Shown: positions 1-64,000 of the stretch, in pieces
How the letters are laid out: each line of letters opens with the position of its first letter
Position numbering within the stretch: the stretch's first letter is position 1
Origin: Flavisolibacter nicotianae
GTDB taxonomy: Bacteria > Bacteroidota > Bacteroidia > Chitinophagales > Chitinophagaceae
Direction: 5' to 3'
Length of the DNA: 64,000 nucleotides
NCBI RefSeq assembly: GCF_003628535.1
Contig: NZ_RBCI01000001.1
Location: 310,001-374,000, forward strand
Translations under genes and position numbers: made by a program
Notes under the pieces: model-generated
The model's input: only the letters and a program-made list of their open reading frames with translations
Databases searched by the model: none
Told to the model about the DNA's origin: nothing

Positions 1-632
1 TGCTGCAAGCGGAAATAAGGCGAACGAAACAGATCCCCTGAAGTCAAGGGCACGTAGCCAATTTGGATTTGCCCGTTCACTTCACGGGCCACTTTTACCG
101 TATCGCGTTTGCCGGATTCCGTTACATCGCCGGCCATGCCCAGGGCCTCCAGCAAGGTAATCCTCTCCGTTGGGATCGAAAATGTGCCTGGCGACTTTAC
201 CTCACCCAAAACCGTGACCCGGTAATTTAAAAACCGCACGATCACCGAAGGGCTGTTCAGGACATTTGACAATTTTTCCCGGACCTGCTGGGCCAGTTCT
301 GTTTTTGTCAGCCCCTCCACGTGCAGCAGACCGATGCGGGGGTATTCGATATTGCCTTTCTCGTCCACCAAAAACCCGGTTGTGGAAGCGGAACCGCCCT
401 GCGCGGCCGTTTCCGGCAGGTTGTAGGGAATATCTGTACGGGGATCGGCGCTTAAACTATAGACCTTAATAGAAAGAAGATCGTTTTTTTGGATCCGGGG
501 CTCGGCCAGGTTGATCAGTGCCCGCTGCGAGGTATCAATCAGCTGCAAATAGCTGGTCATAGCTGATTTTTGGCTTTTGCACGACAGCAGGAAAAGTGCA
601 AAGAACAGAACCGGAAAGGGGAAAAAGCGCAT
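1..632 (-). CDS. Wza-like polysaccharide export lipoprotein (partial)
   Basis: Translated from an ATG at 630-632, the reading frame stays open to the window edge, so the C-terminus is missing. The N-terminus is a lipoprotein signal: a hydrophobic run (FPFPVLFFALFLLSC) ending in an LLSC lipobox. After it comes a polysaccharide biosynthesis/export domain with the segments RIQKNDLLSIKVYSL, GFLVDEKGNIEYPRIG and GLTKTELAQQVREKL, then a SLBB-like start (YRVTVLGEVKSPGTFSIP). The family forms the outer-membrane export channel for capsule or exopolysaccharide. It begins 5 bp after the stop of the upstream UpxY-like gene, so the two are almost certainly cotranscribed. The family assignment is firm; which polysaccharide is exported cannot be told. 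Confidence 0.9.
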   Translation of the reverse strand, partial: MRFFPFPVLFFALFLLSCKSQKSAMTSYLQLIDTSQRALINLAEPRIQKNDLLSIKVYSLSADPRTDIPYNLPETAAQGGSASTTGFLVDEKGNIEYPRIGLLHVEGLTKTELAQQVREKLSNVLNSPSVIVRFLNYRVTVLGEVKSPGTFSIPTERITLLEALGMAGDVTESGKRDTVKVAREVNGQIQIGYVPLTSGDLFRSPYFRLQ

Positions 633-637
633 GTTTA

Positions 638-1102
638 TCATTTATCAGTCGTTGTTTCGATATGTTCAGATTGAGACAGACGGGGAACCAGCAAAAGGTC
701 CAGGCCTTCGATCCACAGGGAAGGGGCCTTGTGTTTTCCCTGCTCTGCCGGCGTCCCCCCGTTTTGCAAATTCACCGCTTTTACCACATCAACTGCCGGG
801 TGGGCATGCTGAAACTTGCGGATGTTGTTGATGAGTTTTTCTTTCACCAGGACAGGCTTGCCGCTTCGGTACACAAAATTCACCACCCCGTCGGTTAAAC
901 GTACAAGGGTGCGCTGTTCCTGGGCCACTTTCACAAAAACATAAGATTTCAGGATAGGCTTTTCCACGGTTTTCAGGCGATCGCTCCACTGGTGCTTTAA
1001 CCGGAGCACCGGGCAAAAAGCATCGATACCTTTTTGTACAAGCAGCCGAACCACTTTTTTCTCCCAGCGGGATCTCGTTTTGATGACAAACCAATTGTTC
1101 AT
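638..1102 (-). CDS. UpxY-like NusG-family antiterminator
   Basis: A 154-residue protein starting MNNWFVIKTRSRWEKKV, the classic NGN-domain opening of NusG paralogues that Bacteroidota place first in capsule operons (UpxY family). The NGN core continues through KSYVFVKV and the FVYRSGKPVLVKEKLI segment to about residue 100. The last 50 residues, where a KOW domain is expected, are poorly conserved: a possible remnant is NGGTPAEQGK, but the usual GPxxGxxG pattern is absent. UpxY proteins let RNA polymerase read through long polysaccharide operons. The downstream gene is the Wza-like exporter 5 bp away, which supports that role here. Whether the degenerate C-terminus still contacts ribosome or S10 is open. 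Confidence 0.85.
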   Translation of the reverse strand: MNNWFVIKTRSRWEKKVVRLLVQKGIDAFCPVLRLKHQWSDRLKTVEKPILKSYVFVKVAQEQRTLVRLTDGVVNFVYRSGKPVLVKEKLINNIRKFQHAHPAVDVVKAVNLQNGGTPAEQGKHKAPSLWIEGLDLLLVPRLSQSEHIETTTDK

Positions 1103-1170
1103 ATAGCGGCAAGGCTTCGCCCCCCTCAGTCACGTGTGAATTGCAACCGGGTGGCCTGGTTAAGGCGGTG

Positions 1171-1178
1171 CAAATATA
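1171..1178 (-). promoter_or_regulatory. Bacteroidota -7 box upstream of the UpxY-like gene
   Basis: On the minus strand the sequence TATATTTG matches the Bacteroidota sigma-ABfr -7 consensus TAnnTTTG exactly and lies about 68 bases before the UpxY-like start. A convincing -33 TTTG at 17-23 bp is not seen; the nearest lies about 26 bp away. It implies a short leader for the polysaccharide operon, separate from the acetyltransferase gene upstream. Confidence 0.45.
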
Positions 1179-1241
1179 GGGTGGTCGTGTGAGTGTAAAA
1201 ACAGCAAAATGAGCAGAAAATGAAGGCGTTATTTATAAAAA

Positions 1242-1814
1242 CTAAATCGACTGTACTCGGTTGTCTATCAGCCGATAGCGTTCCCCAGTACCAGGGCAGG
1301 CAGCCGTGTCGCCGGCAAAATGAAGAGAATGGCCGGCCTTGCTTATCCATCCCCGCTGCTCGGCCGGGTTGCCATAGACCATGGCAAACGGGGGTACATT
1401 TTTCGTCACCACGCTGCCGGCTCCTACCAGCGCATACGCACCAATTTCCACTCCGCAAACGATTGTGGCGTTGGCCCCAATGGAAGCACCTTTCCGTACA
1501 ACGGTGGGTTTGAACTCCTGCTTCCGCTCAATAAAACTGCGGGGGTTGATCACATTGGTAAAGACCATGGAAGGACCGAGGAAAACGTCATCTTCCACCA
1601 GCACACCGTTGTACACCGATACATTGTTTTGAATTTTCACGCCGTTGCCGATCCGGGTATTGTTGTCCACGAACACATTTTGCCCCAGGATACAGTTGCT
1701 CCCAATCTCGGCACGGGGCATGATATGGCAGAAATGCCAGATTTTGGTTCCGGCGCCAATGACGGCTCCCGCATCGACGATGGCGGTGGGGTGCTGAAAG
1801 AATTGCTCGTTCAT
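1242..1814 (-). CDS. WbpD/WlbB-type sugar N-acetyltransferase (left-handed beta-helix)
   Basis: 190 residues from the ATG at 1812-1814 ([20 protein letters not shown]). The protein is made of hexapeptide repeats typical of LbH acyltransferases ([41 protein letters not shown]), with [34 protein letters not shown] and the closing VYGNPAE motif. This pattern fits UDP-2-acetamido-3-amino-2,3-dideoxyglucuronate-type N-acetyltransferases that use acetyl-CoA to modify nucleotide sugars for surface polysaccharide. A longer in-frame extension upstream exists but crosses the divergent membrane acyltransferase gene and is not protein-like, so the ATG at 1814 is preferred. It probably belongs to the same polysaccharide locus as the two genes downstream, 139 bp away, though it may have its own transcript. 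The exact sugar substrate is not determined. Confidence 0.85.
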
Positions 1815-1862
1815 GGCGGACGAAAGTAAGACTTCGCTACATTTAAGGTAAATCTGTCTGCT

Positions 1863-3089
1863 TTGAAACAACGCTATTACTCCCTGGATGTCTTTCGCGG
1901 GGCTACCGTGTGCCTGATGATTCTGGTGAACAACCCCGGAAGCTGGGGCCATATTTATGGTCCCTTGGAACATGCTCCCTGGCATGGACTGACACCCACC
2001 GACCTGGTTTTCCCCTTCTTTCTTTTTGCCGTGGGCAATGCCATGGCTTTTGTCATGCCCCGGCTCGAAGCGGCCGGCGACGCCAGTTTTTGGAAAAAAG
2101 TGATTCGCCGCACCCTGCTCATTTTCGGTATTGGCCTTTTCCTGAACTGGTGGCCTTTTCTGCGCTGGCAAAACGATGCGCTGGCGGCGAATGGCTGGAC
2201 CTGGGTCAATACCGAAGGAAAAGTGGTTGGGGTACGGATCCTGGGCGTATTGCAACGCATTGCCCTCTGCTATTTTTTTGCCTCCGTCATTGTCTATTAT
2301 CTCAAAGCAAGAGGTGCGTTCCTGGCCGGCCTGATCATTCTCCTGCTTTATTGGCTCCTTTGCTACACCCTCGGCAACCCGGCCGATCCTTATAGCATGA
2401 CGGGCTATTTTGGGAATGCCGTCGACATGGCCGTCCTGCACGAGCCGCACATGTATCATGGCGAAGGCATCGCGTTCGACCCCGAAGGACTAATGAGTAC
2501 CCTGCCTGCCATTGTGCAGGTCATCTTTGGATATCTCGTGGGCGACTATATCCTGAAACGGACAAAACTTGCCATTGCGGCGGAGAACCCCGAGGCCAAA
2601 CAGGCGATCAGCCCCCTCTATCAAATTCTTACCGGTCTTTTTATTTCTGCCGTGGCTTACCTGGTGGCCGGCTATATCTGGAGCCTCAGCTTTCCTGTCA
2701 ATAAAAAGATCTGGACCAGTTCGTATGTGCTGGTCACCACAGGACTGGCAACCGCCATCCTTTCCACCCTTATCTATTTTATTGAAGTGAAAGGACTGCG
2801 TGCCTGGTGGACCCGCTTTTTCGATGTCTTTGGCAAGAACGCCCTGTTTGTGTTTGCACTGAGCGCCTTTCTGCCAAAAGGTTTCCGGCTGTTGCGCATA
2901 CCCAACGGCGTGGATGCCAAAGGCGCAACGGTTTACACCAATCCCTGGAATTTTTTGTACGACAAAGTGTACAAGGCTGTTCCCGGCGACCCGCGTATCG
3001 GTTCGCTGCTCTTTGCCCTCACCATCATCACGTTTATGTGGCTGATCTGCTACTGGCTCGACAAAAAAAGAATTTACATCAAGGTATAG
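1863..3089 (+). CDS. HGSNAT-like (DUF5009) membrane acyltransferase
   Basis: 408 residues starting with a TTG codon ([12 protein letters not shown]). The family opens with exactly this RxxSLDxFRG motif and no in-frame ATG precedes it, so the unusual start is well supported. The motif is followed by the [10 protein letters not shown] and [19 protein letters not shown] segments. About ten hydrophobic spans follow; the loop [25 protein letters not shown] carries the conserved histidines and the DPEG signature. The family is related to heparan-alpha-glucosaminide N-acetyltransferase, which moves an acetyl group across a membrane onto an amino sugar; in Bacteroidota the substrate is unknown. It is divergent from the LbH acetyltransferase with only 48 bp between starts, so the two may share a control region. 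Confidence 0.88.
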
Positions 3090-3240
3090 CGTAAACGCCT
3101 TTCATGGTGGAAGCGTTTACCCGACGGCAGATGAGGGATGACAGGAGAAAGCAAAACAATAGTTTTTTCTACCGACTGTTTTATTGGAATGCAAGTAAAA
3201 GATGGTGAAAAATTTTGCAGCGAAAGCCATCATAAAATAA

Positions 3241-3268
3241 AAAAGTCGTTCTTTCCAGAACGACTTTT
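3241..3268. terminator. Bidirectional intrinsic terminator
   Basis: A perfect 12-bp stem (AAAAGTCGTTCT / AGAACGACTTTT) with a TTCC loop is flanked by A and T runs on both sides. It lies between the convergent membrane acyltransferase (+) and rtcB (-) and can serve both. Confidence 0.85.
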
Positions 3269-3301
3269 TGTTTCACGTCTTGCATGGTAAGTGAGGCCAT
3301 G

Positions 3302-4753
3302 TTACTCTCCCATGATCACATCGGATTTACCCTTCTTCCACTGCTTTGGCTGCGCACCGTCCATCTTCACAATCTTTGGATGAAAGACACCGACGGTCTC
3401 TACCAACTCTTTTTGGGCTTTCATCACTTCGTGAATGTCTTTGTAGGCAAACGGCGCCTCATCCAACCCGCCACCCAGGAGTTTGACGCCTTGTTTCGCT
3501 AACGCTTCGTTCAGCTCTTTGTGGGTTACAGTTTTCAAGGCAGCCGTTCGGCTCATCTTTCTCCCGGCCCCGTGCGAAGCCGAATTCACCGACGACAGGT
3601 CCCCTTTGCCTTTGACAATAAAACCCGGTGCAGCCATGGAACCGGGAATGATTCCCAGCACACCGTTCGCTGCAGGCGTTGCACCTTTCCGGTGCACAAT
3701 CACATCCCTGCCTTCCCATTTTTCTTTCCAGGCAAAGTTGTGGTGGTTCTCGACCCTCTTCAACGGCCTGCGTCCCAACTGCCTCGCAATCTTATCATGA
3801 ATCACCTCGTGACAGGCGGATGCATAATCACCGGCCAGATTCATCGCCATCCAGTATTCAATACCCTCCTGTTCATCCAGCGATAACCAGGCAAGGTTCA
3901 CTGCATCGCCAGGCAGCCGGCGTTTTTCTTTCGCCAGTTTGGTATAATGGTTCGCCACGTTCGCACCCAGGGCTCTCGAACCGGAGTGCGACAACAGGCC
4001 CACGTAGCTTCCGGCTTCAATGCCCAGCACCGTGTCTTTTTCTGTTACGTCAACGACGCCCCACTCCACAAAATGGTTGCCCGAACCAGAAGATCCCAGT
4101 TGCTTCCAGGCACGTGCCTGCAACCCTTTCAGCAAACCCAGTTCATCGAACTCTTTGCGGTACATCACTTCATGGTCGGAAGGCTTTTGAAACAGGCCCC
4201 CGCTCCCGAACAAGGTCGCTTCGTTCAATTCACGGGCAAAATAATGCTCCCTGTCTCTTAGTTCTTTCGGGTTGATATCAAAAACGGAAAGACACATCCG
4301 GCAACCGATATCGACACCAACACCGTAGGGGATAACCGCATTCTCTGTTGCCAGCACGCCACCGATCGGCAGGCCATACCCGTGATGTGCATCGGGCATC
4401 AGGGCACCGGCAACAGCCACGGGCAATTTTGCCGCGGTGTACATTTGGTGCAGGGCGCCCTGCTCAATGCCGTCCGCACCGAACACGTTAAACGGAATAC
4501 CTTTTTCCGCCAGCGGGAGTTCATCACCGCCAACTTTCGGCTTTGGCAGCAGCGCTTCCGCAATTTTATCCAGCACACCGTCATGCGCATACTGGTTGGG
4601 GCTTTGCAAAATGCTACGCAAGACCTCCAGCGCATCTTCTTTGGAAAGGTGCCTGTAATTTTTTTCCATGATGTTCATTGCAATCGAGATCACCGGCCCT
4701 TCGGGATAACCGATCCTGCGCAATTCTTTACCGGTTAATTTTAATTTTGCCAT
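3302..4753 (-). CDS. rtcB: RtcB-family RNA-splicing ligase
   Basis: 483 residues, the full length of the family. RtcB joins 2',3'-cyclic phosphate or 3'-phosphate RNA ends to 5'-OH ends using GTP and Mn2+. Visible motifs in order: PDAHHGYGLPIGGV, the metal-binding GVDIGCRM with its cysteine, GSGNHFVEW, LLSHSGSR, VHRKGATPA, and SHGAGRKMSR near the C-terminus, which holds the histidine that is guanylylated. All metal and nucleotide motifs are present, so it should be active. It follows an AAA ATPase gene with an 88-bp gap on the same strand, a likely two-gene unit. No archease or RtcA/RtcR gene is next to it. Confidence 0.95.
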   Translation of the reverse strand: MAKLKLTGKELRRIGYPEGPVISIAMNIMEKNYRHLSKEDALEVLRSILQSPNQYAHDGVLDKIAEALLPKPKVGGDELPLAEKGIPFNVFGADGIEQGALHQMYTAAKLPVAVAGALMPDAHHGYGLPIGGVLATENAVIPYGVGVDIGCRMCLSVFDINPKELRDREHYFARELNEATLFGSGGLFQKPSDHEVMYRKEFDELGLLKGLQARAWKQLGSSGSGNHFVEWGVVDVTEKDTVLGIEAGSYVGLLSHSGSRALGANVANHYTKLAKEKRRLPGDAVNLAWLSLDEQEGIEYWMAMNLAGDYASACHEVIHDKIARQLGRRPLKRVENHHNFAWKEKWEGRDVIVHRKGATPAANGVLGIIPGSMAAPGFIVKGKGDLSSVNSASHGAGRKMSRTAALKTVTHKELNEALAKQGVKLLGGGLDEAPFAYKDIHEVMKAQKELVETVGVFHPKIVKMDGAQPKQWKKGKSDVIMGE

Positions 4754-4841
4754 ATACTCATTTTTTTATGATACGGGCTGCAACGCTCCGATTGGTCTTC
4801 CGTTGCGTCGCAATCCGTTCATCGTTCTGTACTTCTTATCA

Positions 4842-5912
4842 TCAATTTTGCAAAACAGATCTTCTGAAGCCAATAATTTCCACCTGTTTTGTTTCGAACG
4901 CCTTTTCGTTCTGACTGCTGATCTCAGCCACCGTCATTGGCTCTGTAATGATCCGGTCAAATCCGAAATGGTCGCTCAGTCGTTGTGCCTTTTCCACGCC
5001 AAGTTTTTTGAAGGCATACTTGGCAATCAATCGTCCTTTCCGCATCAGCGCATCATCAACCATTGTGAGCGGACTGTTGAACGTACAGATTAGCTGTACA
5101 TTCAAAAAGTCAGCCAGTAAGCCATCCGAAATATTCAAAAGATTGGAAACAGATGATGTGCCTGCCGCTCTCCGGTCCATGATGATGTTCTCCGCATCTT
5201 CAATGATCACCACCGTGTTCGGGTTATCGATCAGCAGGTCAATAAAATCCGGATCCATCAGGTTTGCGGCCACATTGGGCGAAAGAAAAAGAACTCTTTT
5301 CTTCACCTTGCCAACCAGGTAACGCAAATAGGTTGTTTTGCCGGTTCCCGGCAGGCCATGCAGGAGGATAATTCCTTTGTCCTTCTTTTGATTCAGCCGT
5401 TTTTGAATGATGGCATCCACCTCTTTGAAATCATCGTCATAAAACAAGTCCAGGTCGAGCTTTGTCCGTTTGATCTCCATCGCTTTTAACTCCAGGCCAT
5501 AGCTTCCTTTGACAATCAGGTTTATTTCCAAAGGCATTCGCTTTTTTCTCTCCTTGAATCGGCCCATCAGTGCCGTGCAGTGCTGAATAAATGCGTCCTG
5601 TTTTCCATCGTGAAGAATTTCGCAATAACCCTTCATCTCCACAACACAATTGTTGCTGAGAACAAACACCGTTTCGTCAAACTGGTACTTCTTGTTTTCT
5701 TTTTTGAACCAACGGTACTGGTACTCCGAAACGATCAGTCCGGCAAATGTTGCCTTGAACGCCTTATAAGCTTCTTCACCTTCAATGTTCCCGATAAAAT
5801 GCACGCTGGGCAAATGGTTGAAACGGTATAAGTACAAGGACCTGCTGTTCAGAAAACGTTGTGCAAAAACAGCGTTTGCATCAATCGTTCGCTGATGGTT
5901 TAAATTGTCCAT
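4842..5912 (-). CDS. AAA-family ATPase upstream of rtcB
   Basis: 356 residues from the ATG at 5910-5912; a TTG start at 5933 would add seven residues. The first ~150 residues are an uncharacterised domain. The C-terminal half is a compact AAA module: Walker A GLPGTGKTT (about 186-194), Walker B VVIIEDAE, an RRAAGTSSVSNLLNISDG segment like the BCS1/FtsH-type pore-helix region, and an asparagine sensor in CTFNSPL. No membrane segment or protease domain is seen, so it is probably a cytosolic remodelling ATPase. It lies 88 bp upstream of rtcB on the same strand, which suggests a link with RNA repair, but no known RtcB partner has this architecture to my knowledge. Function unknown. Confidence 0.85.
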   Translation of the reverse strand: MDNLNHQRTIDANAVFAQRFLNSRSLYLYRFNHLPSVHFIGNIEGEEAYKAFKATFAGLIVSEYQYRWFKKENKKYQFDETVFVLSNNCVVEMKGYCEILHDGKQDAFIQHCTALMGRFKERKKRMPLEINLIVKGSYGLELKAMEIKRTKLDLDLFYDDDFKEVDAIIQKRLNQKKDKGIILLHGLPGTGKTTYLRYLVGKVKKRVLFLSPNVAANLMDPDFIDLLIDNPNTVVIIEDAENIIMDRRAAGTSSVSNLLNISDGLLADFLNVQLICTFNSPLTMVDDALMRKGRLIAKYAFKKLGVEKAQRLSDHFGFDRIITEPMTVAEISSQNEKAFETKQVEIIGFRRSVLQN

Positions 5913-6037
5913 AAAATGGTTTGAAAGATTCAATCAATCCTTGCTGTTGTTTTCACCGAAACAGTTTTCTGTTTCAGCACAAGAAAAAAGAGAATCGCTT
6001 AAAAAAATAAAATGTTGTAAAAAATTGCCGGAACAAA

Positions 6038-6061
6038 AAGCCCCGCAATGGAGCGGGGCTT
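6038..6061 (-). terminator. Intrinsic terminator of the candidate small transcript
   Basis: Read on the minus strand, AAGCCCCGC and GCGGGGCTT pair around a 6-base loop and run into TTTTTGTTCC. The T run is on the minus side only, so it ends minus-strand transcription before the AAA ATPase gene. Confidence 0.75.
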
Positions 6062-6083
6062 GCACATTCGTTTTGGTTTAAAA

Positions 6084-6170
6084 CTAGCTATCTGCAGCAC
6101 ATGCCCCGCGAAAAAAACAGCCCTTCCGGCGAAGTTTTTTTTGATCGATATGAAACAAATGGCGCAGCAT
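6084..6170 (-). CDS. Candidate 28-residue basic peptide
   Basis: An ATG-TAG frame of 28 codons that lies wholly inside the candidate short transcript. Its start is about 18 bases after the predicted transcription start. The product begins MLRHLFHIDQKKLRRKGC and ends CAADS; it is basic with two cysteines and no clear membrane span. There is no family I recognise. The position between promoter and terminator is suggestive, but so short a frame can arise by chance. Confidence 0.3.
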   Translation of the reverse strand: MLRHLFHIDQKKLRRKGCFFRGACAADS

Positions 6171-6192
6171 GGTGAATAATTTTTTAGAGCCA

Positions 6193-6225
6193 CAAAAATA
6201 AACGTCCTTTTTTGAATGCAACAAA
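6193..6225 (-). promoter_or_regulatory. Bacteroidota promoter of the candidate small transcript
   Basis: Minus strand: TTTG (6225-6222), 21-bp spacer, then TATTTTTG (6200-6193), matching TTTG-N17-23-TAnnTTTG. Transcription would start near 6188. Confidence 0.55.
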
Positions 6226-6328
6226 TCTTACATGAAAAATATTTTTGCAGCATGCGTGCAAACATGCATGGCCGTTATTTTACTTCAACAGGATTGGTGC
6301 ACTTTCCTACATTTGACGAAACCTTCTT

Positions 6329-6763
6329 ATGAACCCCACCATTGCAACTGAACAGGAAGCCGCTGCCGCCATGTTATTTTCCTGCGTGATGTACAAACAC
6401 AAGAATCTCACCCAATCACAAATCGACCAGCTTTCCCGCATCGTTGTTCTTTGTTCGAAGTTCAAAGGAACGGACTTGAATGAACTGACCGTGAAAGCCA
6501 TCTCGCTTCAAAAAGAGCTGGATACAAAATCGATCATCGAGCAAAGTGCGCCCTTGATCACAGAAGAATTTCGCGAAACGCTTTTTGCCATGATTTGCGA
6601 AGTGATCACGAACAACGGCACCATCGATGAAAAAGAAAGCGAAGTGCTTGGCATGGTGGCCTTGTTCCTAAACATCCCGGTCGAACGCATGCGAATCATC
6701 CTGACTGCTTTTCTTATCCGGAACAAATGGAATGTGCAGGTGATTGAAGAAATGCACGGTTAA
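6329..6763 (+). CDS. TerB-like helical protein
   Basis: 144 residues, all predicted helix, no signal peptide. The second half (ICEVITNNGTIDEKESEVLGMVA) has the acidic NGxIDExExxxL pattern seen in TerB-type domains, where such acidic residues can bind divalent metal; the first half looks like a diverged copy of the same helical unit. TerB-like domains occur in tellurite/stress-response and membrane-associated systems, but no other Ter gene is here. It ends 11 bp from the convergent radical SAM gene. A function beyond a likely TerB fold cannot be given. Confidence 0.6.
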   Translation: MNPTIATEQEAAAAMLFSCVMYKHKNLTQSQIDQLSRIVVLCSKFKGTDLNELTVKAISLQKELDTKSIIEQSAPLITEEFRETLFAMICEVITNNGTIDEKESEVLGMVALFLNIPVERMRIILTAFLIRNKWNVQVIEEMHG

Positions 6764-6774
6764 CGTTCTGCTCA

Positions 6775-7890
6775 TTAAAACAATTTTCCCTGCTCACCCG
6801 GCCGTCTGAATTGGGAACAGTCCAATCCCAACCGCTCGTGGCGCAAGCCATATTTTTTCGTGAACGTGTTGTATTGATCGGCCACCAGTTTTGCGATGTT
6901 GCCTTCGCCCCGCATCCGTCTTCCAAACTGGCTGTCGTTTACTTTGCCGCCATGGCTTTCTTCAATGAAATGCCAGACCTTGTCGGCACGGTCGGGAAAG
7001 TTTTTGTGCAGCCAGTCGTGGAAAAGAAACTTGACGGCGCCATTTAACCGAATGAAGGTGTACGCAGAAAAAACAGCGCCGGCCTCGCTGGCCGCTTTGA
7101 TAATGCCAGGCATTTCCTGATCGTTCAGTCCAGGGATCACCGGTCCCAGCATCACGCCGGTTTGCACACCGGCCCTGCTCAAGGCTTCCAGTGTACGCAG
7201 CCGCTGTGCAGACGTCGTGGTTCGCGGTTCCATGACCCGGCGAAGGTCTTCATTCATCGAGGTGATCGTCATCAGCACGGAAACAATGCGCTTCCCTGCC
7301 ATCTCCTGCAAGAGGTCTTTGTCGCGCAGGATGCCGGCGTTCTTGGTGATGATGCCAACGGGCTGGTTGAATTCGTTGCAGACCTCCAGCAAGGCTCTTG
7401 ACAGGCGAAAGCGTTTTTCAGCCGGTTGATAGCAATCGGTGTTGCCGCTCATGCTGATGGGCACGCAGTCCCATTTGGGATGTTGCAGGAACTTGCGCAG
7501 CAGTTTGGGCGCCTCTTTTTTTACCAGGATCTTGCTTTCAAAATCAAGGCCTGCACTGTAGCCCCAGTATTCAAACGAATTACGGGCATAACAATAAATG
7601 CAGCCGTGTTCACAGCCCTGGTACGGGTTCATGCTGTAAAACATCCCCACGTCCGGGCTGTCTACCTTGTTCACAATGCTCTTTGCCGACACATCGATGT
7701 ATTGTGTTCGCACGTCTTCCTCTATCCATTCGTCGATGGCTTCGATGTGCTCCCTTGCGGTTGACGTTTTCTCGAAGCTGTTGCGTGTGTTGAACTGTGC
7801 CCCACGCCCTTTTTTATACTCCTCTTCACCTTCCTTTTCGTTTCCCAGGTGACCCAAATGCTTTTTCGTCCGTAAAATATGGTCTGCCAT
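6775..7890 (-). CDS. PA0069-type radical SAM protein with C-terminal QGKLF
   Basis: 371 residues. The N-terminus contains the KGRGAQFNTRNSFE segment typical of the PA0069/Rv2578c subfamily, followed by the radical SAM cluster motif CEHGCIYC (Cys93, Cys97, Cys100), then YAR and a TIM-barrel fold distantly like spore photoproduct lyase. Members are SAM enzymes of unconfirmed reaction; a nucleic-acid substrate has been suggested from the resemblance to SplB. The last five residues are QGKLF, a good match to the beta-clamp binding pentapeptide. The neighbours (SRAP, 2H-like, UmuD/C) are damage-response genes, and two also end near QGxLF, so a role at replication or repair sites is a reasonable inference. 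Confidence 0.88.
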   Translation of the reverse strand: MADHILRTKKHLGHLGNEKEGEEEYKKGRGAQFNTRNSFEKTSTAREHIEAIDEWIEEDVRTQYIDVSAKSIVNKVDSPDVGMFYSMNPYQGCEHGCIYCYARNSFEYWGYSAGLDFESKILVKKEAPKLLRKFLQHPKWDCVPISMSGNTDCYQPAEKRFRLSRALLEVCNEFNQPVGIITKNAGILRDKDLLQEMAGKRIVSVLMTITSMNEDLRRVMEPRTTTSAQRLRTLEALSRAGVQTGVMLGPVIPGLNDQEMPGIIKAASEAGAVFSAYTFIRLNGAVKFLFHDWLHKNFPDRADKVWHFIEESHGGKVNDSQFGRRMRGEGNIAKLVADQYNTFTKKYGLRHERLGLDCSQFRRPGEQGKLF

Positions 7891-7926
7891 AGCTGGTTTG
7901 GTTTACATACCCCTTCAATCCCAAAT

Positions 7927-8016
7927 CCATTCGCACAATCATTATCCCATTATCAAATTATCCTATTATCGAATTCTCACATTACCCCATTTTCCTATTT
8001 TCACATTTTCAAATTA
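7927..8016. repeat. AT-rich CACATT/AAATTAT short-period repeat
   Basis: A degenerate repeat of units such as CATTATC, AAATTAT and CACATTTTC fills the gap before the SRAP gene. The last 15 bases (8002-8016) recur exactly at 26149-26163, next to the batC gene. No promoter box could be picked out within it. Confidence 0.5.
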
Positions 8017-8021
8017 GCGCC

Positions 8022-8762
8022 ATGTGTTACCATTACTCCCTTACCAAAAAGCAGGAAGAGATCATGCGGATGGTCCAGGCCGAGTGGGAACAGCCTTTTG
8101 AGCCGGTGTTTCATACCTCGGGTTTCAACTTTCCGCAAATGCCGGTCATTACCTCCGAAAAACCAGGCACGGTTCAACTTTACCACTGGGGCCTGATCCC
8201 GCACTGGGTAAAGTCGCTGGCCGACGCGGACAAGATCCGGACACAAACGCTGAATGCACGGGCCGAAAGCATTTTTGAAAAACCCGCTTTCCGCTCCTAC
8301 ACCAAGAACCGTTGCATTGTGCTCGCCGACGGCTTTTTCGAATGGATGGAGTACAAAAAGAAAAAATACCCGCACTATGTCTACCTCGATGGCTTTGACA
8401 TTTTCGGCTTTGCCGGGCTGTATGGCCATTGGACCGACAAAGAAACCGGCGAGATCCTGCACACCTTTTCCATCATCACCACCGACGCCAATCCGTTGAT
8501 GGCCCGCATCCACAACACCAAGCAGCGCATGCCAGTTATTCTTCAAAAAGAGCAATGGCCGCAGTGGCTGGAACCATCGCTCACCAAAGAACAAATGGCG
8601 CAAATGCTGTTCCCCTGCGACGACAAAAAGATGAAAGCGTACCCCATCTCAAAACTGATCACCACCCGCGGCGCCGAGACCAATGTGGCGCAGATCAAAG
8701 AGCCCTTTACCTACCCGGAGCTTGTTTCATCCGAACAAGGTTCCCTGTTTGACAGTTTGTGA
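8022..8762 (+). CDS. SRAP / HMCES-family abasic-site shield protein
   Basis: 246 residues beginning MCYHYSL: Cys2, exposed as the N-terminus after Met removal, is the catalytic residue that forms a thiazolidine crosslink with abasic sites in single-stranded DNA. The family motifs follow: LNARAESI, CIVLADGFFEWM with the active glutamate, and HNTKQRMPVIL with the conserved histidine. Length is normal for YedK/HMCES. The tail reads SSEQGSLFDSL, with QGSLF at residues 239-243, resembling the clamp-binding pentapeptide; the human HMCES has a PCNA-binding motif at its C-terminus, which makes this plausible. The last 36 bp overlap the convergent 2H-like gene. Function is well supported; clamp binding is inferred. 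Confidence 0.93.
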   Translation: MCYHYSLTKKQEEIMRMVQAEWEQPFEPVFHTSGFNFPQMPVITSEKPGTVQLYHWGLIPHWVKSLADADKIRTQTLNARAESIFEKPAFRSYTKNRCIVLADGFFEWMEYKKKKYPHYVYLDGFDIFGFAGLYGHWTDKETGEILHTFSIITTDANPLMARIHNTKQRMPVILQKEQWPQWLEPSLTKEQMAQMLFPCDDKKMKAYPISKLITTRGAETNVAQIKEPFTYPELVSSEQGSLFDSL

Positions 8763-9332
8763 TAGGGAGGCAAATTCGAACCGGCGCACTTCTTCGTACT
8801 GGTGGTTGACAATTCCCCGCTTCATCAGTACCATGCTGCCCGCCATAAACCGCCCGGTAAACTGGGTGTGCTCACAATCCATCCAGATACGGGTAAACTG
8901 GAACGGCTTTAGCTTCTGGGCAATGAGGAGGTGCGGTTCGTGAATGAAATGCGGATCGTGGTCAGGCACCTTTGTCAATGACTTCACCACTTTCAGCTCC
9001 TTTGCCAGCTCGTGAAATGGGCTGCGGGTCGCTACATGCAGGTAAACTGTATGCGACGGATAGGCCGCAAAATTTTTCAACTCCACCCGGAACGCACCGG
9101 TGCGGGTGGCCACCTGCTGCATGCGTTCGACCAGCTTGGCTTCCATCCCTTCGTAGGCATGACAATGAAGAACGGTGAGCGAAGGCTTTAGCTCAAACGG
9201 CAGCGGAAGCCGGTAGCGGTCGTGCAGCTCTTTACGTATTTGCATCACAGTTTGCTGCAACGCTTCACTCAGGGGAACAATCAAACGATACTCGCAGATC
9301 CGGTGACCGGGCATGACCAATGCGTTACTCAT
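8727..9332 (-). CDS. 2'-5' RNA ligase-like (2H phosphoesterase fold) protein with QGTLF tail
   Basis: 201 residues resembling the LigT/2'-5' RNA ligase-like 2H superfamily. The two catalytic HxS/T motifs are degraded: the first position reads HCHA (residues 56-59) and the second HLLI (134-137), so neither keeps the Ser/Thr. It may bind rather than cut nucleic acid ends. The C-terminus SLSQTVKQGTLFG carries QGTLF, a clamp-motif look-alike also found in the neighbours. The gene is divergent from umuD (83-bp intergenic region with an 18-bp palindrome) and its 3' end overlaps the SRAP gene by 36 bp. The fold is likely; the activity is unknown. Confidence 0.75.
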   Translation of the reverse strand: MSNALVMPGHRICEYRLIVPLSEALQQTVMQIRKELHDRYRLPLPFELKPSLTVLHCHAYEGMEAKLVERMQQVATRTGAFRVELKNFAAYPSHTVYLHVATRSPFHELAKELKVVKSLTKVPDHDPHFIHEPHLLIAQKLKPFQFTRIWMDCEHTQFTGRFMAGSMVLMKRGIVNHQYEEVRRFEFASLSQTVKQGTLFG

Positions 9333-9369
9333 ATGGTTGGTTTTTACAGTTGTGAATAACCTAATTTCC

Positions 9370-9387
9370 TTAGTACGAAATTACTAA
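9370..9387. promoter_or_regulatory. Palindromic candidate operator between 2H-like gene and umuD
   Basis: TTAGTA-N6-TACTAA is a perfect inverted repeat 28 bp before the umuD start and 37 bp before the divergent 2H-like start. On the minus strand it covers TAATTTCG (9383-9376), a one-mismatch match to the TAnnTTTG -7 box of the 2H gene, with TTTG 18 bp upstream of that. This is the geometry of a repressor site that would control both genes; an SOS-type regulator is the obvious candidate, but none lies in the window. Confidence 0.5.
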
Positions 9388-9415
9388 ATAACTTAGCATT
9401 ACAAAACCACGGATC

Positions 9416-9844
9416 ATGGAAGGGGATAACTTTTTTTACGCATCGTACAAAGGCTCGAAAGATTTTACACAGCAGCAGGTACACACCGCCAATGCCACCG
9501 GCTTTGGCGCGGCTGCCGATGATTATGCAGAGAGAGGCATTGATTTGAATGAGCACCTGGTCAAAAACAAACCCGCGACGTTTTTTCTCCGCGTGAACAG
9601 CGATGCGATGGTCGGCGCCGGTGTGCACGTAGGCGATGTGGTCATCGTGGACCGCTCGCTGGAACCAAAGAATGGCCGCCTTGTCATTGCCGTTGTTGAC
9701 GGGGAATTACTCATCCGCAAACTGGAGATCAACAACAACCAGACACGGTTGACAACCGCGAACAAACGATTAGCCTCCCTGGATGTTACCGGAATGCAAC
9801 TGCACATTTGGGGGGTGGTCACCTACGTTATCCACAAAGCATGA
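9416..9844 (+). CDS. umuD: UmuD-like protein lacking the Ser/Lys protease dyad
   Basis: 142 residues, clearly UmuD by alignment with E. coli at a constant offset of four: AADDYAERGIDLNEHL and GAGVHVGDVVIVDRSL match well. However, the catalytic Ser60 position is Ala64 (SDAM instead of GDSM) and the Lys97 position is Arg101 (IRKL instead of VKKL). The glycine of the cleavage site is kept (Thr28-Gly29). As read, the protein should not cut itself or others in the usual way. The gene overlaps umuC in an ATGA start-stop junction, so the two are made together as a Pol V-type unit. Assignment is firm; loss of self-cleavage is inferred from the missing residues. Confidence 0.9.
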   Translation: MEGDNFFYASYKGSKDFTQQQVHTANATGFGAAADDYAERGIDLNEHLVKNKPATFFLRVNSDAMVGAGVHVGDVVIVDRSLEPKNGRLVIAVVDGELLIRKLEINNNQTRLTTANKRLASLDVTGMQLHIWGVVTYVIHKA

Positions 9845-11118
9845 AAGCCATCGTCGACTGCAATTCATTTTATTGTTCCTGCGAAAAAGTGTTTCAGCCT
9901 TCACTGCACAACCAACCCGTTGTGGTGCTAAGCAACAACGATGGCTGTATCATTTCACGCAGCGATGAAGCAAAACAGCTTGGCGTTGGCATGGCAGGCC
10001 CCTATTTTCTTGCCCGGCCCCTGATTGAAAAACACAACGTGGCGGTCTTCTCGTCCAACTACAATTTATACGGTGATATGAGCTGGCGGGTAATGGATGT
10101 GTTGAAGCAGACCGTTGGCGCGGAAAACGTGGAAGTGTATTCGGTTGATGAGGCATTCCTGCACCTGGAGCAGTACACCACCGGGCAACTTCAAACCTTA
10201 TCCGAATACTTGCGGGATACGGTGGAGCAGTGGACCAGTATTCGTGTGTCCATCGGCGTGGGCCCCACTAAAACACTGGCTAAAATAGCCAACAGGATGG
10301 CAAAGCAGGACAAGCAACGTTCGCAGTGCATTCTTCTTTTCGATACCGACGAAAAAATACGGGAAGCCCTTAAAATCACCCGTGTGCGGGAGATCTGGGG
10401 CGTTGGCAGCCGCTATGCCGACAAGCTGGAGCAAAGGGGCATCCGCACGGCCTGGGACCTGCAGAACCTTTCGGAAGAATGGGCCCGGAAAAACCTGGGC
10501 GGCGTGGTTGGCGTTCGCCTGATTAAAGAACTTCGCGGCGAGCCCGCCATTGAAATGAAGGATGCGCTTGAAACAAAAAAAATGATTGCCACTACGCGTA
10601 TGTTCGGCTGCACGGTCACCGAGCTGAAAGACCTGAAAGAAGCTGTTGCCACCTACGCGGCACGGGCCGCTGAAAAACTGCGGCGCCAGAACGGTGCCGC
10701 CGCTATGATTAGCACCTTCCTGGTGTCGCAGGAAAAAATCGATGGCCCGCGGTTTCGCCACGGTCCGACCACCAGTGCCTGTACCACGCTGCTGCAACCC
10801 ACGGCGCTGACCAACGAATTGATCAAACCCGCCGTTCGCATGGCGGAGCAGTTGTTTGTGCCCGGCAAAAAATACAAAAAGGCCGGTGTCATTTTAAGCG
10901 GCATTGTTCCGGATTCTTCCATCCAGTCCAACCTGTTTGAACCCACCCAAAGCATTGGCCGCTTTTTGATGGAACAAATCGACAACATCAATTTCAGCAT
11001 GCGGGGCGACGTGGTAAAGTTTGCCGCGTCGGGGACAAAGCGGGACTGGAAGATGCGGCAGGCCTTTCATTCGCCGCGCTACACCACGCGGTGGGATGAG
11101 TTGTGCAAGGTCAGATAG
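9841..11118 (+). CDS. umuC: UmuC-type Y-family DNA polymerase
   Basis: 425 residues starting at the ATG that overlaps the umuD stop. It has the Y-family palm motifs MKAIVDCNSFYCSCE (metal Asp6, steric gate Tyr11) and YSVDEAFL (Asp103/Glu104), the helix-hairpin-helix region TRVREIWGVGSRYADKL, and the little-finger and C-terminal UmuC domain. IQSNLFEP at residues 361-368 contains QSNLF where E. coli UmuC has its beta-clamp motif QLNLF, so clamp binding is probably kept. It makes translesion DNA synthesis after damage. All catalytic residues are present. Its 3' end overlaps the convergent dehydrogenase-like gene by 8 bp. Confidence 0.95.
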   Translation: MKAIVDCNSFYCSCEKVFQPSLHNQPVVVLSNNDGCIISRSDEAKQLGVGMAGPYFLARPLIEKHNVAVFSSNYNLYGDMSWRVMDVLKQTVGAENVEVYSVDEAFLHLEQYTTGQLQTLSEYLRDTVEQWTSIRVSIGVGPTKTLAKIANRMAKQDKQRSQCILLFDTDEKIREALKITRVREIWGVGSRYADKLEQRGIRTAWDLQNLSEEWARKNLGGVVGVRLIKELRGEPAIEMKDALETKKMIATTRMFGCTVTELKDLKEAVATYAARAAEKLRRQNGAAAMISTFLVSQEKIDGPRFRHGPTTSACTTLLQPTALTNELIKPAVRMAEQLFVPGKKYKKAGVILSGIVPDSSIQSNLFEPTQSIGRFLMEQIDNINFSMRGDVVKFAASGTKRDWKMRQAFHSPRYTTRWDELCKVR

Positions 11119-11740
11119 CGCGGTTGGTTTCCTGTACCAGCCATTCGGCCGGTGTGTAGCGAGGCTGTTTTTTACAAAGGGCTTGCAAAAGGTTGACGAT
11201 GTTTTGCAGGCCGATTTTTTTCGCCCATTCAAACGGGCCGTAGGGATAGGCCGTACCGAGTTTCATGGCTGTATCAATTTCTTCCCCGGTGCTGACGCCT
11301 TCACCCAATGCAAGGTAGGCTTCGTTCACAATCATGCTTACGATACGTGGCGTTACAAAGCCCGGTTCGTCGGGCAACCATTCCACGGTTTTACCCAATT
11401 GGGAAAATACGTTTTCCGCACCGGCTTTCCTGCTTTCATCCAGGCAGGACGCTTCAATCACCGGCGATGATAAAAAACTATCCCACCCGTTGATGCGAAT
11501 AAAGGAAGCGTGTGTTTGCTGCAGCGTATCCGTGACGGAATTAACCACGACAAGAGCAGGCAAAAGCCGGCTTAAAAAAGCATTGCGTTCCGGTGTATTT
11601 ATATAACACAAATCCAGAAAAGCACCGGCGCCGGCATGCTGCAGAAAGTCCTGTTCATCCTCTACCCACACCAGGCCATCCGCGTTCTGTACGGCCAGTT
11701 CGGCCTTCTGGCTTTCCTTTGCTAAAACAACCACCTGCAT
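11111..11740 (-). CDS. 3-hydroxyacyl-CoA dehydrogenase C-terminal domain protein, short form
   Basis: 209 residues from MQVVVLAKESQKAEL at 11740 (an upstream ATG adds six residues). The C-terminal half has the 3HCDH helical domain: GFVTPRIVSMIVNEAYLAL, then EIDTAMKLGTAYPYGPFEWA. The N-terminal half looks like a stripped Rossmann domain without the GxGxxG dinucleotide motif, and it is about 80 residues shorter than normal 3-hydroxybutyryl-CoA dehydrogenases. It therefore may not bind NAD in the usual way. Short proteins of this kind seem to be a Bacteroidota family rather than a recent break, since the frame is intact. The substrate is unknown. Confidence 0.7.
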   Translation of the reverse strand: MQVVVLAKESQKAELAVQNADGLVWVEDEQDFLQHAGAGAFLDLCYINTPERNAFLSRLLPALVVVNSVTDTLQQTHASFIRINGWDSFLSSPVIEASCLDESRKAGAENVFSQLGKTVEWLPDEPGFVTPRIVSMIVNEAYLALGEGVSTGEEIDTAMKLGTAYPYGPFEWAKKIGLQNIVNLLQALCKKQPRYTPAEWLVQETNRAI

Positions 11741-11840
11741 GGCACGAATTACACACATTCATCCGACTTGAACAAATGAAGACCGCAACAGGCGACAAAA
11801 AACTTTGGCGCAAGTCGTGCAAATTCCTGTAATTCGTGAC

Positions 11841-12221
11841 ATGGAAAAAAAGATCATCACCACCCAAAGTGCACCGGCGCCCATTGGCCCTTACAACCAG
11901 GCCGTTCTTGTAAATGGCACGCTCTATATTTCGGGGCAGGTTTGCATTGATCCGCAAACCAATGGCCTGAAGAACCGCGACATCCAGGAAGAAACGCACC
12001 AGGTGATGCAAAACCTCAAAGCCATTTTGACCGAAGCAGGCATGACGTTCGGCAACGTGGTCAAAACAACCATCTTCATCACCGACATGAATCAGTTTGG
12101 CGAGATCAACGAGATCTATGGCAAATACTTTAGCGGCGATTTCCCGGCACGTGAAACCGTGCAGGTTTCGGCCCTTCCCAAAGCAGTCAACATCGAGATC
12201 AGCATGATCGCGGCGCACTAA
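11841..12221 (+). CDS. ridA: RidA-family enamine/imine deaminase
   Basis: 126 residues, the normal length, starting MEKKIITTQSAPAPIGPYNQAV. The conserved RidA features are present: IGPYNQAV, LYISGQVCIDP, the TTIFITDMNQFGEINEIYGKYF segment and, near the end, PARETVQVSALPKAVNIEI with the key arginine and glutamate. RidA hydrolyses reactive 2-aminoacrylate and related enamines released by PLP enzymes. A longer frame starting at 11805 is possible but lacks family similarity. It stands alone between two unrelated genes. Confidence 0.93.
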   Translation: MEKKIITTQSAPAPIGPYNQAVLVNGTLYISGQVCIDPQTNGLKNRDIQEETHQVMQNLKAILTEAGMTFGNVVKTTIFITDMNQFGEINEIYGKYFSGDFPARETVQVSALPKAVNIEISMIAAH

Positions 12222-12371
12222 AACACGTCAGGGTGAGTTGCCGGCTGAACCAGGAGAGTTCGTGCGACAATTAGCCCGGCTTGCAACCATTGTCGCTTCT
12301 CCCGGCAGCATACCACCCGGCACAGAAGCCAAACCTTTTTTCGTTAATTTGACGAAAGCAATGCCGCAACC

Positions 12372-13517
12372 ATGCTTCTTTGGGTACGACAAAATCTTTT
12401 CAAAATAGTGCTTTGGGCATCGAACCGGTTTGCTTCCCGGCCCGAAAAAAATGCTGTCTTTGAATCCCTGAGCAAATTGCACGAAGCCATCGGGTCCAAC
12501 AAAGAAAGCAAGGGCATCGTCATCCCGTTTGCCGCTGCAACGGGCCGCTTTGTCATTTTCTCCGACCAGCACAAAGGCGCCAAAAACGGCGCTGATGATT
12601 TTATGCTTTGCGAGCCGGCCTACCTCGCTGCGCTGGATCATTATTTTGAAAACGATTTTCATTTTGTGTCGCTGGGCGACAGCGAGGAGTTATGGGAAAA
12701 CAGGCTTTCCAGCGTGCTGAAAAAACAGCAGCCCAGTTTTGACCGCTACAGGCGTTTCGCTGCAGCTAACCGCCTGTACAAAACCATCGGCAACCACGAC
12801 CTTGACTGGAAAAACAATCCGCTGACAATGGCGCAGGTCAGGTTGATCTTTAAAACCAGCCTTTGCATTTATGATGGTATTCTTCTGCAAACGGAGATCA
12901 AGGGCAACCGGCTTTCTATTTTCTGCACACATGGCCACCAGGGCGACAAGGCAAGCGACGGCAACTGGTTCAGCAAGTTTTTTGTATCGAAGATCTGGGC
13001 ACCCCTCCAAATTCTTTTAAAAATCAATCCCAACACGCCGGCCTACGATGCACAATTGAAAACCCTGCACAACCGCCTGATGTACGAATGGAGCAACGAA
13101 CAGCAAAACCTGCTGCTCATCACGGGCCACACCCACCAGCCGGTCTTTGAATCACTGACACACATCGAGCGGCTTTATCGCCAGTTGCTGTTGGCAAAAG
13201 CCGGCGGCGACGAAAAGACGGCTGCCGAAACCGAAGTCGAAATTCAAAAACGCAAATTTGAATACAGCCATGTTTCGTCGGATTACCTGAACATGCGGCC
13301 TTCTTATTTCAATTCCGGCTGCTGCTGCAACAACGACGGCGACATCACGGGTATCGAGATTGAAGACGGTTGCCTGCGGCTGGTGAAATGGACCTCTAAA
13401 GCCGGCCATCCGCATCGCGAGGTGCTGGAAGAAGAAACACTGGAGGTGCTGTTGCAGGCTGTTGCGGCAAAACCAATCCCCGAGAAAAACAACGCTGCAG
13501 AAAGTTCGGCGATGTGA
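12372..13517 (+). CDS. Calcineurin-like metallophosphoesterase
   Basis: 381 residues with the five metallophosphoesterase blocks in order: FSDQHKG (DxH), SLGDSEELWE (GDxxE), IGNHD (GNHD), CTHGHQGD (H region) and LLITGHTHQP (GHxH). Together these build a two-metal site for phosphoester hydrolysis. No signal peptide is seen, so it is probably cytosolic. The C-terminal part SSDYLNMRPSYFNSGCCCN is a family-like segment seen in Bacteroidota homologues with a striking CCC run. The substrate cannot be predicted. It is followed 152 bp later by tsaB. Confidence 0.85.
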   Translation: MLLWVRQNLFKIVLWASNRFASRPEKNAVFESLSKLHEAIGSNKESKGIVIPFAAATGRFVIFSDQHKGAKNGADDFMLCEPAYLAALDHYFENDFHFVSLGDSEELWENRLSSVLKKQQPSFDRYRRFAAANRLYKTIGNHDLDWKNNPLTMAQVRLIFKTSLCIYDGILLQTEIKGNRLSIFCTHGHQGDKASDGNWFSKFFVSKIWAPLQILLKINPNTPAYDAQLKTLHNRLMYEWSNEQQNLLLITGHTHQPVFESLTHIERLYRQLLLAKAGGDEKTAAETEVEIQKRKFEYSHVSSDYLNMRPSYFNSGCCCNNDGDITGIEIEDGCLRLVKWTSKAGHPHREVLEEETLEVLLQAVAAKPIPEKNNAAESSAM

Positions 13518-13631
13518 AACCCGGCCGCGACCAGTTACTGCCATACAACCAAAAAAGGGTCCCCTTGTTTCCACCGGAAAAACGAATCAGCACACGGCGA
13601 TATAAAAAAGAACCGGGGCTTGCCACTTCTC

Positions 13632-13664
13632 TTTGCCTGATCGTGAAGGTCGTTGTTATCTTTG
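13632..13664 (+). promoter_or_regulatory. Bacteroidota promoter directly before tsaB
   Basis: TTTG (13632-13635), 21-bp spacer and a perfect TATCTTTG (13657-13664). The -7 box ends only 5 bases before the GTG start of tsaB, so the mRNA would be leaderless or nearly so. This supports the GTG over a longer upstream frame. Confidence 0.6.
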
Positions 13665-13669
13665 CCGTT

Positions 13670-14344
13670 GTGAGTCTTCTTTTAAACATTGACACGGCCG
13701 TGCAGTCGGCTTCGGTGTGCCTGGCCGATGGCGACCGGGTTCTTGCTACGAAAATCAACCCGTCGCAAAAAGATTCGGCAGCCTGGCTGCATGTGGCCAT
13801 CCAGGACCTGTTAACCGAAAATGGTGTACATCCAAACCAGTTGAAGGCAATTGCCGTGAGTGCGGGTCCCGGCTCTTACACCGGCTTGCGGGTGGGAATG
13901 GCAGCAGCCAAAGGTTTGTGTTATGCCCTGTCGATTCCGCTCATCAGCATCAGCACCCTGCAAATGATGGCGGCGGCCATCAACGATCCGGAGGCCGATC
14001 TTCTTTGCCCGATGATTGACGCAAGGCGCATGGAGGTCTTCACCGCCCTTTTCGATGTTTCGCTGAACGAAGTCATGCCGCCGACTAACCTGATATTAAC
14101 ACCTGACAGCTTCAACGGCTGGCTGCAAAAACACCGCATCCTGTTTTTTGGCAACGGCAGCCAAAAAGCAATGGACCTTTTCGAGAATTCTAATGTTGCT
14201 TTCGCAGCGAGTACAGCAACGGCACAGGATATGATTTTGCTGTCGGCAAAAAAATTTCAGGAGGGGCAATTTGCCAGTCTTGCTTATAGCGAGCCTTATT
14301 ACGGTAAGGATTTTCACTCACCTATTTCTAAAAAGTTTTATTAA
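13670..14344 (+). CDS. tsaB: tRNA t6A biosynthesis protein TsaB
   Basis: 224 residues from a GTG start (SLLLNIDTAVQSASVCLADG), giving the normal family length and N-terminal ASKHA strand LNIDTA. The open frame reaches further upstream, but that part is not conserved and contains the promoter. Motifs: AVSAGPGSYTGLRVGMAAAKG and SISTLQMMA. TsaB is the partner of TsaD in forming N6-threonylcarbamoyladenosine at position 37 of ANN-reading tRNAs. It is an essential housekeeping gene, here alone and oriented with the metallophosphoesterase upstream. Confidence 0.93.
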   Translation: MSLLLNIDTAVQSASVCLADGDRVLATKINPSQKDSAAWLHVAIQDLLTENGVHPNQLKAIAVSAGPGSYTGLRVGMAAAKGLCYALSIPLISISTLQMMAAAINDPEADLLCPMIDARRMEVFTALFDVSLNEVMPPTNLILTPDSFNGWLQKHRILFFGNGSQKAMDLFENSNVAFAASTATAQDMILLSAKKFQEGQFASLAYSEPYYGKDFHSPISKKFY

Positions 14345-14437
14345 AACTTCTTCTTCTGTGTATAGAAATCATGCAGTTTGGAAAGATATATGTTTAAATT
14401 GCGTTGCATAAACAACTATTAATAAAGAACAGTATCT

Positions 14438-14761
14438 ATGATTATGGAAAAAGTTGCATCTGCCAAGGATGAACTGAAGATTGACGCGATCCAGCTAAAA
14501 AAGGCCGCGCTGATCTTCCGGGCTATCAATCACAAGCTCCGGCAGCAAATGATTAAGTTCATCAACCAGCACGGAAAAATTACCGTGACTCAGATTTATG
14601 TGAAGTTGCGTTTGGAACAATCTGTTGCCTCGCAACACCTGGCGATTTTACGCAAGGCTGGATTTGTGACCACCGAAAGAGACGGTAAGTTTATTTATTA
14701 TTCCATCAATCACGACCGCCTTGGCGAAATTCATAAAGTAGCCCACGAGCTGCTGAAATAG
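14438..14761 (+). CDS. ArsR-family winged-helix repressor without cysteines
   Basis: 107 residues; a second ATG two codons in (14444) is an equal alternative start. The winged helix runs LRQQMIKFINQHGKITVTQIYVKL, then recognition helix QSVASQHLAILRKAGFVTTERDGKFIYYSIN. It contains no cysteine, so it cannot be a thiol- or persulfide-switch sensor such as BigR or SqrR, nor a cysteine-based metal sensor. A C-terminal helix with three histidines (HDRLGEIHKVAHELL) might bind metal or another signal. The next gene, 62 bp downstream on the same strand, is a CstB-like persulfide enzyme, so sulfur stress control is a reasonable guess from the context. Confidence 0.85.
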   Translation: MIMEKVASAKDELKIDAIQLKKAALIFRAINHKLRQQMIKFINQHGKITVTQIYVKLRLEQSVASQHLAILRKAGFVTTERDGKFIYYSINHDRLGEIHKVAHELLK

Positions 14762-14823
14762 GCCTCCCATCTTCACATTTTCCTTTCGTTGTAAGGGTTA
14801 CTTTTGCAGCGAAAGGATTTTTT

Positions 14824-16230
14824 ATGTTTGTTCAGCAACTGTACACAACCTGCCTTAGCGAGGCGGCTTATTATATCGAGAGCAATGGCGAGGCAGCCGT
14901 GGTAGATCCCCTGCGCGACATCGACGTTTACCTCCGGCTGGCGGCGGAACGCAAAGCCACGATCAAATACATCTTCGAAACCCATTTTCATGCGGACTTT
15001 GTGAGCGGCCATCTTGACCTGGCCAAGGCCACCGGCGCCACCATCGTGTACGGGCCTGAAACCGAAACGGCCTACCCGGTGCAGGTAGCGAAAGACGGCG
15101 AAACATTCCCGGTTGGCCAACTAACGGTGCAAGTGCTGCATACTCCCGGTCACACGCTGGAATCCTCCTGTTATTTGCTGAAAGACGAAAACGGCAACGA
15201 TCATTGCGTGTTTACCGGCGATACGCTTTTTGTGGGTGACGTGGGCCGTCCCGACCTTGCCCAGGATGGCACGAACCTTACCAAAGAAGACCTGGCCGGC
15301 CTGCTGTACGACAGCATCCAGACAAAACTGTTGCCCCTGGCCGACAGCGTGATTGTTTACCCGGCACATGGCCCGGGCAGCTCCTGCGGCAAAACGTTTA
15401 CCGGGAAAGAAAGCACGATCGGCGCGGAAAAGAAAACCAACTATGCACTGCAGGCCGCCAGCAAAGAGGCCTTTATCAAGGTCGTTACGGAAGGACTCAC
15501 CGACCCGCCGCAGTATTTTCCCATCAATGCAAAAATCAACAAAGAGGGATACGAAAGCTTTCACGACATGCTGGAAACGGCACTCCGGCCACTTTCGGTG
15601 GACGTCGTAAAAAAGGCCTTGCAGGAAGACAGTATTTTACTCGATACACGACCAGCGGCCCAGTTTACCATGGGCTTTATTCCCGACTCCATTTTTATCG
15701 GGCTGGAAGGTCGCTTTGCCGAATGGGCTGGCAGCCTGTTGCCCTTTGATAAAAACATTGTGCTGGTAACAGAGGAAGGAATGGAAAAAGAGGCCGTTAC
15801 CCGCCTGGCCCGGGTCGGCTTCAGCAAAATCGAGGGCTACCTGGCAGGTGGTTTTGAAGCGTGGAGAACCGCTGGTGAGCCCATCGACATGGTGATTGAT
15901 GTGGAGGCCGATGAACTGGCGATGGATCTTCCCTTCGACGAGAACCTGGTGGTGCTCGACGTTCGCCGGCCGGCCGAATATGCCGACGGACACGTAAAAG
16001 GTGCCCTGAATGTTTCCCTTAACGAACTGGCCGACCCCGCCAACATGAGCAACCTGGAAGAAGACCAGAACATCTATGTGCATTGTGCCGGTGGTTACCG
16101 CAGTGTGGTTGCCGCTTCGCTGCTCAAGCGCCAGGGCATTCACAACATCCGTAATGTTTTGGGCGGCTGGGGAAAAATCAAAGAAGAAAAAAAGATCGCA
16201 ACGGAAAAAGAAAAAAGCGTTTTGAATTAG
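14824..16230 (+). CDS. CstB-like persulfide dioxygenase / rhodanese fusion
   Basis: 468 residues. Residues 1-~250 are a metallo-beta-lactamase fold of the ETHE1 type: THFHADF (His54, His56, Asp58), LHTPGHTLES, FTGDTLFVGDVGRPDL. The sixth position of the HxHxDH motif is Phe, as in CstB where it is Tyr. Residues ~265-350 are a rhodanese-like domain without a catalytic Cys (a pseudo-rhodanese), and ~360-455 a true rhodanese with HCAGGYRS (Cys421). This order (dioxygenase, pseudo-rhodanese, rhodanese) is that of staphylococcal CstB, which oxidises low-molecular-weight persulfides and makes thiosulfate. It is preceded by an ArsR gene 62 bp upstream and followed by a strong terminator. Confidence 0.9.
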   Translation: MFVQQLYTTCLSEAAYYIESNGEAAVVDPLRDIDVYLRLAAERKATIKYIFETHFHADFVSGHLDLAKATGATIVYGPETETAYPVQVAKDGETFPVGQLTVQVLHTPGHTLESSCYLLKDENGNDHCVFTGDTLFVGDVGRPDLAQDGTNLTKEDLAGLLYDSIQTKLLPLADSVIVYPAHGPGSSCGKTFTGKESTIGAEKKTNYALQAASKEAFIKVVTEGLTDPPQYFPINAKINKEGYESFHDMLETALRPLSVDVVKKALQEDSILLDTRPAAQFTMGFIPDSIFIGLEGRFAEWAGSLLPFDKNIVLVTEEGMEKEAVTRLARVGFSKIEGYLAGGFEAWRTAGEPIDMVIDVEADELAMDLPFDENLVVLDVRRPAEYADGHVKGALNVSLNELADPANMSNLEEDQNIYVHCAGGYRSVVAASLLKRQGIHNIRNVLGGWGKIKEEKKIATEKEKSVLN

Positions 16231-16256
16231 GCAAGCCGCTCGTGGCTTGTTGTCAT

Positions 16257-16311
16257 AGCCGGGCAATCGTGAAAGATTAAACATTTCTTTCACGATTGCC
16301 CGGCTTTTTTA
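16257..16311 (+). terminator. Strong intrinsic terminator after the CstB-like gene
   Basis: A 19-bp perfect stem (16257-16275 with 16287-16305) around an 11-base loop, then TTTTT. It closes the ArsR-CstB-like unit. Confidence 0.9.
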
Positions 16312-16563
16312 CCCCAAAATGGGTATTGACTCCAATGGTTCAATCATGCAACTTTGTTAGTGCAAGGGCAATCACCCTTACCATAATCAAGTAACGTTTT
16401 TTATTCTTAGTTGTACAAAAGTAGGAGCATGTCTATGCTCCTTTTTGTTTTTATAAACGTCCAGGTTTGTACGTATTTAAGATTCGTTGGATATCTAACC
16501 CAAAAGGGGTAGATATTATTTTTTGTATTGATTTTATTGCTATTTTATACCCTGTTTGGGGTA
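16311..16563. promoter_or_regulatory. Three ACCC-N5/6-GGGTA motifs upstream of the LuxR-type HTH gene
   Basis: In this 296-bp AT-rich gap the imperfect palindrome ACCC-N5/6-GGGTA occurs at 16311-16325 (N6), 16498-16511 (N5) and 16549-16563 (N6). The last two lie within 110 bp of the start of the small HTH gene. Repetition and spacing suggest operators for a dimeric regulator, possibly the HTH protein itself. No coding frame is seen in the gap. Confidence 0.45.
16423..16453 (+). terminator. Orphan intrinsic terminator in the leader of the HTH gene
   Basis: AGGAGCAT-GTCT-ATGCTCCT followed by TTTTTGTTTTT is a textbook terminator on the plus strand, but the CstB-like gene is already closed by a stronger hairpin 110 bp upstream. 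It could end a short RNA from 16330-16445 or act as an attenuator if a promoter lies just upstream; none was identified. Confidence 0.7.
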
Positions 16564-16606
16564 GCGGCCCCAAACCACCAGAATCAAACTTTGTAAAACA
16601 CTACCT

Positions 16607-16828
16607 ATGACGCTTATTGTGAATGCAGACGGCATGATGAACGACAGCCCGCTGACCCTAAGAGAAAGAGATATTTTGAACCTTTGGGCGAGGGGACTCA
16701 AACAAAAGCAAATTGCGGCCGAACTTTTCCTGAGCCCCGAAACGGTCAAAAAACACCTGCGCAATGTATACAAGAAACTCAACGCACATAACAAAGTCCA
16801 GGCCCTGACAAAAGCGGGCTACCTGTAA
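16607..16828 (+). CDS. Stand-alone LuxR/GerE-type HTH protein
   Basis: 73 residues that consist almost only of the GerE helix-turn-helix: LTLRERDILNLWARGLKQKQIAAEL, LSPETVKKHLRNVYKKLNAHNK. There is no receiver or ligand-binding domain in front; the upstream gap has stops and AT-rich sequence. Such short proteins can bind DNA as dimers and may depend on another protein for signalling. Repeated ACCC-N-GGGTA motifs upstream may be its own operators. The regulated genes are unknown. Confidence 0.85.
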   Translation: MTLIVNADGMMNDSPLTLRERDILNLWARGLKQKQIAAELFLSPETVKKHLRNVYKKLNAHNKVQALTKAGYL

Positions 16829-16946
16829 CACCCATTTGCAATGCGCAACGGGCTATAGGCAATCGGGAAAACGCAAGTCTGACAGGGAATTGCTTCAAAG
16901 ACAAATGCTGGAAAGCAAAATGAAAACGGCATGTACCCGGCGGCGC

Positions 16947-17825
16947 CTATAATACCCGTTCCCCAAATTCTTCTTTCCAGCTCCATTTCCAGCGACGGTG
17001 ACTCCAGAGGTACATTTCAGGGTATAGGCTGATAAACCGTTCGAGGTAGGCAGCATAATTTTTTGTAAGCTGGCCCTTTGGCAGGGAGGCCGGTTCGCTT
17101 TCGCCCAGTTGAAAAAACCCTTTGTAATAGCCACGTTTTGTCCTGGTAAAGTAGCAAAAGATGACGGGCAGGTTGGCCACTCTTGCACCGTTTTCGGGTG
17201 CCCGTAAGAAAGGCGTGGGCCGGCCAAAAAAATCGACCCAGTAGGCATTCCGCGGATCGGCCGGGCTTTGATCCGCCACAAGGCCCAAAACGTATTGCGT
17301 CTTGCGCCAGGGCAGGATGGCAGACCGGATTTTGGTGGCCGGCAGCAAGGCCGCACCGGTGCGTGTCCGGATCTTTAAAAACAGGCGTTCAAACAGCCCG
17401 CTTTCGATGGGCATGTACACGGTGAGCAATTTCTGAGGAATGTTGGCGGCGATGGCCAGGTTGGCCAGTTCCCAGTTGAAATTATGCCCGGTGTGAATCT
17501 GGCATTTCGTTCCCCGCTCGTACACCTGTTTGAAAACAGAATAATCGGCCGTAAAATGTTTGTTGATGTAAGCGGTATCGGCACTCAGCAGCTTGATGGT
17601 CTCGATGAAATTATCTGTAAAGTTTTTGTAGAACTGCCTGGCGATGCGCCTGCGCTCCTGTTCCGTTTTGCCCGGAAACGCAATGGCCAGGTTGGAATAG
17701 ACGACCTTCTTGCGGTAGCCGACGATGTAATACAAAATGCCGTACGCCAAATCGGAGAGAACAAACAACACCCTTAGGGGCAACAACGACAACAGGTACA
17801 ACAAACCATAAACGACATAATACAT
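16947..17825 (-). CDS. LpxL/HtrB-family lysophospholipid acyltransferase
   Basis: 292 residues from MYYVVYGLLYLLSLLPLRVLF; an in-frame upstream ATG would add 17 residues but the chosen start sits 8 bases after a TATCTTTG box (minus strand 17841-17834). The N-terminal membrane anchor is followed by the catalytic HX4E motif in TGHNFNWELAN, a GLVADQSPADPRN segment and WVDFFGRPTPFL, all typical of late acyltransferases of lipid A or ornithine-lipid pathways. It transfers an acyl chain from acyl carrier protein to a lipid precursor at the inner membrane. The neighbouring genes give no further clue to the substrate. Confidence 0.85.
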   Translation of the reverse strand: MYYVVYGLLYLLSLLPLRVLFVLSDLAYGILYYIVGYRKKVVYSNLAIAFPGKTEQERRRIARQFYKNFTDNFIETIKLLSADTAYINKHFTADYSVFKQVYERGTKCQIHTGHNFNWELANLAIAANIPQKLLTVYMPIESGLFERLFLKIRTRTGAALLPATKIRSAILPWRKTQYVLGLVADQSPADPRNAYWVDFFGRPTPFLRAPENGARVANLPVIFCYFTRTKRGYYKGFFQLGESEPASLPKGQLTKNYAAYLERFISLYPEMYLWSHRRWKWSWKEEFGERVL

Positions 17826-18009
17826 ACAGGGCGCAAAGATAGATGGGAACAAGAGAACCGGTGAACAGCCGAACAAGGAATACAGAATGGCGAAGCGGAA
17901 TTCCTTTGTTCATCCGTTTTCTCGAATTGCAGCCAGACTGCAAGCCGAAAGAATACCTGCGCCTGAAGCACGTCGAAAATCATCCTTCCCTGTTCGCCTG
18001 TTCGATATC

Positions 18010-19608
18010 CTACAGCACAATATTCTGCACCAGCTCTGACTTAAACGGGTAGTCGGTATTGTAGTGGAGGCCGCGGCTTTCTTTGCGGAAGGCAGCACCT
18101 TTGGTAATGAGGTAGCCCACTGTAATCATGTTGCGCAACTCGAGCAGGTAAGGCGAAACCGTGGTGGTCTGGTACAAGCCTTCCGTCTCTTCAAACAAGA
18201 GGTCGATGCGCCGTATGGCACGCTGTAAACGGACGATGTTGCGAACAATGCCTACGTAGTCGCTCATCACCTGCTGCAACTCTTTCAGGCTTTGCGTTAT
18301 CAGGATCATTTCCTTGGGTTCGGCCGTTCCTTCCGCATTCCAGTCCGGGATGGGCGGAAGCGCGGCAATCGCATCGATCCGGCTGGCTGCATCCACATAA
18401 CAGCGGTGGGCAAAGACCATGGCCTCGAGCAGCGAGTTGGAGGCAAGGCGGTTGGCACCGTGCAAGCCGGTCGACGCACATTCGCCGCAGGCATAAAGAT
18501 TATTGATCGAGCTCCTGCCCCATTCATCGGTTTTGATACCGCCGCAACTGTAATGTGCTGCCGGTGCAACAGGAATCATGCTCTTCGCCACATCGATGCC
18601 AAGGGACAAACATTTTTCGTAAATATTCGGAAAGTGTTCCCTGAACTTTTCCATGTCCATATGCCTGCAGTCGAGATACACATGTTCGGTACCGGTGATC
18701 TTCATCTCGTTGTCGATGGCACGGGCCACAATGTCACGTGGTGCAAGATCTTTTCGCGGATCGTAGCGATCCATAAAGGCCTCGCCGTTGCTGTTGCGCA
18801 AAATGCCACCGTCGCCACGCACCGCCTCGGTGATCAGGAAGGCCTGGCCGCGCCGGCCGGCTTCGTACAAAGCCGTGGGATGAAACTGGATGAACTCCAT
18901 GTTTTCAATCCGGCCTTTTGCCCGGTACACCATCGCAACGCCGTCGCCGGTGGCGATGACGGGATTCGTTGTTGTCCGATACACCTGCCCGTTACCGCCA
19001 GTGGCCAGCAGGGTGATTTTGGCAAGAACTTTTTCGATGCGGTTGGTTTGCGAATTCAGCACATACACACCGTAACAACAGATGTCGGGTGTCGACTTCG
19101 TAACGAGATAACCGAGATGGTGCTGCGTGATTACGTCGATGACAAACAGGTGATTGAGCAACGTAATGTTTGACGCTTTTTTCACGGCATCCAGCAGGGT
19201 TCTTTCCATCTCACGGCCAGTGACGTCTTTGTGGTGCAGGATGCGAAACTCGGAGTGGCCGCCTTCCTTCCCCCGCTTGTACTCGCCTTCGGCGTCTTTG
19301 TCGAACTGCGCTCCCCAGTCGATGATCTCCTGGATGCGGGCAGGCCCTTCCTTGACAACGATCTCCACCACGTCGCGGTTGCACAAACCATCACCGGCAA
19401 TGAGGGTGTCCTCGATATGTTTTTCAAACGAATCGTTCTCCGGGTCGTTTACCACGGCCACGCCACCCTGTGCATACTTGGTGTTGGTTTCGTCGGGTGA
19501 GGCCTTGGTGATAACAAGCACCTGCTTTTGCGGAAACTGGTGCGCCACTTTCAGTGCATAGGTAAGGCCTGCAATACCGGAGCCAATCACGAGGAAATCT
19601 GTCTGCAT
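18010..19608 (-). CDS. nadB: L-aspartate oxidase NadB
   Basis: 532 residues, full length. It begins with the FAD Rossmann motif VIGSGIAGLTYALKVA, then NTKYAQGGVAVV, the HSEFRILHHKDVTG active-site region and, further on, GGNGQVYRTTTNP, MEFIQFHPTALY and the late FAD motif ACGECASTGLHGANRLASNSLLE. NadB oxidises L-aspartate to iminoaspartate, the first step of de novo NAD synthesis, with quinolinate synthase NadA as partner. NadA and NadC are not nearby. The C-terminal domain is complete. It ends 185 bp before the convergent LpxL-like gene's start. Confidence 0.97.
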   Translation of the reverse strand: MQTDFLVIGSGIAGLTYALKVAHQFPQKQVLVITKASPDETNTKYAQGGVAVVNDPENDSFEKHIEDTLIAGDGLCNRDVVEIVVKEGPARIQEIIDWGAQFDKDAEGEYKRGKEGGHSEFRILHHKDVTGREMERTLLDAVKKASNITLLNHLFVIDVITQHHLGYLVTKSTPDICCYGVYVLNSQTNRIEKVLAKITLLATGGNGQVYRTTTNPVIATGDGVAMVYRAKGRIENMEFIQFHPTALYEAGRRGQAFLITEAVRGDGGILRNSNGEAFMDRYDPRKDLAPRDIVARAIDNEMKITGTEHVYLDCRHMDMEKFREHFPNIYEKCLSLGIDVAKSMIPVAPAAHYSCGGIKTDEWGRSSINNLYACGECASTGLHGANRLASNSLLEAMVFAHRCYVDAASRIDAIAALPPIPDWNAEGTAEPKEMILITQSLKELQQVMSDYVGIVRNIVRLQRAIRRIDLLFEETEGLYQTTTVSPYLLELRNMITVGYLITKGAAFRKESRGLHYNTDYPFKSELVQNIVL

Positions 19609-19793
19609 GGAGGGTTCAAACTTTATGGCTGTGAAGTTAGGTGATTACCGCAGAGGAAGATAGCTCTCACAAATGCCGGGTTGGACACAGCTTTCATTTG
19701 TGACAACAGTTTTATCCGCAGGAACCTCTTCCCGTTCAACAACGTTGAAAAAACTGGGCGGATGTCGTTACATTTAGTTAACAATTTGCTGCT

Positions 19794-20981
19794 ATGAATG
19801 TCCGCAACGTTTTCACCTCCTGCTTTTTCCTTTTTCTTCTTTGCATCTCCTGTTCTTCCGTGCATAAAACTGCCACGTCGAAAAACAGCGTGACCAACAA
19901 CAACCCGCTTCCCGACTGGGCATTCGGCGGCTTTGCCCGGCCGGCAAATATGAACCCGATTATTTCGCCCAACCCGGCCTCCCGGTTCCGCGACCCGATG
20001 ACAGGGAAGGAAGTGGGCTGGGAATCGAATGACACGTTCAATCCCGGTGCATCCGTGAAAGATGGCAAGGTGGTACTACTCTACCGCTCGGAAGACAAAA
20101 GCGGCATTGGCATTGGCGAACGCACCTCCCGCCTTGGTTATGCCGAAAGCAGTGATGGTCTTCACTTCACCCGGAGTGCAACACCTGTTTTGTATCCGGC
20201 CGATGACAGCCAGAAAGAATTTGAGTGGCCGGGCGGCTGCGAAGACCCGCGGGTAGCCATGACCGAGGACGGGACCTACGTGGTGTTTTACACGCAGTGG
20301 AACCGAAAGGTGCCCCGGCTGGGTGTGGCCACATCAAAAGACCTGAAGACCTGGACCAAGCACGGACCCATTTTCAAGAACGCAAGCGGCAATACCTTCA
20401 ACGAGCCACACAAATCGGCTTCGATCGTCACCACGGTGAAAGACGGCCGGCAGGTCGTTGCAAAAATCAATGGCAAGTATACAATGTACTGGGGAGAGCT
20501 GGGTGTATTCATGGCCACCTCCGACGACCTGGTGAACTGGCAACCTTTGCTGGATCCTGCCGGGAAACCAAAGCCCCTGATTTCGCCAAGAGAGGGCTAC
20601 TTCGACAGCGACCTGACCGAATGCGGTCCGCCGGCCGTGCTCACGGACAAAGGCATTTTGCTGCTGTACAACGGCAAGAACAACCCGCAAAAAGGCGACA
20701 GGCGATTCACCGGCAATGCGTATTGTGCCGGCCAGGTTTTGTTTGATAAAACGGATCCCACAAAAGCCATCGGCCGGCTGGATGCACCGTTTCTGCGACC
20801 GATGGAACCGTTTGAAAAAAGCGGGCAGTACGTGAACGGTACGGTGTTCATCGAAGGCCTTGTGTATTTCCAGCAGAAATGGTTTTTGTATTACGGCTGC
20901 GCCGATTCAAGGGTAGGCGTAGCGGTATTCGACCCGGTTCGCCCGGCCCCTGCCGACCCGCTGCCAATCCTGCCTAAATAG
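19794..20981 (+). CDS. GH130-like glycoside phosphorylase/hydrolase lipoprotein
   Basis: 395 residues. A lipoprotein signal ends in FLLCISC (Cys20). The catalytic part has the five-bladed propeller signatures of GH130: NPGASVKDGKVVLLYRSED, SSDGLHFTRSATPVLYP, GGCEDPRVAMTEDG with the catalytic Asp region EDPR, then LGVATSKDLKTWTKHGPIF and KDLTECGPPAVLTDKGILLLYNG-like segments. The family cleaves or phosphorolyses beta-mannosides; as a surface or periplasmic lipoprotein this one is more likely a hydrolase. A TTACATTTA promoter-like box lies about 15 bp upstream. No susCD pair or other polysaccharide-use genes are near. Confidence 0.85.
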   Translation: MNVRNVFTSCFFLFLLCISCSSVHKTATSKNSVTNNNPLPDWAFGGFARPANMNPIISPNPASRFRDPMTGKEVGWESNDTFNPGASVKDGKVVLLYRSEDKSGIGIGERTSRLGYAESSDGLHFTRSATPVLYPADDSQKEFEWPGGCEDPRVAMTEDGTYVVFYTQWNRKVPRLGVATSKDLKTWTKHGPIFKNASGNTFNEPHKSASIVTTVKDGRQVVAKINGKYTMYWGELGVFMATSDDLVNWQPLLDPAGKPKPLISPREGYFDSDLTECGPPAVLTDKGILLLYNGKNNPQKGDRRFTGNAYCAGQVLFDKTDPTKAIGRLDAPFLRPMEPFEKSGQYVNGTVFIEGLVYFQQKWFLYYGCADSRVGVAVFDPVRPAPADPLPILPK

Positions 20982-21017
20982 CCACTATCTTTAGTTTACA
21001 ACGCCAAATCGTTCGTT

Positions 21018-21380
21018 ATGAAACAACTTCTTCTCGCCTCGCTTTTTACACTTGCCGGCTTTGCTGCCGTCGCCCAACAAAAAGAAACCAGGACCGCCAA
21101 ACCCGATCCTGCCAAAAAACTGTACACGGTGGAAGCTGCCTGCGGCCAGTGCCAACTGGGCCTGAAAGGAAAAGGCTGCAGCCTTGCCATACGCATGGAC
21201 GGCAAAGCCTATTTTGTTGACGGCACCAATATCGACGACCATGGCGATGCCCATGCCGACGACGGTTTCTGCAACAAGATCCGGAAGGCCAACGTGCAGG
21301 GCGAAGTGGTTGACGGCCGTTTCAAGGCGAGTTATTTTGAACTACTGACGGGCGAGCAGAAAAAGCAAAAGACGAATTGA
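21018..21380 (+). CDS. DUF6370-type secreted small protein
   Basis: 120 residues with a Sec signal (KQLLLASLFTLAGFAAVAQQ). The mature part has the highly conserved VEAACGQCQLGLKGKGCSLA, DGKAYFVDGT and IDDHGDAHADDGFCNKI segments of DUF6370. Four cysteines and several His/Asp residues could bind a metal or form disulfides in the periplasm. Function is unknown. It follows the GH130-like gene by 36 bp on the same strand, but a TATCTTTA box in that gap suggests its own promoter. Confidence 0.8.
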   Translation: MKQLLLASLFTLAGFAAVAQQKETRTAKPDPAKKLYTVEAACGQCQLGLKGKGCSLAIRMDGKAYFVDGTNIDDHGDAHADDGFCNKIRKANVQGEVVDGRFKASYFELLTGEQKKQKTN

Positions 21381-21410
21381 GGTTTGTTTGATAAATTAAA
21401 CTAGTGAGTA

Positions 21411-21488
21411 GACCTGCCTTGGCGGGGTATTTCACTTCCTCTAATGAGTTGATTTGTGAATTGAAATACCTGAAAAGGCAGGCAGGTC
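21411..21488. repeat. Nested palindromic element (REP/MITE-like)
   Basis: A 78-bp imperfect palindrome: GACCTGCC at 21411-21418 pairs with GGCAGGTC at 21481-21488, and inside it GGTATTTCA at 21426-21434 pairs with TGAAATACC at 21462-21470. It could fold into a long hairpin. It marks the left edge of a more AT-rich accessory stretch. No second copy is seen in the window. Confidence 0.6.
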
Positions 21489-21597
21489 GCCATTGAAAAA
21501 CAAAAGATTCTGTGTTGAAACAGGCACGAAGGGAGTTTTGTTAATCTGGATAATAATTGTTGTGCGAAATTGAGTTCGTATTGAAACTAATAAGAGT

Positions 21598-22347
21598 ATG
21601 TCCAGGTTTACTTGCCGTCCAAGACTGATATGGTTTGTTGGTTCTTTTATCTGCTTGGGTACGTTGGGTTATATGGATGGTTCCGCTTTGATTGCGCAAA
21701 TCCATGGCAAAAGCTTTTTTGCCGAAGGTCGCCGACCACTCGATGGTTTGGATTGGTTCTTTTCCCTTTTCATACTGGCCCTTGTGCTCTATGTACTTTG
21801 GTATTATTTCTGGAGATTGACACTTGTTTCGTTTGATGTTTCAAAAAGACAATTGATAGTGAGACTGCCTTTTCAACTACATAAGCAACGCTACGAGTTC
21901 GATAAGGTGAATGGCTTTTACTTTACTAGCCAATGGGGCAAATGGTGTGAGATAAAACAACTGGTTCTACTACTGTCAACAAACAAAAAGATAAAAATTA
22001 GTGACTTGGAAACCGGCAACTTTCGCGAGATGGAAGCTGGAAGTTGGGAGTTATTTCCCTTCCTTGACCAAAAGACACAAACGCCCCTTACCGAAGAGCA
22101 AAAACAGGCCTACAGGAAAACGACAAATAGGACGTTTGACTATCGTCAGGCAAAGGCCATCCGCTTCTCACTAATTGTAAGTCTTGTGGTCTTGATATTG
22201 CTTGCATGCATGGATTTTAGCATTTCTTCTAATCGGTCCTTCCGCTCCCTGCCGAAACCTGTTCAAGTAGGCATATTGCTGTTAATCCCTTATATCGTTT
22301 ACGAATTAGGTAAAATAGCTCGAAGAATACAACAACTGCGAGAATAA
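21598..22347 (+). CDS. Unknown membrane protein
   Basis: 249 residues, not recognised. Two hydrophobic spans near the N-terminus (about 10-30 and 55-75) are followed by a soluble domain of ~115 residues resembling the bPH-like layout (SFDVSKRQLIVRLPF, FDKVNGFYFTSQWGKW), then two more spans near 185-205 and 222-238. Base composition is more AT-rich than in neighbouring genes, fitting transfer with the adjacent toxin-antitoxin pair. No partner gene suggests a function. Confidence 0.7.
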   Translation: MSRFTCRPRLIWFVGSFICLGTLGYMDGSALIAQIHGKSFFAEGRRPLDGLDWFFSLFILALVLYVLWYYFWRLTLVSFDVSKRQLIVRLPFQLHKQRYEFDKVNGFYFTSQWGKWCEIKQLVLLLSTNKKIKISDLETGNFREMEAGSWELFPFLDQKTQTPLTEEQKQAYRKTTNRTFDYRQAKAIRFSLIVSLVVLILLACMDFSISSNRSFRSLPKPVQVGILLLIPYIVYELGKIARRIQQLRE

Positions 22348-22479
22348 CCACCTCTCAACTCTTTCGCACAACAGCAGGTTTCTAAAACCAAGGCTGACGA
22401 ACAAAAGCTAAACACAATATCTTATCCGTTGGCATAAACACATTTCAGTCGTTTCCGATAATCTAAGTAATTTCAGGTT

Positions 22480-22722
22480 GTGAAGACACTCACTTTTAAC
22501 ATACCCGACAACGTGGACTTAGATTCCCGGGAAGCAGCCTTGCTTTTAGCGTCAAAGTTGTACGAACAAGGTAAACTTTCCCTGGGACAGGCTGCAGAAC
22601 TGGCCGGCTATAGCAAGGGGACATTTATGGAACTGCTTGGCCGTTATGACGTATCCGTTTTCAACTACAACGAACAGGAACTGGCAAACGACATTCGCAA
22701 TGCAGGCCACTATCATCTCTGA
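22480..22722 (+). CDS. UPF0175-family antitoxin
   Basis: 80 residues from a GTG start (KTLTFNIPDNVDLDSREAALL). The pattern ASKLYEQGKLSLGQAAELAGYSKGTFMELLGRYDVSVFNY is the UPF0175 helix-turn-helix signature. Members pair with DUF3368 PIN-like toxins, and such a gene overlaps the last 23 bp here. The antitoxin probably binds both the toxin and its own promoter. The GTG start matches the family N-terminus; no ATG is available. Confidence 0.85.
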   Translation: MKTLTFNIPDNVDLDSREAALLLASKLYEQGKLSLGQAAELAGYSKGTFMELLGRYDVSVFNYNEQELANDIRNAGHYHL

Positions 22723-23155
22723 TACTTCCTGTCTCATCTTACTGGACAAAATCCAGGAATTGGTATTACTAAAAATTCTTTTCGGTCAAGTGCTGACTAC
22801 TCCCATTGTGGCAGAAGAATATGGCGGCATACTTCCTGACTGGATCCGCATTGAGGAACCGCAAGACAAAAAGAATCAGAAAATCTTAGAAACCTCTTTG
22901 GATAAAGGAGAGGCAAGTGCGATTGCCTTGGCGATGGAACAGGCAGACTGCCTGCTGATCATCGATGAGTTGAAAGGACGCAGGCTGGCAAAGCAACTTG
23001 GGCTCAAGATAACAGGTACATTGGGCATACTCGTTGAAGCTAAACTCAGTGGTCATATCACGTCTGTTCGGCCAATGCTGAACAAAATCAAACAAACAAA
23101 CTTTCGTCTGAGTGAGCAATTAGAAAGCGCTGTTTTGAAAAATGCCGGAGAATAA
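22700..23155 (+). CDS. DUF3368 PIN-like toxin
   Basis: 151 residues starting MQATIISDTSCLILLDKIQ, overlapping the antitoxin by 23 bp. The PIN-type acidic residues are visible: ISDTS near the N-terminus, the glutamate in LDKGEASAIALAMEQ, and the pair in LLIIDELKGRRLAKQLGLKITGTLG. These would bind Mg2+ for RNA cleavage. With the UPF0175 gene it forms a type II toxin-antitoxin pair; the target RNA is not known. An ATG further upstream in frame would nearly duplicate the antitoxin region and is less likely. Confidence 0.85.
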   Translation: MQATIISDTSCLILLDKIQELVLLKILFGQVLTTPIVAEEYGGILPDWIRIEEPQDKKNQKILETSLDKGEASAIALAMEQADCLLIIDELKGRRLAKQLGLKITGTLGILVEAKLSGHITSVRPMLNKIKQTNFRLSEQLESAVLKNAGE

Positions 23156-23455
23156 CAACTCCTGCCACAGGCGTCTCCCCCGCGACAATCATTTGTCTCA
23201 AACACCCACTGCGAGGTCGCATCGTTATCGATAATGTCATCAACCTGTACGCTTCACTAACGTCAAAGAATAACCTTATCTTGTATCCATCGTTTATCGT
23301 CCAGGCAACAATACATCCGCGCAGAAGAAGGATCACGAAGGAATGATAACGGGGGGTACATCGAAGAAGAAAAATTACTTGCACCGGGTATTTGTTTCGG
23401 ACAGAACAGACGATGAATATTCTGCCTTCAAATACGCAAACATCACAGTGCATAT
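23156..23455. other. Intergenic stretch with no recognised feature
   Basis: About 300 bases after the toxin gene. A long minus-strand frame covers part of it but runs over the neighbouring lipoprotein gene and has no protein-like motifs. No terminator, repeat or promoter stands out. Confidence 0.5.
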
Positions 23456-23935
23456 ATGAAAAAATATCAACTGCCGGCAAAAGCCGCCGTCCTGTTCGCC
23501 AACCTGTTTTTATTATCCTGCGGCGCAGAGAACCGACAGAACGAATTAAAACCAACAGCCAGGCCAATCGTAGGAACATGGAAACTTCTCCAGGGAACAC
23601 TGATTGAGAAAGGCGATACGACGGTTACCGATTACACCCAAAACACCTCCTTCATCAAAATCATCAACGACACGCATTTTGCCTTCCTGCAGCACGATTT
23701 AAAGAAAGGAAAGGACTCGGCCGTTTTTGTCGCAGGCGGAGGCAATTATTCGCTAAGCGATAGTTTATACACGGAGCATTTGCAGTATTGCAGTGCCAGG
23801 GAGTGGGAAGGAAATGACTTTGCCTTTACCATTTCGCTAAAGAATGACACTCTCATTCAGCGGGGCATCGAAAAGATCGAAAGCGCAGGCGTAAACAGGA
23901 TCAACATTGAAAAATATGTACGGATGAAAAACTGA
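23456..23935 (+). CDS. Lipocalin-like lipoprotein, hypothetical
   Basis: 159 residues. A basic start and hydrophobic run end in FLLSC (lipobox), so it is membrane-anchored. The mature start IVGTWKLLQGTLIEKGDTTVTDY, followed by FIKIINDTHFAFLQHD, resembles the lipocalin-like domains common in Bacteroidota lipoproteins. Such proteins may bind small ligands, but no ligand is known. A similar but unrelated lipocalin-like lipoprotein is at 29589-30047. Confidence 0.75.
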   Translation: MKKYQLPAKAAVLFANLFLLSCGAENRQNELKPTARPIVGTWKLLQGTLIEKGDTTVTDYTQNTSFIKIINDTHFAFLQHDLKKGKDSAVFVAGGGNYSLSDSLYTEHLQYCSAREWEGNDFAFTISLKNDTLIQRGIEKIESAGVNRINIEKYVRMKN

Positions 23936-23957
23936 TTTCCTGCCTAATCAATCCTGC

Positions 23958-25994
23958 TTATGAAGCCAGCACCGGTTTCTCCACCCATACGTCACTTTCC
24001 TTCAGCAGGCCAATAAGTTCGTCCACGGCCACTTCGCTGGGCACGTTCCGCTTCACGATCTCTTTGCCTTTGTAGAGCGTGATCTTGCCCACACCGCTGC
24101 CCACGTAGCCAAAATCCGCATCGGCCATTTCGCCGGGACCGTTCACAATACAGCCCATGATGGCAATCTTCACGCCTTTGAGGTGGTTGGTCACCGCACG
24201 GATTTTTGCCGTGGTTTCCTGGAGGTCAAAAAGGGTGCGTCCGCAGGAAGGGCAACTGATATATTCTGTTTTGGAAATCCGCGTTCTGGTAGCCTGCAGA
24301 ATGCTGAAGGCCGTGTTGTTGATGAACTGCTCCACCGTTCCTGACTCCTGGTAATTTCGGCCACTGACCTGCTTGTAGCTTGCCGCTTGTTGCTTGTAGC
24401 TCTCCGCCGTCATGCCAAAGCACACGCCATCGCCCATGCCGTCGAGCAAAAGGGCACCGGCTTCGGTGGCATAATGAATCAGGTGCTCATCGGCGGTTTG
24501 CCAGTAACTATCCACCGTAAGCACAACGGGGTTTTGGATGCCGCGATTCAGCAGCTCAACAAACATCCGCCGAACCGATTGCATGGCGTTTTTATTGGTG
24601 CTGCTCAGGCAAAAAACAACAGAGGGATCGTTGCCGATTTGGTTGAGATATTCCATTTCCGACAGGTAGGGAATATCGGCCGGGAAGCAATCCACCATCA
24701 CAAAATTCAGCGTCCCGCTTTTTTCGCCGGCTTCGGCATAAGCCCGCTGGTCATAAATGGGAAAATATTTTTCCTTGTCTTCGGTCTGCAGCCAGGCCGC
24801 AGGATAAACAATGACCTTTAAGGTTCCGGGAAGGGAAAAGTTCAGGACGTGATGACCCGTAAAAACATAATCGGCCGCCGTATCGCTGATGTTCCATTTA
24901 TCGCTGGCCTCGTCGTATTGATAGCCGATGCTTTCCAGGTCTTTCGTTGAAATGGTTTGCAGCTTGCTCAGGTCAGCAATCACCACCGGCACATGATGCC
25001 CGCCGATATTGCCGACTTCAACTGTTTCCCGACGTTTATACGCAAACGGATTATAAGGTAGTTGCTCAATTTTCGGAACTTCATTTTGCTCATTGGCCGT
25101 TACCGACTGCCGGTTGCTGTATCGCTTCACCAGGTCTTTGCACACCGGGATCTCCAGCTCGGGATCTTCTGTCAGTGAAACACGGATGGTATCGCCGATG
25201 CCGTCTTCCAGCAAAGTACCGATGCCCACCGCGCTTTTGATGCGGCCGTCCTCACCGTCGCCGGCTTCGGTCACGCCAAGGTGCAGCGGATAGATCTCGC
25301 CAAATTCTTCCTGCATGGTTTTTACCAGCAGGCGATAGGCCTGCACCATTACCTGCGGGTTGGAGCTTTTCATGCTCAGCACAATGTTGTGATAGCTTTC
25401 GCTGCGGGCAATGCGCAAAAATTCCATGGCACTTTCCACCATTCCCATTGGCGTATCTCCGTAGCGGCTCATGATCCGGTCGCTCAGCGAACCGTGGTTG
25501 GTACCGATGCGCATGGCCGTACCATACTCCTTGCAAATCTGCACCAGCGGCGTAAAGCGTTCGCGGATTCGGTCGATCTCCTCGGCATATTCCGCGTCGG
25601 TGTATTCCAGCGTTTCAAATTTTTTCTTGTCCACGTAGTTGCCGGGATTCACCCGGACCTTTTCCACGATGCGGGCCGCGATTTCAGCGGCATTCGGTGT
25701 GAAGTGAATATCCGCAACCAGCGGTGTATGGTAGCCCCGCCGGCGCAATTCGTTTTTGATATTGAGCAGGTTTTCCGCTTCTTTTTTCGAAGGCGCCGTG
25801 ATGCGTACCAGCTCCGCACCGGCTTCGATGCAGCGGATGGTTTGCTCCACTGTGCCGGGGGTATCCATCGTGTCTGTGGTGGTCATGGTTTGCACACGAA
25901 TGGGATGGTTATTGCCCAGGAGCAGGTCACCAATCCTTACCTCTTTGGTTAGTAAACGTTGATAGCCGGTTAGCGAAGAAGCGTAGTAAAGCAT
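23958..25994 (-). CDS. ispG: 4-hydroxy-3-methylbut-2-enyl diphosphate synthase IspG, long form
   Basis: 678 residues from MLYYASSLTGYQRLLTKEVRIG; the frame is open 21 codons further up, but that part lies in a repeat-like gap. The N-terminal TIM barrel (VQTMTTTDTMDT, LVADIHFTPNAA, KVRVNPGNY) is followed by a large inserted domain of about 270 residues, then the [4Fe-4S] domain with CPSCGRTLFDLQ and MGCIVNGPGEMADADFGYVG. This three-domain layout is that of plants, Chlamydia and Bacteroidota. IspG converts MEcPP to HMBPP in the MEP isoprenoid pathway; dxs of the same pathway is at 54.9 kb. Confidence 0.96.
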   Translation of the reverse strand: MLYYASSLTGYQRLLTKEVRIGDLLLGNNHPIRVQTMTTTDTMDTPGTVEQTIRCIEAGAELVRITAPSKKEAENLLNIKNELRRRGYHTPLVADIHFTPNAAEIAARIVEKVRVNPGNYVDKKKFETLEYTDAEYAEEIDRIRERFTPLVQICKEYGTAMRIGTNHGSLSDRIMSRYGDTPMGMVESAMEFLRIARSESYHNIVLSMKSSNPQVMVQAYRLLVKTMQEEFGEIYPLHLGVTEAGDGEDGRIKSAVGIGTLLEDGIGDTIRVSLTEDPELEIPVCKDLVKRYSNRQSVTANEQNEVPKIEQLPYNPFAYKRRETVEVGNIGGHHVPVVIADLSKLQTISTKDLESIGYQYDEASDKWNISDTAADYVFTGHHVLNFSLPGTLKVIVYPAAWLQTEDKEKYFPIYDQRAYAEAGEKSGTLNFVMVDCFPADIPYLSEMEYLNQIGNDPSVVFCLSSTNKNAMQSVRRMFVELLNRGIQNPVVLTVDSYWQTADEHLIHYATEAGALLLDGMGDGVCFGMTAESYKQQAASYKQVSGRNYQESGTVEQFINNTAFSILQATRTRISKTEYISCPSCGRTLFDLQETTAKIRAVTNHLKGVKIAIMGCIVNGPGEMADADFGYVGSGVGKITLYKGKEIVKRNVPSEVAVDELIGLLKESDVWVEKPVLAS

Positions 25995-26141
25995 GGATCT
26001 GCAAATGTGAAAATGAGAAAATGAGAAAACCTGCAAATGCCGGATTTCGGACAACAAAAATAGACCACAAATAAAGCAAAGGATGTTATTTCATTGCGAA
26101 TTAAAAGTCCCGCAAAGGTGGATGGCAGAACAAGAAGGCAC

Positions 26142-26189
26142 CCATTTGCACATTTTCAAATTATCACATTATTCAATTATCACATTACC
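26142..26189. repeat. Second copy of the CACATT/AAATTAT repeat
   Basis: CACATTTTCAAATTATCACATTATTC-like sequence in the 190-bp gap between batC and ispG. The 15 bases at 26149-26163 are identical to 8002-8016. Related short AAAATGAGAAAATGAG units (opposite strand sense) sit at 25998-26040. Confidence 0.5.
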
Positions 26190-26772
26190 AGTCCTTGCTT
26201 CCGCCCGTGCCTTTTCCTTTGGCTGAACTTTGCATGCGGCGCTGCAGGTCTTTTTCCTTTTGCTCCAGTTCCTTCAGCTTTTGGTCGGCCTGGTTTTGGT
26301 TCATACCGCCGCCACCGCCGCCCTTGTTTTGTTGGTTCTGCTGGTCCTGCTGCTGTTTTTTTTGCTCCTGCAGGGCTTTCTGCAGGTTTTCGCGGGCATC
26401 TTTGTCGGCTGGGTTGATTCGCAGGGCCGCCTTATAGGATTCGATACTGTTTTCCAGGTCTTTCTGCTTGGTGTAGCTGACCCCCGCATTGTAATAGGAA
26501 GAGGCACGCAGGCTCTTGTTTTCCGAGGTGGCCACCTCGGTATAAAGCTCGTTGGCTTCCTTGAACTTCTTCTGCTGCATCAAGGCATTGGCCAGGTTGT
26601 ACTTGGCTTCGGTGTTGCGGGGCGCGACGTTCAGCGCCTGGCGGTATTGTTCTTCGGCAAGGTCGAATTTCAACTGCAGGTAAAAATCATTGCCCTTGCT
26701 GATATAGCCTTTTTCGGCCTGCGAGGAGGCCTTCAGGGAGAGCACTAAAAAAATGACAACCAGCTTCTTCAT
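26185..26772 (-). CDS. batC: TPR protein, BatC-like
   Basis: 195 residues with an N-terminal signal-like segment, then tetratricopeptide repeats (GNDFYLQLKFDLAEEQYRQAL, NALMQQKKFKEANELYTEVA, DLENSIESYKAALRINPADK) and a low-complexity Gln/Lys-rich and Gly-rich tail (QEQKKQQQDQQNQQNKG). This is the layout of BatC in Bacteroides-aerotolerance (Bat) operons. Its ATG overlaps the stop of the von Willebrand factor A gene batB by 4 bp, so the pair is translationally coupled. BatC is thought to sit at the inner membrane or in the periplasm and to assist stress tolerance; its mechanism is unknown. Confidence 0.85.
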   Translation of the reverse strand: MKKLVVIFLVLSLKASSQAEKGYISKGNDFYLQLKFDLAEEQYRQALNVAPRNTEAKYNLANALMQQKKFKEANELYTEVATSENKSLRASSYYNAGVSYTKQKDLENSIESYKAALRINPADKDARENLQKALQEQKKQQQDQQNQQNKGGGGGGMNQNQADQKLKELEQKEKDLQRRMQSSAKGKGTGGSKDW

Positions 26773-27770
26773 TCCTTCACTTCTTTTCGGTCGGGTAAAA
26801 ATAATTCGGTGAGCAAAAACAGGAACACCGGCAACAGGAACCAGATGTAATACGATTCGTAGTTCAGGGCCGATGTGTCCAACAGGGCTTTTTTGTCGAC
26901 ATTTTTATACTGGTCCTGGATCGTGGCCAGGGCGGCCGGGATGTTTTCGAGGTGGATATAGGTGCCGTTGGTCGTTTGCGCCACCTGCTGCAACAGTTCT
27001 TCGTTCAGCTTCGATATTACCACCTGGCCGTTTTCGTCGGTTTTGGCCTGGTGCGTGGCCGAGTCGATGATGGTGGCACCTGAAGGCGAACCCAAACCGA
27101 CCGTGTTCACCATCACGCCCTTCTTGGCCAGTTCCTGCGTTGTGGGCAGGGCCTCCTCGTCGTGGGTTTCCCCATCGGTCACCAGGATGATCGTTTTAAA
27201 GCGCTGGCTGGCTTCTTCAAACGCCGCACTGCTCTGCAGAAGCGCATCGGCAATCGCCGTTCCCTGTTCCGGCACCATGTTGGGATTGGCCGTTGATACA
27301 AACAGCTTGGCCGCATCGTGATCGGTGCTCAGGGGCATCTGCGTATAAGCGTTGCCGGCAAAGACCACCAGGCCAATGCGGTCATTCGGCATTTTGTCAA
27401 TCAGGCTGGTAAGGAGTTTTTGCGCCTGGGCGAGCCGGCTGGGTGCTACGTCGGTAGCCAGCATGCTGTTGCTTACGTCCAGGGCAATCACCACGTCAAT
27501 GCCTTTTCGCACTTCGGCCGATTCGTCGTCGGGTTTGCGGGGGTTGGCAAGGGTTACACAGCCAATGGCAAAGGCCAGTGCAACGAGAGAAAATTTAAGG
27601 AGGGCCTTTTTGGGTGAGTGACTGCGGGTCAGTTCGGCCACCAGCCGCTCGTCGCCAATGCGCCTGGCAGCCCGCTTTCGCCAGGCGAGATAGAGAAAAT
27701 AGATGGCTACCAGCACCGGTACCAAGAGCAGTAACCAAAAAGCCTCGGGATATTGAAACTGGAAATTCAA
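26769..27770 (-). CDS. batB: VWA-domain membrane protein, BatB-like
   Basis: 333 residues if started at a TTG (27768-27770, NFQFQYPEAFWLLLLVPVL); a second TTG at 27797 would add nine residues but that codon forms part of a TATTCTTTG promoter-like box. No ATG is available. A membrane span near residues 10-30 and a second near 60-80 lead to a VWA domain with an intact MIDAS (DVSNSM, then TDGETHDEE), and a C-terminal span (YIWFLLPVFLFLLTELF). BatA/BatB proteins with TPR partners are linked to oxidative stress tolerance in Bacteroidota. BatA, BatD, BatE and the MoxR ATPase are not present next to the pair. Confidence 0.85.
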   Translation of the reverse strand: MNFQFQYPEAFWLLLLVPVLVAIYFLYLAWRKRAARRIGDERLVAELTRSHSPKKALLKFSLVALAFAIGCVTLANPRKPDDESAEVRKGIDVVIALDVSNSMLATDVAPSRLAQAQKLLTSLIDKMPNDRIGLVVFAGNAYTQMPLSTDHDAAKLFVSTANPNMVPEQGTAIADALLQSSAAFEEASQRFKTIILVTDGETHDEEALPTTQELAKKGVMVNTVGLGSPSGATIIDSATHQAKTDENGQVVISKLNEELLQQVAQTTNGTYIHLENIPAALATIQDQYKNVDKKALLDTSALNYESYYIWFLLPVFLFLLTELFLPDRKEVKE

Positions 27771-27820
27771 TTCAATTCGTTTCGGGTCAACAGGCAAAGA
27801 ATATGCTAAAGCTGTTTAAA

Positions 27821-27936
27821 GAGTTCACAAGTTTACGAGTTCGCAAGTTCACGAGTTATTTTCCCTGCACAAAGCCAAACTGTAAGACTGTTTACCTGTG
27901 ACAACTTACTTGTGAACTCGTGAACTTGCAAACTCC
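27821..27936. repeat. Inverted pair of AAGTTCACGAGTT-type repeats
   Basis: Left arm 27821-27857 is built from GAGTTCACAAGTT / GAGTTCGCAAGTTCAC units; the right arm at 27903-27936 carries the reverse complement (ACTTGTGAACTCGTGAACTTGCAAACTC). The arms can form a long imperfect hairpin between batB and the beta-lactamase gene. A related AGTTCACTAGTTCACAAGTT unit occurs at 49755-49775. Confidence 0.6.
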
Positions 27937-27937
27937 C

Positions 27938-28744
27938 CTACCGCTGTCCCTCAAAAAATCCCAACTGTTTTAAGATGCCCCGCAGTGCCGTCATGCGGCC
28001 ATTCAGTAAATCGGCCGTACTGTCTTTTGATTCCATGTTCAACACAAAAAAGTAAGGATGACGGTTTTCTTCAATCCAACCCACGACCCAGGCCAGCGGT
28101 GTGCCGTCTTCTTTCCGACCCAGGCCGGTTTTGTAGCTTAACCGGTAGGTTGGTTTGTCCTCAAACAACATCGCTTTTTTCACCACCTCCTGGTAGGGCG
28201 TAAAAAACGGGAGCTGGTTGAAATAAAGGCGCTTCACCAGGCCCATTTCTTCGTCGGGTGTAATTTTCAGCGTATTGTTCAGCCAAAAAGAATCGACAGG
28301 CCCTTTAATTTTCTTGGTGCCATAGGCAATGGAATCAACCCAGTGCTGCAGGGTATCGCGACCAATGCGGCGGGCTACTTCCTGGAAGTAGGGCACAGCC
28401 GACACACGAAAAGCCCGGTACATGCTCAGGTCCTGGTTCCACTCCGGGTTATCGCGGGTCACCCCGTCCCATTTGATGATCATGCTGTCGTTGGTGATCT
28501 TGCCGGTTTGCAGGCCCACCAGTGCGTTCACGATCTTGAAGGTGGACGCCGGCAAAAACGCACTGTCACGGTAGCGGGGCAGGTTGTAAATCGTAAATTG
28601 ACCGTTGCCGTTGTTGAACAAACCAAAACAGCCTTCTGCTTTTTGTTCGTCGAAATATTTCTTCAAAGAATTATCCGTGGTGACATTGTTGGACGTGCAG
28701 GCGGCAAAGGAAAACGCAACGATGAGGAAAAGAAAAAAACGCAT
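27938..28744 (-). CDS. Class D (OXA-type) beta-lactamase-like lipoprotein
   Basis: 268 residues from MRFFLFLIVAFSFAACTSN, with a lipobox cysteine at 16; a longer frame upstream lacks signal-peptide logic. Class D motifs: STFK (Ser67-Lys70) in LPASTFKIVNALVGLQTG, an SxV-like SAV at VSAVPYFQEVARRIG, YGT in place of the usual YGN, and KTG in YRLSYKTGLGRKEDGTPLAWVVGW. The pattern fits an active-site serine enzyme that hydrolyses beta-lactams, or a BlaR-like penicillin-binding relative. The YGT change and the membrane anchor are the notable features. No regulator or mobile element is next to it, so it looks intrinsic. Confidence 0.85.
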   Translation of the reverse strand: MRFFLFLIVAFSFAACTSNNVTTDNSLKKYFDEQKAEGCFGLFNNGNGQFTIYNLPRYRDSAFLPASTFKIVNALVGLQTGKITNDSMIIKWDGVTRDNPEWNQDLSMYRAFRVSAVPYFQEVARRIGRDTLQHWVDSIAYGTKKIKGPVDSFWLNNTLKITPDEEMGLVKRLYFNQLPFFTPYQEVVKKAMLFEDKPTYRLSYKTGLGRKEDGTPLAWVVGWIEENRHPYFFVLNMESKDSTADLLNGRMTALRGILKQLGFFEGQR

Positions 28745-28885
28745 GCTGGGTTGAAATTTGGCGCAAAGGTAAGCGAGGGCCCGCTTGCTTGCCGGCACGA
28801 ATTCTTCTTCCGGAACGAAGCAAAAAGGAGTGATGCTTTTTGCTGGCCGGACGTAAAAAGCCACCGTTGGTTGCCGCTACGGCAC

Positions 28886-29503
28886 TTAGTCAAAGAAGCA
28901 TTCGCATTCTCCCTGCATCAGTCTTGCATAAAGCAATTCGATTTGTGAACGCAGGATCCGGTCTTCCGAAAGCCCGGGCAGATCGTCGATGGCAAACCAG
29001 GCCGCATCCAATACGTCAAAACCTTTTTTCATCTCGAAGGAGAGGGCTTCGCACCAAAACACCATTTTGTACACATAAAAAGGCTGGGGCGGATGCGGAT
29101 GCTTGCGTTTGTCGAACACGGCCAGCAGGCGCCGCACGTCCACATCCAGCCCGGTTTCTTCCCTTACCTCTTTGACGATGACTTCCTGCGGGCTAAATCC
29201 CACGTCGGCCCAGCCACCGGGCAACGACCACCTGCGATCGGCCATCTCCTTGACCAGCAGTATTTTTTTGTCGGGAGAAAGGATGAGTGCCCGGATATCC
29301 ACTTTGGCCGTCGGGTACTCATTTACCAGCGGAAACTGTTGTTTCAGGTCCTGCACCGAATGATCGCTCAGCATCGACAGCAGGCGAAAGCTGATTTCGG
29401 ACAGTTCCTGGTAGCGCTCCCTGTCGTAGTCGTTTTGGGCATACAGCAACCCGGTTTCCGCCAGTGCTTTCAGGCGTTTGATTTCTTCGAGTGGTTGGTG
29501 CAT
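28886..29503 (-). CDS. Nudix hydrolase with N-terminal helical domain
   Basis: 205 residues. The Nudix box GGWADVGFSPQEVIVKEVREETGLDV matches GX5EX7REUXEEXGU. In front of it lies a helical domain (LKALAETGLLYAQNDYDRERYQ) typical of a family of nucleoside diphosphate hydrolases with this N-terminal extension. It should cleave a nucleoside diphosphate linked to another moiety, using Mg2+. A specific substrate cannot be given. It reads on the same strand as the beta-lactamase gene, 141 bp upstream of it. Confidence 0.88.
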   Translation of the reverse strand: MHQPLEEIKRLKALAETGLLYAQNDYDRERYQELSEISFRLLSMLSDHSVQDLKQQFPLVNEYPTAKVDIRALILSPDKKILLVKEMADRRWSLPGGWADVGFSPQEVIVKEVREETGLDVDVRRLLAVFDKRKHPHPPQPFYVYKMVFWCEALSFEMKKGFDVLDAAWFAIDDLPGLSEDRILRSQIELLYARLMQGECECFFD

Positions 29504-29588
29504 CAGTCACAAATTTATCAGCGGCCCTAGTAGTGCAAAAAATCCGGCACCTGCTCCCTACCCTTGCGTTTGCAGGCCTGGCCGGCGG

Positions 29589-30047
29589 TTATTTGCCGCT
29601 GTCTGTTTTCTCAAAAATTTGCCGGCTACCGCCATCGGTGGGAAAAAAGCCGGAGAGAAGCGTCAGTTTGTTGCCCTCTATCTCAAAAAAGATCTTGGTA
29701 GCCGATGGGTCGTTCGCAAGAACAAGACGGTTGGTGAACTGGCCTGCCGGCAAATCCAAACCGACTTCCGTTTGAGCTGTTGTATCACGCACCACCTCGT
29801 AGCTTCCGCTTTTCACCTGGTTGCCGTTCTGGTACTGTTCGTAAGCCGTTTCGGTAAACCGAAACCGGCTTCCGTTGCCGGGAGCATGTTGCATTGTCGG
29901 CATCATGCCGTTCTGCGATTCCCGCAGTTCCCAGGTCCCTGCCAGTGCGGCTTTTGCAAGTGGTTTTTCCGCGATTGTTTTTTTGCCGCAACCGATCAAC
30001 AGGAAGAGGATCGCACCAATGCAAAGGCATAAACTCTTTTTTTGCAT
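29589..30047 (-). CDS. Small lipoprotein, lipocalin-like
   Basis: 152 residues. The signal MQKKSLCLCIGAILFLLIGC ends in a clear lipobox. The mature region starts with LAGTWELRES and continues in beta-strand-rich sequence (RFRFTETAYEQYQNG, SGSYEVVRD, IFFEIEGNKLTLLSG), like the lipocalin-like proteins in Bacteroidota. No function is known, and it lies 85 bp upstream of the Nudix gene on the same strand. Confidence 0.7.
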   Translation of the reverse strand: MQKKSLCLCIGAILFLLIGCGKKTIAEKPLAKAALAGTWELRESQNGMMPTMQHAPGNGSRFRFTETAYEQYQNGNQVKSGSYEVVRDTTAQTEVGLDLPAGQFTNRLVLANDPSATKIFFEIEGNKLTLLSGFFPTDGGSRQIFEKTDSGK

Positions 30048-30290
30048 ACCGACGTTTTTGGCACGACAAGGTAAAGCATTGGTACCAAACGGCTATCAAG
30101 GCGGGGTGAGAGGTCAAACGGCAGACGCAAAACAGGAACGTCTTCCGCCTTGTTCTGGATAATTCTTTCTCCCATTTCACTTCTTACCTCTCACCAATGG
30201 TTTTCTCCTTCCTGTCGGCGATTGGGCTTGAAGTGTTGCGTTCTGGTGAAAGTAGACGCTTGTCTCCCTTTTAGAATCCGAAAGAAACAA
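30048..30290. other. Gap with a dispersed GTCAAACG/CAGACG repeat copy
   Basis: No coding frame. From about 30104 the sequence GGGGTGAGAGGTCAAACGGCAGACGCAAAACAGG (given here by its parts GGGGTGAGA, GTCAAACG, CAGACG, AAAACAGG) closely matches 49559-49591, and both are followed by a TTCTTTC and a GGTTTTCTCC/AGTTTTCTCC unit. It is a degenerate dispersed repeat. Confidence 0.5.
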
Positions 30291-30322
30291 CGACAAAAAG
30301 GAGTGCCGGCAAATTGCCGGCA
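30291..30322 (-). terminator. Intrinsic terminator of sprA
   Basis: On the minus strand GTGCCGGCAA pairs with TTGCCGGCAC with almost no loop, followed by TCCTTTTTGTCG. It lies 32 bp after the sprA stop. Confidence 0.75.
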
Positions 30323-30353
30323 CCTTAGAATTTATTCCTGTATGATGCATGTT

Positions 30354-33300
30354 TTACTGGGCCAGCGAAATCCGCACCTGCACCCCGGCTCTTGTGTTGG
30401 TTACTGGTGCCGTGGTTGCAATCTTTGGAATGATGCGGTTTTGCTCGAAGTAAAACTTCAGGTTCACCCGCTGGTTCACCACGTAATCGATGGCCGGGGC
30501 GATGCGCACGACTTTTTGTCCTGCCGTACCAAAGGCCGTGTTCTGGTCCAGTTTGCTGTTGGCCGTGGCATCGTCACGCAAACTGAAGTCGAAGCGCATG
30601 GTCACATCGTTGTTCAACTGCTTGGCATTTTTACCAAAACGCAGGTTTTGCAGGAAGGGGAAGCCCTTGCGGCGCCAATCCATACCGATGGTGACTTCCG
30701 TGGAGCGGTTTTCCGCCAACTGGTAATCCACGAGGCTCAGGCTCAGTGTCCGTGACTTGCGGTATTCGAACCGTGCCGACAACTGGTTGGTAAAGGTCAT
30801 GTCGGCGGCAATCAGGGGACTGAACTGCTCGTTGATGGTTACGTTCGGCACCAGGAAGTAGGGAATGAAGTTGCCCGTGCCCGTATCGCGGAACGAGGGA
30901 TAACCTACCCGGAACGGATCCTGGAACAGCAACGCCGTGGTAAAGCTGTTCATGCTCAGCGTGCTGGTGTAGCCGTGTCGAATGGTGAAGTTGGTAAAGA
31001 TCTTTTCCATCCCCGGCAGCCGCGACAAACCATTGTATGTTACCGCCCAGTTGGGCTTGGGCAGCAGGCGGGAGAAGGGGTTGGAACGGAGGTTAGGATT
31101 CGAGTTCTTGATCAGTTCCACCGTGGTGGGATCCTTCTTGGTGTATGCCGCAATGAAAGCTGGGATCAGCACATCCTGCGCATAACGGCCGTAGCCCTGC
31201 ACATACCCATCCGCCGTGCGGTTGGCCGGGTTTGCGTAAAATTTATTTTCGCTACCGAGGCGCTCCGAGAGGATCGCACGGTTGGCCTCAAACTGGCGGA
31301 AGATCTCCGACACCTCGTTCGGGTCGAACCGGGTGAACAGGGTTTGATAGGAGATGTACGATATGCTGAAGCTTCCCGTCGCATAAGGGTTCAGGCGGCG
31401 AATGCCGGTGCCGGTGTCTTTTTCCAGCTCCGAATAATCTTTCGAGAACGTCCGGTTCAGGTTTATGTCGACGGTAAAATCGCGGAACGGCGATACCTGC
31501 GCCGTCAGTGCCAGCGTATTGGTGTAGCGTTGCTGGATCAGGGCATTGAACAGCGAGTCCCGCGACAGCAGCCCCTTTTGCGCCAGTCCGTTGATGGCAG
31601 TGGTATCGGGCTGGTAGCCCAGTACGTATTTCAGTCCGGGGTTGCCGTTTCGGGTGTTCAGGCCAAAGAAGCGGGTGCTGTCCATGTAACCGGGCAGCAA
31701 GGTTCCCATGTCTTCGTTGTACTGCACACCGATCCGCTTCAGGGCCGTGGCCAGCCGCAGGAAGAATTTGGGAACCGGCGAAATATAGATCGGCTCACCC
31801 GCGATGCGCTGGCGCTTTTTCGTGGCAGTATCGGTTTTCGCCTTTGGCTGCTGCGGTGCAGGTGCCGGCCCCTCACTGTTCACTGCCTGCAGGAAGCGCC
31901 ATTTGTTGTAAAGGCGATCAAAATCCAGGTCGGCCGTGGCATTGCGTGTTTGCCCGGTGAACAGGGTGTTGCCCAATTCGCGGGCCAGGAGCGAACCGGC
32001 CAGCCAGTCGTATTTCGCGGTATAGCTCACCCGCACCTGCGTCCAGTCGAGCAGCGGGAACTTGGCGGTCGGCACGTTGTACGCGGCCGTCAGTTCCTGG
32101 TGGTAATGCGTGTTACGTCCGCCCTTGAAGAAGTTGTTGCGAACGGTGTCTTTTTTCGCTTTTGTGTCCAGCCGTCCGTACGGCTCGTCGATCCGGGCAT
32201 TGTTCACGGCATTGTAGTCCAGTGTAATGGAACGTGTCAATTCCCAGCGCAGCGAATAGAACCGGTCGAACGTAAAGAACTTGTCGAAATATTCCGGCAG
32301 CTTGTACGGCGATCCCACGTTGCGGTTGCGCAACGCTCCAAACTGGCGAAACACGTCGGCACGTACAGAAATCAGCGAGGGCTTGTAGTTGAAGTTGAAA
32401 TCACGGACCAGCGCCAGCCAGGGCGATCTTGTTTTTAAAATCTTTTTCAGCGGCTCCACAAAGGTTGGCTGCGGGGCAAAGTTGTAACCCACGGCGGCCC
32501 GGGTGCGCTTCACATCATCGTATTCGATAATGGGATTGCTGTGCACTTCATGCGTGTAGTTGTAGTTGACATCGATGTTCGACAAGTCCCAGAGCTGCGG
32601 CTTTTTACCAAAGGGCTTGGTGCGTTTGACCGATGTAAAGTTGAGTGTCTTAATGGTGCGTTCATCCACCGCATCGCTGCGGATAGAGTCCCGTTTGTCG
32701 CTGGGCGCATCCCGTAGTTTGTCCTTTAGTTTTACATCGAGGTCATACGGGTCGTATTGGGGATTCGACACCGTTTTGCTTACACCGGCATACATGGGAA
32801 TGGTAATGGCGGCATCCCTGGGCAGCAGTTTGCCCAGGTCAAGGTTGGCGGCAATGTCGTACTGCTGGAAATCTTCGCGGCTCCGTTCGTTCACCCGCTG
32901 CTCCAGCGTACCAAAGCCCACGCTGCGCAGGCTTCCGGTAAAGCTAAGATTACCCAGGTCGGCCAGCCGCAGGTCCACACGGCCAACGGCCGCATAACCG
33001 CCTTGCTCGTTCAGGCGGGAAAGCCGCAGTTCGTTGAACCAAAGCTCGGCGTCAACCAGTTCCTGCGCGGCGTTTTCCACGCCCAGAAAAAAGCCCCTTA
33101 CCTCGCCCAGGTTTGGATTGCCGAGGATGGCATAGCTCTTCCCATCGATCGTTTGCTGGAAGTATTGCGAAGGCGAACCACCGCTGCCATTGCGCTTCGA
33201 TTTTAAAGCGGTCAGGATATTCAGGTCGAAATCAAGGTTGTTGTTCTCCGGCCAGATGGTCAGCGAGTCCGATGCACCCCAGGGGGTGATCTTTAATGGG

Positions 33301-36300
33301 ATCTTGACCTCGTAATAGTTGCTTACATAATCGTTCCCGATGCGGATCACCGCATTCAGGTCGTTGTCGCGAATGTCGGTTCCACCGGGTTTTGTCGATT
33401 CGGCATGAATGAACATGGACAGGCGGCCATACTGGCGAAGATCCAGCACCTGGCTGCGGAAAAGACCGCGGGTCTTGGCCTTCAGCAATCCCGATACCCT
33501 CAGGCTGAGGGCCTGCTCGTTGAGGAGCAACTGCACGTTGTTGTTGCTGATCTGCTGCTGGCGCTGAATACCCGGCGGCTGGCGATACGGGATCGGCTGG
33601 CGCTTGTCGTTTTCCTCGATGTTCACGGCCAGGATATCTACCTTGGTCGGGTCGTTGGCCGGCAGGCGTACAAAGTCGCCGGTGGTGTTGATCTCGTAAT
33701 CGAACTTGCGCCACTGGTTGCGCACCAGTTCCAGCTTGGCAAAACGCAGCACCGCCGTGTCTTCCCAGTTGGTCATGAACATTCGCACAAAACGGATCGA
33801 CTTGAAATCCGGAATGTTGCCCACCTTGGCCTGGTATTCCTTGATGGGAATGCGAAACAGGAACCAGGTTTCCTGGCGGGACGTATTGTTGGCCAGCTTC
33901 ACATTCACCGTGCGTTTGTCGGTAATGTAATTGGTGCCCACCTGCATGTTCGGCTTCAGTTCCAGGCGGTACTGGAAATACTCTTCCACTTCGTTGAGCG
34001 TATTGTCGCGGTTCAGCTCTTCCTGGTCGGGATAAAGCGTAAAGGCATTGGTGAACTGGTCGCCGGCCGTGGCGATTGGCGAGTTGCCGTTCGGGTTGTT
34101 GATGTCTTTGTAGCGTTCCAGGATACCGGCGTTGTCGCCATACGAAGGATCGCGGTAGCCACGGAAGTTATCGGCCGATGGATCGGCCTGTGCCCGCTGG
34201 TAAGCCGGCGAATTGGCCCCAACGACAGACGACAACTGGTTCAGGTAAGGCCGGAACTTGCGTTGCTCTGCCGAGTCAGGCATGCCGTCAAAACCCACAT
34301 CCTGGAAGGGACGGTCGGCCGGGTCGTTGCTGAAGGCATTGGTCACCTGGATGGGGTTGCGGGGCACCTTGGCCCAGGCAGTTTCATCAACCGGGATGTT
34401 CGGTTGCGTTGGCGTGGGCAAGCCATTTTCGTACTGGCGTTTGCCATCGCGCAGGATATCTTCCGAAATATTTCCGAGGTTAAAATACAGTTCGCCCCCC
34501 TGGCTGTTTGGCTTCCTGATGAAGGGATCCTGCATCCAGAATTCGATAAACTCGATGTTGGCAGTTTCAAAATCCGTTTGGTCGATATTGCGCATCAAAC
34601 CACCCCAGGCTTTTTTGGCATTTGCCAGTTCGCCACGGGAGTTGATGCTTGTCGTATTGAAATTGTACGGTCCCCTTTCTTTGGGATAAAAGGCAAGGTC
34701 AAAGGTGTTGATCAGCCCCTGGCCAAAGTCGTTGGTACGCTGCGGGAAGATTTCCTGCGACAGCACCTGCCTTGTTTCCGGGCGGGAAAGCTCGTCGAGG
34801 TTATTTCGCAACGGGTTGTTGGCATTGCGTTTTTCCTGCAACACCGGCTCGATGTTGTACCAGGCCATCTTTGCCCGGTTGTAACCGCTCGACAGGTCGT
34901 TGATCTTTTCAGCTTCGGGGAAAAGGATGTTGCCAAACTGGTCCGGCGATTTTTGGGGCACGGAAGCCAGGTTCCAGCTAATCAGCGGAAAGCGCAGGTC
35001 AATGGAGCTGCGGGTCCCTTCAAAGTCATCGATAAAAATGGCGCCTTGGTTGCCCTTGCCGATCTCTTTGGCGTGGCCCGGATCGAGCATGGCGGCTTCG
35101 CCATAGGCCGTGATGGCCGACATGGCCTTGCTGTTATAGAACGGCAGCTTGTTCAGCCAGCGGGTCAGCCGCGGGAGATTGTCGCGGTAGTCGAAGTCCA
35201 GCCCGTACATGGTGTTGCGGATTGGGTCTTCGCCGTAGGACTGTTTATTAAAGAAGGGCCGCTCGCCCAGACGAACAAGGGTACCACCCAGGGTTAAGTG
35301 TTTGTTGGCCAGGTAATCAAGGCGCAGGCCCATAAAGTTTTTCTGTTGCAGGCCGAAAGACGCGTTGTTCTCGTACTGCACCTGTACCGGCAGACCGGCG
35401 TTGATGATGGCCTGGTTGATAATGCGCAGCGAGCCCAGGTCGTAGTTGATCTCGTAATCGATATTTTCCTGAAGGATCCGGCCGCCGGCAGTAACCGTTA
35501 CGGAACCCCTTGGGATATTGAAGCCTAACTGGTAGTCGCCGGTTTGTGCCGATTTGGAGCGCCCTACCAGCTTAAACCGGTTGAGGTTAGCATAGTTGGA
35601 GGCAATGGCACGGATGGTATCGTACAGCGGGGTGAAAAGATATTTCTCCGCCGTGGCCGAGTCAGGATATACATACCGCAGGTCGCGGCCAAAAGGCTCC
35701 AGCACGGGAAAGATGATCCGGCTTTGCGACGAAATCACGGTATAGCCTTCCAGGTAGTCGAACCGGCCGTCGGGCTGCGGGTCGTTCTGGTTGTTCAACC
35801 GGTCGAGGTTTACCAGGGTCAGGATGGGAATGCCCTTGTACTCCTGTTTTACATCTGCTTCCGGCAAAAAACGCTTGTCGCCTTTGCTTGGCTCCTCGTA
35901 GGTCACCTGCAAGTCGAAGTCCTGGCGCTGCAACTGGCCAAAGCCTACGCTGTACACGTTCTTCATCATCAGGTCCCAGATGGGCAGGTAGGTCCGCTGC
36001 GAGGTGGCCTTTAGCAATTTAAGGAAAAGCACTTTGGTGGTGTTGCCACTGCTGTCCGGCGGCACGTCCTGCGAAAATTCACCCACCTGGAACACTTTTC
36101 CGTTGAAGGTGTACTGATAGGCAACGCCCAACACTTCATCGGGCTGCAGTTGCTGGTTCAGGGACAAAAACCCGATCTGCGGGTTGAAATAATAATCGGT
36201 CGGCTGCAGTTTGCGGGCAAAGGTTTTTTCAAAATCCTGCACCGGCTGCAGCCCCAGGCCGCTCAGGATGGTTTGCACGTCCGACGAGTTGCGGGCTCCC

Positions 36301-37508
36301 GGCGTGTTGACCACGGCACGATACAGGTCGTTGGCATCGTTGCTCGGAAACGCCTGGCCACCCGGCGTCCAGCGCTGGTTGTACGGACGGCTCTCGCCCA
36401 GGTCCATAAAGCCCACCACGTCTCTTGTTTCGGTAGTGGCGCCGGTGCGGTTGGTTACCCACACTTCCATGCGCAGGATCTGCACATTGCTCTGCACCAC
36501 CGGCAGGCGCTGCATATTTTTATTGTAGTTCTCGCGGAAATATTGGGCCAGTAGGAAGTGGCGGTTCTCGTCGTATTCATCAGCCCGGAGGGCAAACTGC
36601 TGCGTGGCGGAGCCACCCTGCAGTCCCAGCGACTGGCGGTTGGAACGCTGGTTGGCGAGCACACCGGTCACAAAGAGTTTTCCAAACTGCAACTGGCTTT
36701 TGATACCAAATAAGGATTGTGCGCCGGGGATCAACGTTCCTTTCGATGCAAAGTTGACCGTACCGGCCTGGAAGGTTTTCAGCATTTCGTCTTCCTTGCC
36801 CTGGTAGTCGAACTTGAGCTGGTTTTCAAAATCAAAGTTGGCCAGCGTGTTGTAGTTGATGGGCAGGTTGATCTTGTCGCCAATCTTGGCCTCCACCTGC
36901 AACTGGGCATTCTGGTTAAAATCAAAACCGCCTGTCTTACGGGCCCGTTCCGGGAGTGTTGGATTTTTTATGTGCTGTCCCTGGTAGCCGGCCGCGATGT
37001 CCACGTAACCGGTCGGGCGGATTTCCACCTTGTTGTTGCCCGTGATGCGGTTCACCCAGTCTTTGTTGAAACCAAACTTGGGTTTATAGGTCCGGCGGTT
37101 CAGGTTCGAAAGCAGGTCGGCCCGCTTGCGGAAGTAGTCCCGCTCATCCTGCTTTCCCTGCAGGTCGAGAAATTCTTTCATGGAAAACGTTGCCGGCGTT
37201 CGGTAGTACTGGCTGCCGACTTTTTCGATGATGTAGTATTGATTGGTCTTGGGATCGTACTCCACCCGGCGCCGCACAAACGACGTATCCGATAGATTGA
37301 ACGGATTGCGGTTGGGATTTAAATAGGGATCACCACGCCGGTCGGTAATGGGGTATTTGGTAGTATCGTTTTGAAATGGGGAATAACCTGCAAGTGCAGG
37401 GACGGATAAGGCCGAAAACACGATGGCCGCTACCACTTTTCGTAGTCTATCGATTCTTATGGTGCTCAACTGTATTTCCTCGACAATTAGTTTAGGGAAT
37501 CTGGCCAT
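30354..37508 (-). CDS. sprA: SprA, type IX secretion outer-membrane translocon
   Basis: 2384 residues, the usual size. It starts at the ATG at 37508 with a signal-like hydrophobic segment (VVAAIVFSALSVPALA at about 26-41). Two SprA N-terminal repeat units and the long barrel region are visible by their many amphipathic strands and by the motifs FGFNKDWVNRITGNNKVEIRP, GTLIPGAQSLFGIKSQLQFGK, and the C-terminal RAGVQVRISLAQ strand ending in a polar residue. SprA forms the very large outer-membrane channel of the T9SS, which exports proteins with C-terminal sorting domains such as the one at 53.3 kb, and gliding adhesins. It lies 3 bp after ruvA, with which it is cotranscribed. No frameshift is seen over the 7.2 kb. 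Confidence 0.97.
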   Translation of the reverse strand: MARFPKLIVEEIQLSTIRIDRLRKVVAAIVFSALSVPALAGYSPFQNDTTKYPITDRRGDPYLNPNRNPFNLSDTSFVRRRVEYDPKTNQYYIIEKVGSQYYRTPATFSMKEFLDLQGKQDERDYFRKRADLLSNLNRRTYKPKFGFNKDWVNRITGNNKVEIRPTGYVDIAAGYQGQHIKNPTLPERARKTGGFDFNQNAQLQVEAKIGDKINLPINYNTLANFDFENQLKFDYQGKEDEMLKTFQAGTVNFASKGTLIPGAQSLFGIKSQLQFGKLFVTGVLANQRSNRQSLGLQGGSATQQFALRADEYDENRHFLLAQYFRENYNKNMQRLPVVQSNVQILRMEVWVTNRTGATTETRDVVGFMDLGESRPYNQRWTPGGQAFPSNDANDLYRAVVNTPGARNSSDVQTILSGLGLQPVQDFEKTFARKLQPTDYYFNPQIGFLSLNQQLQPDEVLGVAYQYTFNGKVFQVGEFSQDVPPDSSGNTTKVLFLKLLKATSQRTYLPIWDLMMKNVYSVGFGQLQRQDFDLQVTYEEPSKGDKRFLPEADVKQEYKGIPILTLVNLDRLNNQNDPQPDGRFDYLEGYTVISSQSRIIFPVLEPFGRDLRYVYPDSATAEKYLFTPLYDTIRAIASNYANLNRFKLVGRSKSAQTGDYQLGFNIPRGSVTVTAGGRILQENIDYEINYDLGSLRIINQAIINAGLPVQVQYENNASFGLQQKNFMGLRLDYLANKHLTLGGTLVRLGERPFFNKQSYGEDPIRNTMYGLDFDYRDNLPRLTRWLNKLPFYNSKAMSAITAYGEAAMLDPGHAKEIGKGNQGAIFIDDFEGTRSSIDLRFPLISWNLASVPQKSPDQFGNILFPEAEKINDLSSGYNRAKMAWYNIEPVLQEKRNANNPLRNNLDELSRPETRQVLSQEIFPQRTNDFGQGLINTFDLAFYPKERGPYNFNTTSINSRGELANAKKAWGGLMRNIDQTDFETANIEFIEFWMQDPFIRKPNSQGGELYFNLGNISEDILRDGKRQYENGLPTPTQPNIPVDETAWAKVPRNPIQVTNAFSNDPADRPFQDVGFDGMPDSAEQRKFRPYLNQLSSVVGANSPAYQRAQADPSADNFRGYRDPSYGDNAGILERYKDINNPNGNSPIATAGDQFTNAFTLYPDQEELNRDNTLNEVEEYFQYRLELKPNMQVGTNYITDKRTVNVKLANNTSRQETWFLFRIPIKEYQAKVGNIPDFKSIRFVRMFMTNWEDTAVLRFAKLELVRNQWRKFDYEINTTGDFVRLPANDPTKVDILAVNIEENDKRQPIPYRQPPGIQRQQQISNNNVQLLLNEQALSLRVSGLLKAKTRGLFRSQVLDLRQYGRLSMFIHAESTKPGGTDIRDNDLNAVIRIGNDYVSNYYEVKIPLKITPWGASDSLTIWPENNNLDFDLNILTALKSKRNGSGGSPSQYFQQTIDGKSYAILGNPNLGEVRGFFLGVENAAQELVDAELWFNELRLSRLNEQGGYAAVGRVDLRLADLGNLSFTGSLRSVGFGTLEQRVNERSREDFQQYDIAANLDLGKLLPRDAAITIPMYAGVSKTVSNPQYDPYDLDVKLKDKLRDAPSDKRDSIRSDAVDERTIKTLNFTSVKRTKPFGKKPQLWDLSNIDVNYNYTHEVHSNPIIEYDDVKRTRAAVGYNFAPQPTFVEPLKKILKTRSPWLALVRDFNFNYKPSLISVRADVFRQFGALRNRNVGSPYKLPEYFDKFFTFDRFYSLRWELTRSITLDYNAVNNARIDEPYGRLDTKAKKDTVRNNFFKGGRNTHYHQELTAAYNVPTAKFPLLDWTQVRVSYTAKYDWLAGSLLARELGNTLFTGQTRNATADLDFDRLYNKWRFLQAVNSEGPAPAPQQPKAKTDTATKKRQRIAGEPIYISPVPKFFLRLATALKRIGVQYNEDMGTLLPGYMDSTRFFGLNTRNGNPGLKYVLGYQPDTTAINGLAQKGLLSRDSLFNALIQQRYTNTLALTAQVSPFRDFTVDINLNRTFSKDYSELEKDTGTGIRRLNPYATGSFSISYISYQTLFTRFDPNEVSEIFRQFEANRAILSERLGSENKFYANPANRTADGYVQGYGRYAQDVLIPAFIAAYTKKDPTTVELIKNSNPNLRSNPFSRLLPKPNWAVTYNGLSRLPGMEKIFTNFTIRHGYTSTLSMNSFTTALLFQDPFRVGYPSFRDTGTGNFIPYFLVPNVTINEQFSPLIAADMTFTNQLSARFEYRKSRTLSLSLVDYQLAENRSTEVTIGMDWRRKGFPFLQNLRFGKNAKQLNNDVTMRFDFSLRDDATANSKLDQNTAFGTAGQKVVRIAPAIDYVVNQRVNLKFYFEQNRIIPKIATTAPVTNTRAGVQVRISLAQ

Positions 37509-37511
37509 GCG

Positions 37512-38099
37512 TTACAATAGCTGCAGGGCCTTTTTTATCAACTGCTCCACGCCCAGGTCAGGGTCCTGTTGCAGCACTTTTTGTAACGCACTGTCGGCCA
37601 CCTGGCGGTTGATGCCAAGTGCGACTAAGGCATTTAACGCATCTGCCTGTAAAGTATTGCCCTTCCAGGCAGATATATTTACACCGGTCTCCACAGGGTG
37701 TTTGGCCAGTTTGTCGCGCAGTTCCACCACGATGCGTTCGGCCGTTTTGCGGCCAATGCCTTTAATGGCTTCGAGAGCCTTGGCATTGCCCTGCACGATG
37801 GCTCGGCTCAGTTCATCGGGCTTCATGTACGACAACATCACACGTGCCGTATTGGCGCCCACCCCGGAGATAGTTATGAGTTGGAGAAACATCTCCTTTT
37901 CGGCGGTGTCGGAAAAACCAAAAAGAATCTGGGCATCTTCCCGCACGATCAGGTGGGTCAGCAGGGTTCCCGATTCTTTACTCTGGATCTGGGAATAGGT
38001 GTTTAAACTGATTTGGACTTCGTAGCCCACACCGTGCACGTCGATGTGTACGAACGACGGTGTTTTATGGGCGTAGCTCCCGGTTAAAAAGGCGATCAT
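37512..38099 (-). CDS. ruvA: Holliday junction DNA helicase subunit RuvA
   Basis: 195 residues, normal length. The OB-fold domain starts MIAFLTGSYAHKTPSFVHIDVHGVGYEV; two helix-hairpin-helix motifs follow (ISGVGANTARVML and IKGIGRKTAERIVVELRDKL); the C-terminal domain III (QADALNALVALGINRQVADSAL) contacts RuvB. RuvA binds four-way DNA junctions and recruits the RuvB motor. The gene ends just before sprA, a gene order seen in other Bacteroidota. RuvB and RuvC are not in the window. Confidence 0.96.
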   Translation of the reverse strand: MIAFLTGSYAHKTPSFVHIDVHGVGYEVQISLNTYSQIQSKESGTLLTHLIVREDAQILFGFSDTAEKEMFLQLITISGVGANTARVMLSYMKPDELSRAIVQGNAKALEAIKGIGRKTAERIVVELRDKLAKHPVETGVNISAWKGNTLQADALNALVALGINRQVADSALQKVLQQDPDLGVEQLIKKALQLL

Positions 38100-38120
38100 A
38101 CATGCAAGATAGTCGTGAAA

Positions 38121-38240
38121 GGTGAATGGTCAATAGTTGAGTCCTTTGGTGAGAGAACCAATATCGGAATTAGTCGTCCTATTTGTTCTGTTTAAAATAA
38201 AGAAGCCGAAACGACCCATATTCACCATTGACCATTCACC
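38121..38240. repeat. Inverted repeat GGTGAATGGTCAAT / ATTGACCATTCACC
   Basis: 14-bp perfect inverted copies at 38121-38134 and 38227-38240, separated by 92 bp, fill the space between ruvA and fabH. The right copy overlaps the -33 element of the fabH promoter. It looks like a dispersed intergenic repeat. Confidence 0.55.
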
Positions 38241-38260
38241 ATTCCCCTTCCCTATCTTTG
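38228..38260 (+). promoter_or_regulatory. Bacteroidota promoter of fabH
   Basis: TTG (38228-38230), 22-bp spacer and TATCTTTG (38253-38260), a perfect -7 box, 18 bases before the fabH ATG. Confidence 0.6.
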
Positions 38261-38278
38261 CCGCTCAAATTTTTGACA

Positions 38279-39277
38279 ATGCCTCATACCCAAAAGATCA
38301 CGGCCGCCATCACCGCTGTAGGCGGCTATGTACCGGAAACAAAACTGACCAATGCGGATCTCGAAAAAATGGTGGAAACGAACGACGAATGGATCCGGAC
38401 ACGAACGGGTATCGAAGAGCGGAGGATCCTGAAAGAACCCGGAAAGGCCACGTCCGACCTGGCAGCGCCGGCCGTACTGCAGTTATGCGAAAAACGCGGA
38501 ATCTCCCCCGAAGAAATCGACGTCATCATCTGTGCCACCGTAACTCCTGACATGGTGTTCCCGGCTACGGCCAATATTATTTCCGATAAAATCGGCGCCA
38601 GGAATGCCTGGGGCTTCGACCTCGAAGCAGCCTGCTCCGGCTTTTTGTATGCCCTTACTGTGGGAGCATCGCTCATCGAAAGCCGCCGCTATAAAAAAGT
38701 GGTCGTGGTGGGCGCCGATAAAATGAGCTCTATCATCGATTATACAGACCGCACCACCTGCATCCTGTTTGGCGACGGCGCCGGAGCCGTGCTGCTCGAG
38801 CCCAACACGGAAGGCTATGGTGTATTGGACAGTATCCTGCGCAGCGACGGCAGCGGCCGCGAATTCCTGCACATGAAAGCCGGTGGTTCGCTACGGCCGC
38901 CGAGCACGGACACCATCGCCAACAAAGAGCATTTTATTTTCCAGGACGGGCAACCGGTGTTCAAGGCTGCGGTGAAAAGTATGGCCGACGTCAGTGCCGA
39001 ACTGCTGGAACGCAACAACCTCACCGGCGACGACATTGCCTGGCTGGTGCCGCACCAGGCCAACAAACGCATTATCGATGCCACGGCCAACCGCATGGGT
39101 CTTTCGCACGACAAGGTGATGCTGAACATTCACAAATACGGCAACACAACGGCGGCTACTATCCCGCTTTGCCTGTGGGAATGGCGGCACGAATTGAACA
39201 AGGGCGACAACATTGTACTGGCTGCCTTCGGCGGCGGCTTCACCTGGGGCGCTACCCTCGTGAAGTGGGAATATTGA
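38279..39277 (+). CDS. fabH: Beta-ketoacyl-ACP synthase III (FabH)
   Basis: 332 residues from the ATG at 38279, with the catalytic triad visible: Cys in [10 protein letters not shown], His in [12 protein letters not shown], Asn in [16 protein letters not shown]. FabH condenses acetyl-CoA or a branched acyl-CoA with malonyl-ACP to begin fatty-acid synthesis. It stands alone; a terminator follows. The upstream frame is open further but contains the promoter, so the chosen start is well supported. Confidence 0.96.
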
Positions 39278-39311
39278 ACAGAACGAAAGAATTAGGATAA
39301 CTTTTTTTGCA

Positions 39312-39345
39312 CGCTGCCGGTTTAATGCCGGCAGCGTTTTCTTTG
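39312..39345 (+). terminator. Intrinsic terminator of fabH
   Basis: CGCTGCCGG pairs with CCGGCAGCG around a 7-base loop, followed by TTTTCTTTG. Confidence 0.8.
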
Positions 39346-39524
39346 TGCCATGAAAGCAACCGTCGACGGACGCCGGTAGAAAAGCCGATAACTCAGACCT
39401 GCTCAATGTGACACGACAAACAACAAACATGCGCTGGCAGTTTTCTGATCAAATAAGTTAGATTTAAACTGCTGAAATGCCGCAGTCACGGCAGGCTTTT
39501 CGGCCAATCATAATTTTACAGGCC

Positions 39525-40100
39525 ATGAGCGACCGTCTTCAAATTGTAAATCGACTGATCAAGCAGGAAGCAGATGAGATTTTATACAAGAAAGGGCTCA
39601 GGGAAATTTTACACGCCTTCGGCACACCCCACGTTCATGGCAGTTATGCGCTCGATCTGATGACCTGGAGAGACCTGGACATCTACCTGCAGGCAGATAA
39701 TTTTCCGGAAGCCGACTTCTTTTTGCTGGGAGCGAAGATTTGTACGGTTTTCCAGCCCGTAAAAATGAGCTTTCGCAACGAAAGAATTGCCAAAACACAA
39801 CATCTCCCAACCGGACTCTATTGGGGCATTTACCTGGGCGACGAAAGAGCCGGCGCCTGGAAGATTGACCTCTGGGCCGTGGACCGCCCCGAATACGAAC
39901 GGCTTAGGAGGTACCAGGAGGAAATCAAAAAAAAGCTGACACCTGCTCGTATCACAAGCATCTTAGCCATTAAATCACAGTGCTGGAGCGATCCCGGGTA
40001 TCGACGTGTCTTCACCAGTGCAGACATTTACGATGCGGTACTCGAAAAAAATGTTTGCGATACAAAAGGATTTAGAACGTTGATAGGAATGCCAGGGTAA
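39525..40100 (+). CDS. Nucleotidyltransferase-fold protein, unknown
   Basis: 191 residues from ATG 39525. The segment HGSYALDLMTWRDLDIYLQ is the GS-x-DxD core of the polymerase-beta-like nucleotidyltransferase fold: HGS loop followed by the metal-binding D-x-D pair. The middle part KIDLWAV continues the fold with the expected third Asp. It resembles small bacterial proteins of this fold whose substrates are not known. No HEPN or other toxin-antitoxin partner is next to it. Confidence 0.65.
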   Translation: MSDRLQIVNRLIKQEADEILYKKGLREILHAFGTPHVHGSYALDLMTWRDLDIYLQADNFPEADFFLLGAKICTVFQPVKMSFRNERIAKTQHLPTGLYWGIYLGDERAGAWKIDLWAVDRPEYERLRRYQEEIKKKLTPARITSILAIKSQCWSDPGYRRVFTSADIYDAVLEKNVCDTKGFRTLIGMPG

Positions 40101-40233
40101 ACTGATAAGCACTCCGGCAGGTGCCTGCCAAACTTCCCTTACCCGGTATCGTTATATTTGAGCAACAGGAACAAGAGAAGCTGGCAATTTCAGCGGTCAG
40201 CCGAAAAACCTTCATTCACCAAAAGCCAGCCGG

Positions 40234-40782
40234 ATGAAAATTTTTGCCGAAACGGAACGATTTATTTTACGAGAAATCCTGCCGACAGATGCCGACAGTT
40301 TCTTTGAACTTGACTCCGACCCGGACGTTCACAGGTACCTGGGGAACAACCCGGTGAAAGACAAAGAACAAATCGATCACGTAATCGCTTTTATCCGACA
40401 ACAATATCTGGACTATGGAATTGGACGTTGGGCAATCGTTGACAAAAACACAAAGGAGTTTATTGGCTGGACCGGGCTGAAATGGGTAACAGAACTCACC
40501 AACAAGCATAGAAATTACTATGACCTTGGCTACCGGCTTCGAAAAAATTTTTGGGGAAAAGGCATTGCCACCGAAACGGCAATCGCTTCGCTGGCCTATG
40601 CTTTTGATAGCCTACAGGCAACCGAAGTATACGCCATGGCAGCCTGTGAAAATAAGGGCTCCACTAACGTATTAGCGAAAGTGGGACTTTCCTTGCTTGA
40701 AACATTCGACTTTGACGGAATTAAACACAACTGGTATAGAATCGACAAAAAAGGATTTGAAGAGATCATGTCGAACCGCTAA
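40234..40782 (+). CDS. GNAT acetyltransferase, RimJ/RimL-like
   Basis: 182 residues. It starts with the RimJ/L type ETERFILREILPTDADSFFEL and has the acetyl-CoA loop motif in GYRLRKNFWGKGIATETAIASLAYAFDSL (the RxxxGxG/A-like KNFWGKGIA), then ATEVYAMAACENKGSTNVLAKVGL. Members acetylate protein N-termini, amino acids or small molecules; the substrate is unknown. Confidence 0.88.
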   Translation: MKIFAETERFILREILPTDADSFFELDSDPDVHRYLGNNPVKDKEQIDHVIAFIRQQYLDYGIGRWAIVDKNTKEFIGWTGLKWVTELTNKHRNYYDLGYRLRKNFWGKGIATETAIASLAYAFDSLQATEVYAMAACENKGSTNVLAKVGLSLLETFDFDGIKHNWYRIDKKGFEEIMSNR

Positions 40783-40969
40783 CATCGTCATGGCTGGCGG
40801 GTGGATTGGTTTCGGTTGGCGGCGATGCAAGGCTTAACGCCGGTTCAGTGAAGGTTGGGCAAATCCTTGGCAATTAGTAAAAAGGACCGCGTTCGAAATC
40901 AAGCGAAAATTCATCTCCATCAAACCCAATAGCTACCCACGCATTTAATCTTTTAAAAAAAATTCAATC

Positions 40970-41320
40970 ATGCAATTCCTTTCACTAGAACCATTCGTTC
41001 CCTCCGGGGACAATTTCGAAGGATCGAAACAATTGTTCCAGGACCTTGGCTTCCGCATCAACTGGGATGCCGGAGACTACATTGGCTTTGAAAAGGACGG
41101 CTGTAAATTCATCCTGCAGCGCTACAACGACAAAGCATTTGCAGAAAATTTTATGGTCAATGTGCGGATCAGCAATGCAGAAGCGTTTTGGGAAGAACTG
41201 GTCGAAAAAAAACTGCCGGAGAAATACGGTATCCGGATCGGCAAACCAACCCAGCAGCCTTACGGGAAAGAAGTAAACATCATCGACATCGCCGGTGTAT
41301 GCTGGCATTTTGTTGAATAA
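40970..41320 (+). CDS. VOC-superfamily small protein
   Basis: 116 residues with the VOC (glyoxalase/bleomycin resistance) fold pattern: MQFLSLEPFVPSGDNFEGSKQLFQDLGF, DGCKFILQRY, then VRISNAEAFWEEL and NIIDIAGVCWHFVE. The usual metal His/Glu positions are not all obvious, so it may be a non-enzymatic binding protein. Its role is not known. Confidence 0.7.
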   Translation: MQFLSLEPFVPSGDNFEGSKQLFQDLGFRINWDAGDYIGFEKDGCKFILQRYNDKAFAENFMVNVRISNAEAFWEELVEKKLPEKYGIRIGKPTQQPYGKEVNIIDIAGVCWHFVE

Positions 41321-41624
41321 ACGACATACCGACACTTCCTTGTTTGCGAAGTTGTCCTTGTCTGGATGCCAGGGGCACTATTGGTTTGCACCTGACCGTT
41401 TGGTATGTTCTCTTACGGTGTAAAAAATCCTCCTGCCTGGAGAAGCCGTATACCAATAACCATTTCAGCAATGCATCGCTTTCGTTGAAGTGACAGGCAG
41501 TTACTCCGGCAGGAAGTCAGGGCAAAGTTCTTACCTTCATCTGCAAACCGGCTGCGCAGCAACCCGTTGCAGCAGCAATACATTCACGATATGCGCAAGC
41601 ATTGTTTGACACCCGGCCAACGAT
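41321..41624. other. Intergenic stretch, nothing recognised
   Basis: 304 bases between the VOC gene and the YitT-like gene. No frame with family similarity, repeat or hairpin terminator stands out. Confidence 0.5.
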
Positions 41625-42593
41625 ATGAACCCATTCTGGACACAGATCATTATACGCACAACGCTCCGGCATAAGCAGGCGGGCAAAAAAGACTACTCCA
41701 ACTACGAACTTGCCAAAGGTTTCAAGGAATTCAAACAAGGCGTGGCACAGCAAGCCCGAAACTTTTTCCTGATCACACTCGGCATCTTTTCAGCCGCCTT
41801 TGGGTTCAAGGGTTTCCTGCTGACCAATCATTTCATCGACGGCGGCGCCACCGGCATTTCGCTTTTGCTGTCGGCCCTTACGGCCATCCCTCTTTTCATC
41901 CTGCTTATTTGTGTCAATATTCCCTTCATCATCCTCGCCTATCACACCGTCGGGAAAGTGTTTGCGCTCAAAACCATGCTGGCCATTTCGGGCCTGGCAC
42001 TGGTGGTGGCGACCGTGTCTTTTCCCGATGTCACCAAAGACAATTTGTTGGTTGCTGTGTTTGGCGGCTTCTTTTTGGGAGCGGGCATCGGCCTGTCTGT
42101 GCGCGGCGGCGCCGTGATCGACGGCACCGAAGTGCTGGCAATTTTCTTAAGCCGCAAGCTGGGCACCACCATAGGCGACATCATCATCATGATCAACATT
42201 ATAATTTTCGGCGCGGCGGCTTACCTGCTGTCGGTGGAAATTGCCCTGTACTCCATGATCACCTACCTCTCGGCTTCCAAAACACTTGACTTTATCGTGG
42301 AAGGCATTGAGGAATATACAGGTGTCACCATTATTTCTCATCACAGCCAGCGCATCAGGGAAATGATCATTGAGAAAATGGGTCGCGGCGTGACGGTGTA
42401 CAACGGCAAAAGCGGCTTTGGCAAACACGGCGAGACAAAAGACATCGAGATCGTTTACACCGTGGTTACGCGGCTGGAACTGAGCCGGCTAAACAGCGAA
42501 CTGGCAAAGATCGATCACGATGCATTCGTGGTGATGAGCAGTGTGCGGGACACAAAAGGCGGCATGATCAAAAAGCGGCCGCTGAAGCACTAA
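41625..42593 (+). CDS. YitT-family membrane protein with DUF2179 domain
   Basis: 322 residues. After a polar N-terminus (residues 1-45) there are five to six membrane spans with the YitT signature FKGFLLTNHFIDGGATGISLLLS and LGAGIGLSVRGGAVIDGTEVLAIFLSRKLG. The soluble C-terminal domain from about 215 (GVTIISHHSQRIREMIIEKMGRGVTVYNGKSGFG) is DUF2179. YitT proteins are membrane proteins of unproven transport role; the cytosolic domain may sense a ligand. The N-terminal extension is longer than usual. Confidence 0.9.
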   Translation: MNPFWTQIIIRTTLRHKQAGKKDYSNYELAKGFKEFKQGVAQQARNFFLITLGIFSAAFGFKGFLLTNHFIDGGATGISLLLSALTAIPLFILLICVNIPFIILAYHTVGKVFALKTMLAISGLALVVATVSFPDVTKDNLLVAVFGGFFLGAGIGLSVRGGAVIDGTEVLAIFLSRKLGTTIGDIIIMINIIIFGAAAYLLSVEIALYSMITYLSASKTLDFIVEGIEEYTGVTIISHHSQRIREMIIEKMGRGVTVYNGKSGFGKHGETKDIEIVYTVVTRLELSRLNSELAKIDHDAFVVMSSVRDTKGGMIKKRPLKH

Positions 42594-42676
42594 ACCAGCG
42601 TTAATGCGGCCGGCGATTGGAATTGCCTCCGGATTTGCTTATTTTTTACACCAGCTTTTTTGCAAAATCCACAATC

Positions 42677-42964
42677 ATGGCAAGCGTTACCAAAACCAAA
42701 ACGGTAAAAGCCGGCGACTGGCGCACCCTGGAATCCGGCTGGAACTTTCATTGTTTCGTGCAGTTTGTGTTGCCTCGCGGCGCACAGGTAAAAATCCGGT
42801 ACGGCGGCGGCTGGCCTTTTGGCTGGGACAGCCAGAATAAAACACTCAACGGGCAAAACACCGTGCAACTGGAAGTTTCCTCCACATCCAGCAAGGCCTA
42901 TGCACGGGTGCAGATCAAAGTGCCGGAAACAGGAAATGTCACCTACACCTATATTGCCGCATGA
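42677..42964 (+). CDS. Small beta-rich protein, unknown
   Basis: 95 residues from ATG 42677. Not recognised. It has no signal peptide and reads as alternating beta strands: GDWRTLESGWNFHCFVQFVLP, QVKIRYGGGWPFGWD, NTVQLEVSSTSSKAYARVQIKVP, VTYTYIAA. The tryptophan- and glycine-rich strands recall carbohydrate-binding or lectin-like folds, but that is only an impression. It follows the YitT-like gene by 83 bp on the same strand. Confidence 0.6.
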   Translation: MASVTKTKTVKAGDWRTLESGWNFHCFVQFVLPRGAQVKIRYGGGWPFGWDSQNKTLNGQNTVQLEVSSTSSKAYARVQIKVPETGNVTYTYIAA

Positions 42965-43048
42965 TGATCGCGGCCATTGCGGCCGATGGCGACAATGCCG
43001 CCAGCTCTTTTCACCCAACGACTAACCACTTTGTAAACCCGCAACAAC

Positions 43049-43528
43049 ATGCGATCCGCAAAAACCATTTTGGCCACAGCGCTTTTCGTTGGCACCCTCG
43101 ACATCTCTGCCGCGCTGATCCAGTACTATTCCCGCACCGGCAAAGCCCCGTTCCGTCCCGTGCTTTTTTTTGTCGCCAGCGGCCTGCTGGGAAAAAGCGC
43201 CTATAGCAGCGGCGATATCATCTTGCTGGCCGGGCTGCTGATTCACTATTGCATCGCAGCCACCTTTACGGCGCTCTTCTTCCTTCTCGTTGCCCAACAG
43301 CCGTTTGCCCGGCAACACCGGTTGCTGACAGGGATTTTGTATGGTGCCCTGGTGTGGATGATTATGAACCTGGTGGTGCTGCCGCTGACCGCGGCCCAGC
43401 CGTTGCCCAAAACCGTTTCCAGCGTCGCCATCGGCATGGGCATCCTGATCCTCTGCATTGGTTTGCCGCTGGCCCTTGTGGCAAACACGCGGCAGGAGCG
43501 CCAACCGTCTGCTATACGGACCGTCTAG
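43049..43528 (+). CDS. Four-span membrane protein, unknown
   Basis: 159 residues with about four hydrophobic spans (TILATALFVGTLDISAALIQ, the IILLAGLLIHYCIAATFTALFFLLV stretch, GILYGALVWMIMNLVVLPL, VSSVAIGMGILILCIGLPLALV). Its spacing of polar loops resembles DUF1440/YagU-like proteins, but I am not sure of the family. Its stop lies 4 bp from the convergent DinB-family gene. Confidence 0.7.
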   Translation: MRSAKTILATALFVGTLDISAALIQYYSRTGKAPFRPVLFFVASGLLGKSAYSSGDIILLAGLLIHYCIAATFTALFFLLVAQQPFARQHRLLTGILYGALVWMIMNLVVLPLTAAQPLPKTVSSVAIGMGILILCIGLPLALVANTRQERQPSAIRTV

Positions 43529-43532
43529 CTTT

Positions 43533-44024
43533 CTATTTCTTCCGGCTCCACACGATAAAATCTGTCTGGGGAATTTTCTCGATGCCCAGTTCGCGGAGCA
43601 TGGTTACCACTTGTCCGCGGTGATAGGTGCCGTGGTTAAAAAGGTGCAGCAGCATCTGGTACACCGGCTGCTTGAAGCGCTCCTTGCGCAAATTGTAATA
43701 AATGAATTCATGCTGCAGGGCGTGCTCGCCGGCACCGCCTGCCCACTCCTGCCACAAGCGGTTCTGCTGCAACAGCTGGCTGGCCAATGCTTGCATGTCG
43801 CCGGAAAACGACTGGCTGGGAATGTCGATTTTTTCCTGCAATTTCAGGCGTTGCCACCAGATGCTTTCGGCATCCAGCATGTGTAAAAATGTTTTGTATA
43901 CGGTGGGAAAACTGCTCCGCATTTCTGCATGCTGCTGTTCTTCGGAAAGTGCGCCGGCGGTGTTCAGCAGCAGTTCATTTGCCCAGGTATGATAAGTGGC
44001 CAGTTGGAGAATAATTTCCTTCAT
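43533..44024 (-). CDS. DinB-family (DUF664-like) protein
   Basis: 163 residues from MKEIILQLATYHTWANELLLN; an in-frame upstream ATG exists but the family starts here. It is a four-helix bundle with the histidines of the metal triad: His in YHTWANEL, His in LHMLDAESIWWQRL and His in FNHGTYHRGQVVTML. Members are thiol-dependent transferase-like or bacillithiol-linked proteins in some bacteria and mostly uncharacterised in Bacteroidota. Metal binding is likely; the reaction is unknown. Confidence 0.85.
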   Translation of the reverse strand: MKEIILQLATYHTWANELLLNTAGALSEEQQHAEMRSSFPTVYKTFLHMLDAESIWWQRLKLQEKIDIPSQSFSGDMQALASQLLQQNRLWQEWAGGAGEHALQHEFIYYNLRKERFKQPVYQMLLHLFNHGTYHRGQVVTMLRELGIEKIPQTDFIVWSRKK

Positions 44025-44079
44025 CGGTAAAAGGAATTCTATTTTTGAAAGAGCGAAATAACGAAACGATTTGTCACAG

Positions 44080-45285
44080 ATGGAGAAAAAATTTACCCCG
44101 CAGGGCTTTGGTTCGGCAGCCGTACATGCCGGCCATTTGCAAGATCCCAACTATGCGCACCAAACACCGATCTATGCGTCCAGCACCTATGTATTCGATA
44201 CTGCCGAACAGGGCATGCGCCGCTTTGCCGGCGAAGAAGAAGGGTACATTTATTCGCGTTACGGCAACCCCACCATCGCCGAAGCCGAACGCAAGATCAC
44301 CGCGCTGGAAACCTTTGGCCTGGATGTACAAGCGAAAGGCATTTTACATGCTTCGGGGATGGCCGCTATCTCTACCTTGCTGCTTTCGACGCTGCGGGCC
44401 GGCGACAAAATCCTCACGCATTACTCGCTGTACAGCGGCACTGATAACGTGATGCGCACCATCCTTCCGCATTTTGGCATTGAAGCCATCACCATGGATA
44501 TGCAGGACCTGGAAAAAGTAGAAGACGTGATCCAGCACGACCGGCACATCAAGCTCCTGTACCTGGAAACGCCGGCCAATCCCACCATCCAGATCGTGGA
44601 CATTGAAGAACTGACCGCCATTGCCAAACGCTACAACCTGCATGTGGCCTGTGACAATACATTTGCCACGCCTTACCTGCAACAACCTTTCCGCTATGGT
44701 GTGGATTACATTGTCCATTCCACCACCAAATTTCTCAACGGTCACGGAACAGCCATCGGCGGTATCCTGATCGGCAGCGATGTGGAACGCATGAAAGACC
44801 ACATCACCAAATCACACCGCATTCTCGGCGGAAACGGGAATCCCTTCGACGCCTTTCTTCTCACGCAGGGCATCAAAACGCTGGAGCTTCGCATGGAGCG
44901 GCATTGCAGCAATGCCGTAAAAGTGGCGGACTACCTGGAGAAGCACCCGGCCGTGGCCAAAGTCAACTACGAGGGCCTGGTCTCCCACCCGGGCTACGAA
45001 GTTGCCAAGAAGCAGATGCGCAAGCCCGGCGCCATGCTCAGTTTCGAACTGAAAGGCGGTATGGAAGCCGGGGTGGACTGCATGAACCGCCTGCAGTTCT
45101 GCACCCGCACTGTTTCGCTGGGAACCGTAGACACCCTGCTTTGTCATCCGCCTTCCATGACGCATTTCAGCGTGCCCAAAGAACAGCGGGAGCGGTACGG
45201 GATTACCGATGGCCTGATCCGCATGAACGTGGGCATCGAGAACGTGGAAGACATTCTAGCCGATCTGGAGCAGGCCATTCGCTAA
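44080..45285 (+). CDS. PLP-dependent trans-sulfuration enzyme (methionine gamma-lyase/cystathionine synthase type)
   Basis: 401 residues; ATG at 44080 chosen over a TTG three codons earlier. The protein has the Cys/Met metabolism PLP fold: HQTPIYASSTYVFDTAEQG, YSRYGNPTIAEAERKITALE, HASGMAAISTLLL, then the PLP lysine in VHSTTKFLNGHGTAIGG, and SLGTVDTLLCHPPSMTHFSVP near the C-terminus. It works on sulfur amino acids by gamma-elimination or gamma-replacement. Without more context methionine gamma-lyase and cystathionine gamma-synthase/lyase cannot be told apart. Confidence 0.92.
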   Translation: MEKKFTPQGFGSAAVHAGHLQDPNYAHQTPIYASSTYVFDTAEQGMRRFAGEEEGYIYSRYGNPTIAEAERKITALETFGLDVQAKGILHASGMAAISTLLLSTLRAGDKILTHYSLYSGTDNVMRTILPHFGIEAITMDMQDLEKVEDVIQHDRHIKLLYLETPANPTIQIVDIEELTAIAKRYNLHVACDNTFATPYLQQPFRYGVDYIVHSTTKFLNGHGTAIGGILIGSDVERMKDHITKSHRILGGNGNPFDAFLLTQGIKTLELRMERHCSNAVKVADYLEKHPAVAKVNYEGLVSHPGYEVAKKQMRKPGAMLSFELKGGMEAGVDCMNRLQFCTRTVSLGTVDTLLCHPPSMTHFSVPKEQRERYGITDGLIRMNVGIENVEDILADLEQAIR

Positions 45286-45311
45286 AAAGGAAATCGGGTT
45301 ATTTTGCACCC

Positions 45312-45761
45312 ATGAACGTGATCATTCGAAGAGCGGTGCGGGAAGATTGCCACCGTATTCTGGAGCTGGTGAAAGAACTGGCCGTTTACGAAAAGGCCCC
45401 TGATGAAGTAACCGTGACGCTGGACCATTTCGAGGAAAGCGGGTTTGGCAAAAACCCCGTTTGGTGGGCTTTTGTGGCCGAACGGGATGGCCGGGTGGAA
45501 GGATTTGCCCTTTACTATATTCGCTTCAGCACCTGGAAAGGGCAACGCATGTACCTGGAAGACTTCCTGGTAACCGAAGCCCTCCGTGGCCAGGGCATCG
45601 GGAAAAAACTCTTCGACCGCCTGGTCGAGGAATCGAAGGAAAAAAACTTCAACGGCATTGTGTGGCAGGTGCTCGAATGGAATGAACCCGCTATCAACTT
45701 CTACAAAAAATACAACGCTTCGTTCGATGCCGAATGGGTGAATTGCGCAGTCAGCGTGTAG
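45312..45761 (+). CDS. GNAT acetyltransferase, SSAT-like
   Basis: 149 residues. It matches diamine/thialysine acetyltransferase (SSAT) type GNATs: RRAVREDCHRILELVKELAVYEKAPDEV, then GFALYYIRFSTWKGQRMYLEDFLV, the acetyl-CoA loop RGQGIGKKLFDRLV, and WQVLEWNEPAINFYKKYNA. It would acetylate a small primary amine. It lies 26 bp after the PLP enzyme gene on the same strand and is probably cotranscribed with it. Confidence 0.9.
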   Translation: MNVIIRRAVREDCHRILELVKELAVYEKAPDEVTVTLDHFEESGFGKNPVWWAFVAERDGRVEGFALYYIRFSTWKGQRMYLEDFLVTEALRGQGIGKKLFDRLVEESKEKNFNGIVWQVLEWNEPAINFYKKYNASFDAEWVNCAVSV

Positions 45762-45932
45762 GAGAAATTGGATATTTGGTTAGTGAGAGATCGGGTGGTT
45801 AAATGATTAGCAAGATTGTATTTGATTAAAATCACTCACGATCTGCTATCCAATACGCGACTATCTCTTCCCACGCCGACAGCGGCAAAGCATTTGCAAA
45901 GGTTCTTTCTTTCAGAAAGGCCATCATCGCTT

Positions 45933-47399
45933 ATGCCTGTGAAACAAAGTTTCGTTTTTCTTTTCGTGTGTGCCTTCCGGTGTATCGTGGCGGCACAGTT
46001 CAGCCATCCTGCCTTTCATTATACAGGCAGCGATTCGGTCGTTGTCAATGCCAGCAACCGTTACAAAGCCCATTCGTTTTTGCGCCACTGGTTGATGGGA
46101 AAAAATTACCGCAGCGAGTGGGAGCAACCCGTAACGTTGCCGGTGCTGCGGCTCTCGGCCACGCCATTCAGGATCATTGAGCTGGGTGGCGGCATGCAAA
46201 CCAAATCCCTCAAGCTGGAAGACGACAAGGGGAAAACCTGGGCCCTGCGCACCATTGAAAAAGATGTATCCGGTGCCATGCCTCCCCTCCTGAAAAATTC
46301 GCTGGCGCAAAAGCTTACGCAGGACCAGATCTCCGCTGCCATGCCTTATGGCGTATTGGTCATTGGCCCGCTGGCAAAAGCGGCTGGCATTCGGGCCGCA
46401 CAGCCAACCATCTATTTTGTTGCCGACGACACGGCACTGGGCCCCTACCGCTCCATTTTTGCCAACACGATGTGCATGCTGGAAGAACGCGATCCCGGCG
46501 TTGAAACGTCGATCGATACCGAAACCCTCCTGCGCCTTGTGCAAAAGGAAAACAGCGCCGTGGTGGATCAAAAAGCCCTGCTGAAAGCAAGATTACTGGA
46601 CATGCTGATTGCCGACTGGGACCGGCATTACGATAACTGGCGCTGGGCAAGCCGCGATTCCGCCGGCCTGCGTTTTTTTGAAGCCATTCCCCGGGACCGC
46701 GACTGGGCATTCTACTCCAGCAACGGGCTGGTGCCAAAACTAATGCGCCTTGTCGCCCTGCGTTTTCTGATCAACTTCCAGGAAAAACCCGGTTACATCA
46801 GGAGCCTCAGTTCCAAGGCGCACCTCTTCGACGGCGTTTTCCTCAACGGCCTTGCGGCCGAAGACTGGCGCACCGCCATACACGAATTGCAGCAACTGCT
46901 GACCGATAAAGCAATTGAAAATGCCGTTGCCAACCTGCCGGCATCCATCCTGACCATGGACGGCGAGTCGTTTGTGCGAAAGCTCAAAAAGCGAAGGGAC
47001 GGGCTGGAAGAGCCGGTGCTGGACTATTACCGCTTCCTGGCGAAAGATGTACAGGTCGACGGGAGCAATGAAGACGAGCTTTTTTATTTTCTTCCGGCCG
47101 AAAATGGCTTTGTGCTGCGGATCTGCCGTTATGCAAAAGAAAATGGCCGGGAACAAACCATTTACGAACGCAGGTTTCTCCGCTCCGAAACCTATCGTGT
47201 GACCATCAATGGCCTGGCCGGAAACGATCGGTTTGTCATTACCGAAAATGTCGCCACCCGCATCAGGCTGAAACTGAATGGCGGCTCGGGCCAGGACCAG
47301 TATGACCTTCGCGGGCAGGTTCCCACAGAAGTGCACGACGAACAAACGGAAAACAATATCGTGCGCAATAAAAACAGTGCACGGATTTGTTTTCACTAA
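45933..47399 (+). CDS. Exported protein with kinase-like (CotH/Fam20-like?) region
   Basis: 488 residues from ATG 45933; the N-terminus KQSFVFLFVCAFRCIVAAQ is a Sec signal, while the longer upstream frame has none. The middle contains KSLKLEDDKGKTWALRTIEKDVS and later LKARLLDMLIADWDRHYDNWRWASR. The spacing and the DxDRHxxNW motif recall catalytic loops of CotH/Fam20/HipA-like atypical kinases. In Bacteroidota similar regions occur inside larger fusions with metallophosphoesterase and Omp85 domains, while this one stands alone. The C-terminal part (NGLAGNDRFVITE, NGGSGQDQYDLRG) is beta-rich. Phosphotransfer is only a suggestion. Confidence 0.6.
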   Translation: MPVKQSFVFLFVCAFRCIVAAQFSHPAFHYTGSDSVVVNASNRYKAHSFLRHWLMGKNYRSEWEQPVTLPVLRLSATPFRIIELGGGMQTKSLKLEDDKGKTWALRTIEKDVSGAMPPLLKNSLAQKLTQDQISAAMPYGVLVIGPLAKAAGIRAAQPTIYFVADDTALGPYRSIFANTMCMLEERDPGVETSIDTETLLRLVQKENSAVVDQKALLKARLLDMLIADWDRHYDNWRWASRDSAGLRFFEAIPRDRDWAFYSSNGLVPKLMRLVALRFLINFQEKPGYIRSLSSKAHLFDGVFLNGLAAEDWRTAIHELQQLLTDKAIENAVANLPASILTMDGESFVRKLKKRRDGLEEPVLDYYRFLAKDVQVDGSNEDELFYFLPAENGFVLRICRYAKENGREQTIYERRFLRSETYRVTINGLAGNDRFVITENVATRIRLKLNGGSGQDQYDLRGQVPTEVHDEQTENNIVRNKNSARICFH

Positions 47400-47434
47400 T
47401 TCTTCGGCATATTTGCCCTTTATTTTGCGAAACT

Positions 47435-48154
47435 ATGAAGCACGGATTTTTTTTGATTGTCGTATTCACACTGGCAGCCGGTGCACAGGCACAGGTGCAA
47501 TTCAGCGGATGGCTGTCTTCGTTCAATACGTTCAGGCTTAACAAGCGGTTCAGCCTTTTTTTTGATGCGCAATTGCGTTCCACAGACCGCTGGGAACAGG
47601 CTGGCACCATCATGCTTCGTCCGGCCCTGAACTACCACCCGAGTCAATCCCTGACTCTTACGGCCGGTTACGCAGCCGTCTTTGGCCGTCGCAACCTCAA
47701 TGGTCTTTCGGCTCTGCTGCCCGAGCACCGCATCTGGCAGCAGGCCTTGCTGACGTATAAGATCAAACGCATTGCCGTTTCGCACCGTTTCCGGTTCGAG
47801 GAACGTTTTCTGCCGCGGCCCATGGCGGTTGGCAACGAGCTGACCACCGACGGTCACGACCCGGCTTACCGCTTCCGGTATTTTGTACGGAGCGTATTTC
47901 CACTTACGGCCGGTGGCAACAGTTTTTCGAAAGGATTGTTTTTTGCCCTGCAAAACGAAGTATTCCTCAACACCGGCGACAAAACGGCCGTGAATGGAAA
48001 AGCGTTTGATCAAAACCGTTTGTACGGAGCGGTGGGCTACCGCCTTCCCGGCAAGGTTGACCTGGAGACCGGGTACCTGAACCAGTACACGTCAACCCGT
48101 AATTCTTTTATCAATAATCACGTCATACAACTGGCTGTCTATAAACGGCTGTAG
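47435..48154 (+). CDS. DUF2490-family outer-membrane protein
   Basis: 239 residues from ATG 47435 with a Sec signal (KHGFFLIVVFTLAAGAQA). The mature protein is a run of amphipathic strands like those of DUF2490 proteins: FSGWLSSFNTFRLNKRFSLFFDAQLRS, LTLTAGYAAVFGRRN, HRFRFEERFLPRP, YRFRYFVRSVFPL, LFFALQNEVFLN, and the final aromatic-poor strand. It probably forms a small outer-membrane barrel. It follows the kinase-like gene by 36 bp, so the pair may act together at the cell envelope. Function unknown. Confidence 0.8.
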   Translation: MKHGFFLIVVFTLAAGAQAQVQFSGWLSSFNTFRLNKRFSLFFDAQLRSTDRWEQAGTIMLRPALNYHPSQSLTLTAGYAAVFGRRNLNGLSALLPEHRIWQQALLTYKIKRIAVSHRFRFEERFLPRPMAVGNELTTDGHDPAYRFRYFVRSVFPLTAGGNSFSKGLFFALQNEVFLNTGDKTAVNGKAFDQNRLYGAVGYRLPGKVDLETGYLNQYTSTRNSFINNHVIQLAVYKRL

Positions 48155-48200
48155 CCTGCAGCCCATTTTTTTTGCATTTTTGCACCCATAATACACGCGG

Positions 48201-48959
48201 ATGAAGATGAATGTTTATGCCTCCCTGGTGGAAAGAAAACAGACTGGCCAAAAGAGCTTTGTGGTTTTGATTGATCCTGACAAAGTCAATTCATCTTCCC
48301 TTTCTTCTCTTGTGAACAGGGCCAACCGTGCCGGTGTGGACTATTTCTTCGTGGGCGGCAGCCTTGTTGTCTCCGATCATCTCGACGACTGTATTCAACT
48401 GATAAAAAAAGAAAGCAAGATCCCGGTGATCCTTTTTCCGGGAAGCCCCTCGCAGATCAGCAAACAGGCCGATGCCCTGCTTTACCTGTCGCTGATCTCG
48501 GGCCGCAACCCCGAGTTGCTGATTGGCCAGCACGTGATCTCGGCACCTTTTGTCAAAAAGAGCGGGCTGGAAATCATCTCCACCGGCTACATGGTGATCG
48601 ACGGTGGCGCCCCGACGACGGTTTCGTATATCAGCGGCGCGGCCCCCATCCCGGCCGACAAAGCCGACATTGCCCTCTGCACGGCCATGGCCGGCGAGAT
48701 GCTGGGCAACAAACTGATTTATATGGACTCGGGCAGCGGTGCCAAAAAACCCATCACCGAAGAAATGATCTCGCTGGTGGCCAAAAACATTGATGTACCC
48801 CTTGTCATCGGTGGCGGCATACGCGATGCGGAAAAAGCCTACCGCAACTGCAAGGCCGGCGCCGATGTAATTGTCGTGGGCAATGCCATCGAGCAGAACC
48901 CCTCGCTCCTGGAAGAAATGGCGGCGGCCATCCACCAGGTTAGCGTGGTAAAAAGCTAA
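48201..48959 (+). CDS. Geranylgeranyl/heptaprenylglyceryl phosphate synthase (group II, PcrB/GGGPS-like)
   Basis: 252 residues, TIM barrel. Family features: LIDPDKVN, YFFVGGSLVVSDHLDDC, ILFPGSPSQISKQADALLYLSLISGRNPELLIGQH, MDSGSGAKKPITEEMI, VIGGGIRDAEKAYRNCKAGADVIVVGNAIEQ. GGGPS joins glycerol-1-phosphate to a long prenyl diphosphate, the first step of archaeal ether lipids. Bacteroidota carry a group II form whose lipid products are poorly understood. It stands alone here, with no glycerol-1-phosphate dehydrogenase nearby. Confidence 0.92.
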   Translation: MKMNVYASLVERKQTGQKSFVVLIDPDKVNSSSLSSLVNRANRAGVDYFFVGGSLVVSDHLDDCIQLIKKESKIPVILFPGSPSQISKQADALLYLSLISGRNPELLIGQHVISAPFVKKSGLEIISTGYMVIDGGAPTTVSYISGAAPIPADKADIALCTAMAGEMLGNKLIYMDSGSGAKKPITEEMISLVAKNIDVPLVIGGGIRDAEKAYRNCKAGADVIVVGNAIEQNPSLLEEMAAAIHQVSVVKS

Positions 48960-49105
48960 CGGGTTTCGGACGGCCAGTCCTTTACACGAGCTGCCAAGCA
49001 GCAGCCAACCCTCTTGCAGATACAGACGCGTTGCCGTAACTTCCTGCATGTATGTGGCCACTACAGCGCATCCGCCATTTTTTCACCCGTTTAATCAACA
49101 AACTT

Positions 49106-49537
49106 ATGCGTCCTTATCCAGCGTCGGCTTATCACTTTCTTGTCAATTGGGGTGGTGTCAGCACAGGGTTTACCGAAGTTTCGGGCCTTTCGATGGAAGT
49201 GGAAGTGATTGAATACCGGGAGGGCAATTCGCCGCAGTTCAATACGATCAAAATGCCGGGCATCCGCAAGTATGGCAATGTCGTCCTAAAGAGGGGCATC
49301 GTAGCGCAGGACAATGATTTTTTTCTTTGGATGAACACGATCCAGGGCGGCCAGGTCGAACGCCGCGATATCACAGTCAGCCTGCTGAACGAAAGACACG
49401 AGCCTGTCAGGGTCTGGAAACTGCACAATGCTTGGCCCTGTAAGATCACAGCCAGCGACCTTCGGGCCGATGCCGGTGACATTGCGATCGAAAGCATTGA
49501 ACTGGTGCATGAAGGCATCACGATTGAAACCACCTGA
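49106..49537 (+). CDS. Orphan contractile-tail tube protein (gp19/Afp1-like)
   Basis: 143 residues from MRPYPASAYHFLVNWGGVSTGFTEVSGLSME; an upstream ATG at 49052 would add 18 residues with no family similarity. The fold is that of the T4 gp19 / eCIS tube protein: NFNxFLVEWGG-type start, IEYREGNSPQFNTIKMPGIRKYGNVVLKRGI, FFLWMNTIQ, DITVSLLNERHEPVRVWKLHNAWPCKITASDLRA and IESIELVHEGI. Such proteins stack into tail tubes of phages, T6SS-like systems and eCIS. No sheath, baseplate, spike or ATPase gene is next to it, so it is an isolated copy. Confidence 0.85.
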   Translation: MRPYPASAYHFLVNWGGVSTGFTEVSGLSMEVEVIEYREGNSPQFNTIKMPGIRKYGNVVLKRGIVAQDNDFFLWMNTIQGGQVERRDITVSLLNERHEPVRVWKLHNAWPCKITASDLRADAGDIAIESIELVHEGITIETT

Positions 49538-49856
49538 TACCAATCTGCTAGCAAGCTGGGGTGAGACGTCAAACGTCAGACGTAAAACAGGGAATTCTTT
49601 CGCTTTGTCGTGGACTTCTTCCTTACCAAAAGTTTTCTCCATCCAGACGGCGGTTTGATATAAGCAATAAGCAAAACTGAACAGGGCTCCTTCCGTTTGG
49701 AAGGAGCCCTGTTCAGTTTATTCGCCGTAAGGGCAGGTGTGCTGGATCGTTCAGAAGTTCACTAGTTCACAAGTTCCGTACAGCAAATATCCCAGTATCT
49801 AATATCCCAATATCGAGTCGCCTCGTTTTACTCTTGACACGTGTTAAACCTTCATT
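49538..49856. other. Gap with repeat copy and bidirectional terminator
   Basis: No coding frame. From about 49559 lies the second copy of the GGGGTGAGA / GTCAAACG / CAGACG / AAAACAGG repeat. At 49677-49716 an 18-bp stem with GTTT loop follows; TTTTGC on the minus side and TTTA on the plus side make it a bidirectional terminator between the tube gene and the M28 peptidase gene. After it come AGTTCAC-type and TATCCCAATATC-type short repeats. Confidence 0.6.
49677..49716. terminator. Bidirectional intrinsic terminator
   Basis: CTGAACAGGGCTCCTTCC pairs perfectly with its reverse complement around GTTT. It separates convergent transcription of the tube gene and the M28 peptidase. Confidence 0.85.
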
Positions 49857-51149
49857 TTAACGCAAATCTTCGGTCTTTACTCTTGTCGGTGTGTCTTTCC
49901 CGCTTACGATGGTTTTGCTGCTTTCTGCAATGGCGCTGATGATCTGCGCCATGTTTTGCAGGTCCAGTGTTTTCACCTCGTCGCTTGGCTTGTGGTAATT
50001 AGGCTCGTCTTCCATTTTCGCGGTGGAAATGGTGTGCGCCGGTACACCCTGGCGGGCAAGCGTTGCATTGTCGGAGCGGTAAAACAATTGTTGCTGCGGG
50101 TAAGGGTCAGGGTAAAAGGTAAATGCCGACCCTTTCAGGTTGGCCTGCAGGATCTCACCCATATTGGTTTTCTCGTAACCGGTGATGTAGGCTGAGTTTT
50201 TTCCCCATTTGCTTTCCGTGCCGATCATTTCGATATTGAACATGGCGGCCACCGATGCGGGATTGAGCTGGCGTGAAAAATACTGCGAGCCAAAGCCGCC
50301 CACTTCTTCGGCGGTGAAGGCGGCAAACACCAGGGTCCGTTCGTTGGCGGCCTGTTGTTTAAAATGCCTGGCCAGCATGATCACCGCCGTTGTTCCCGCA
50401 GCATCGTCGTTGGCGCCGTTGTAGATGCTGTCGCCTTCCACCGGCCGGCCGATACCCAGGTGGTCGTAGTGGGAAGAGAAAACCACCTGCTCGTTTTTTT
50501 TGCTTTTCCCGGGCAATACGCCGACTACGTTGAACAGTTTCATCTCTTCAAAACTGTGTTCGGCTTTCACCTTAAACTCTTTTGGCAGGGATGATCCCAG
50601 CAGAAACAACACACTGTACGGCGATTGAAACATTTGCCGCTTGAGAAAGGCCAGCCGCGAAAAATTTTTAGCAAAGCTGGTGTCTACCAGGGCAATGGTA
50701 TTTTTCTTTGCCTGCGTCAGTTGCATGGCTTTGGCAAACAAATTCTCGCCGGCCCCCACCCGTTCTACCGCATAGCCCGATTTTTCGTCCACTTCCAGGT
50801 TTGGTTGACTGGTAAAAACTACCAGGTTGCGGGTTTCGGCGTCGGCACCGTCGGCTTTGAACTTTAGCTCTTTCAGCCGCGGCTTCACCATCGTAAAGGA
50901 TTGCAGGTAGCTGCCCTGCAGCGGCTGCAGACCGGCTTTTTGAAATTCGGCCGCGATAAAGTTGGCCGCTTTTTCAATCCCGGCACTGCCGGCAGCCCGG
51001 CCCTGCATGCTATCGGACGCAAGGACGGATTCGATCCGCTCCACTTCATTGGCCGTAAACGAATGGCCATTTGCCTTTTGGGCCATGCACGCAGCCGGCA
51101 CAAGCCAAACGGCCGATGCAAAAAAGAAAAACGCAACAGATTTTTTCAT
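49857..51149 (-). CDS. M28-family metallopeptidase, exported
   Basis: 430 residues. Sec signal KKSVAFFFFASAVWLVPAACMA, with the possibility of a lipobox. A short PA-like inserted domain (about 110-215) sits before the catalytic M28 fold. Zn ligands: His/Asp in FSSHYDHLGIG, Asp in YNGANDDAAGTTAV, Glu-Glu in AAFTAEEVGGFGSQ, Asp/Glu in FNIEMIGTES, and His in EPNYHKPSDEVKTL. It should be an aminopeptidase acting on peptides in the periplasm or outside. A terminator lies downstream, shared with the tube gene. Confidence 0.92.
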   Translation of the reverse strand: MKKSVAFFFFASAVWLVPAACMAQKANGHSFTANEVERIESVLASDSMQGRAAGSAGIEKAANFIAAEFQKAGLQPLQGSYLQSFTMVKPRLKELKFKADGADAETRNLVVFTSQPNLEVDEKSGYAVERVGAGENLFAKAMQLTQAKKNTIALVDTSFAKNFSRLAFLKRQMFQSPYSVLFLLGSSLPKEFKVKAEHSFEEMKLFNVVGVLPGKSKKNEQVVFSSHYDHLGIGRPVEGDSIYNGANDDAAGTTAVIMLARHFKQQAANERTLVFAAFTAEEVGGFGSQYFSRQLNPASVAAMFNIEMIGTESKWGKNSAYITGYEKTNMGEILQANLKGSAFTFYPDPYPQQQLFYRSDNATLARQGVPAHTISTAKMEDEPNYHKPSDEVKTLDLQNMAQIISAIAESSKTIVSGKDTPTRVKTEDLR

Positions 51150-51189
51150 TGATACAATTTAAAGCTTGTAAAATACGGTTTTTGCCCTG

Positions 51190-51226
51190 CGAAAAACACA
51201 AAGCCCTTTCTGGGTCGAAAGGGCTT
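51190..51226 (-). terminator. Intrinsic terminator of the LytTR regulator gene
   Basis: On the minus strand AAGCCCTTTC pairs with GAAAGGGCTT around a 6-base loop, then TGTGTTTTT. It is 20 bp after the response regulator stop. Confidence 0.8.
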
Positions 51227-51245
51227 CGCAGGGAGAAAATTTGAT

Positions 51246-51986
51246 TTATAGACTCATCATCTCTTTGAACTTTACGGTTTGCCGGCGGCTCACTTCGATC
51301 TTTTCACCACCCTTCAGTTCCAGCAACAGCCCGCCGTTGAAATAGGACTCTACTTTTTCAATGGCCTGCAGGTTGACGATATGCTTGCGGTTGGCCCGGA
51401 AGAATGATTTTGGATCGAGACGCTCTTCCAGTGCGTTGAGTGATTTTAAGATCAGAGGCTTGTTGTTGCCGAAAAAAACCTTGGCGTAGTTGCCCACGCT
51501 TTCGAACAGGCGCACTTCCGACAGGCGCACGAACCAGCAGCGGTCGCCGTCTTTCACAAACACCTGGTCCTGCTCGCCCAGCAGGTGCATCGGCTCCGAA
51601 TATGTTGATGGCGCACCGCCGCCCTCGCCGTTGCCGGCATGCTGCTTTTTCACTTTCTCCACGGCATCGGCCAGCCGCCTGGGCTCAATGGGCTTCAGCA
51701 GGTAGTCCAGGGCATTTACTTCAAATGCCTTGAGGGCATAATCGTCGTAGGCCGTGGTAAAGATGACGGTGGGAGCATGATCGAGTTCCTGCAACATTTC
51801 AAAGCCTGTTTTCCCGGGCATTTGAATATCGAGGAAAATAAGATCGGGATTGTGGCTTTCAATTTTCTGAACGCCTTCTTCCGCATTGGATGCTTCATCC
51901 ACTACGTCCACTTCGGGAAACTCCTGTAAAAGCTTGCGAAGTTCGGTCCGTGCCAGGCGTTCATCATCAATAATGATTGCTCTCAT
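51246..51986 (-). CDS. LytTR-family response regulator
   Basis: 246 residues. Receiver domain with the phospho-acceptor Asp53 in DLIFLDIQMPGKTGFEML and the conserved TTAYDDYALKAFEVNALDYLLKP. The LytTR DNA-binding domain follows from about 140 (DRCWFVRLSEVRLFESVGNYAKV, LDPKSFFRANRKHIVNLQAIEKVE). The start is a clear ATG. It lies 85 bp downstream of the LytS-like kinase gene and is its natural partner. Targets are unknown; LytTR sites were not identified in the window. Confidence 0.95.
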   Translation of the reverse strand: MRAIIIDDERLARTELRKLLQEFPEVDVVDEASNAEEGVQKIESHNPDLIFLDIQMPGKTGFEMLQELDHAPTVIFTTAYDDYALKAFEVNALDYLLKPIEPRRLADAVEKVKKQHAGNGEGGGAPSTYSEPMHLLGEQDQVFVKDGDRCWFVRLSEVRLFESVGNYAKVFFGNNKPLILKSLNALEERLDPKSFFRANRKHIVNLQAIEKVESYFNGGLLLELKGGEKIEVSRRQTVKFKEMMSL

Positions 51987-52071
51987 GTTGTTCGTGTTTG
52001 GAGTTCAGTGTTTGGTGTTCTTTATGTCGATCGTCAGGTTATCCGTTTGCTGGTTTTCGAGAGATTTTTGT

Positions 52072-53142
52072 TTACCGGATTCTTTTTCTCCGGGCTGCCT
52101 GGTCCTCTTCACCCATCGGCATCTGCACTTTTGCTTCCACCAAAGTAGCCTCGACCTGGCTGATTTCAAAGCTGGCATTTTCGCCATACAGCAGGTTCAG
52201 GCGGTCTTTTGTACTGGCAATGCCAAACCCGCCTCCGTGTTTGGCATACCCGTTCAGGTGACCGGTGTTCTGAACCAGCAACTGGTGCCGGCCGCCGCTT
52301 ACCGCCGACACGATGCGGATAACACCGCCCTTCATCTGCTTGCTGATGCCATGCTTGATGGCATTCTCCACGAGGGTTTGCAGCATCATGGGCGGCACAG
52401 GGTTGGTCAGCGTCCGTTCATCGATGTCAAAGTCAATGGTGAGGCGGTCTTCAAAACGCATGCTCTCCAGTGCCAGGTAATCTTTTACAATCTTCAGTTC
52501 CTGTTCCAGGGGCACGGTTTCGGCCTTCTCGGCGCTCAAACTGCTACGCAAAATATTGCTTAATTCGGTAATGGCCTTACGGGCCCTTGCCGGATTTTCA
52601 TCGATCAGTGCACGGATGCCGTTCAGGGCATTGAAAATAAAGTGGGGGTTGATGTGTGCTTTGATGGTATTCAACTCCAGTTGGCGCACCAGGGCTTCCA
52701 GTTTGATGGTGTCCATCTCCTGCTTGCGGGTCTTCATGATGAAATGGTACATGAAGTAAATGGCGTTCCAGATAAGCAGGTTGGGAACATAGATCACGAG
52801 GTTGGTCACGAACAGCGATAAATACGACACCCGCTTGCCCAGTTGGTAAATGTGTTCGAAAGGCGATGCCACGCAGGTGCAGAAAAACGAAAAAGCAATG
52901 GTCAGGAGTAAAAACGTCAGGATTTGCTGGCGGAGGTCTTTCAGCAGCAAGGAGGAGCGATGAACCACCTCCCGCATAAAGTGAGAGAAGATCAACCCGA
53001 CTTCTACAAAAAAGAGGATTTTCTGAAGAATTTCGGGTTCGTAGCTGTTAAACAGAAGTGCAAAAAATATGTTGATCAAGGCCAGGAGTCCCCAACCGGC
53101 AAACTGAAACGCCCAATACCTTGACAACCGGAATGACTTCAT
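52072..53142 (-). CDS. LytS-like sensor histidine kinase
   Basis: 356 residues. The N-terminal half has four membrane spans with short loops (FAGWGLLALINIFFALLF, FLLLTIAFSFFCTCVASPF, SLFVTNLVIYVPNLLIWNAIYF). A coiled stretch leads to the His_kinase domain with phospho-His in KAHINPHFIFNALNGIRALI, then the HATPase domain with the N box in MMLQTLVENAIKHGIS and the G box region GGGFGIASTKDRLN. The phosphorelay should target the LytTR regulator 85 bp downstream. The sensed signal is not evident. Confidence 0.94.
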   Translation of the reverse strand: MKSFRLSRYWAFQFAGWGLLALINIFFALLFNSYEPEILQKILFFVEVGLIFSHFMREVVHRSSLLLKDLRQQILTFLLLTIAFSFFCTCVASPFEHIYQLGKRVSYLSLFVTNLVIYVPNLLIWNAIYFMYHFIMKTRKQEMDTIKLEALVRQLELNTIKAHINPHFIFNALNGIRALIDENPARARKAITELSNILRSSLSAEKAETVPLEQELKIVKDYLALESMRFEDRLTIDFDIDERTLTNPVPPMMLQTLVENAIKHGISKQMKGGVIRIVSAVSGGRHQLLVQNTGHLNGYAKHGGGFGIASTKDRLNLLYGENASFEISQVEATLVEAKVQMPMGEEDQAARRKRIR

Positions 53143-53310
53143 CGGGTAAAATTATACGTAAGCTTACGGACGCAGAGGCCGTAAATATACCAGTGGACAA
53201 AACGTTGTATAAGTGGATAAACTTACTGCCTATTTTTTTCTCAAAAAAATCAGGCTTGAATAGTTGATTTTCTAAAGGTCGGTTGTATTTTGGTACCCAA
53301 ATCCAACCCA

Positions 53311-54885
53311 GTGAAAGCACGAATCTACCGTATCCGTCTTGTCTGTGTTGTTGTGATCTTTTTGTTTACCACAACCACTTTTGCACAGACCCAGGGAAGA
53401 GTGGTCATTAATGAATACATGCCATGGCCTTCCACTACTTGTGGAACGACCTCCGAGTTTGTTGAACTCATGAACTACGGTCCCGGACCCGTCAACATAG
53501 GCTGTTACATTTTGACTACCGGCGTTTATTCCGTTACAATCCCGGCCAATACAATCCTCCAGCCCGGTCAATATTATGTGATCGCCGGCCAGAACTTCAT
53601 TCCCGGCACCTGCGCCAACATTGACAGTCTTTCTCCCGCAGGCGTGCATGCCAGCCTGAACTGGAATACCTGCAACTGCACCAACAAGCCTATTCCCACC
53701 ACCGGTAACGGCTTGATGACGGACGGCGGCAGCGGCAATACCCCACTGGTGCTCCTGGATCCTTCTTTAAATGTGATTGATGCGGTGGTCCGCTCCCTGC
53801 CTTCTGAGGCGGTTGGCCCCATTGTTTCATCCAGTGTAAACGGCAACTGCACCAGCCAGCGTTTTGATCTGAGCCAGATGACCGTCCGCTACGAACAACT
53901 GGGCATGGCCACCGGAAAGCAAAACAGTTTTGCCCGCCTCCTCGATGGCGACTGTAACTGGCAAAAAACGCCGCAGCAAAGCGGCGGCGCCTCCAACGAC
54001 CGGCCCGGAAACACTACCGATATCTCTTATGAACTCGACATGGTCAATCCCACCACCTGCGGGGAAACAGGGATGGGCAGCGTGAGCATTTATGTAAAGC
54101 ACAGCAACTACGATGTCGTTTTCCCCATGTCCTATACGATTGCCTACGATGTCAACGGTGACCGCATTTTTGATTTCGCTGACAAATACACTACATATAC
54201 CGACGATTCGCCCCCCTTTATTGAAATCGACAATTTGCCCGAAGGCACTTACCGGGTGACGGTGGCTTCGGTAAACGGCTGTTATTTAAAAAGTTTTGAT
54301 TTCACCATCATCCCCTGCAACCCGGCCCTGCTGCCGGTGAAGCTTGTGTCGTTTAAGAACGCAGGCATCAAAAACGGTCAGCCAAACCTGGAATGGGTGC
54401 TGCAGGATGTGCAAAACCTGCAAAGCATCGTTTTGCAGAAATCGGCCGACGGTGTTACGTTCGAGACCTGCAAGATCTATGTGGGCGAACAGCAAAGCGG
54501 CACCAAACTTTATTCCCTTCCAGTAACGGGAAGTTCATCTTTCCCCTACTACCGGCTGAAGGTGCAGCAGAAAAACGGCCCGGCCTTTTATTCTCCCATT
54601 GTTCGATTCGAAAGCGGCAGTGTCCACGGATCGGCCTCCATGTGGCCCAACCCGGCAACGGATAAACTTTATCTCGATCTGCCCGAAACCAGTCTGCAAA
54701 ACCTGCAGTACACCATTTGCAATACCAGCGGAATGGTTGCGGCAAAAGGCAGCCTGCCCGGAAGACAAAGCGGTAACCAGCGTCTCGTGTCGTTGCCGGC
54801 CAGCCTTCCCCCGGGCATTTACAATTTACAGGTGAGCAGCATTGATGGCGGGCAACCTATTTCTTTCCGGTTTGTTAAGCATTAG
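53311..54885 (+). CDS. Lamin-tail-domain surface protein with T9SS sorting domain
   Basis: 524 residues from a GTG start (KARIYRIRLVCVVVIFLFTTTTFAQ, a Sec signal). From about 30 to 150 lies a lamin-tail (LTD) domain: VVINEYMPWPSTTCGTTSEFVELMN, GYYILTTG-type strands, PGQYYVIAGQ. An Ig-like middle region with many cysteines follows, then a beta-rich TANxLEW-type segment (AGIKNGQPNLEWVLQD) and a C-terminal type A sorting domain (WPNPATDKLYLDLPE, PPGIYNLQVSS). The T9SS, with SprA at 30-37 kb, would export and anchor it. A TTG in-frame upstream is possible but lies in a probable promoter. Confidence 0.88.
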   Translation: MKARIYRIRLVCVVVIFLFTTTTFAQTQGRVVINEYMPWPSTTCGTTSEFVELMNYGPGPVNIGCYILTTGVYSVTIPANTILQPGQYYVIAGQNFIPGTCANIDSLSPAGVHASLNWNTCNCTNKPIPTTGNGLMTDGGSGNTPLVLLDPSLNVIDAVVRSLPSEAVGPIVSSSVNGNCTSQRFDLSQMTVRYEQLGMATGKQNSFARLLDGDCNWQKTPQQSGGASNDRPGNTTDISYELDMVNPTTCGETGMGSVSIYVKHSNYDVVFPMSYTIAYDVNGDRIFDFADKYTTYTDDSPPFIEIDNLPEGTYRVTVASVNGCYLKSFDFTIIPCNPALLPVKLVSFKNAGIKNGQPNLEWVLQDVQNLQSIVLQKSADGVTFETCKIYVGEQQSGTKLYSLPVTGSSSFPYYRLKVQQKNGPAFYSPIVRFESGSVHGSASMWPNPATDKLYLDLPETSLQNLQYTICNTSGMVAAKGSLPGRQSGNQRLVSLPASLPPGIYNLQVSSIDGGQPISFRFVKH

Positions 54886-54887
54886 TT

Positions 54888-54913
54888 CCATTTCGGCCAA
54901 TTGGCCGAAATGG
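54888..54913. repeat. 26-bp perfect palindrome between surface protein gene and dxs
   Basis: CCATTTCGGCCAA and its exact reverse complement meet without a loop, 2 bp after the stop of the surface protein gene and 28 bp before dxs. It is followed by a weak T run (GATAATTTT), so it may be a terminator, or an operator for dxs. Confidence 0.6.
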
Positions 54914-54941
54914 GATAATTTTACCGCTTAAACCCTTGTCA

Positions 54942-56876
54942 ATGCAAATCCCTGCAGGTCCGTTGCTGCAAACCATCAACTCGCCGGAAGACCTGAAAAA
55001 AGTACCGAAGGAAAAGCTGCACCAGGTGTGCGATGAACTGCGTCAGTACATTATCGATGTGGTCAGTGTGCATGGCGGTCACTTTGCGGCCTCCCTGGGT
55101 GTGGTGGAACTGACCGTTGCCCTTCACTACATCTACAACACACCGTACGACCAGTTGGTTTGGGATGTAGGCCACCAGGCATACGGGCACAAGATCCTGA
55201 CAGGAAGACGGGACAATTTTATCTCCAACCGCAAATACAAAGGGCTGAGCGGATTTCCCAAGCGCAGCGAAAGCGAATACGATTCGTTTGGCGTTGGACA
55301 CTCCTCCACTTCTATTTCTGCCGCACTGGGAATGGCCATGGCGGCCAAATACAAAGGCGAAACCGACCGCAAGGCGGTGGCCGTCATCGGCGATGGCGCC
55401 ATGACGGCGGGGATGGCGTTCGAAGCGCTGAACCACGCCGGCGTAGCCGATACCGACATGCTGGTGATCCTGAACGACAACTGCATGAGCATTGACCCCA
55501 ACGTGGGAGCGCTGAAGGAGTACCTGACCGACATTACCACGTCGCAGACGTATAACAAACTGCGCGACGATGTCTGGAAGATGCTTGGCAAACTGCCGGT
55601 GGGCAAAAACTTCACCCGGGAGATGGCCTCCAAGCTGGAAGCCGGCATCAAGGGCATGGTGACCCGCAGCAGCAACCTGTTTGAAGCGCTGAACATGCGC
55701 TATTTCGGTCCTATCGACGGGCACAACATCACCAAGTTGGTAGACACTCTGAAAGACCTGCGCAACATTCCCGGGCCCAAGCTGCTACACATCGTAACCG
55801 TGAAGGGCAAGGGCTACGAACTGGCCGAAAAAGACCAAACCAAATGGCATGCACCGGGCCTCTTCGACAAGATCACCGGCGAGATCTATAAAAAGAAATT
55901 CGACCTCCCGCAGCCGCCCAAATACCAGGACGTGTTTGGCCACACGATTTTGGAGCTGGCGGAGAAGAACGAAAAAGTCATGGGCATTACGCCGGCCATG
56001 CCCTCCGGCTCGTCGCTCAACATCATGATGAAGGCGATGCCGCACCGGGCCATTGATGTAGGAATTGCCGAGCAGCACGCCGTGACGCTGAGCGCCGGTA
56101 TGGCAACGCAGGGACTGAAAGTCTTTTGCAACATTTACTCCTCCTTCATGCAACGGGCCTACGACCAGGCGGTGCACGACGCGGCCATCCAAAAGCTGCC
56201 GGTGATCTTCTGCCTCGACCGTGCCGGATTGGTGGGAGAAGACGGCCCCACGCACCATGGCGCTTACGACGTGCCGTATTTCCGCTGCATCCCGAACATG
56301 ATCATTTCGGCGCCGATGAACGAAGCCGAGCTACGCAACCTGATGTACACAGCCCAGTTGGACAGCACCAACCTGCCTTTCGTGATTCGCTATCCGCGGG
56401 GCGAAGGTGTGATGCCTGAATGGCGCAGGCCCCTGGAAGAAATTAAGCTCGGCACCGGCCGCAGGCTGCGGGAAGGCAAGGATGTGGCCATTCTTTCGTT
56501 TGGCCACCCCGGCAACTTTGCCGCCGCGGCCATTCGCGAACTAAGAGCCGAAGGCATTGAGCCGGCCCATTATGACATGCGCTTTGCCAAGCCCCTGGAT
56601 GAAGCCCTTTTACACGAGGCGCTTCTCCAGTATGAGAAGATCATAACGGTGGAAGACGGAACCGTCGTGGGTGGATTTGGCAGTGCCGTGGCCGAATTCA
56701 TGGCGCTTCACGGGTACAAAAACGATTTGAAAATTCTGGGCATTCCCGACCGCATCGTCGAACACGGCACACTGAAAGAACTGCACCGCGAATGCGGCTA
56801 CGATGCACAGGCCATTGCCGATGCCGTGCGCCAGATGCGGAAGCAGCCGGTCTCGGAGATGACCATTCCTGCATGA
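54942..56876 (+). CDS. dxs: 1-deoxy-D-xylulose-5-phosphate synthase (DXS)
   Basis: 644 residues from ATG 54942. ThDP enzyme with the motifs VGHQAYGHKILTGR, the ThDP/Mg site GDGAMTAGMAFEALNHAG, and later the DVGIAEQHAVTLSAGMA motif with the key glutamate, and RAGLVGEDGPTHHGAYD. DXS condenses pyruvate and glyceraldehyde-3-phosphate in the first step of the MEP isoprenoid pathway, whose IspG is at 24 kb. Upstream is a 26-bp palindrome that may regulate or insulate it; a terminator follows the gene. Confidence 0.96.
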   Translation: MQIPAGPLLQTINSPEDLKKVPKEKLHQVCDELRQYIIDVVSVHGGHFAASLGVVELTVALHYIYNTPYDQLVWDVGHQAYGHKILTGRRDNFISNRKYKGLSGFPKRSESEYDSFGVGHSSTSISAALGMAMAAKYKGETDRKAVAVIGDGAMTAGMAFEALNHAGVADTDMLVILNDNCMSIDPNVGALKEYLTDITTSQTYNKLRDDVWKMLGKLPVGKNFTREMASKLEAGIKGMVTRSSNLFEALNMRYFGPIDGHNITKLVDTLKDLRNIPGPKLLHIVTVKGKGYELAEKDQTKWHAPGLFDKITGEIYKKKFDLPQPPKYQDVFGHTILELAEKNEKVMGITPAMPSGSSLNIMMKAMPHRAIDVGIAEQHAVTLSAGMATQGLKVFCNIYSSFMQRAYDQAVHDAAIQKLPVIFCLDRAGLVGEDGPTHHGAYDVPYFRCIPNMIISAPMNEAELRNLMYTAQLDSTNLPFVIRYPRGEGVMPEWRRPLEEIKLGTGRRLREGKDVAILSFGHPGNFAAAAIRELRAEGIEPAHYDMRFAKPLDEALLHEALLQYEKIITVEDGTVVGGFGSAVAEFMALHGYKNDLKILGIPDRIVEHGTLKELHRECGYDAQAIADAVRQMRKQPVSEMTIPA

Positions 56877-56896
56877 CCCTTTTACAAGTATCGATA

Positions 56897-56925
56897 AAAA
56901 CAGCAGTCCCGGTGGCTGCTGTTTT
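56897..56925 (+). terminator. Intrinsic terminator of dxs
   Basis: AAAACAGCAG pairs with CTGCTGTTTT around a 9-base loop, 20 bp after the dxs stop. The next gene begins 411 bp later. Confidence 0.8.
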
Positions 56926-57336
56926 GCTTTTCATCCGGCACAGGACCGTCTCACTCCCCACTTGTTTTTGCCGTTTCACCGAAGGGTCTGCACATCCCGC
57001 ATAATTCCCTGCAACCCCACTGTTTAGGCGTTTTGAAATCTGCACTTTTCCGTTAATCTTTGCGCACCGCTGCAGAAGCGGCTTCTGTCAACCAATATCC
57101 ACATGGTCAACCACTTCGCTCACAGGTCCGCCGGACTGTTTCGTACCTGCCCGCCCGGCGCAACTTCTCTTCTCCTGATCTCTGTTTGCTTTCCAGTGAT
57201 GCAACATGGTAACGGGTTATTTCAATTGCCCAAGGCAACCACCGCCGCGGCCTTTTTTGCCAGCCCACAGGATGATACCCGCCAGATTTTGCCCAACGGT
57301 GTAAACTCCAAAGAAAAAATCCAGCCCTGCTGAAAA
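56926..57336. other. Long gap before the YaiO-like gene
   Basis: 410 bases. A TTAATCTTTG box at 57051-57060 with TTTTG about 18 bp upstream is a plausible promoter for the next gene. Small frames on both strands exist, including a minus-strand tail with a hydrophobic repeat-free sequence, but none has a supported start. A short hairpin (GAAGC-GGCTTC) lies near 57075. Confidence 0.4.
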
Positions 57337-58635
57337 ATGAACCCACAAATGATGAGAACCCCGGTACCCGCGATTGTTGCCAGCGTCAAAAACCTTTGCA
57401 GGGCGCTCCTCCTGGTTTGCTTTTTTGCCACCCAACTGGCGGCGCAAACCGATTCCCTTTCCAACCCTGATAAAGCCTTTGCCCTCGCAAAGCAAATGGC
57501 CTTTGCCGGCAACCGGCAGCAGGGCCGCGACCTGGCACTTCGCCTCCTGGAACGATACCCGCTTTACCTGGAGATCAAAACCTTCGTAGGACGCACCTAC
57601 GCCTGGGAGGGCAATTACAGCGAAGCCCGGAAGACCTTCGCCGATGTAGCAGCCACCGATGCAAAGACACTGGATAACTATCTTGCCTGGATCGATACGG
57701 AGCGCTGGGCTGGTGATCCTGCCCGGGCATTGGCGGTTGCTGAAAAAGGACTCACTTTTTTTACCAACGACCCGGAACTGCTCTATCGCAAAGCCAAACT
57801 GCTTTCGGTTACCGGCAGGATGCTGGATGCCAAACTGCTGGTGCAAAAACTGCTGCGCCTTTCTCCAAAACACGGCGCAGCCTATATACTGCTGCAGGAA
57901 TTGCGCGGTCAACTGCTCGAAAACGATCTTTCGGCCGGCTTTTCCCATGAAGCCTATGCCCGCTATTTTTCTGCGGCCCGATATGCCTTTGTGCAGGGCA
58001 GCCGGGTAATGTCCTGGGGCTCTGCTGTGGCAAGAGTGAATTACGCCAACCGTTCAGGCCATAACGCTTTTCAGCCGGAGATTGACCTCTACCCCAAAAT
58101 CTACCGCGGGATATATGCCTACCTGAATGCCGGTTTGTCCGACGGCTCGCTGTTTTCAAAACAGCGTTACGGCGCCGAAGTTTTCGCCGGTTTGCCGCAC
58201 GGCTTCGAAGCGTCGGCCGGGCTGCGCTACCTGGATTTTGGTTCGCAACGCAAGGTGACCATTTATACCGGCTCGCTCGGTTATTACACGGGTAACTACT
58301 GGCTGTCGTTTCGGCCGTACCTGACTCCCGACAGCAGCCGTACCAGCGTGTCGGCCGCACTCACCATCCGCCGGTATTTCAAGAACCCCGAACACTATTT
58401 TTCCATCCGGATCGGTGCCGGGTTTTCGCCGGAACTGATCAACCTGCAAGCTTCGGCCAAGCAGTTTTACAACCTGCAATCGCAGTCGGTGAACATCGGC
58501 TACCAGCAGCCGCTTTCCAGGCGGTGGACGGTGAACGGTAACGTCACCGTTGGCCGGCAAGAAACGACATTCGCTCCGGGTGACTACAGCAACACCCTCG
58601 TTACCGCGCTGTCGGTGAAATACCGGTACCGGTAA
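57337..58635 (+). CDS. YaiO-family outer-membrane protein with TPR-like N-terminus
   Basis: 432 residues. A signal peptide (CRALLLVCFFATQLAAQ) is followed by a TPR-like helical region (residues ~40-170: AKQMAFAGNRQQGRDLALRLLERYP, GRTYAWEGNYSEARKTFADVAA, DPARALAVAEKGLTFF), then a beta-barrel of strands typical of YaiO (GSAVARVNYANRSG, FEASAGLRYLDFGSQRKVTIYTGSLGYYTGNYW, YFSIRIGAGFSPE, ending VTALSVKYRYR). The final Arg-Tyr-Arg strand end fits an outer-membrane barrel. The role in the envelope is unknown. Confidence 0.88.
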   Translation: MNPQMMRTPVPAIVASVKNLCRALLLVCFFATQLAAQTDSLSNPDKAFALAKQMAFAGNRQQGRDLALRLLERYPLYLEIKTFVGRTYAWEGNYSEARKTFADVAATDAKTLDNYLAWIDTERWAGDPARALAVAEKGLTFFTNDPELLYRKAKLLSVTGRMLDAKLLVQKLLRLSPKHGAAYILLQELRGQLLENDLSAGFSHEAYARYFSAARYAFVQGSRVMSWGSAVARVNYANRSGHNAFQPEIDLYPKIYRGIYAYLNAGLSDGSLFSKQRYGAEVFAGLPHGFEASAGLRYLDFGSQRKVTIYTGSLGYYTGNYWLSFRPYLTPDSSRTSVSAALTIRRYFKNPEHYFSIRIGAGFSPELINLQASAKQFYNLQSQSVNIGYQQPLSRRWTVNGNVTVGRQETTFAPGDYSNTLVTALSVKYRYR

Positions 58636-58777
58636 GCTGACGAACGCCAAAAGGACTACAAAGAACAAGCAGCAAATTGCCTGGCTGACAAGCATAGAAC
58701 GCCATTGGAAGCTTCCGGAACGAAGAAGCGCAAACGTTTTTGTTTGTGGAAAAAATCTTCTTCCACATCTCTTCAAC

Positions 58778-59410
58778 ATGAAGCCGCTGCTGGTCGTCTT
58801 TTTTGTTTACTTCTTTCTTATCCTATACTCGTATCTTTTTCCGGCAAACAGGAAATACCGAAAAGTCATTTCAAAACCAGCCACGTATATAGAAGGTAAT
58901 GCTTTAGGTCAGCGCCTGAAACAAAAAGCTGCGTTGAGTCGGCAGTTTGCTTTGCAAAATGGCCTTTCCTCCCACTATGTTTTCTTAATTGACATGCGGT
59001 TGCCGAGCGGCAAAAAGCGATTTTTTGTTTATGACTTTACAAAAGATTCGTTGATCATAACTGGCCTTGTAGCGCACGGGAGTTGCAACACCTCATATAT
59101 GGCCGAACCGGCTTTTTCCAATGCACTGAATTCAGGTTGCAGTTCGTTAGGGCGGTTCAAAATTGGCGGTGCCTACCAGGGCCGTTTTGGAAAAGCGTTT
59201 AAGCTCTACGGACTTGACAGCAGCAACGCCAATTGTTACGAACGTGCCATTGTATTACACGCTTACAAACACGTTCCCGATGTTGAAGTGTATCCCCGGC
59301 CGATCTGTAATAGTCTTGGCTGCCCGATGATTTCCTATCACTTTTTGGAAACCCTTTCGCAGTTATTGAAAAAAGAAAGAAAACCGGTTCTTCTCTGGAT
59401 TTATACATGA
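58778..59410 (+). CDS. L,D-transpeptidase-like protein (YkuD-like family 2)
   Basis: 210 residues with an N-terminal membrane anchor (PLLVVFFVYFFLILYSYLF). The catalytic region has LHAYKHVPDVEVYPRPICNSLGCPMIS, with His and the SxGCP motif including the cysteine, and upstream VAHGSCNTSY and CSSLGRFKIGG. This matches the murein L,D-transpeptidase catalytic domain family in which a cysteine attacks the tetrapeptide stem. Whether it makes 3-3 crosslinks or attaches proteins is not known. Confidence 0.85.
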   Translation: MKPLLVVFFVYFFLILYSYLFPANRKYRKVISKPATYIEGNALGQRLKQKAALSRQFALQNGLSSHYVFLIDMRLPSGKKRFFVYDFTKDSLIITGLVAHGSCNTSYMAEPAFSNALNSGCSSLGRFKIGGAYQGRFGKAFKLYGLDSSNANCYERAIVLHAYKHVPDVEVYPRPICNSLGCPMISYHFLETLSQLLKKERKPVLLWIYT

Positions 59411-59443
59411 AGTTTTTTGCATGCGGCCGAAAGCAAAACAAGA

Positions 59444-60685
59444 TTATCCCGCTGCCTGCACTTCGCTTTCCTTCCAGCTTTTTTTGTGCAACACGTAATA
59501 GGCAATGGCTGCACTGGCCAGCATGAACACGGCCCCAATCAGAAACGGAGCGCCGGGAAAATAAACGGGGGCGTTTTTGGCGGTGAAATGGGCAAAGATA
59601 TTGGTCATGATCAACGGCCCAATGATGGTGGTCAAACTCATCACGCCAGTCAGGGATCCTTGCAGTTCGCCCTGCTGGTTGGCCGGCACGTGACTGGCCA
59701 TCACCGACTGAAGGGCAGGACCGCAGATCCCGCCGAGGCAATAAGGAACCAGGAAGGCAAACATCATCCAGCTTTGTGTCGCAAACGCAAACAGGAACAT
59801 GCCGATCGAATAAAGGAACAAGCCGAGATAGATGCTTTTTTCATTGCCCAGTTTTGGATTCACCACCCGGGTCAGCCCGGCCTGCACCGCCCCTACCAGC
59901 AGCCCAACCGCCGCCAGTGAAATGCCGATCATGCTGGTGTTCCAGTGAAATTTTTCAATGGTAAAAAAACTCCAGTTGCTTTGTACGGCATGCGAGCCGA
60001 TATAAACGAGGAACAGGGCAAACACTAGTCCCGTGATGGCCGGGTATTCCCGCAACTTGTAGATGCTGACGCCGGGGATCGTTCGCACCCATTCGAATTT
60101 TCGGCGGTTTTCCGGCTTCAGCGATTCGGGCAGGATCAAAAGCCCGTACAAAAAATTCAGCAGGCACAAACCGGCCGCCACAAGAAAGGGTACCCGGGTA
60201 CCAAAGCCGCCGAGCAGGCCACCGATGGCCGGGCCAATGATAAAGCCAAGACCGAAAGCAGCACCAATCATTCCGAAATTCTTTGCCCGGTTTTCCGGCG
60301 TACTCACATCAGCAATATAGGCTGCCGCCGTTGTAAAGGAAGCACCGGTGATACCCGCTACAATACGGCCCACGAACAACCAGCCGATGGTTGGCGCGAA
60401 GGCCAGGAAAAGATAGTCCACCGCAAAACCCAAAAGAGCGGCCAGCAGCACCGGCCGGCGTCCATAGCGGTCACTCAGGTTTCCCACCAGCGGAGAAAAG
60501 AAAAACTGGGTGATGGCAAAGGCAAAAAGCAACCATCCGCCAATGCGTGATGCATGACTTAAATCGACATGTCCCAATTCCTCGATCAGTTTGGGCATGA
60601 CCGGTATAATGATTCCGAATCCCACGACATCGATCAGCAGGGTAACGAAAATAAAGCCGATGGCGGCGTTGCGGTTACTGGCCAT
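59444..60685 (-). CDS. MFS exporter, TetA/TCR-like
   Basis: 413 residues from [34 protein letters not shown]. Twelve membrane spans, with the MFS motif [22 protein letters not shown] and antiporter motif C region [20 protein letters not shown]. This closely resembles TCR/Tet-type drug:H+ antiporters. Resistance to tetracycline is not implied; many chromosomal relatives export other compounds. An upstream in-frame ATG exists but the extra 32 residues are not family-like. Confidence 0.9.
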
Positions 60686-60819
60686 AAAAAGAAAATAGTG
60701 CACAAAAATGGCGGTTTTGCCGCGGTCGTCCAAGCCTGCGGGTGGAAATCGTTTTTGCAGACAGAAAGGAAGGTCTCCCATTCCGATCTTTTCCTATTTT
60801 AGAGCGAGAAATCCAAACC

Positions 60820-63800
60820 ATGAAGCACCACCGGCTACTGCTGTTCGCGTTTTTTTTGTTCGCAACGCACGCCTTTTCCCAAGCCATTTTCCTGCGCACC
60901 GGCACCCTTCGCCCGGGGCCGAACCTGACGCAAAAATCACTGGATTCGTTTTCCAAAAAAACCAGCCGCTTTACGGGTAAAGCTTTTGCTGTCCTGCAGT
61001 TCACCCATCTGCCAACAGCCGAAGAAAGAAAAACACTGGCAGCGGAAGGAATCACCCTGCTGGATTATTTGCCCGATAATGCATACACTGTTTCGGTAAT
61101 GCAGTCGCCGTCGCTTGCGGGGCTGCAGCGTGCCGGCGCCAGGGCCCTCGTGCCGCTATCGCCGCAGCAGAAGATGCAGGACTATTTTGCCCGGGGGCAA
61201 ATCCCTTCCTGGGCCGTGCAGGTGCAAGGCACGGTCGATGTCTGGCTTTCATTTTACCCGACACTGGATGCAAGCCAGGTGGTGCAGCAACTCAGGGCGC
61301 AGAATGCGGAGATCCTGTCGACGGCGCACCTTGAATCGCGGATCATCGCCCTGCGTATCGCATCCTCCCGCCTGTCCGACATTGCTGCACTGCCCTTTGT
61401 GGAATACCTGCAGCCGGCGCCTCCCAAAGACCAGCCGCTCAATTCCAACAGCCGCATGGCCTCTACCGCCAATGTCCTGAATGCCCCGGCAGCCAGCGGC
61501 GGTCGCGGATTGAACGGTGAAGGGGTCACCGTGGGCCACGGCGACAATGCCGACCTGCAGGCGCACGCCGATTTTTTTGGCCGCCTGATCAACCGCAACG
61601 CGTCACCTTTTAATGCGCATGGCGTTCACACCGCGGGCATCGTTGCCGGCGCCGGCAACATCGCGGAACTTTATCGTGGCTATGCACCGAAAGCCACGCT
61701 TGTGAGCCAGCTATACAGCGGTATCCTGGACCATGCGACAGACTATGTCCGCGACCACCATATGGTCATCACCAACAATTCTTACGGCAACGTCATCGAA
61801 TGCGAATACAACGGCACCTACGACCTGACGGCCCGCCTTCTCGATCAGCAGGCACTGGACCTGCCCAATTTGCTGCAAGTGTTTGCAGCGGGCAACAGCG
61901 GCCTGAATACCTGCCTGCCCTACCCCACCAGCTACCGCACGGTTTTGGGTGGTTACCAGTCGGCCAAGAATGTAATCACTGTCGGCGCAACCAACGATTC
62001 GGGACTGGTTGCCGATTTCTCCAGCCGTGGCCCGGTGCGGGACGGAAGGCTGAAACCCGAGATCGTTGCAATGGGAAAGCAGGTCATCTCGAGTTGGCCA
62101 ACTAACGCCTACGCGTACAACAACGGCACCAGCATGGCGGCACCGGCCTTAAGCGGCGGTTTGGCACTGCTCTACCAGCGCTTCCGGCAATTGAACAACG
62201 GGGCCGATCCAAAGAATGGATTGATGAAAGCCATTCTTTGCAACGGTGCGCTGGACAGGGGCATGGCGGGCCCTGATTTTTTTTACGGTTTTGGCTCGAT
62301 GAATTTGCTGCGCAGTGCGGAAATGATAGAAGGCCGAAACTATTTTACCGGCACCAGCACCAATGCCACAACAACCACGCATACTATCACGGTCCCGGCG
62401 GCCACAGCAGAACTGAAAGTGTTGCTCTACTGGAACGATCTGCCGGCTTCCCTTCTCAGTACCAAAAGTTTGGTCAACGACCTGGATCTCGAAGTAGTGG
62501 ACCCTTCCGGCAACGTGGTGTTGCCAACGGTCTTGGATACAACGATCACTGCCCTGGGGAATGAACCCGTGAACGGTGCCGATCATGTGAACAACATGGA
62601 ACAGGTCGTAATCCGCAATCCCCTGGCAGGCACTTACACCCTCCGGGTAAAAGGCACGACGGTAACCAACGTCGCCCAGGAATATTTTTTGGCCTATGAC
62701 GCGGTGCCTACAGGGCTGCGTATCACCGCACCGGCCGGCGACATGGCACTGGTCCCGGGTGAAACCACCAGGATCGCCTGGGAAAGCCACGGCCTTTCCG
62801 GCAATGTTACCCTGGCATTTTCTCCGGACGGCGGCAATTCCTGGATGACCATCGCCGACAACCTGGCTGTGTCGCGGCTGTTGTATACCTGGTTGGTGCC
62901 TTCGCTCGCAACCGACAAGGCCCTGATCCGGCTGACCCAAAACAGCAGCGGTGAAACGTCGACCAGCAACCCATTCACCATTCTTGGGAAACCGGCGCTC
63001 TCTCTGGCAGCAACGCAGTGCGAAGGATATCTTGCCATCAACTGGCCCGCTGTACCCGGTGCCACCGACTACGAAGTGATGTGGCTGCGTGGGGATGAAA
63101 TGAAACCGGTCGGCGTAACAACAACTCCGACCTACCTCTTTAGCGGCCTGGCAAAAGACAGCCTTTATTTTGTCACCGTACGGGCCCGGATCAACGGAAA
63201 GGCGGGCAGAAGGGCGGACGCCGTTTCGCGAACGCCAAACAACGGGACCTGTGCCGGTTCCCTCTCCGACAATGATGTCAAAATGGATGCGCTGGTTTCT
63301 CCCCGAACGGGAAGAAAGGAAACCTCAACCGCCCTAGGTGCGGCCGAGCCAATCCGCATTCGCATCAAAAACCTTGACGATGCCGCCGTTTCCAATCTGG
63401 TGGTTGCTTATACCATCAACGGCGGTGCACCGGTTATTGAAACGGTTCCAACGCCAGTGGCGGCCGGCAGCTCGTATGTGCATACCTTTTCCACCCCGTC
63501 CGATCTTTCGGCTCCTGGACTTTACGATATCAAAATCTATGTAAAAAATAATGGGGATGCCGTTGCCGCGAATGACACCCTCACCGCCTTCGTACAGCAA
63601 ATCCCGAATGCGGCCCTTGATTTGTCAACGACACTGTTTATTGACAGCCTCGAATCCGTGCCGGCAGCCGTCTACGAGCAGGACACCACAGGCATTGCCA
63701 CAGACGGTCATTACGATTTTAGCCACAGCACGCCGTACGGCCGCCTGCGCACTTTCGTTGACCCGGAATTTGCCGCATCAGGTAAAAAGGCCTTTGTGCT

Positions 63801-64000
63801 TGATGCCAGTCGCCTGGTAACGGGAGGCAACTCCAATTACCTCTACGGCACGTTTAACCTGGGCCACTACTCTGCAGCACAAAACGATATCCGTCTGGAC
63901 TTCCGTATCCGGCAGCATGGCCAGTTGAACAACCGTGCCAACCGGGTATGGATCCGCGGCAACGATACCCAGCCCTGGATTGAAGTATACAACCTTGATT
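60820..64000 (+). CDS. S8 (subtilisin-like) serine peptidase, large, partial
   Basis: At least 1060 residues; the window ends inside the gene. Sec signal (KHHRLLLFAFFLFATHAFSQ), a ~200-residue N-terminal prodomain-like region, then the S8 catalytic domain with Asp242 (GHGDNADL), His267 (NAHGVHTAGI), oxyanion-region AAGNSG and Ser438 (GTSMAAPALSG). After it come a P/jelly-roll-like domain, a fibronectin-type III-like domain (LAINWPAVPGATDYEVMWLRGDE) and a CARDB-like domain (KNLDDAAVSNLVVAYTINGGAPVIE). The length and C-terminal modules suggest a T9SS-exported cell-surface protease; the sorting domain would be beyond the window. Confidence 0.9.
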   Translation, partial: MKHHRLLLFAFFLFATHAFSQAIFLRTGTLRPGPNLTQKSLDSFSKKTSRFTGKAFAVLQFTHLPTAEERKTLAAEGITLLDYLPDNAYTVSVMQSPSLAGLQRAGARALVPLSPQQKMQDYFARGQIPSWAVQVQGTVDVWLSFYPTLDASQVVQQLRAQNAEILSTAHLESRIIALRIASSRLSDIAALPFVEYLQPAPPKDQPLNSNSRMASTANVLNAPAASGGRGLNGEGVTVGHGDNADLQAHADFFGRLINRNASPFNAHGVHTAGIVAGAGNIAELYRGYAPKATLVSQLYSGILDHATDYVRDHHMVITNNSYGNVIECEYNGTYDLTARLLDQQALDLPNLLQVFAAGNSGLNTCLPYPTSYRTVLGGYQSAKNVITVGATNDSGLVADFSSRGPVRDGRLKPEIVAMGKQVISSWPTNAYAYNNGTSMAAPALSGGLALLYQRFRQLNNGADPKNGLMKAILCNGALDRGMAGPDFFYGFGSMNLLRSAEMIEGRNYFTGTSTNATTTTHTITVPAATAELKVLLYWNDLPASLLSTKSLVNDLDLEVVDPSGNVVLPTVLDTTITALGNEPVNGADHVNNMEQVVIRNPLAGTYTLRVKGTTVTNVAQEYFLAYDAVPTGLRITAPAGDMALVPGETTRIAWESHGLSGNVTLAFSPDGGNSWMTIADNLAVSRLLYTWLVPSLATDKALIRLTQNSSGETSTSNPFTILGKPALSLAATQCEGYLAINWPAVPGATDYEVMWLRGDEMKPVGVTTTPTYLFSGLAKDSLYFVTVRARINGKAGRRADAVSRTPNNGTCAGSLSDNDVKMDALVSPRTGRKETSTALGAAEPIRIRIKNLDDAAVSNLVVAYTINGGAPVIETVPTPVAAGSSYVHTFSTPSDLSAPGLYDIKIYVKNNGDAVAANDTLTAFVQQIPNAALDLSTTLFIDSLESVPAAVYEQDTTGIATDGHYDFSHSTPYGRLRTFVDPEFAASGKKAFVLDASRLVTGGNSNYLYGTFNLGHYSAAQNDIRLDFRIRQHGQLNNRANRVWIRGNDTQPWIEVYNLD

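Follow-up and report, generated by a model that had tools for sequence, protein, structure and literature searches.

Why should four neighbouring genes, whose products have unrelated folds, carry nearly the same five-residue peptide? The question is raised by a cluster in the window, by which we mean the whole 64,000-nucleotide stretch of DNA analysed. A preliminary description proposed that the peptides, of the QxxLF type, mark a coordinated set of DNA-damage proteins recruited to the beta sliding clamp. We read the cluster, with a probability of roughly 0.8, as an SOS translesion cassette in which C-terminal peptides would tether the accessory proteins to the beta sliding clamp (DnaN). Clamp recruitment of the cluster proteins is well supported by the comparisons given below, from which we infer binding. 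The features are as follows.

6775–7890, minus strand: PA0069-family radical SAM protein (rSAM), 371 aa; NF033668, 469.8 bits (cut-off 360); PF04055
6778–6792, minus strand: rSAM C-terminal clamp-type motif QGKLF, from the sequence
8022–8762, plus strand: SRAP protein (YedK/HMCES-type), 246 aa; PF02586, 189 bits; Cys2 present
8727–8762, both strands: SRAP/2H convergent overlap, 36 bp, codon-aligned, from the codon table
8727–9332, minus strand: 2H (LigT-like) protein, 201 aa; PF13563, 38.8 bits (cut-off 27)
8733–8747, minus strand: 2H clamp-type motif QGTLF, from the sequence; C-terminus QGTLFG
8736–8750, plus strand: SRAP clamp-type motif QGSLF, antisense to the 2H motif, from the codon table; C-terminus QGSLFDSL
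9361–9373, plus strand: CTAA-N5-TTAG site (putative Bacteroidota LexA-like operator; motif from the available part of PMC8565304) in the 2H/umuD divergent promoter
9384–9396, plus strand: second CTAA-N5-TTAG site, by sequence match
9416–9844, plus strand: UmuD-type autoproteolytic subunit; NF007621, 128.6 bits (cut-off 110)
9841–11118, plus strand: UmuC-type Y-family polymerase with DUF4113 C-terminus; PF00817, PF11799, PF13438
10924–10938, plus strand: UmuC internal clamp motif QSNLF, residues 362–366, from the sequence

The four proteins in question are, by position, rSAM, SRAP, 2H and UmuC. The rSAM exceeds the curated cut-off of NF033668 over its full length, and the NCBIfam entry names neither a function nor a clamp motif. 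Its CxxxCxxC iron-sulphur motif occupies residues 93–100, and Cys93, Cys97 and Cys100 are invariant in the rSAM alignments A1 and A2, both hand-picked, and in a count of 55 picked sequences. The SRAP protein starts with MC, and the active-site Asn, Glu and His, whose roles are taken from the part of PMC9436759 available to us, were recognised by eye. UmuC scores 368.5 bits over its full length against the Pol V UmuC subfamily model NF002955, under the cut-off of 431, and is assigned to the Y family by Pfam. PADLOC models matched none of four proteins compared with them, and an anti-phage reading was rejected on that result.

Rereading the sequence placed all four pentapeptides where they had first been reported. 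Each has Gln at position 1 and [L/M][F/L] at positions 4 and 5, and each lies in a tail or linker. The QSNLF of UmuC sits, as had been claimed, at the place of the E. coli UmuC clamp motif QLNLF, which spans residues 357–361 (PMC3716654, seen in part), and of 12 UmuC relatives, non-redundant and full-length, 10 have Q..LF within their last 110 residues; the SRAP, 2H and UmuC counts come from loci collected ahead of the search within the genus. A clamp motif was looked for in the UmuD tail and none was found. Short motifs arise often and relatives are not independent of each other, which is the case for chance or mere common descent. However, Q..[LIM][FL] falls within the last 10 residues of only 3 of 367 genes of the same genome, and these are the neighbouring rSAM, SRAP and 2H genes; the 367 are all those of 100 aa or more that were called over 464 kb, comprising 20 stretches and the window, cluster included. 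A wider tail pattern matched 4 of the 367, and the narrow pattern matched 4 of 737 non-cluster genes at 80 named-genome loci. These control counts, together with the unrelated folds and with tails that are retained while the preceding linker changes, led us to reject chance, and we regard chance or mere common descent as extremely improbable.

Conservation of the tails in close homologues was one point on which the original proposal had been made to stand or fall, and the tails proved to be conserved. A QxxLF-type tail is present in 121 of 130 non-redundant PA0069-family rSAMs, the window included, and at 58 of 63 loci for the best 2H copy, versus 1 of 18 for second copies. The expectation from composition is about 1% for the rSAM, and most residues ahead of its tail vary. 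The tail occurs in 57 of the 59 rSAM rows inside the window's family and in 64 of the 71 outside it; tail-less rows are scattered on a tree from which the last 25 residues were excluded. The base of 130 derives from 132 non-redundant rows longer than 320 aa, minus L244, whose frame reads past the family end, and L279, whose frame lacks the family C-terminus. Fragments were excluded (one of them, L263, ends in QLNLF), redundancy was removed by shared words rather than by a strict identity cut, and each family count includes the window among its rows. The invariant or near-invariant tail columns of alignments A1, A2 and A3 (the last holding 40 of the best 2H copies) were not used as counts because the rows were hand-picked mostly from tailed sequences. 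Among matches under the rSAM cut-off, none of the six examined has the tail, and a relative from a Runella plasmid also lacks it. Two Actinomycetota relatives end in QLRLL and QEPLF, and one from Gemmatimonadota ends in QLSLGI. A tail found throughout the family makes the clamp prediction checkable in common laboratory strains, and short peptides would suffice for an interaction test.

The residue at position 2 bears on the identity of the partner. In the window motifs it is Gly, Gly, Gly and Ser, which are not aliphatic, lie outside the reviewed clamp consensus and lowered affinity in test peptides (PMC11139829, available part). It is for this reason that we describe the window proteins as acting like clamp binders and do not file them as proven members. 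The prevalence of Gly speaks for the view that the tails are real conserved motifs with a partner other than DnaN, such as RecA, SSB or a protease: it occupies position 2 in 33 of the 56 strict rSAM tails from the window's family and 40 of the 54 strict tails of 2H, unlike the consensus reviewed in the same partly available source. Outside the window's family, however, Leu stands at position 2 in 37 of 56 strict rSAM tails and QLSLF is commonest, a near match to the QL[SD]LF clamp consensus given in the accessible portion of PMC3716654. Over all 112 strict rSAM tails, position 2 is Leu in 48, Gly in 35, Met in 14 and Ile in 3; the tails are mostly QGxLF in the window's family and mostly textbook QLxLF outside it, including all 19 rows from Proteobacteria, Planctomycetes and Acidobacteria. 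The DinB of the same genome also ends in QLVLF, which again argues against another partner, a reading that we consider improbable. A second Y-family polymerase of this genome carries QMNLF, and DnaN retains VATDAHRL and VMPL. The predicted mode of attachment resembles that of Pol II and Pol IV, which bind the clamp through extreme C-terminal Q-x-x-L-F peptides; unlike those, the cluster tails are borne by non-polymerases and have Gly at position 2 in the window's family, and their binding is predicted from sequence.

That four neighbours share QxxLF is correct as far as presence goes, but the SRAP and 2H copies are not independent. The two genes converge, and within the 18 bp at 8733–8750 the plus strand encodes EQGSLF (SRAP) and the minus strand KQGTLF (2H). 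Since these motifs occupy opposite strands of the same DNA, we rejected the notion of four independent motifs and count three independent ones plus an antisense copy. This is a concrete case of one short interaction motif encoded on both DNA strands. Seven further genomes of the genus have the same tail-to-tail overlap, 33–39 bp long and in phase 0. The SRAP tag accompanies the overlap in 8 of 8 genomes and occurs in 0 of 4 that lack it or have too short a version of it (L034 and L349, apparently one genome, were counted once, as L349), and for this reason, and because it shares its 18 bp with the 2H motif, we regard the SRAP tag as overprinted. Among SRAPs at large the motif is a minority trait (12 of 100).

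Whether the overprinted tag is used is a separate matter; it is possibly functional and possibly a by-product of overprinting. Only rSAM, 2H and UmuC would use clamp motifs if the SRAP QGSLF were a coding by-product antisense to the 2H tail, as could follow from the genetic code, in which the codons for Gln and for Leu (CAR/YTG) are reverse complements of each other, as are those for Phe and for Lys/Glu (TTY/RAA). Besides the strict association with the overlap, codon-aligned antisense reading of rSAM tails also gives QxxLF in 10 of 112, and in L344 the antisense strand retains KQLSLF although its SRAP stops ahead of the motif. On the other hand, of 52 further 2H tails just 2 read QxxLF in antisense, the five DNA versions of the 18 bp, in related rows, vary only where change is free or silent in both motifs, and SRAPs of unrelated genomes (for example L309, L013 and L092) carry the motif with no long frame on the antisense strand. 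On balance we think the by-product reading doubtful, while granting it a substantial minority share of the probability.

Operon-like runs at other loci place the proteins with polymerases. In L308, rSAM (QLELF), a dinB-2H fusion, SRAP and dnaE lie on one strand, the SRAP being without a motif; L309 and L310 have a Y-family polymerase, SRAP (QGTLF, QRELF), dnaE and rSAM (QLKLF, QLSLF). These runs, the 2H-polymerase fusions described below and the DinB and second Y-family motifs of the same genome favour the coordinated, clamp-recruited set first proposed, but Gly or Ser at position 2 and a SRAP motif that is both dependent and in the minority weigh on the other side. Outside the window's family the rSAM usually stands alone, with a 2H gene adjoining at 0 of 16 loci and at 1 of 34, and few recurrent neighbours, and the 2H neighbour is missing at the seven most distant rSAM loci sampled inside the family.

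The rSAM might be tethered to the clamp for placement only and act on RNA or protein, having no part in DNA repair. Its best PDB profile matches are SkfB and NifB, and no DNA-repair rSAM of solved structure was matched by sequence; spore photoproduct lyase is absent among the eight PDB profile matches, which are sequence profiles, and searching the PDB by sequence, with only the rSAM as query, yielded no rSAM. The runs that join it to SRAP, DnaE and Y-family polymerases stand against an RNA or protein substrate, as does the presence of SplB (COG1533) in the Bacteroidetes SOS network (PMC8565304) and of SplB-like rSAMs in SOS neighbourhoods (PMC3765255), both seen in part, though these SplB proteins may belong to another subfamily than the PA0069 rSAM. 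We judge such a substrate unlikely. Under the preferred reading, an unstudied rSAM family of several phyla becomes a testable candidate for a clamp-tethered DNA enzyme.

The promoter region suggests SOS control for part of the cluster. According to the available text of PMC8565304, the Bacteroidetes SOS regulon lies under CTAA-N5-TTAG, and umuDC, splB and COG2135 are regulated in some species. The window shares two exact operators before umuD, and an HTH-S24 repressor of the same genome has two sites of this type. The site is upstream of umuD in 52 of 53 loci, overlapping loci of the same genomes not having been removed. Unlike in that regulon, the rSAM/SRAP promoter of the window has no exact site, the best candidate in the gap having two mismatches; within 250 nt the site occurs at only 6 of 95 loci for rSAM and at 0 of 8 for SRAP (overlapping loci included), and upstream of rSAM outside the window's family at 6 of 75. 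Because the exact site is lacking between them, and such sites are rare near rSAM and SRAP elsewhere, SOS control of the window rSAM and SRAP is unproven.

The arrangement has partial precedents. Like E. coli Pol V (UmuD'2C), the cluster has UmuD and UmuC with an internal Q-x-N-L-F at the corresponding place; unlike it, the cluster is flanked by rSAM, SRAP and 2H with C-terminal motifs of their own and has operators of the Bacteroidota LexA type. As in the cluster, SRAP lies beside UmuC, DinB or DnaE2 in the SOS neighbourhoods of Aravind 2013 (PMC3765255), where SplB-like rSAMs were already tied to the SOS network, and SRAP with UmuC is also reported in PMC12926913. In the text available to us, a clamp tail, a 2H partner and a 2H-polymerase fusion were found in neither paper; the word "clamp" is absent from PMC3765255 and from PMC8565304, and "radical SAM", "LigT" and "RNA ligase" are absent from PMC12926913. 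A literature search covering titles, word counts and the starts of abstracts, with preprints and most subscription journals outside its scope, gave no report of clamp motifs on PA0069 rSAM, SRAP or 2H among the matches listed, and nothing that paired radical SAM with the literal wording "clamp-binding motif" or that combined SRAP, sliding clamp and HMCES. The parallel drawn at the outset with a PCNA motif of HMCES is not stated in the available part of one HMCES paper.

A plausible sequence of events would begin with DNA damage, upon which a LexA-like repressor would release the divergent 2H/umuDC promoter. Pol V would dock on the clamp through its internal QSNLF, and rSAM (QGKLF) and 2H (QGTLF) would occupy a pocket of the same kind, such that at a stalled fork repair and bypass factors could replace one another on the two pockets of a single clamp. 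SRAP would cap abasic sites in single-stranded DNA, the rSAM would probably attack a DNA lesion by radical chemistry, and the 2H protein probably serves error-prone polymerases as an adaptor with weak catalytic activity or none. Within the genus, SRAP may have gained its tag from a frame that passes antisense across the tag of 2H.

The 2H protein itself provides the remaining evidence. The 2H phosphoesterases are defined by two HxTx catalytic motifs. In the window both are degenerate, reading SLTV and HLLI in alignment A3, and an active phosphoesterase was rejected on that basis; a positional pattern detects both motifs in 25 of the 63 best copies. Taken jointly, we hold somewhat short of even odds that [K/E]QxxLF can be its own antisense and that in this genus the 18 bp serve as working tags for SRAP and 2H, that the old, multi-phylum rSAM family acts on DNA while clamp-tethered, and that a mostly catalytically decayed 2H serves error-prone polymerases by fusion or by tag. 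It is on the fusions that we propose 2H as a new accessory domain of translesion polymerases: three genomes, all from one family, carry 2H joined to a Pol III alpha polymerase, and three genomes from two families carry it joined to DinB. In the DinB-2H fusions the 2H tail is absent and the polymerase retains its own motif (QINLF, QINLF and QIDLF).

All four clamp-type pentapeptides of the cluster, which the preliminary description had proposed as DnaN (beta-clamp) motifs shared by neighbours, were read from the sequence at the positions it gave. Profile matches identified the genes, listed here with their motifs and the operator-type sites:

6775-7890, minus strand, PA0069-family radical SAM protein (rSAM; NF033668, 469.8 bits), ending QGKLF
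8022-8762, plus strand, SRAP protein (PF02586), QGSLF
8727-9332, minus strand, 2H protein (PF13563), QGTLF
9361-9373 and 9384-9396, two exact CTAA-N5-TTAG sites
9416-9844, plus strand, UmuD
9841-11118, plus strand, UmuC-type polymerase, internal QSNLF

These sequences are best read as a translesion cassette of the SOS response, in which the accessory proteins would dock on the sliding clamp. SRAP has a published abasic-site chemistry (excerpt of PMC9436759), and the likeliest rSAM substrate is a DNA lesion. To estimate the chance background, genes with a 100-aa minimum length were called over 464 kb of this genome, the window plus 20 other stretches. The pattern Q..[LIM][FL] occurred in the last 10 residues of 3/367 genes, all three being the cluster's rSAM, SRAP and 2H, and a slightly looser pattern in 4/367. 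Among 737 non-cluster genes at 80 loci from named genomes, 4 showed the narrow pattern and 2 strict QxxLF.

Members of the rSAM family were sought in 298 genomes of the order, 197 of the class, the 46 behind named loci, and plasmid records; the rows counted are only the matches fetched as loci, out of many more. A strict QxxLF end was present in 112 of the 132 non-redundant rows and a looser form in 121. Excluding two rows that lack a proper family end, the tail is found in 121/130 rows, versus about 1% expected from composition, a result contrary to the lack of conservation in homologues by which the preliminary description would have been refuted. Over the 25 C-terminal positions conservation peaks at three, Gln -5 (105/130), Leu -2 (105) and Phe -1 (102), and the nine tail-less rows retain parts of the tail (e.g. 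GESLRLF, QLSLGLDF, QIGLGI, RPSLFST). Within the window's family 57/59 rows are tailed, and 33 out of the 56 strict tails have Gly at position 2; outside it 64/71 are tailed, position 2 is Leu in 37 of 56, and the commonest tails (QLSLF, QLKLF, QLRLF) are close to the published clamp consensus QL[S/D]LF (PMC3716654, in part). All 19 rows from outside Bacteroidota carry the tail. In a tree computed with the 25 C-terminal residues left out, tail-less rows are scattered (8 changes; shuffled mean 8.8); as its root is only a midpoint, the tail is no more than putatively ancestral. None of the six fetched matches scoring below the family cut-off has it. The tail reads QLRLL and QEPLF in two relatives from Actinomycetota and QLSLGI, the six-residue form, in one from Gemmatimonadota, and a relative on a Runella plasmid has no tail. 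On the Runella slithyformis conjugative plasmid (L340) the small tail-less radical SAM gene sits between HipA genes and a UvrD-helicase gene. The rSAM coding sequences of L161 and L347 each fall into two frames, with the tail still present at the end (QGRLF and QGSLF, respectively).

In the window's family the 2H gene adjoins rSAM in 27/29 loci with 1.5 kb flanks and in 17/24 chosen loci, mostly with 3 kb flanks; the seven without it are those with the family's most divergent rSAMs among the loci fetched. The tail is present in 58/63 best 2H copies versus 1/18 second copies, the latter being a built-in control for the tagged ones. In relatives a second, tail-less 2H gene often adjoins the tagged one (L121, L126, L144, L158 and others). 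Best copies share 21-51% identity with the window copy; both catalytic HxTx motifs were detected in only 25/63, and neither survives in the window copy (SLTV, HLLI). In other loci a Pol III alpha polymerase, which context suggests is DnaE2, bears the 2H domain as a C-terminal fusion (L305 and L306 by Pfam, L307 by BLAST and length only); at L305 a Y-family polymerase gene lies beside the fusion. The domain is also fused to DinB (L308 and L312 by Pfam, L313 by BLAST). The fused 2H domains carry no tail, and the DinB parts of the latter three retain QINLF, QINLF and QIDLF. Together with the tagged free copies, the fusions therefore indicate that the 2H domain reaches error-prone polymerases covalently or via its own clamp-type peptide.

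Locus L308 encodes on one strand, in order, rSAM (QLELF), dinB-2H, SRAP (no motif) and dnaE, and L309 and L310 each encode on one strand a Y-family polymerase, SRAP (QGTLF, QRELF), dnaE and rSAM (QLKLF, QLSLF); the polymerases were assigned by Pfam in L308 and L309 and by similarity in L310. Excerpts of three papers (PMC3765255, PMC12926913, PMC6511836) describe SRAP beside UmuC, DinB or DnaE2, SplB-like rSAMs in SOS neighbourhoods and, among them, the Bacteroidetes DnaE2-PolY pairing; those excerpts hold no mention of clamp tails, a 2H partner or 2H fusions.

The most surprising part of the set is a motif written on both strands. The convergent SRAP and 2H genes overlap by 36 bp, codon-aligned: GAA CAA GGT TCC CTG TTT encodes EQGSLF of SRAP, and its reverse complement encodes KQGTLF of 2H. 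A genus search gave SRAP matches in 17/18 genomes and returned 12 loci. Of these, one is truncated at a contig end and another lacks the cluster in its flanks; in the remaining ten, the window among them, SRAP neighbours rSAM and 2H. In eight of these the overlap is 33-39 bp long and in phase 0, and each strand carries the motif (three loci with EQGSLF/KQGTLF, one with KQGSLF/KQGTLF, and two each with EQFSLF/KQGELF and EQASLF/KQGCLF). There is no overlap in the other two, L344 and L347; of two named loci, L035 has a gap and L038 only a 9-bp overlap. The SRAP motif is missing in all four. It is thus present in 8/8 with the overlap versus 0/4 with none or a short one (chance 0.002, ignoring relatedness). 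KQLSLF can still be read in the antisense stretch of L344, where an in-frame stop ends SRAP short of it.

The symmetry arises because the genetic code pairs CAR with YTG and TTY with RAA; the codon-aligned antisense reads QxxLF in 2/52 other 2H tails and 10/112 rSAM tails, a chance level. The 2H tag is common in the window's family at loci lacking SRAP, which makes it most likely that the SRAP tag arose by overprinting of the 2H tag. Five DNA versions of the shared stretch differ only at sites that are free or synonymous with respect to each motif, a hint that both are constrained, though the rows are related. SRAPs elsewhere bear such tails without a long antisense frame. Of all SRAPs counted, 12/100 carry the motif, two of them of the overprinted kind, versus 11/737 background genes by the same pattern.

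The genome's own DinB ends QLVLF, its second Y-family polymerase has QMNLF, and its 373-aa DnaN is intact, with matches to clamps of known structure. The presumed pocket segments, mapped through alignments to clamps other than that of E. coli, read VATDAHRL and VMPL; the E. coli pocket residues are Gly174/His175 and Met362/Pro363 (PMC3716654, in part). The reviewed consensus is Q-aliphatic-x-[L/M]-[F/L], and Val, Ala or Gly at position 2 costs less affinity than Gln changes (excerpt of PMC11139829). With Gly or Ser at that position, the motifs of the window may bind the clamp more weakly, which would suit exchange.

CTAA-N5-TTAG is the operator of Bacteroidetes LexA-like repressors (PMC8565304, in part). 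The region between 2H and umuD carries both of the window's exact sites listed above, a number reached in 4/100 shuffles of the window, and a site lies upstream of umuD in 52/53 loci, overlapping loci included. Elsewhere in the genome (L182:3567-4316, C1 ~183.6 kb) an HTH_3 and peptidase S24 protein with two sites just upstream is likely its non-canonical LexA. The window has no exact site between rSAM and SRAP, and SOS control of both here is therefore putative. Their divergent promoter region contains a degenerate 8/16/24-bp tandem repeat (CATTATCC-like, 7940-8007). An unannotated ORF at L192:2611-3972 has a CTAA-N5-TTAG site at its start and is possibly a further SOS gene.
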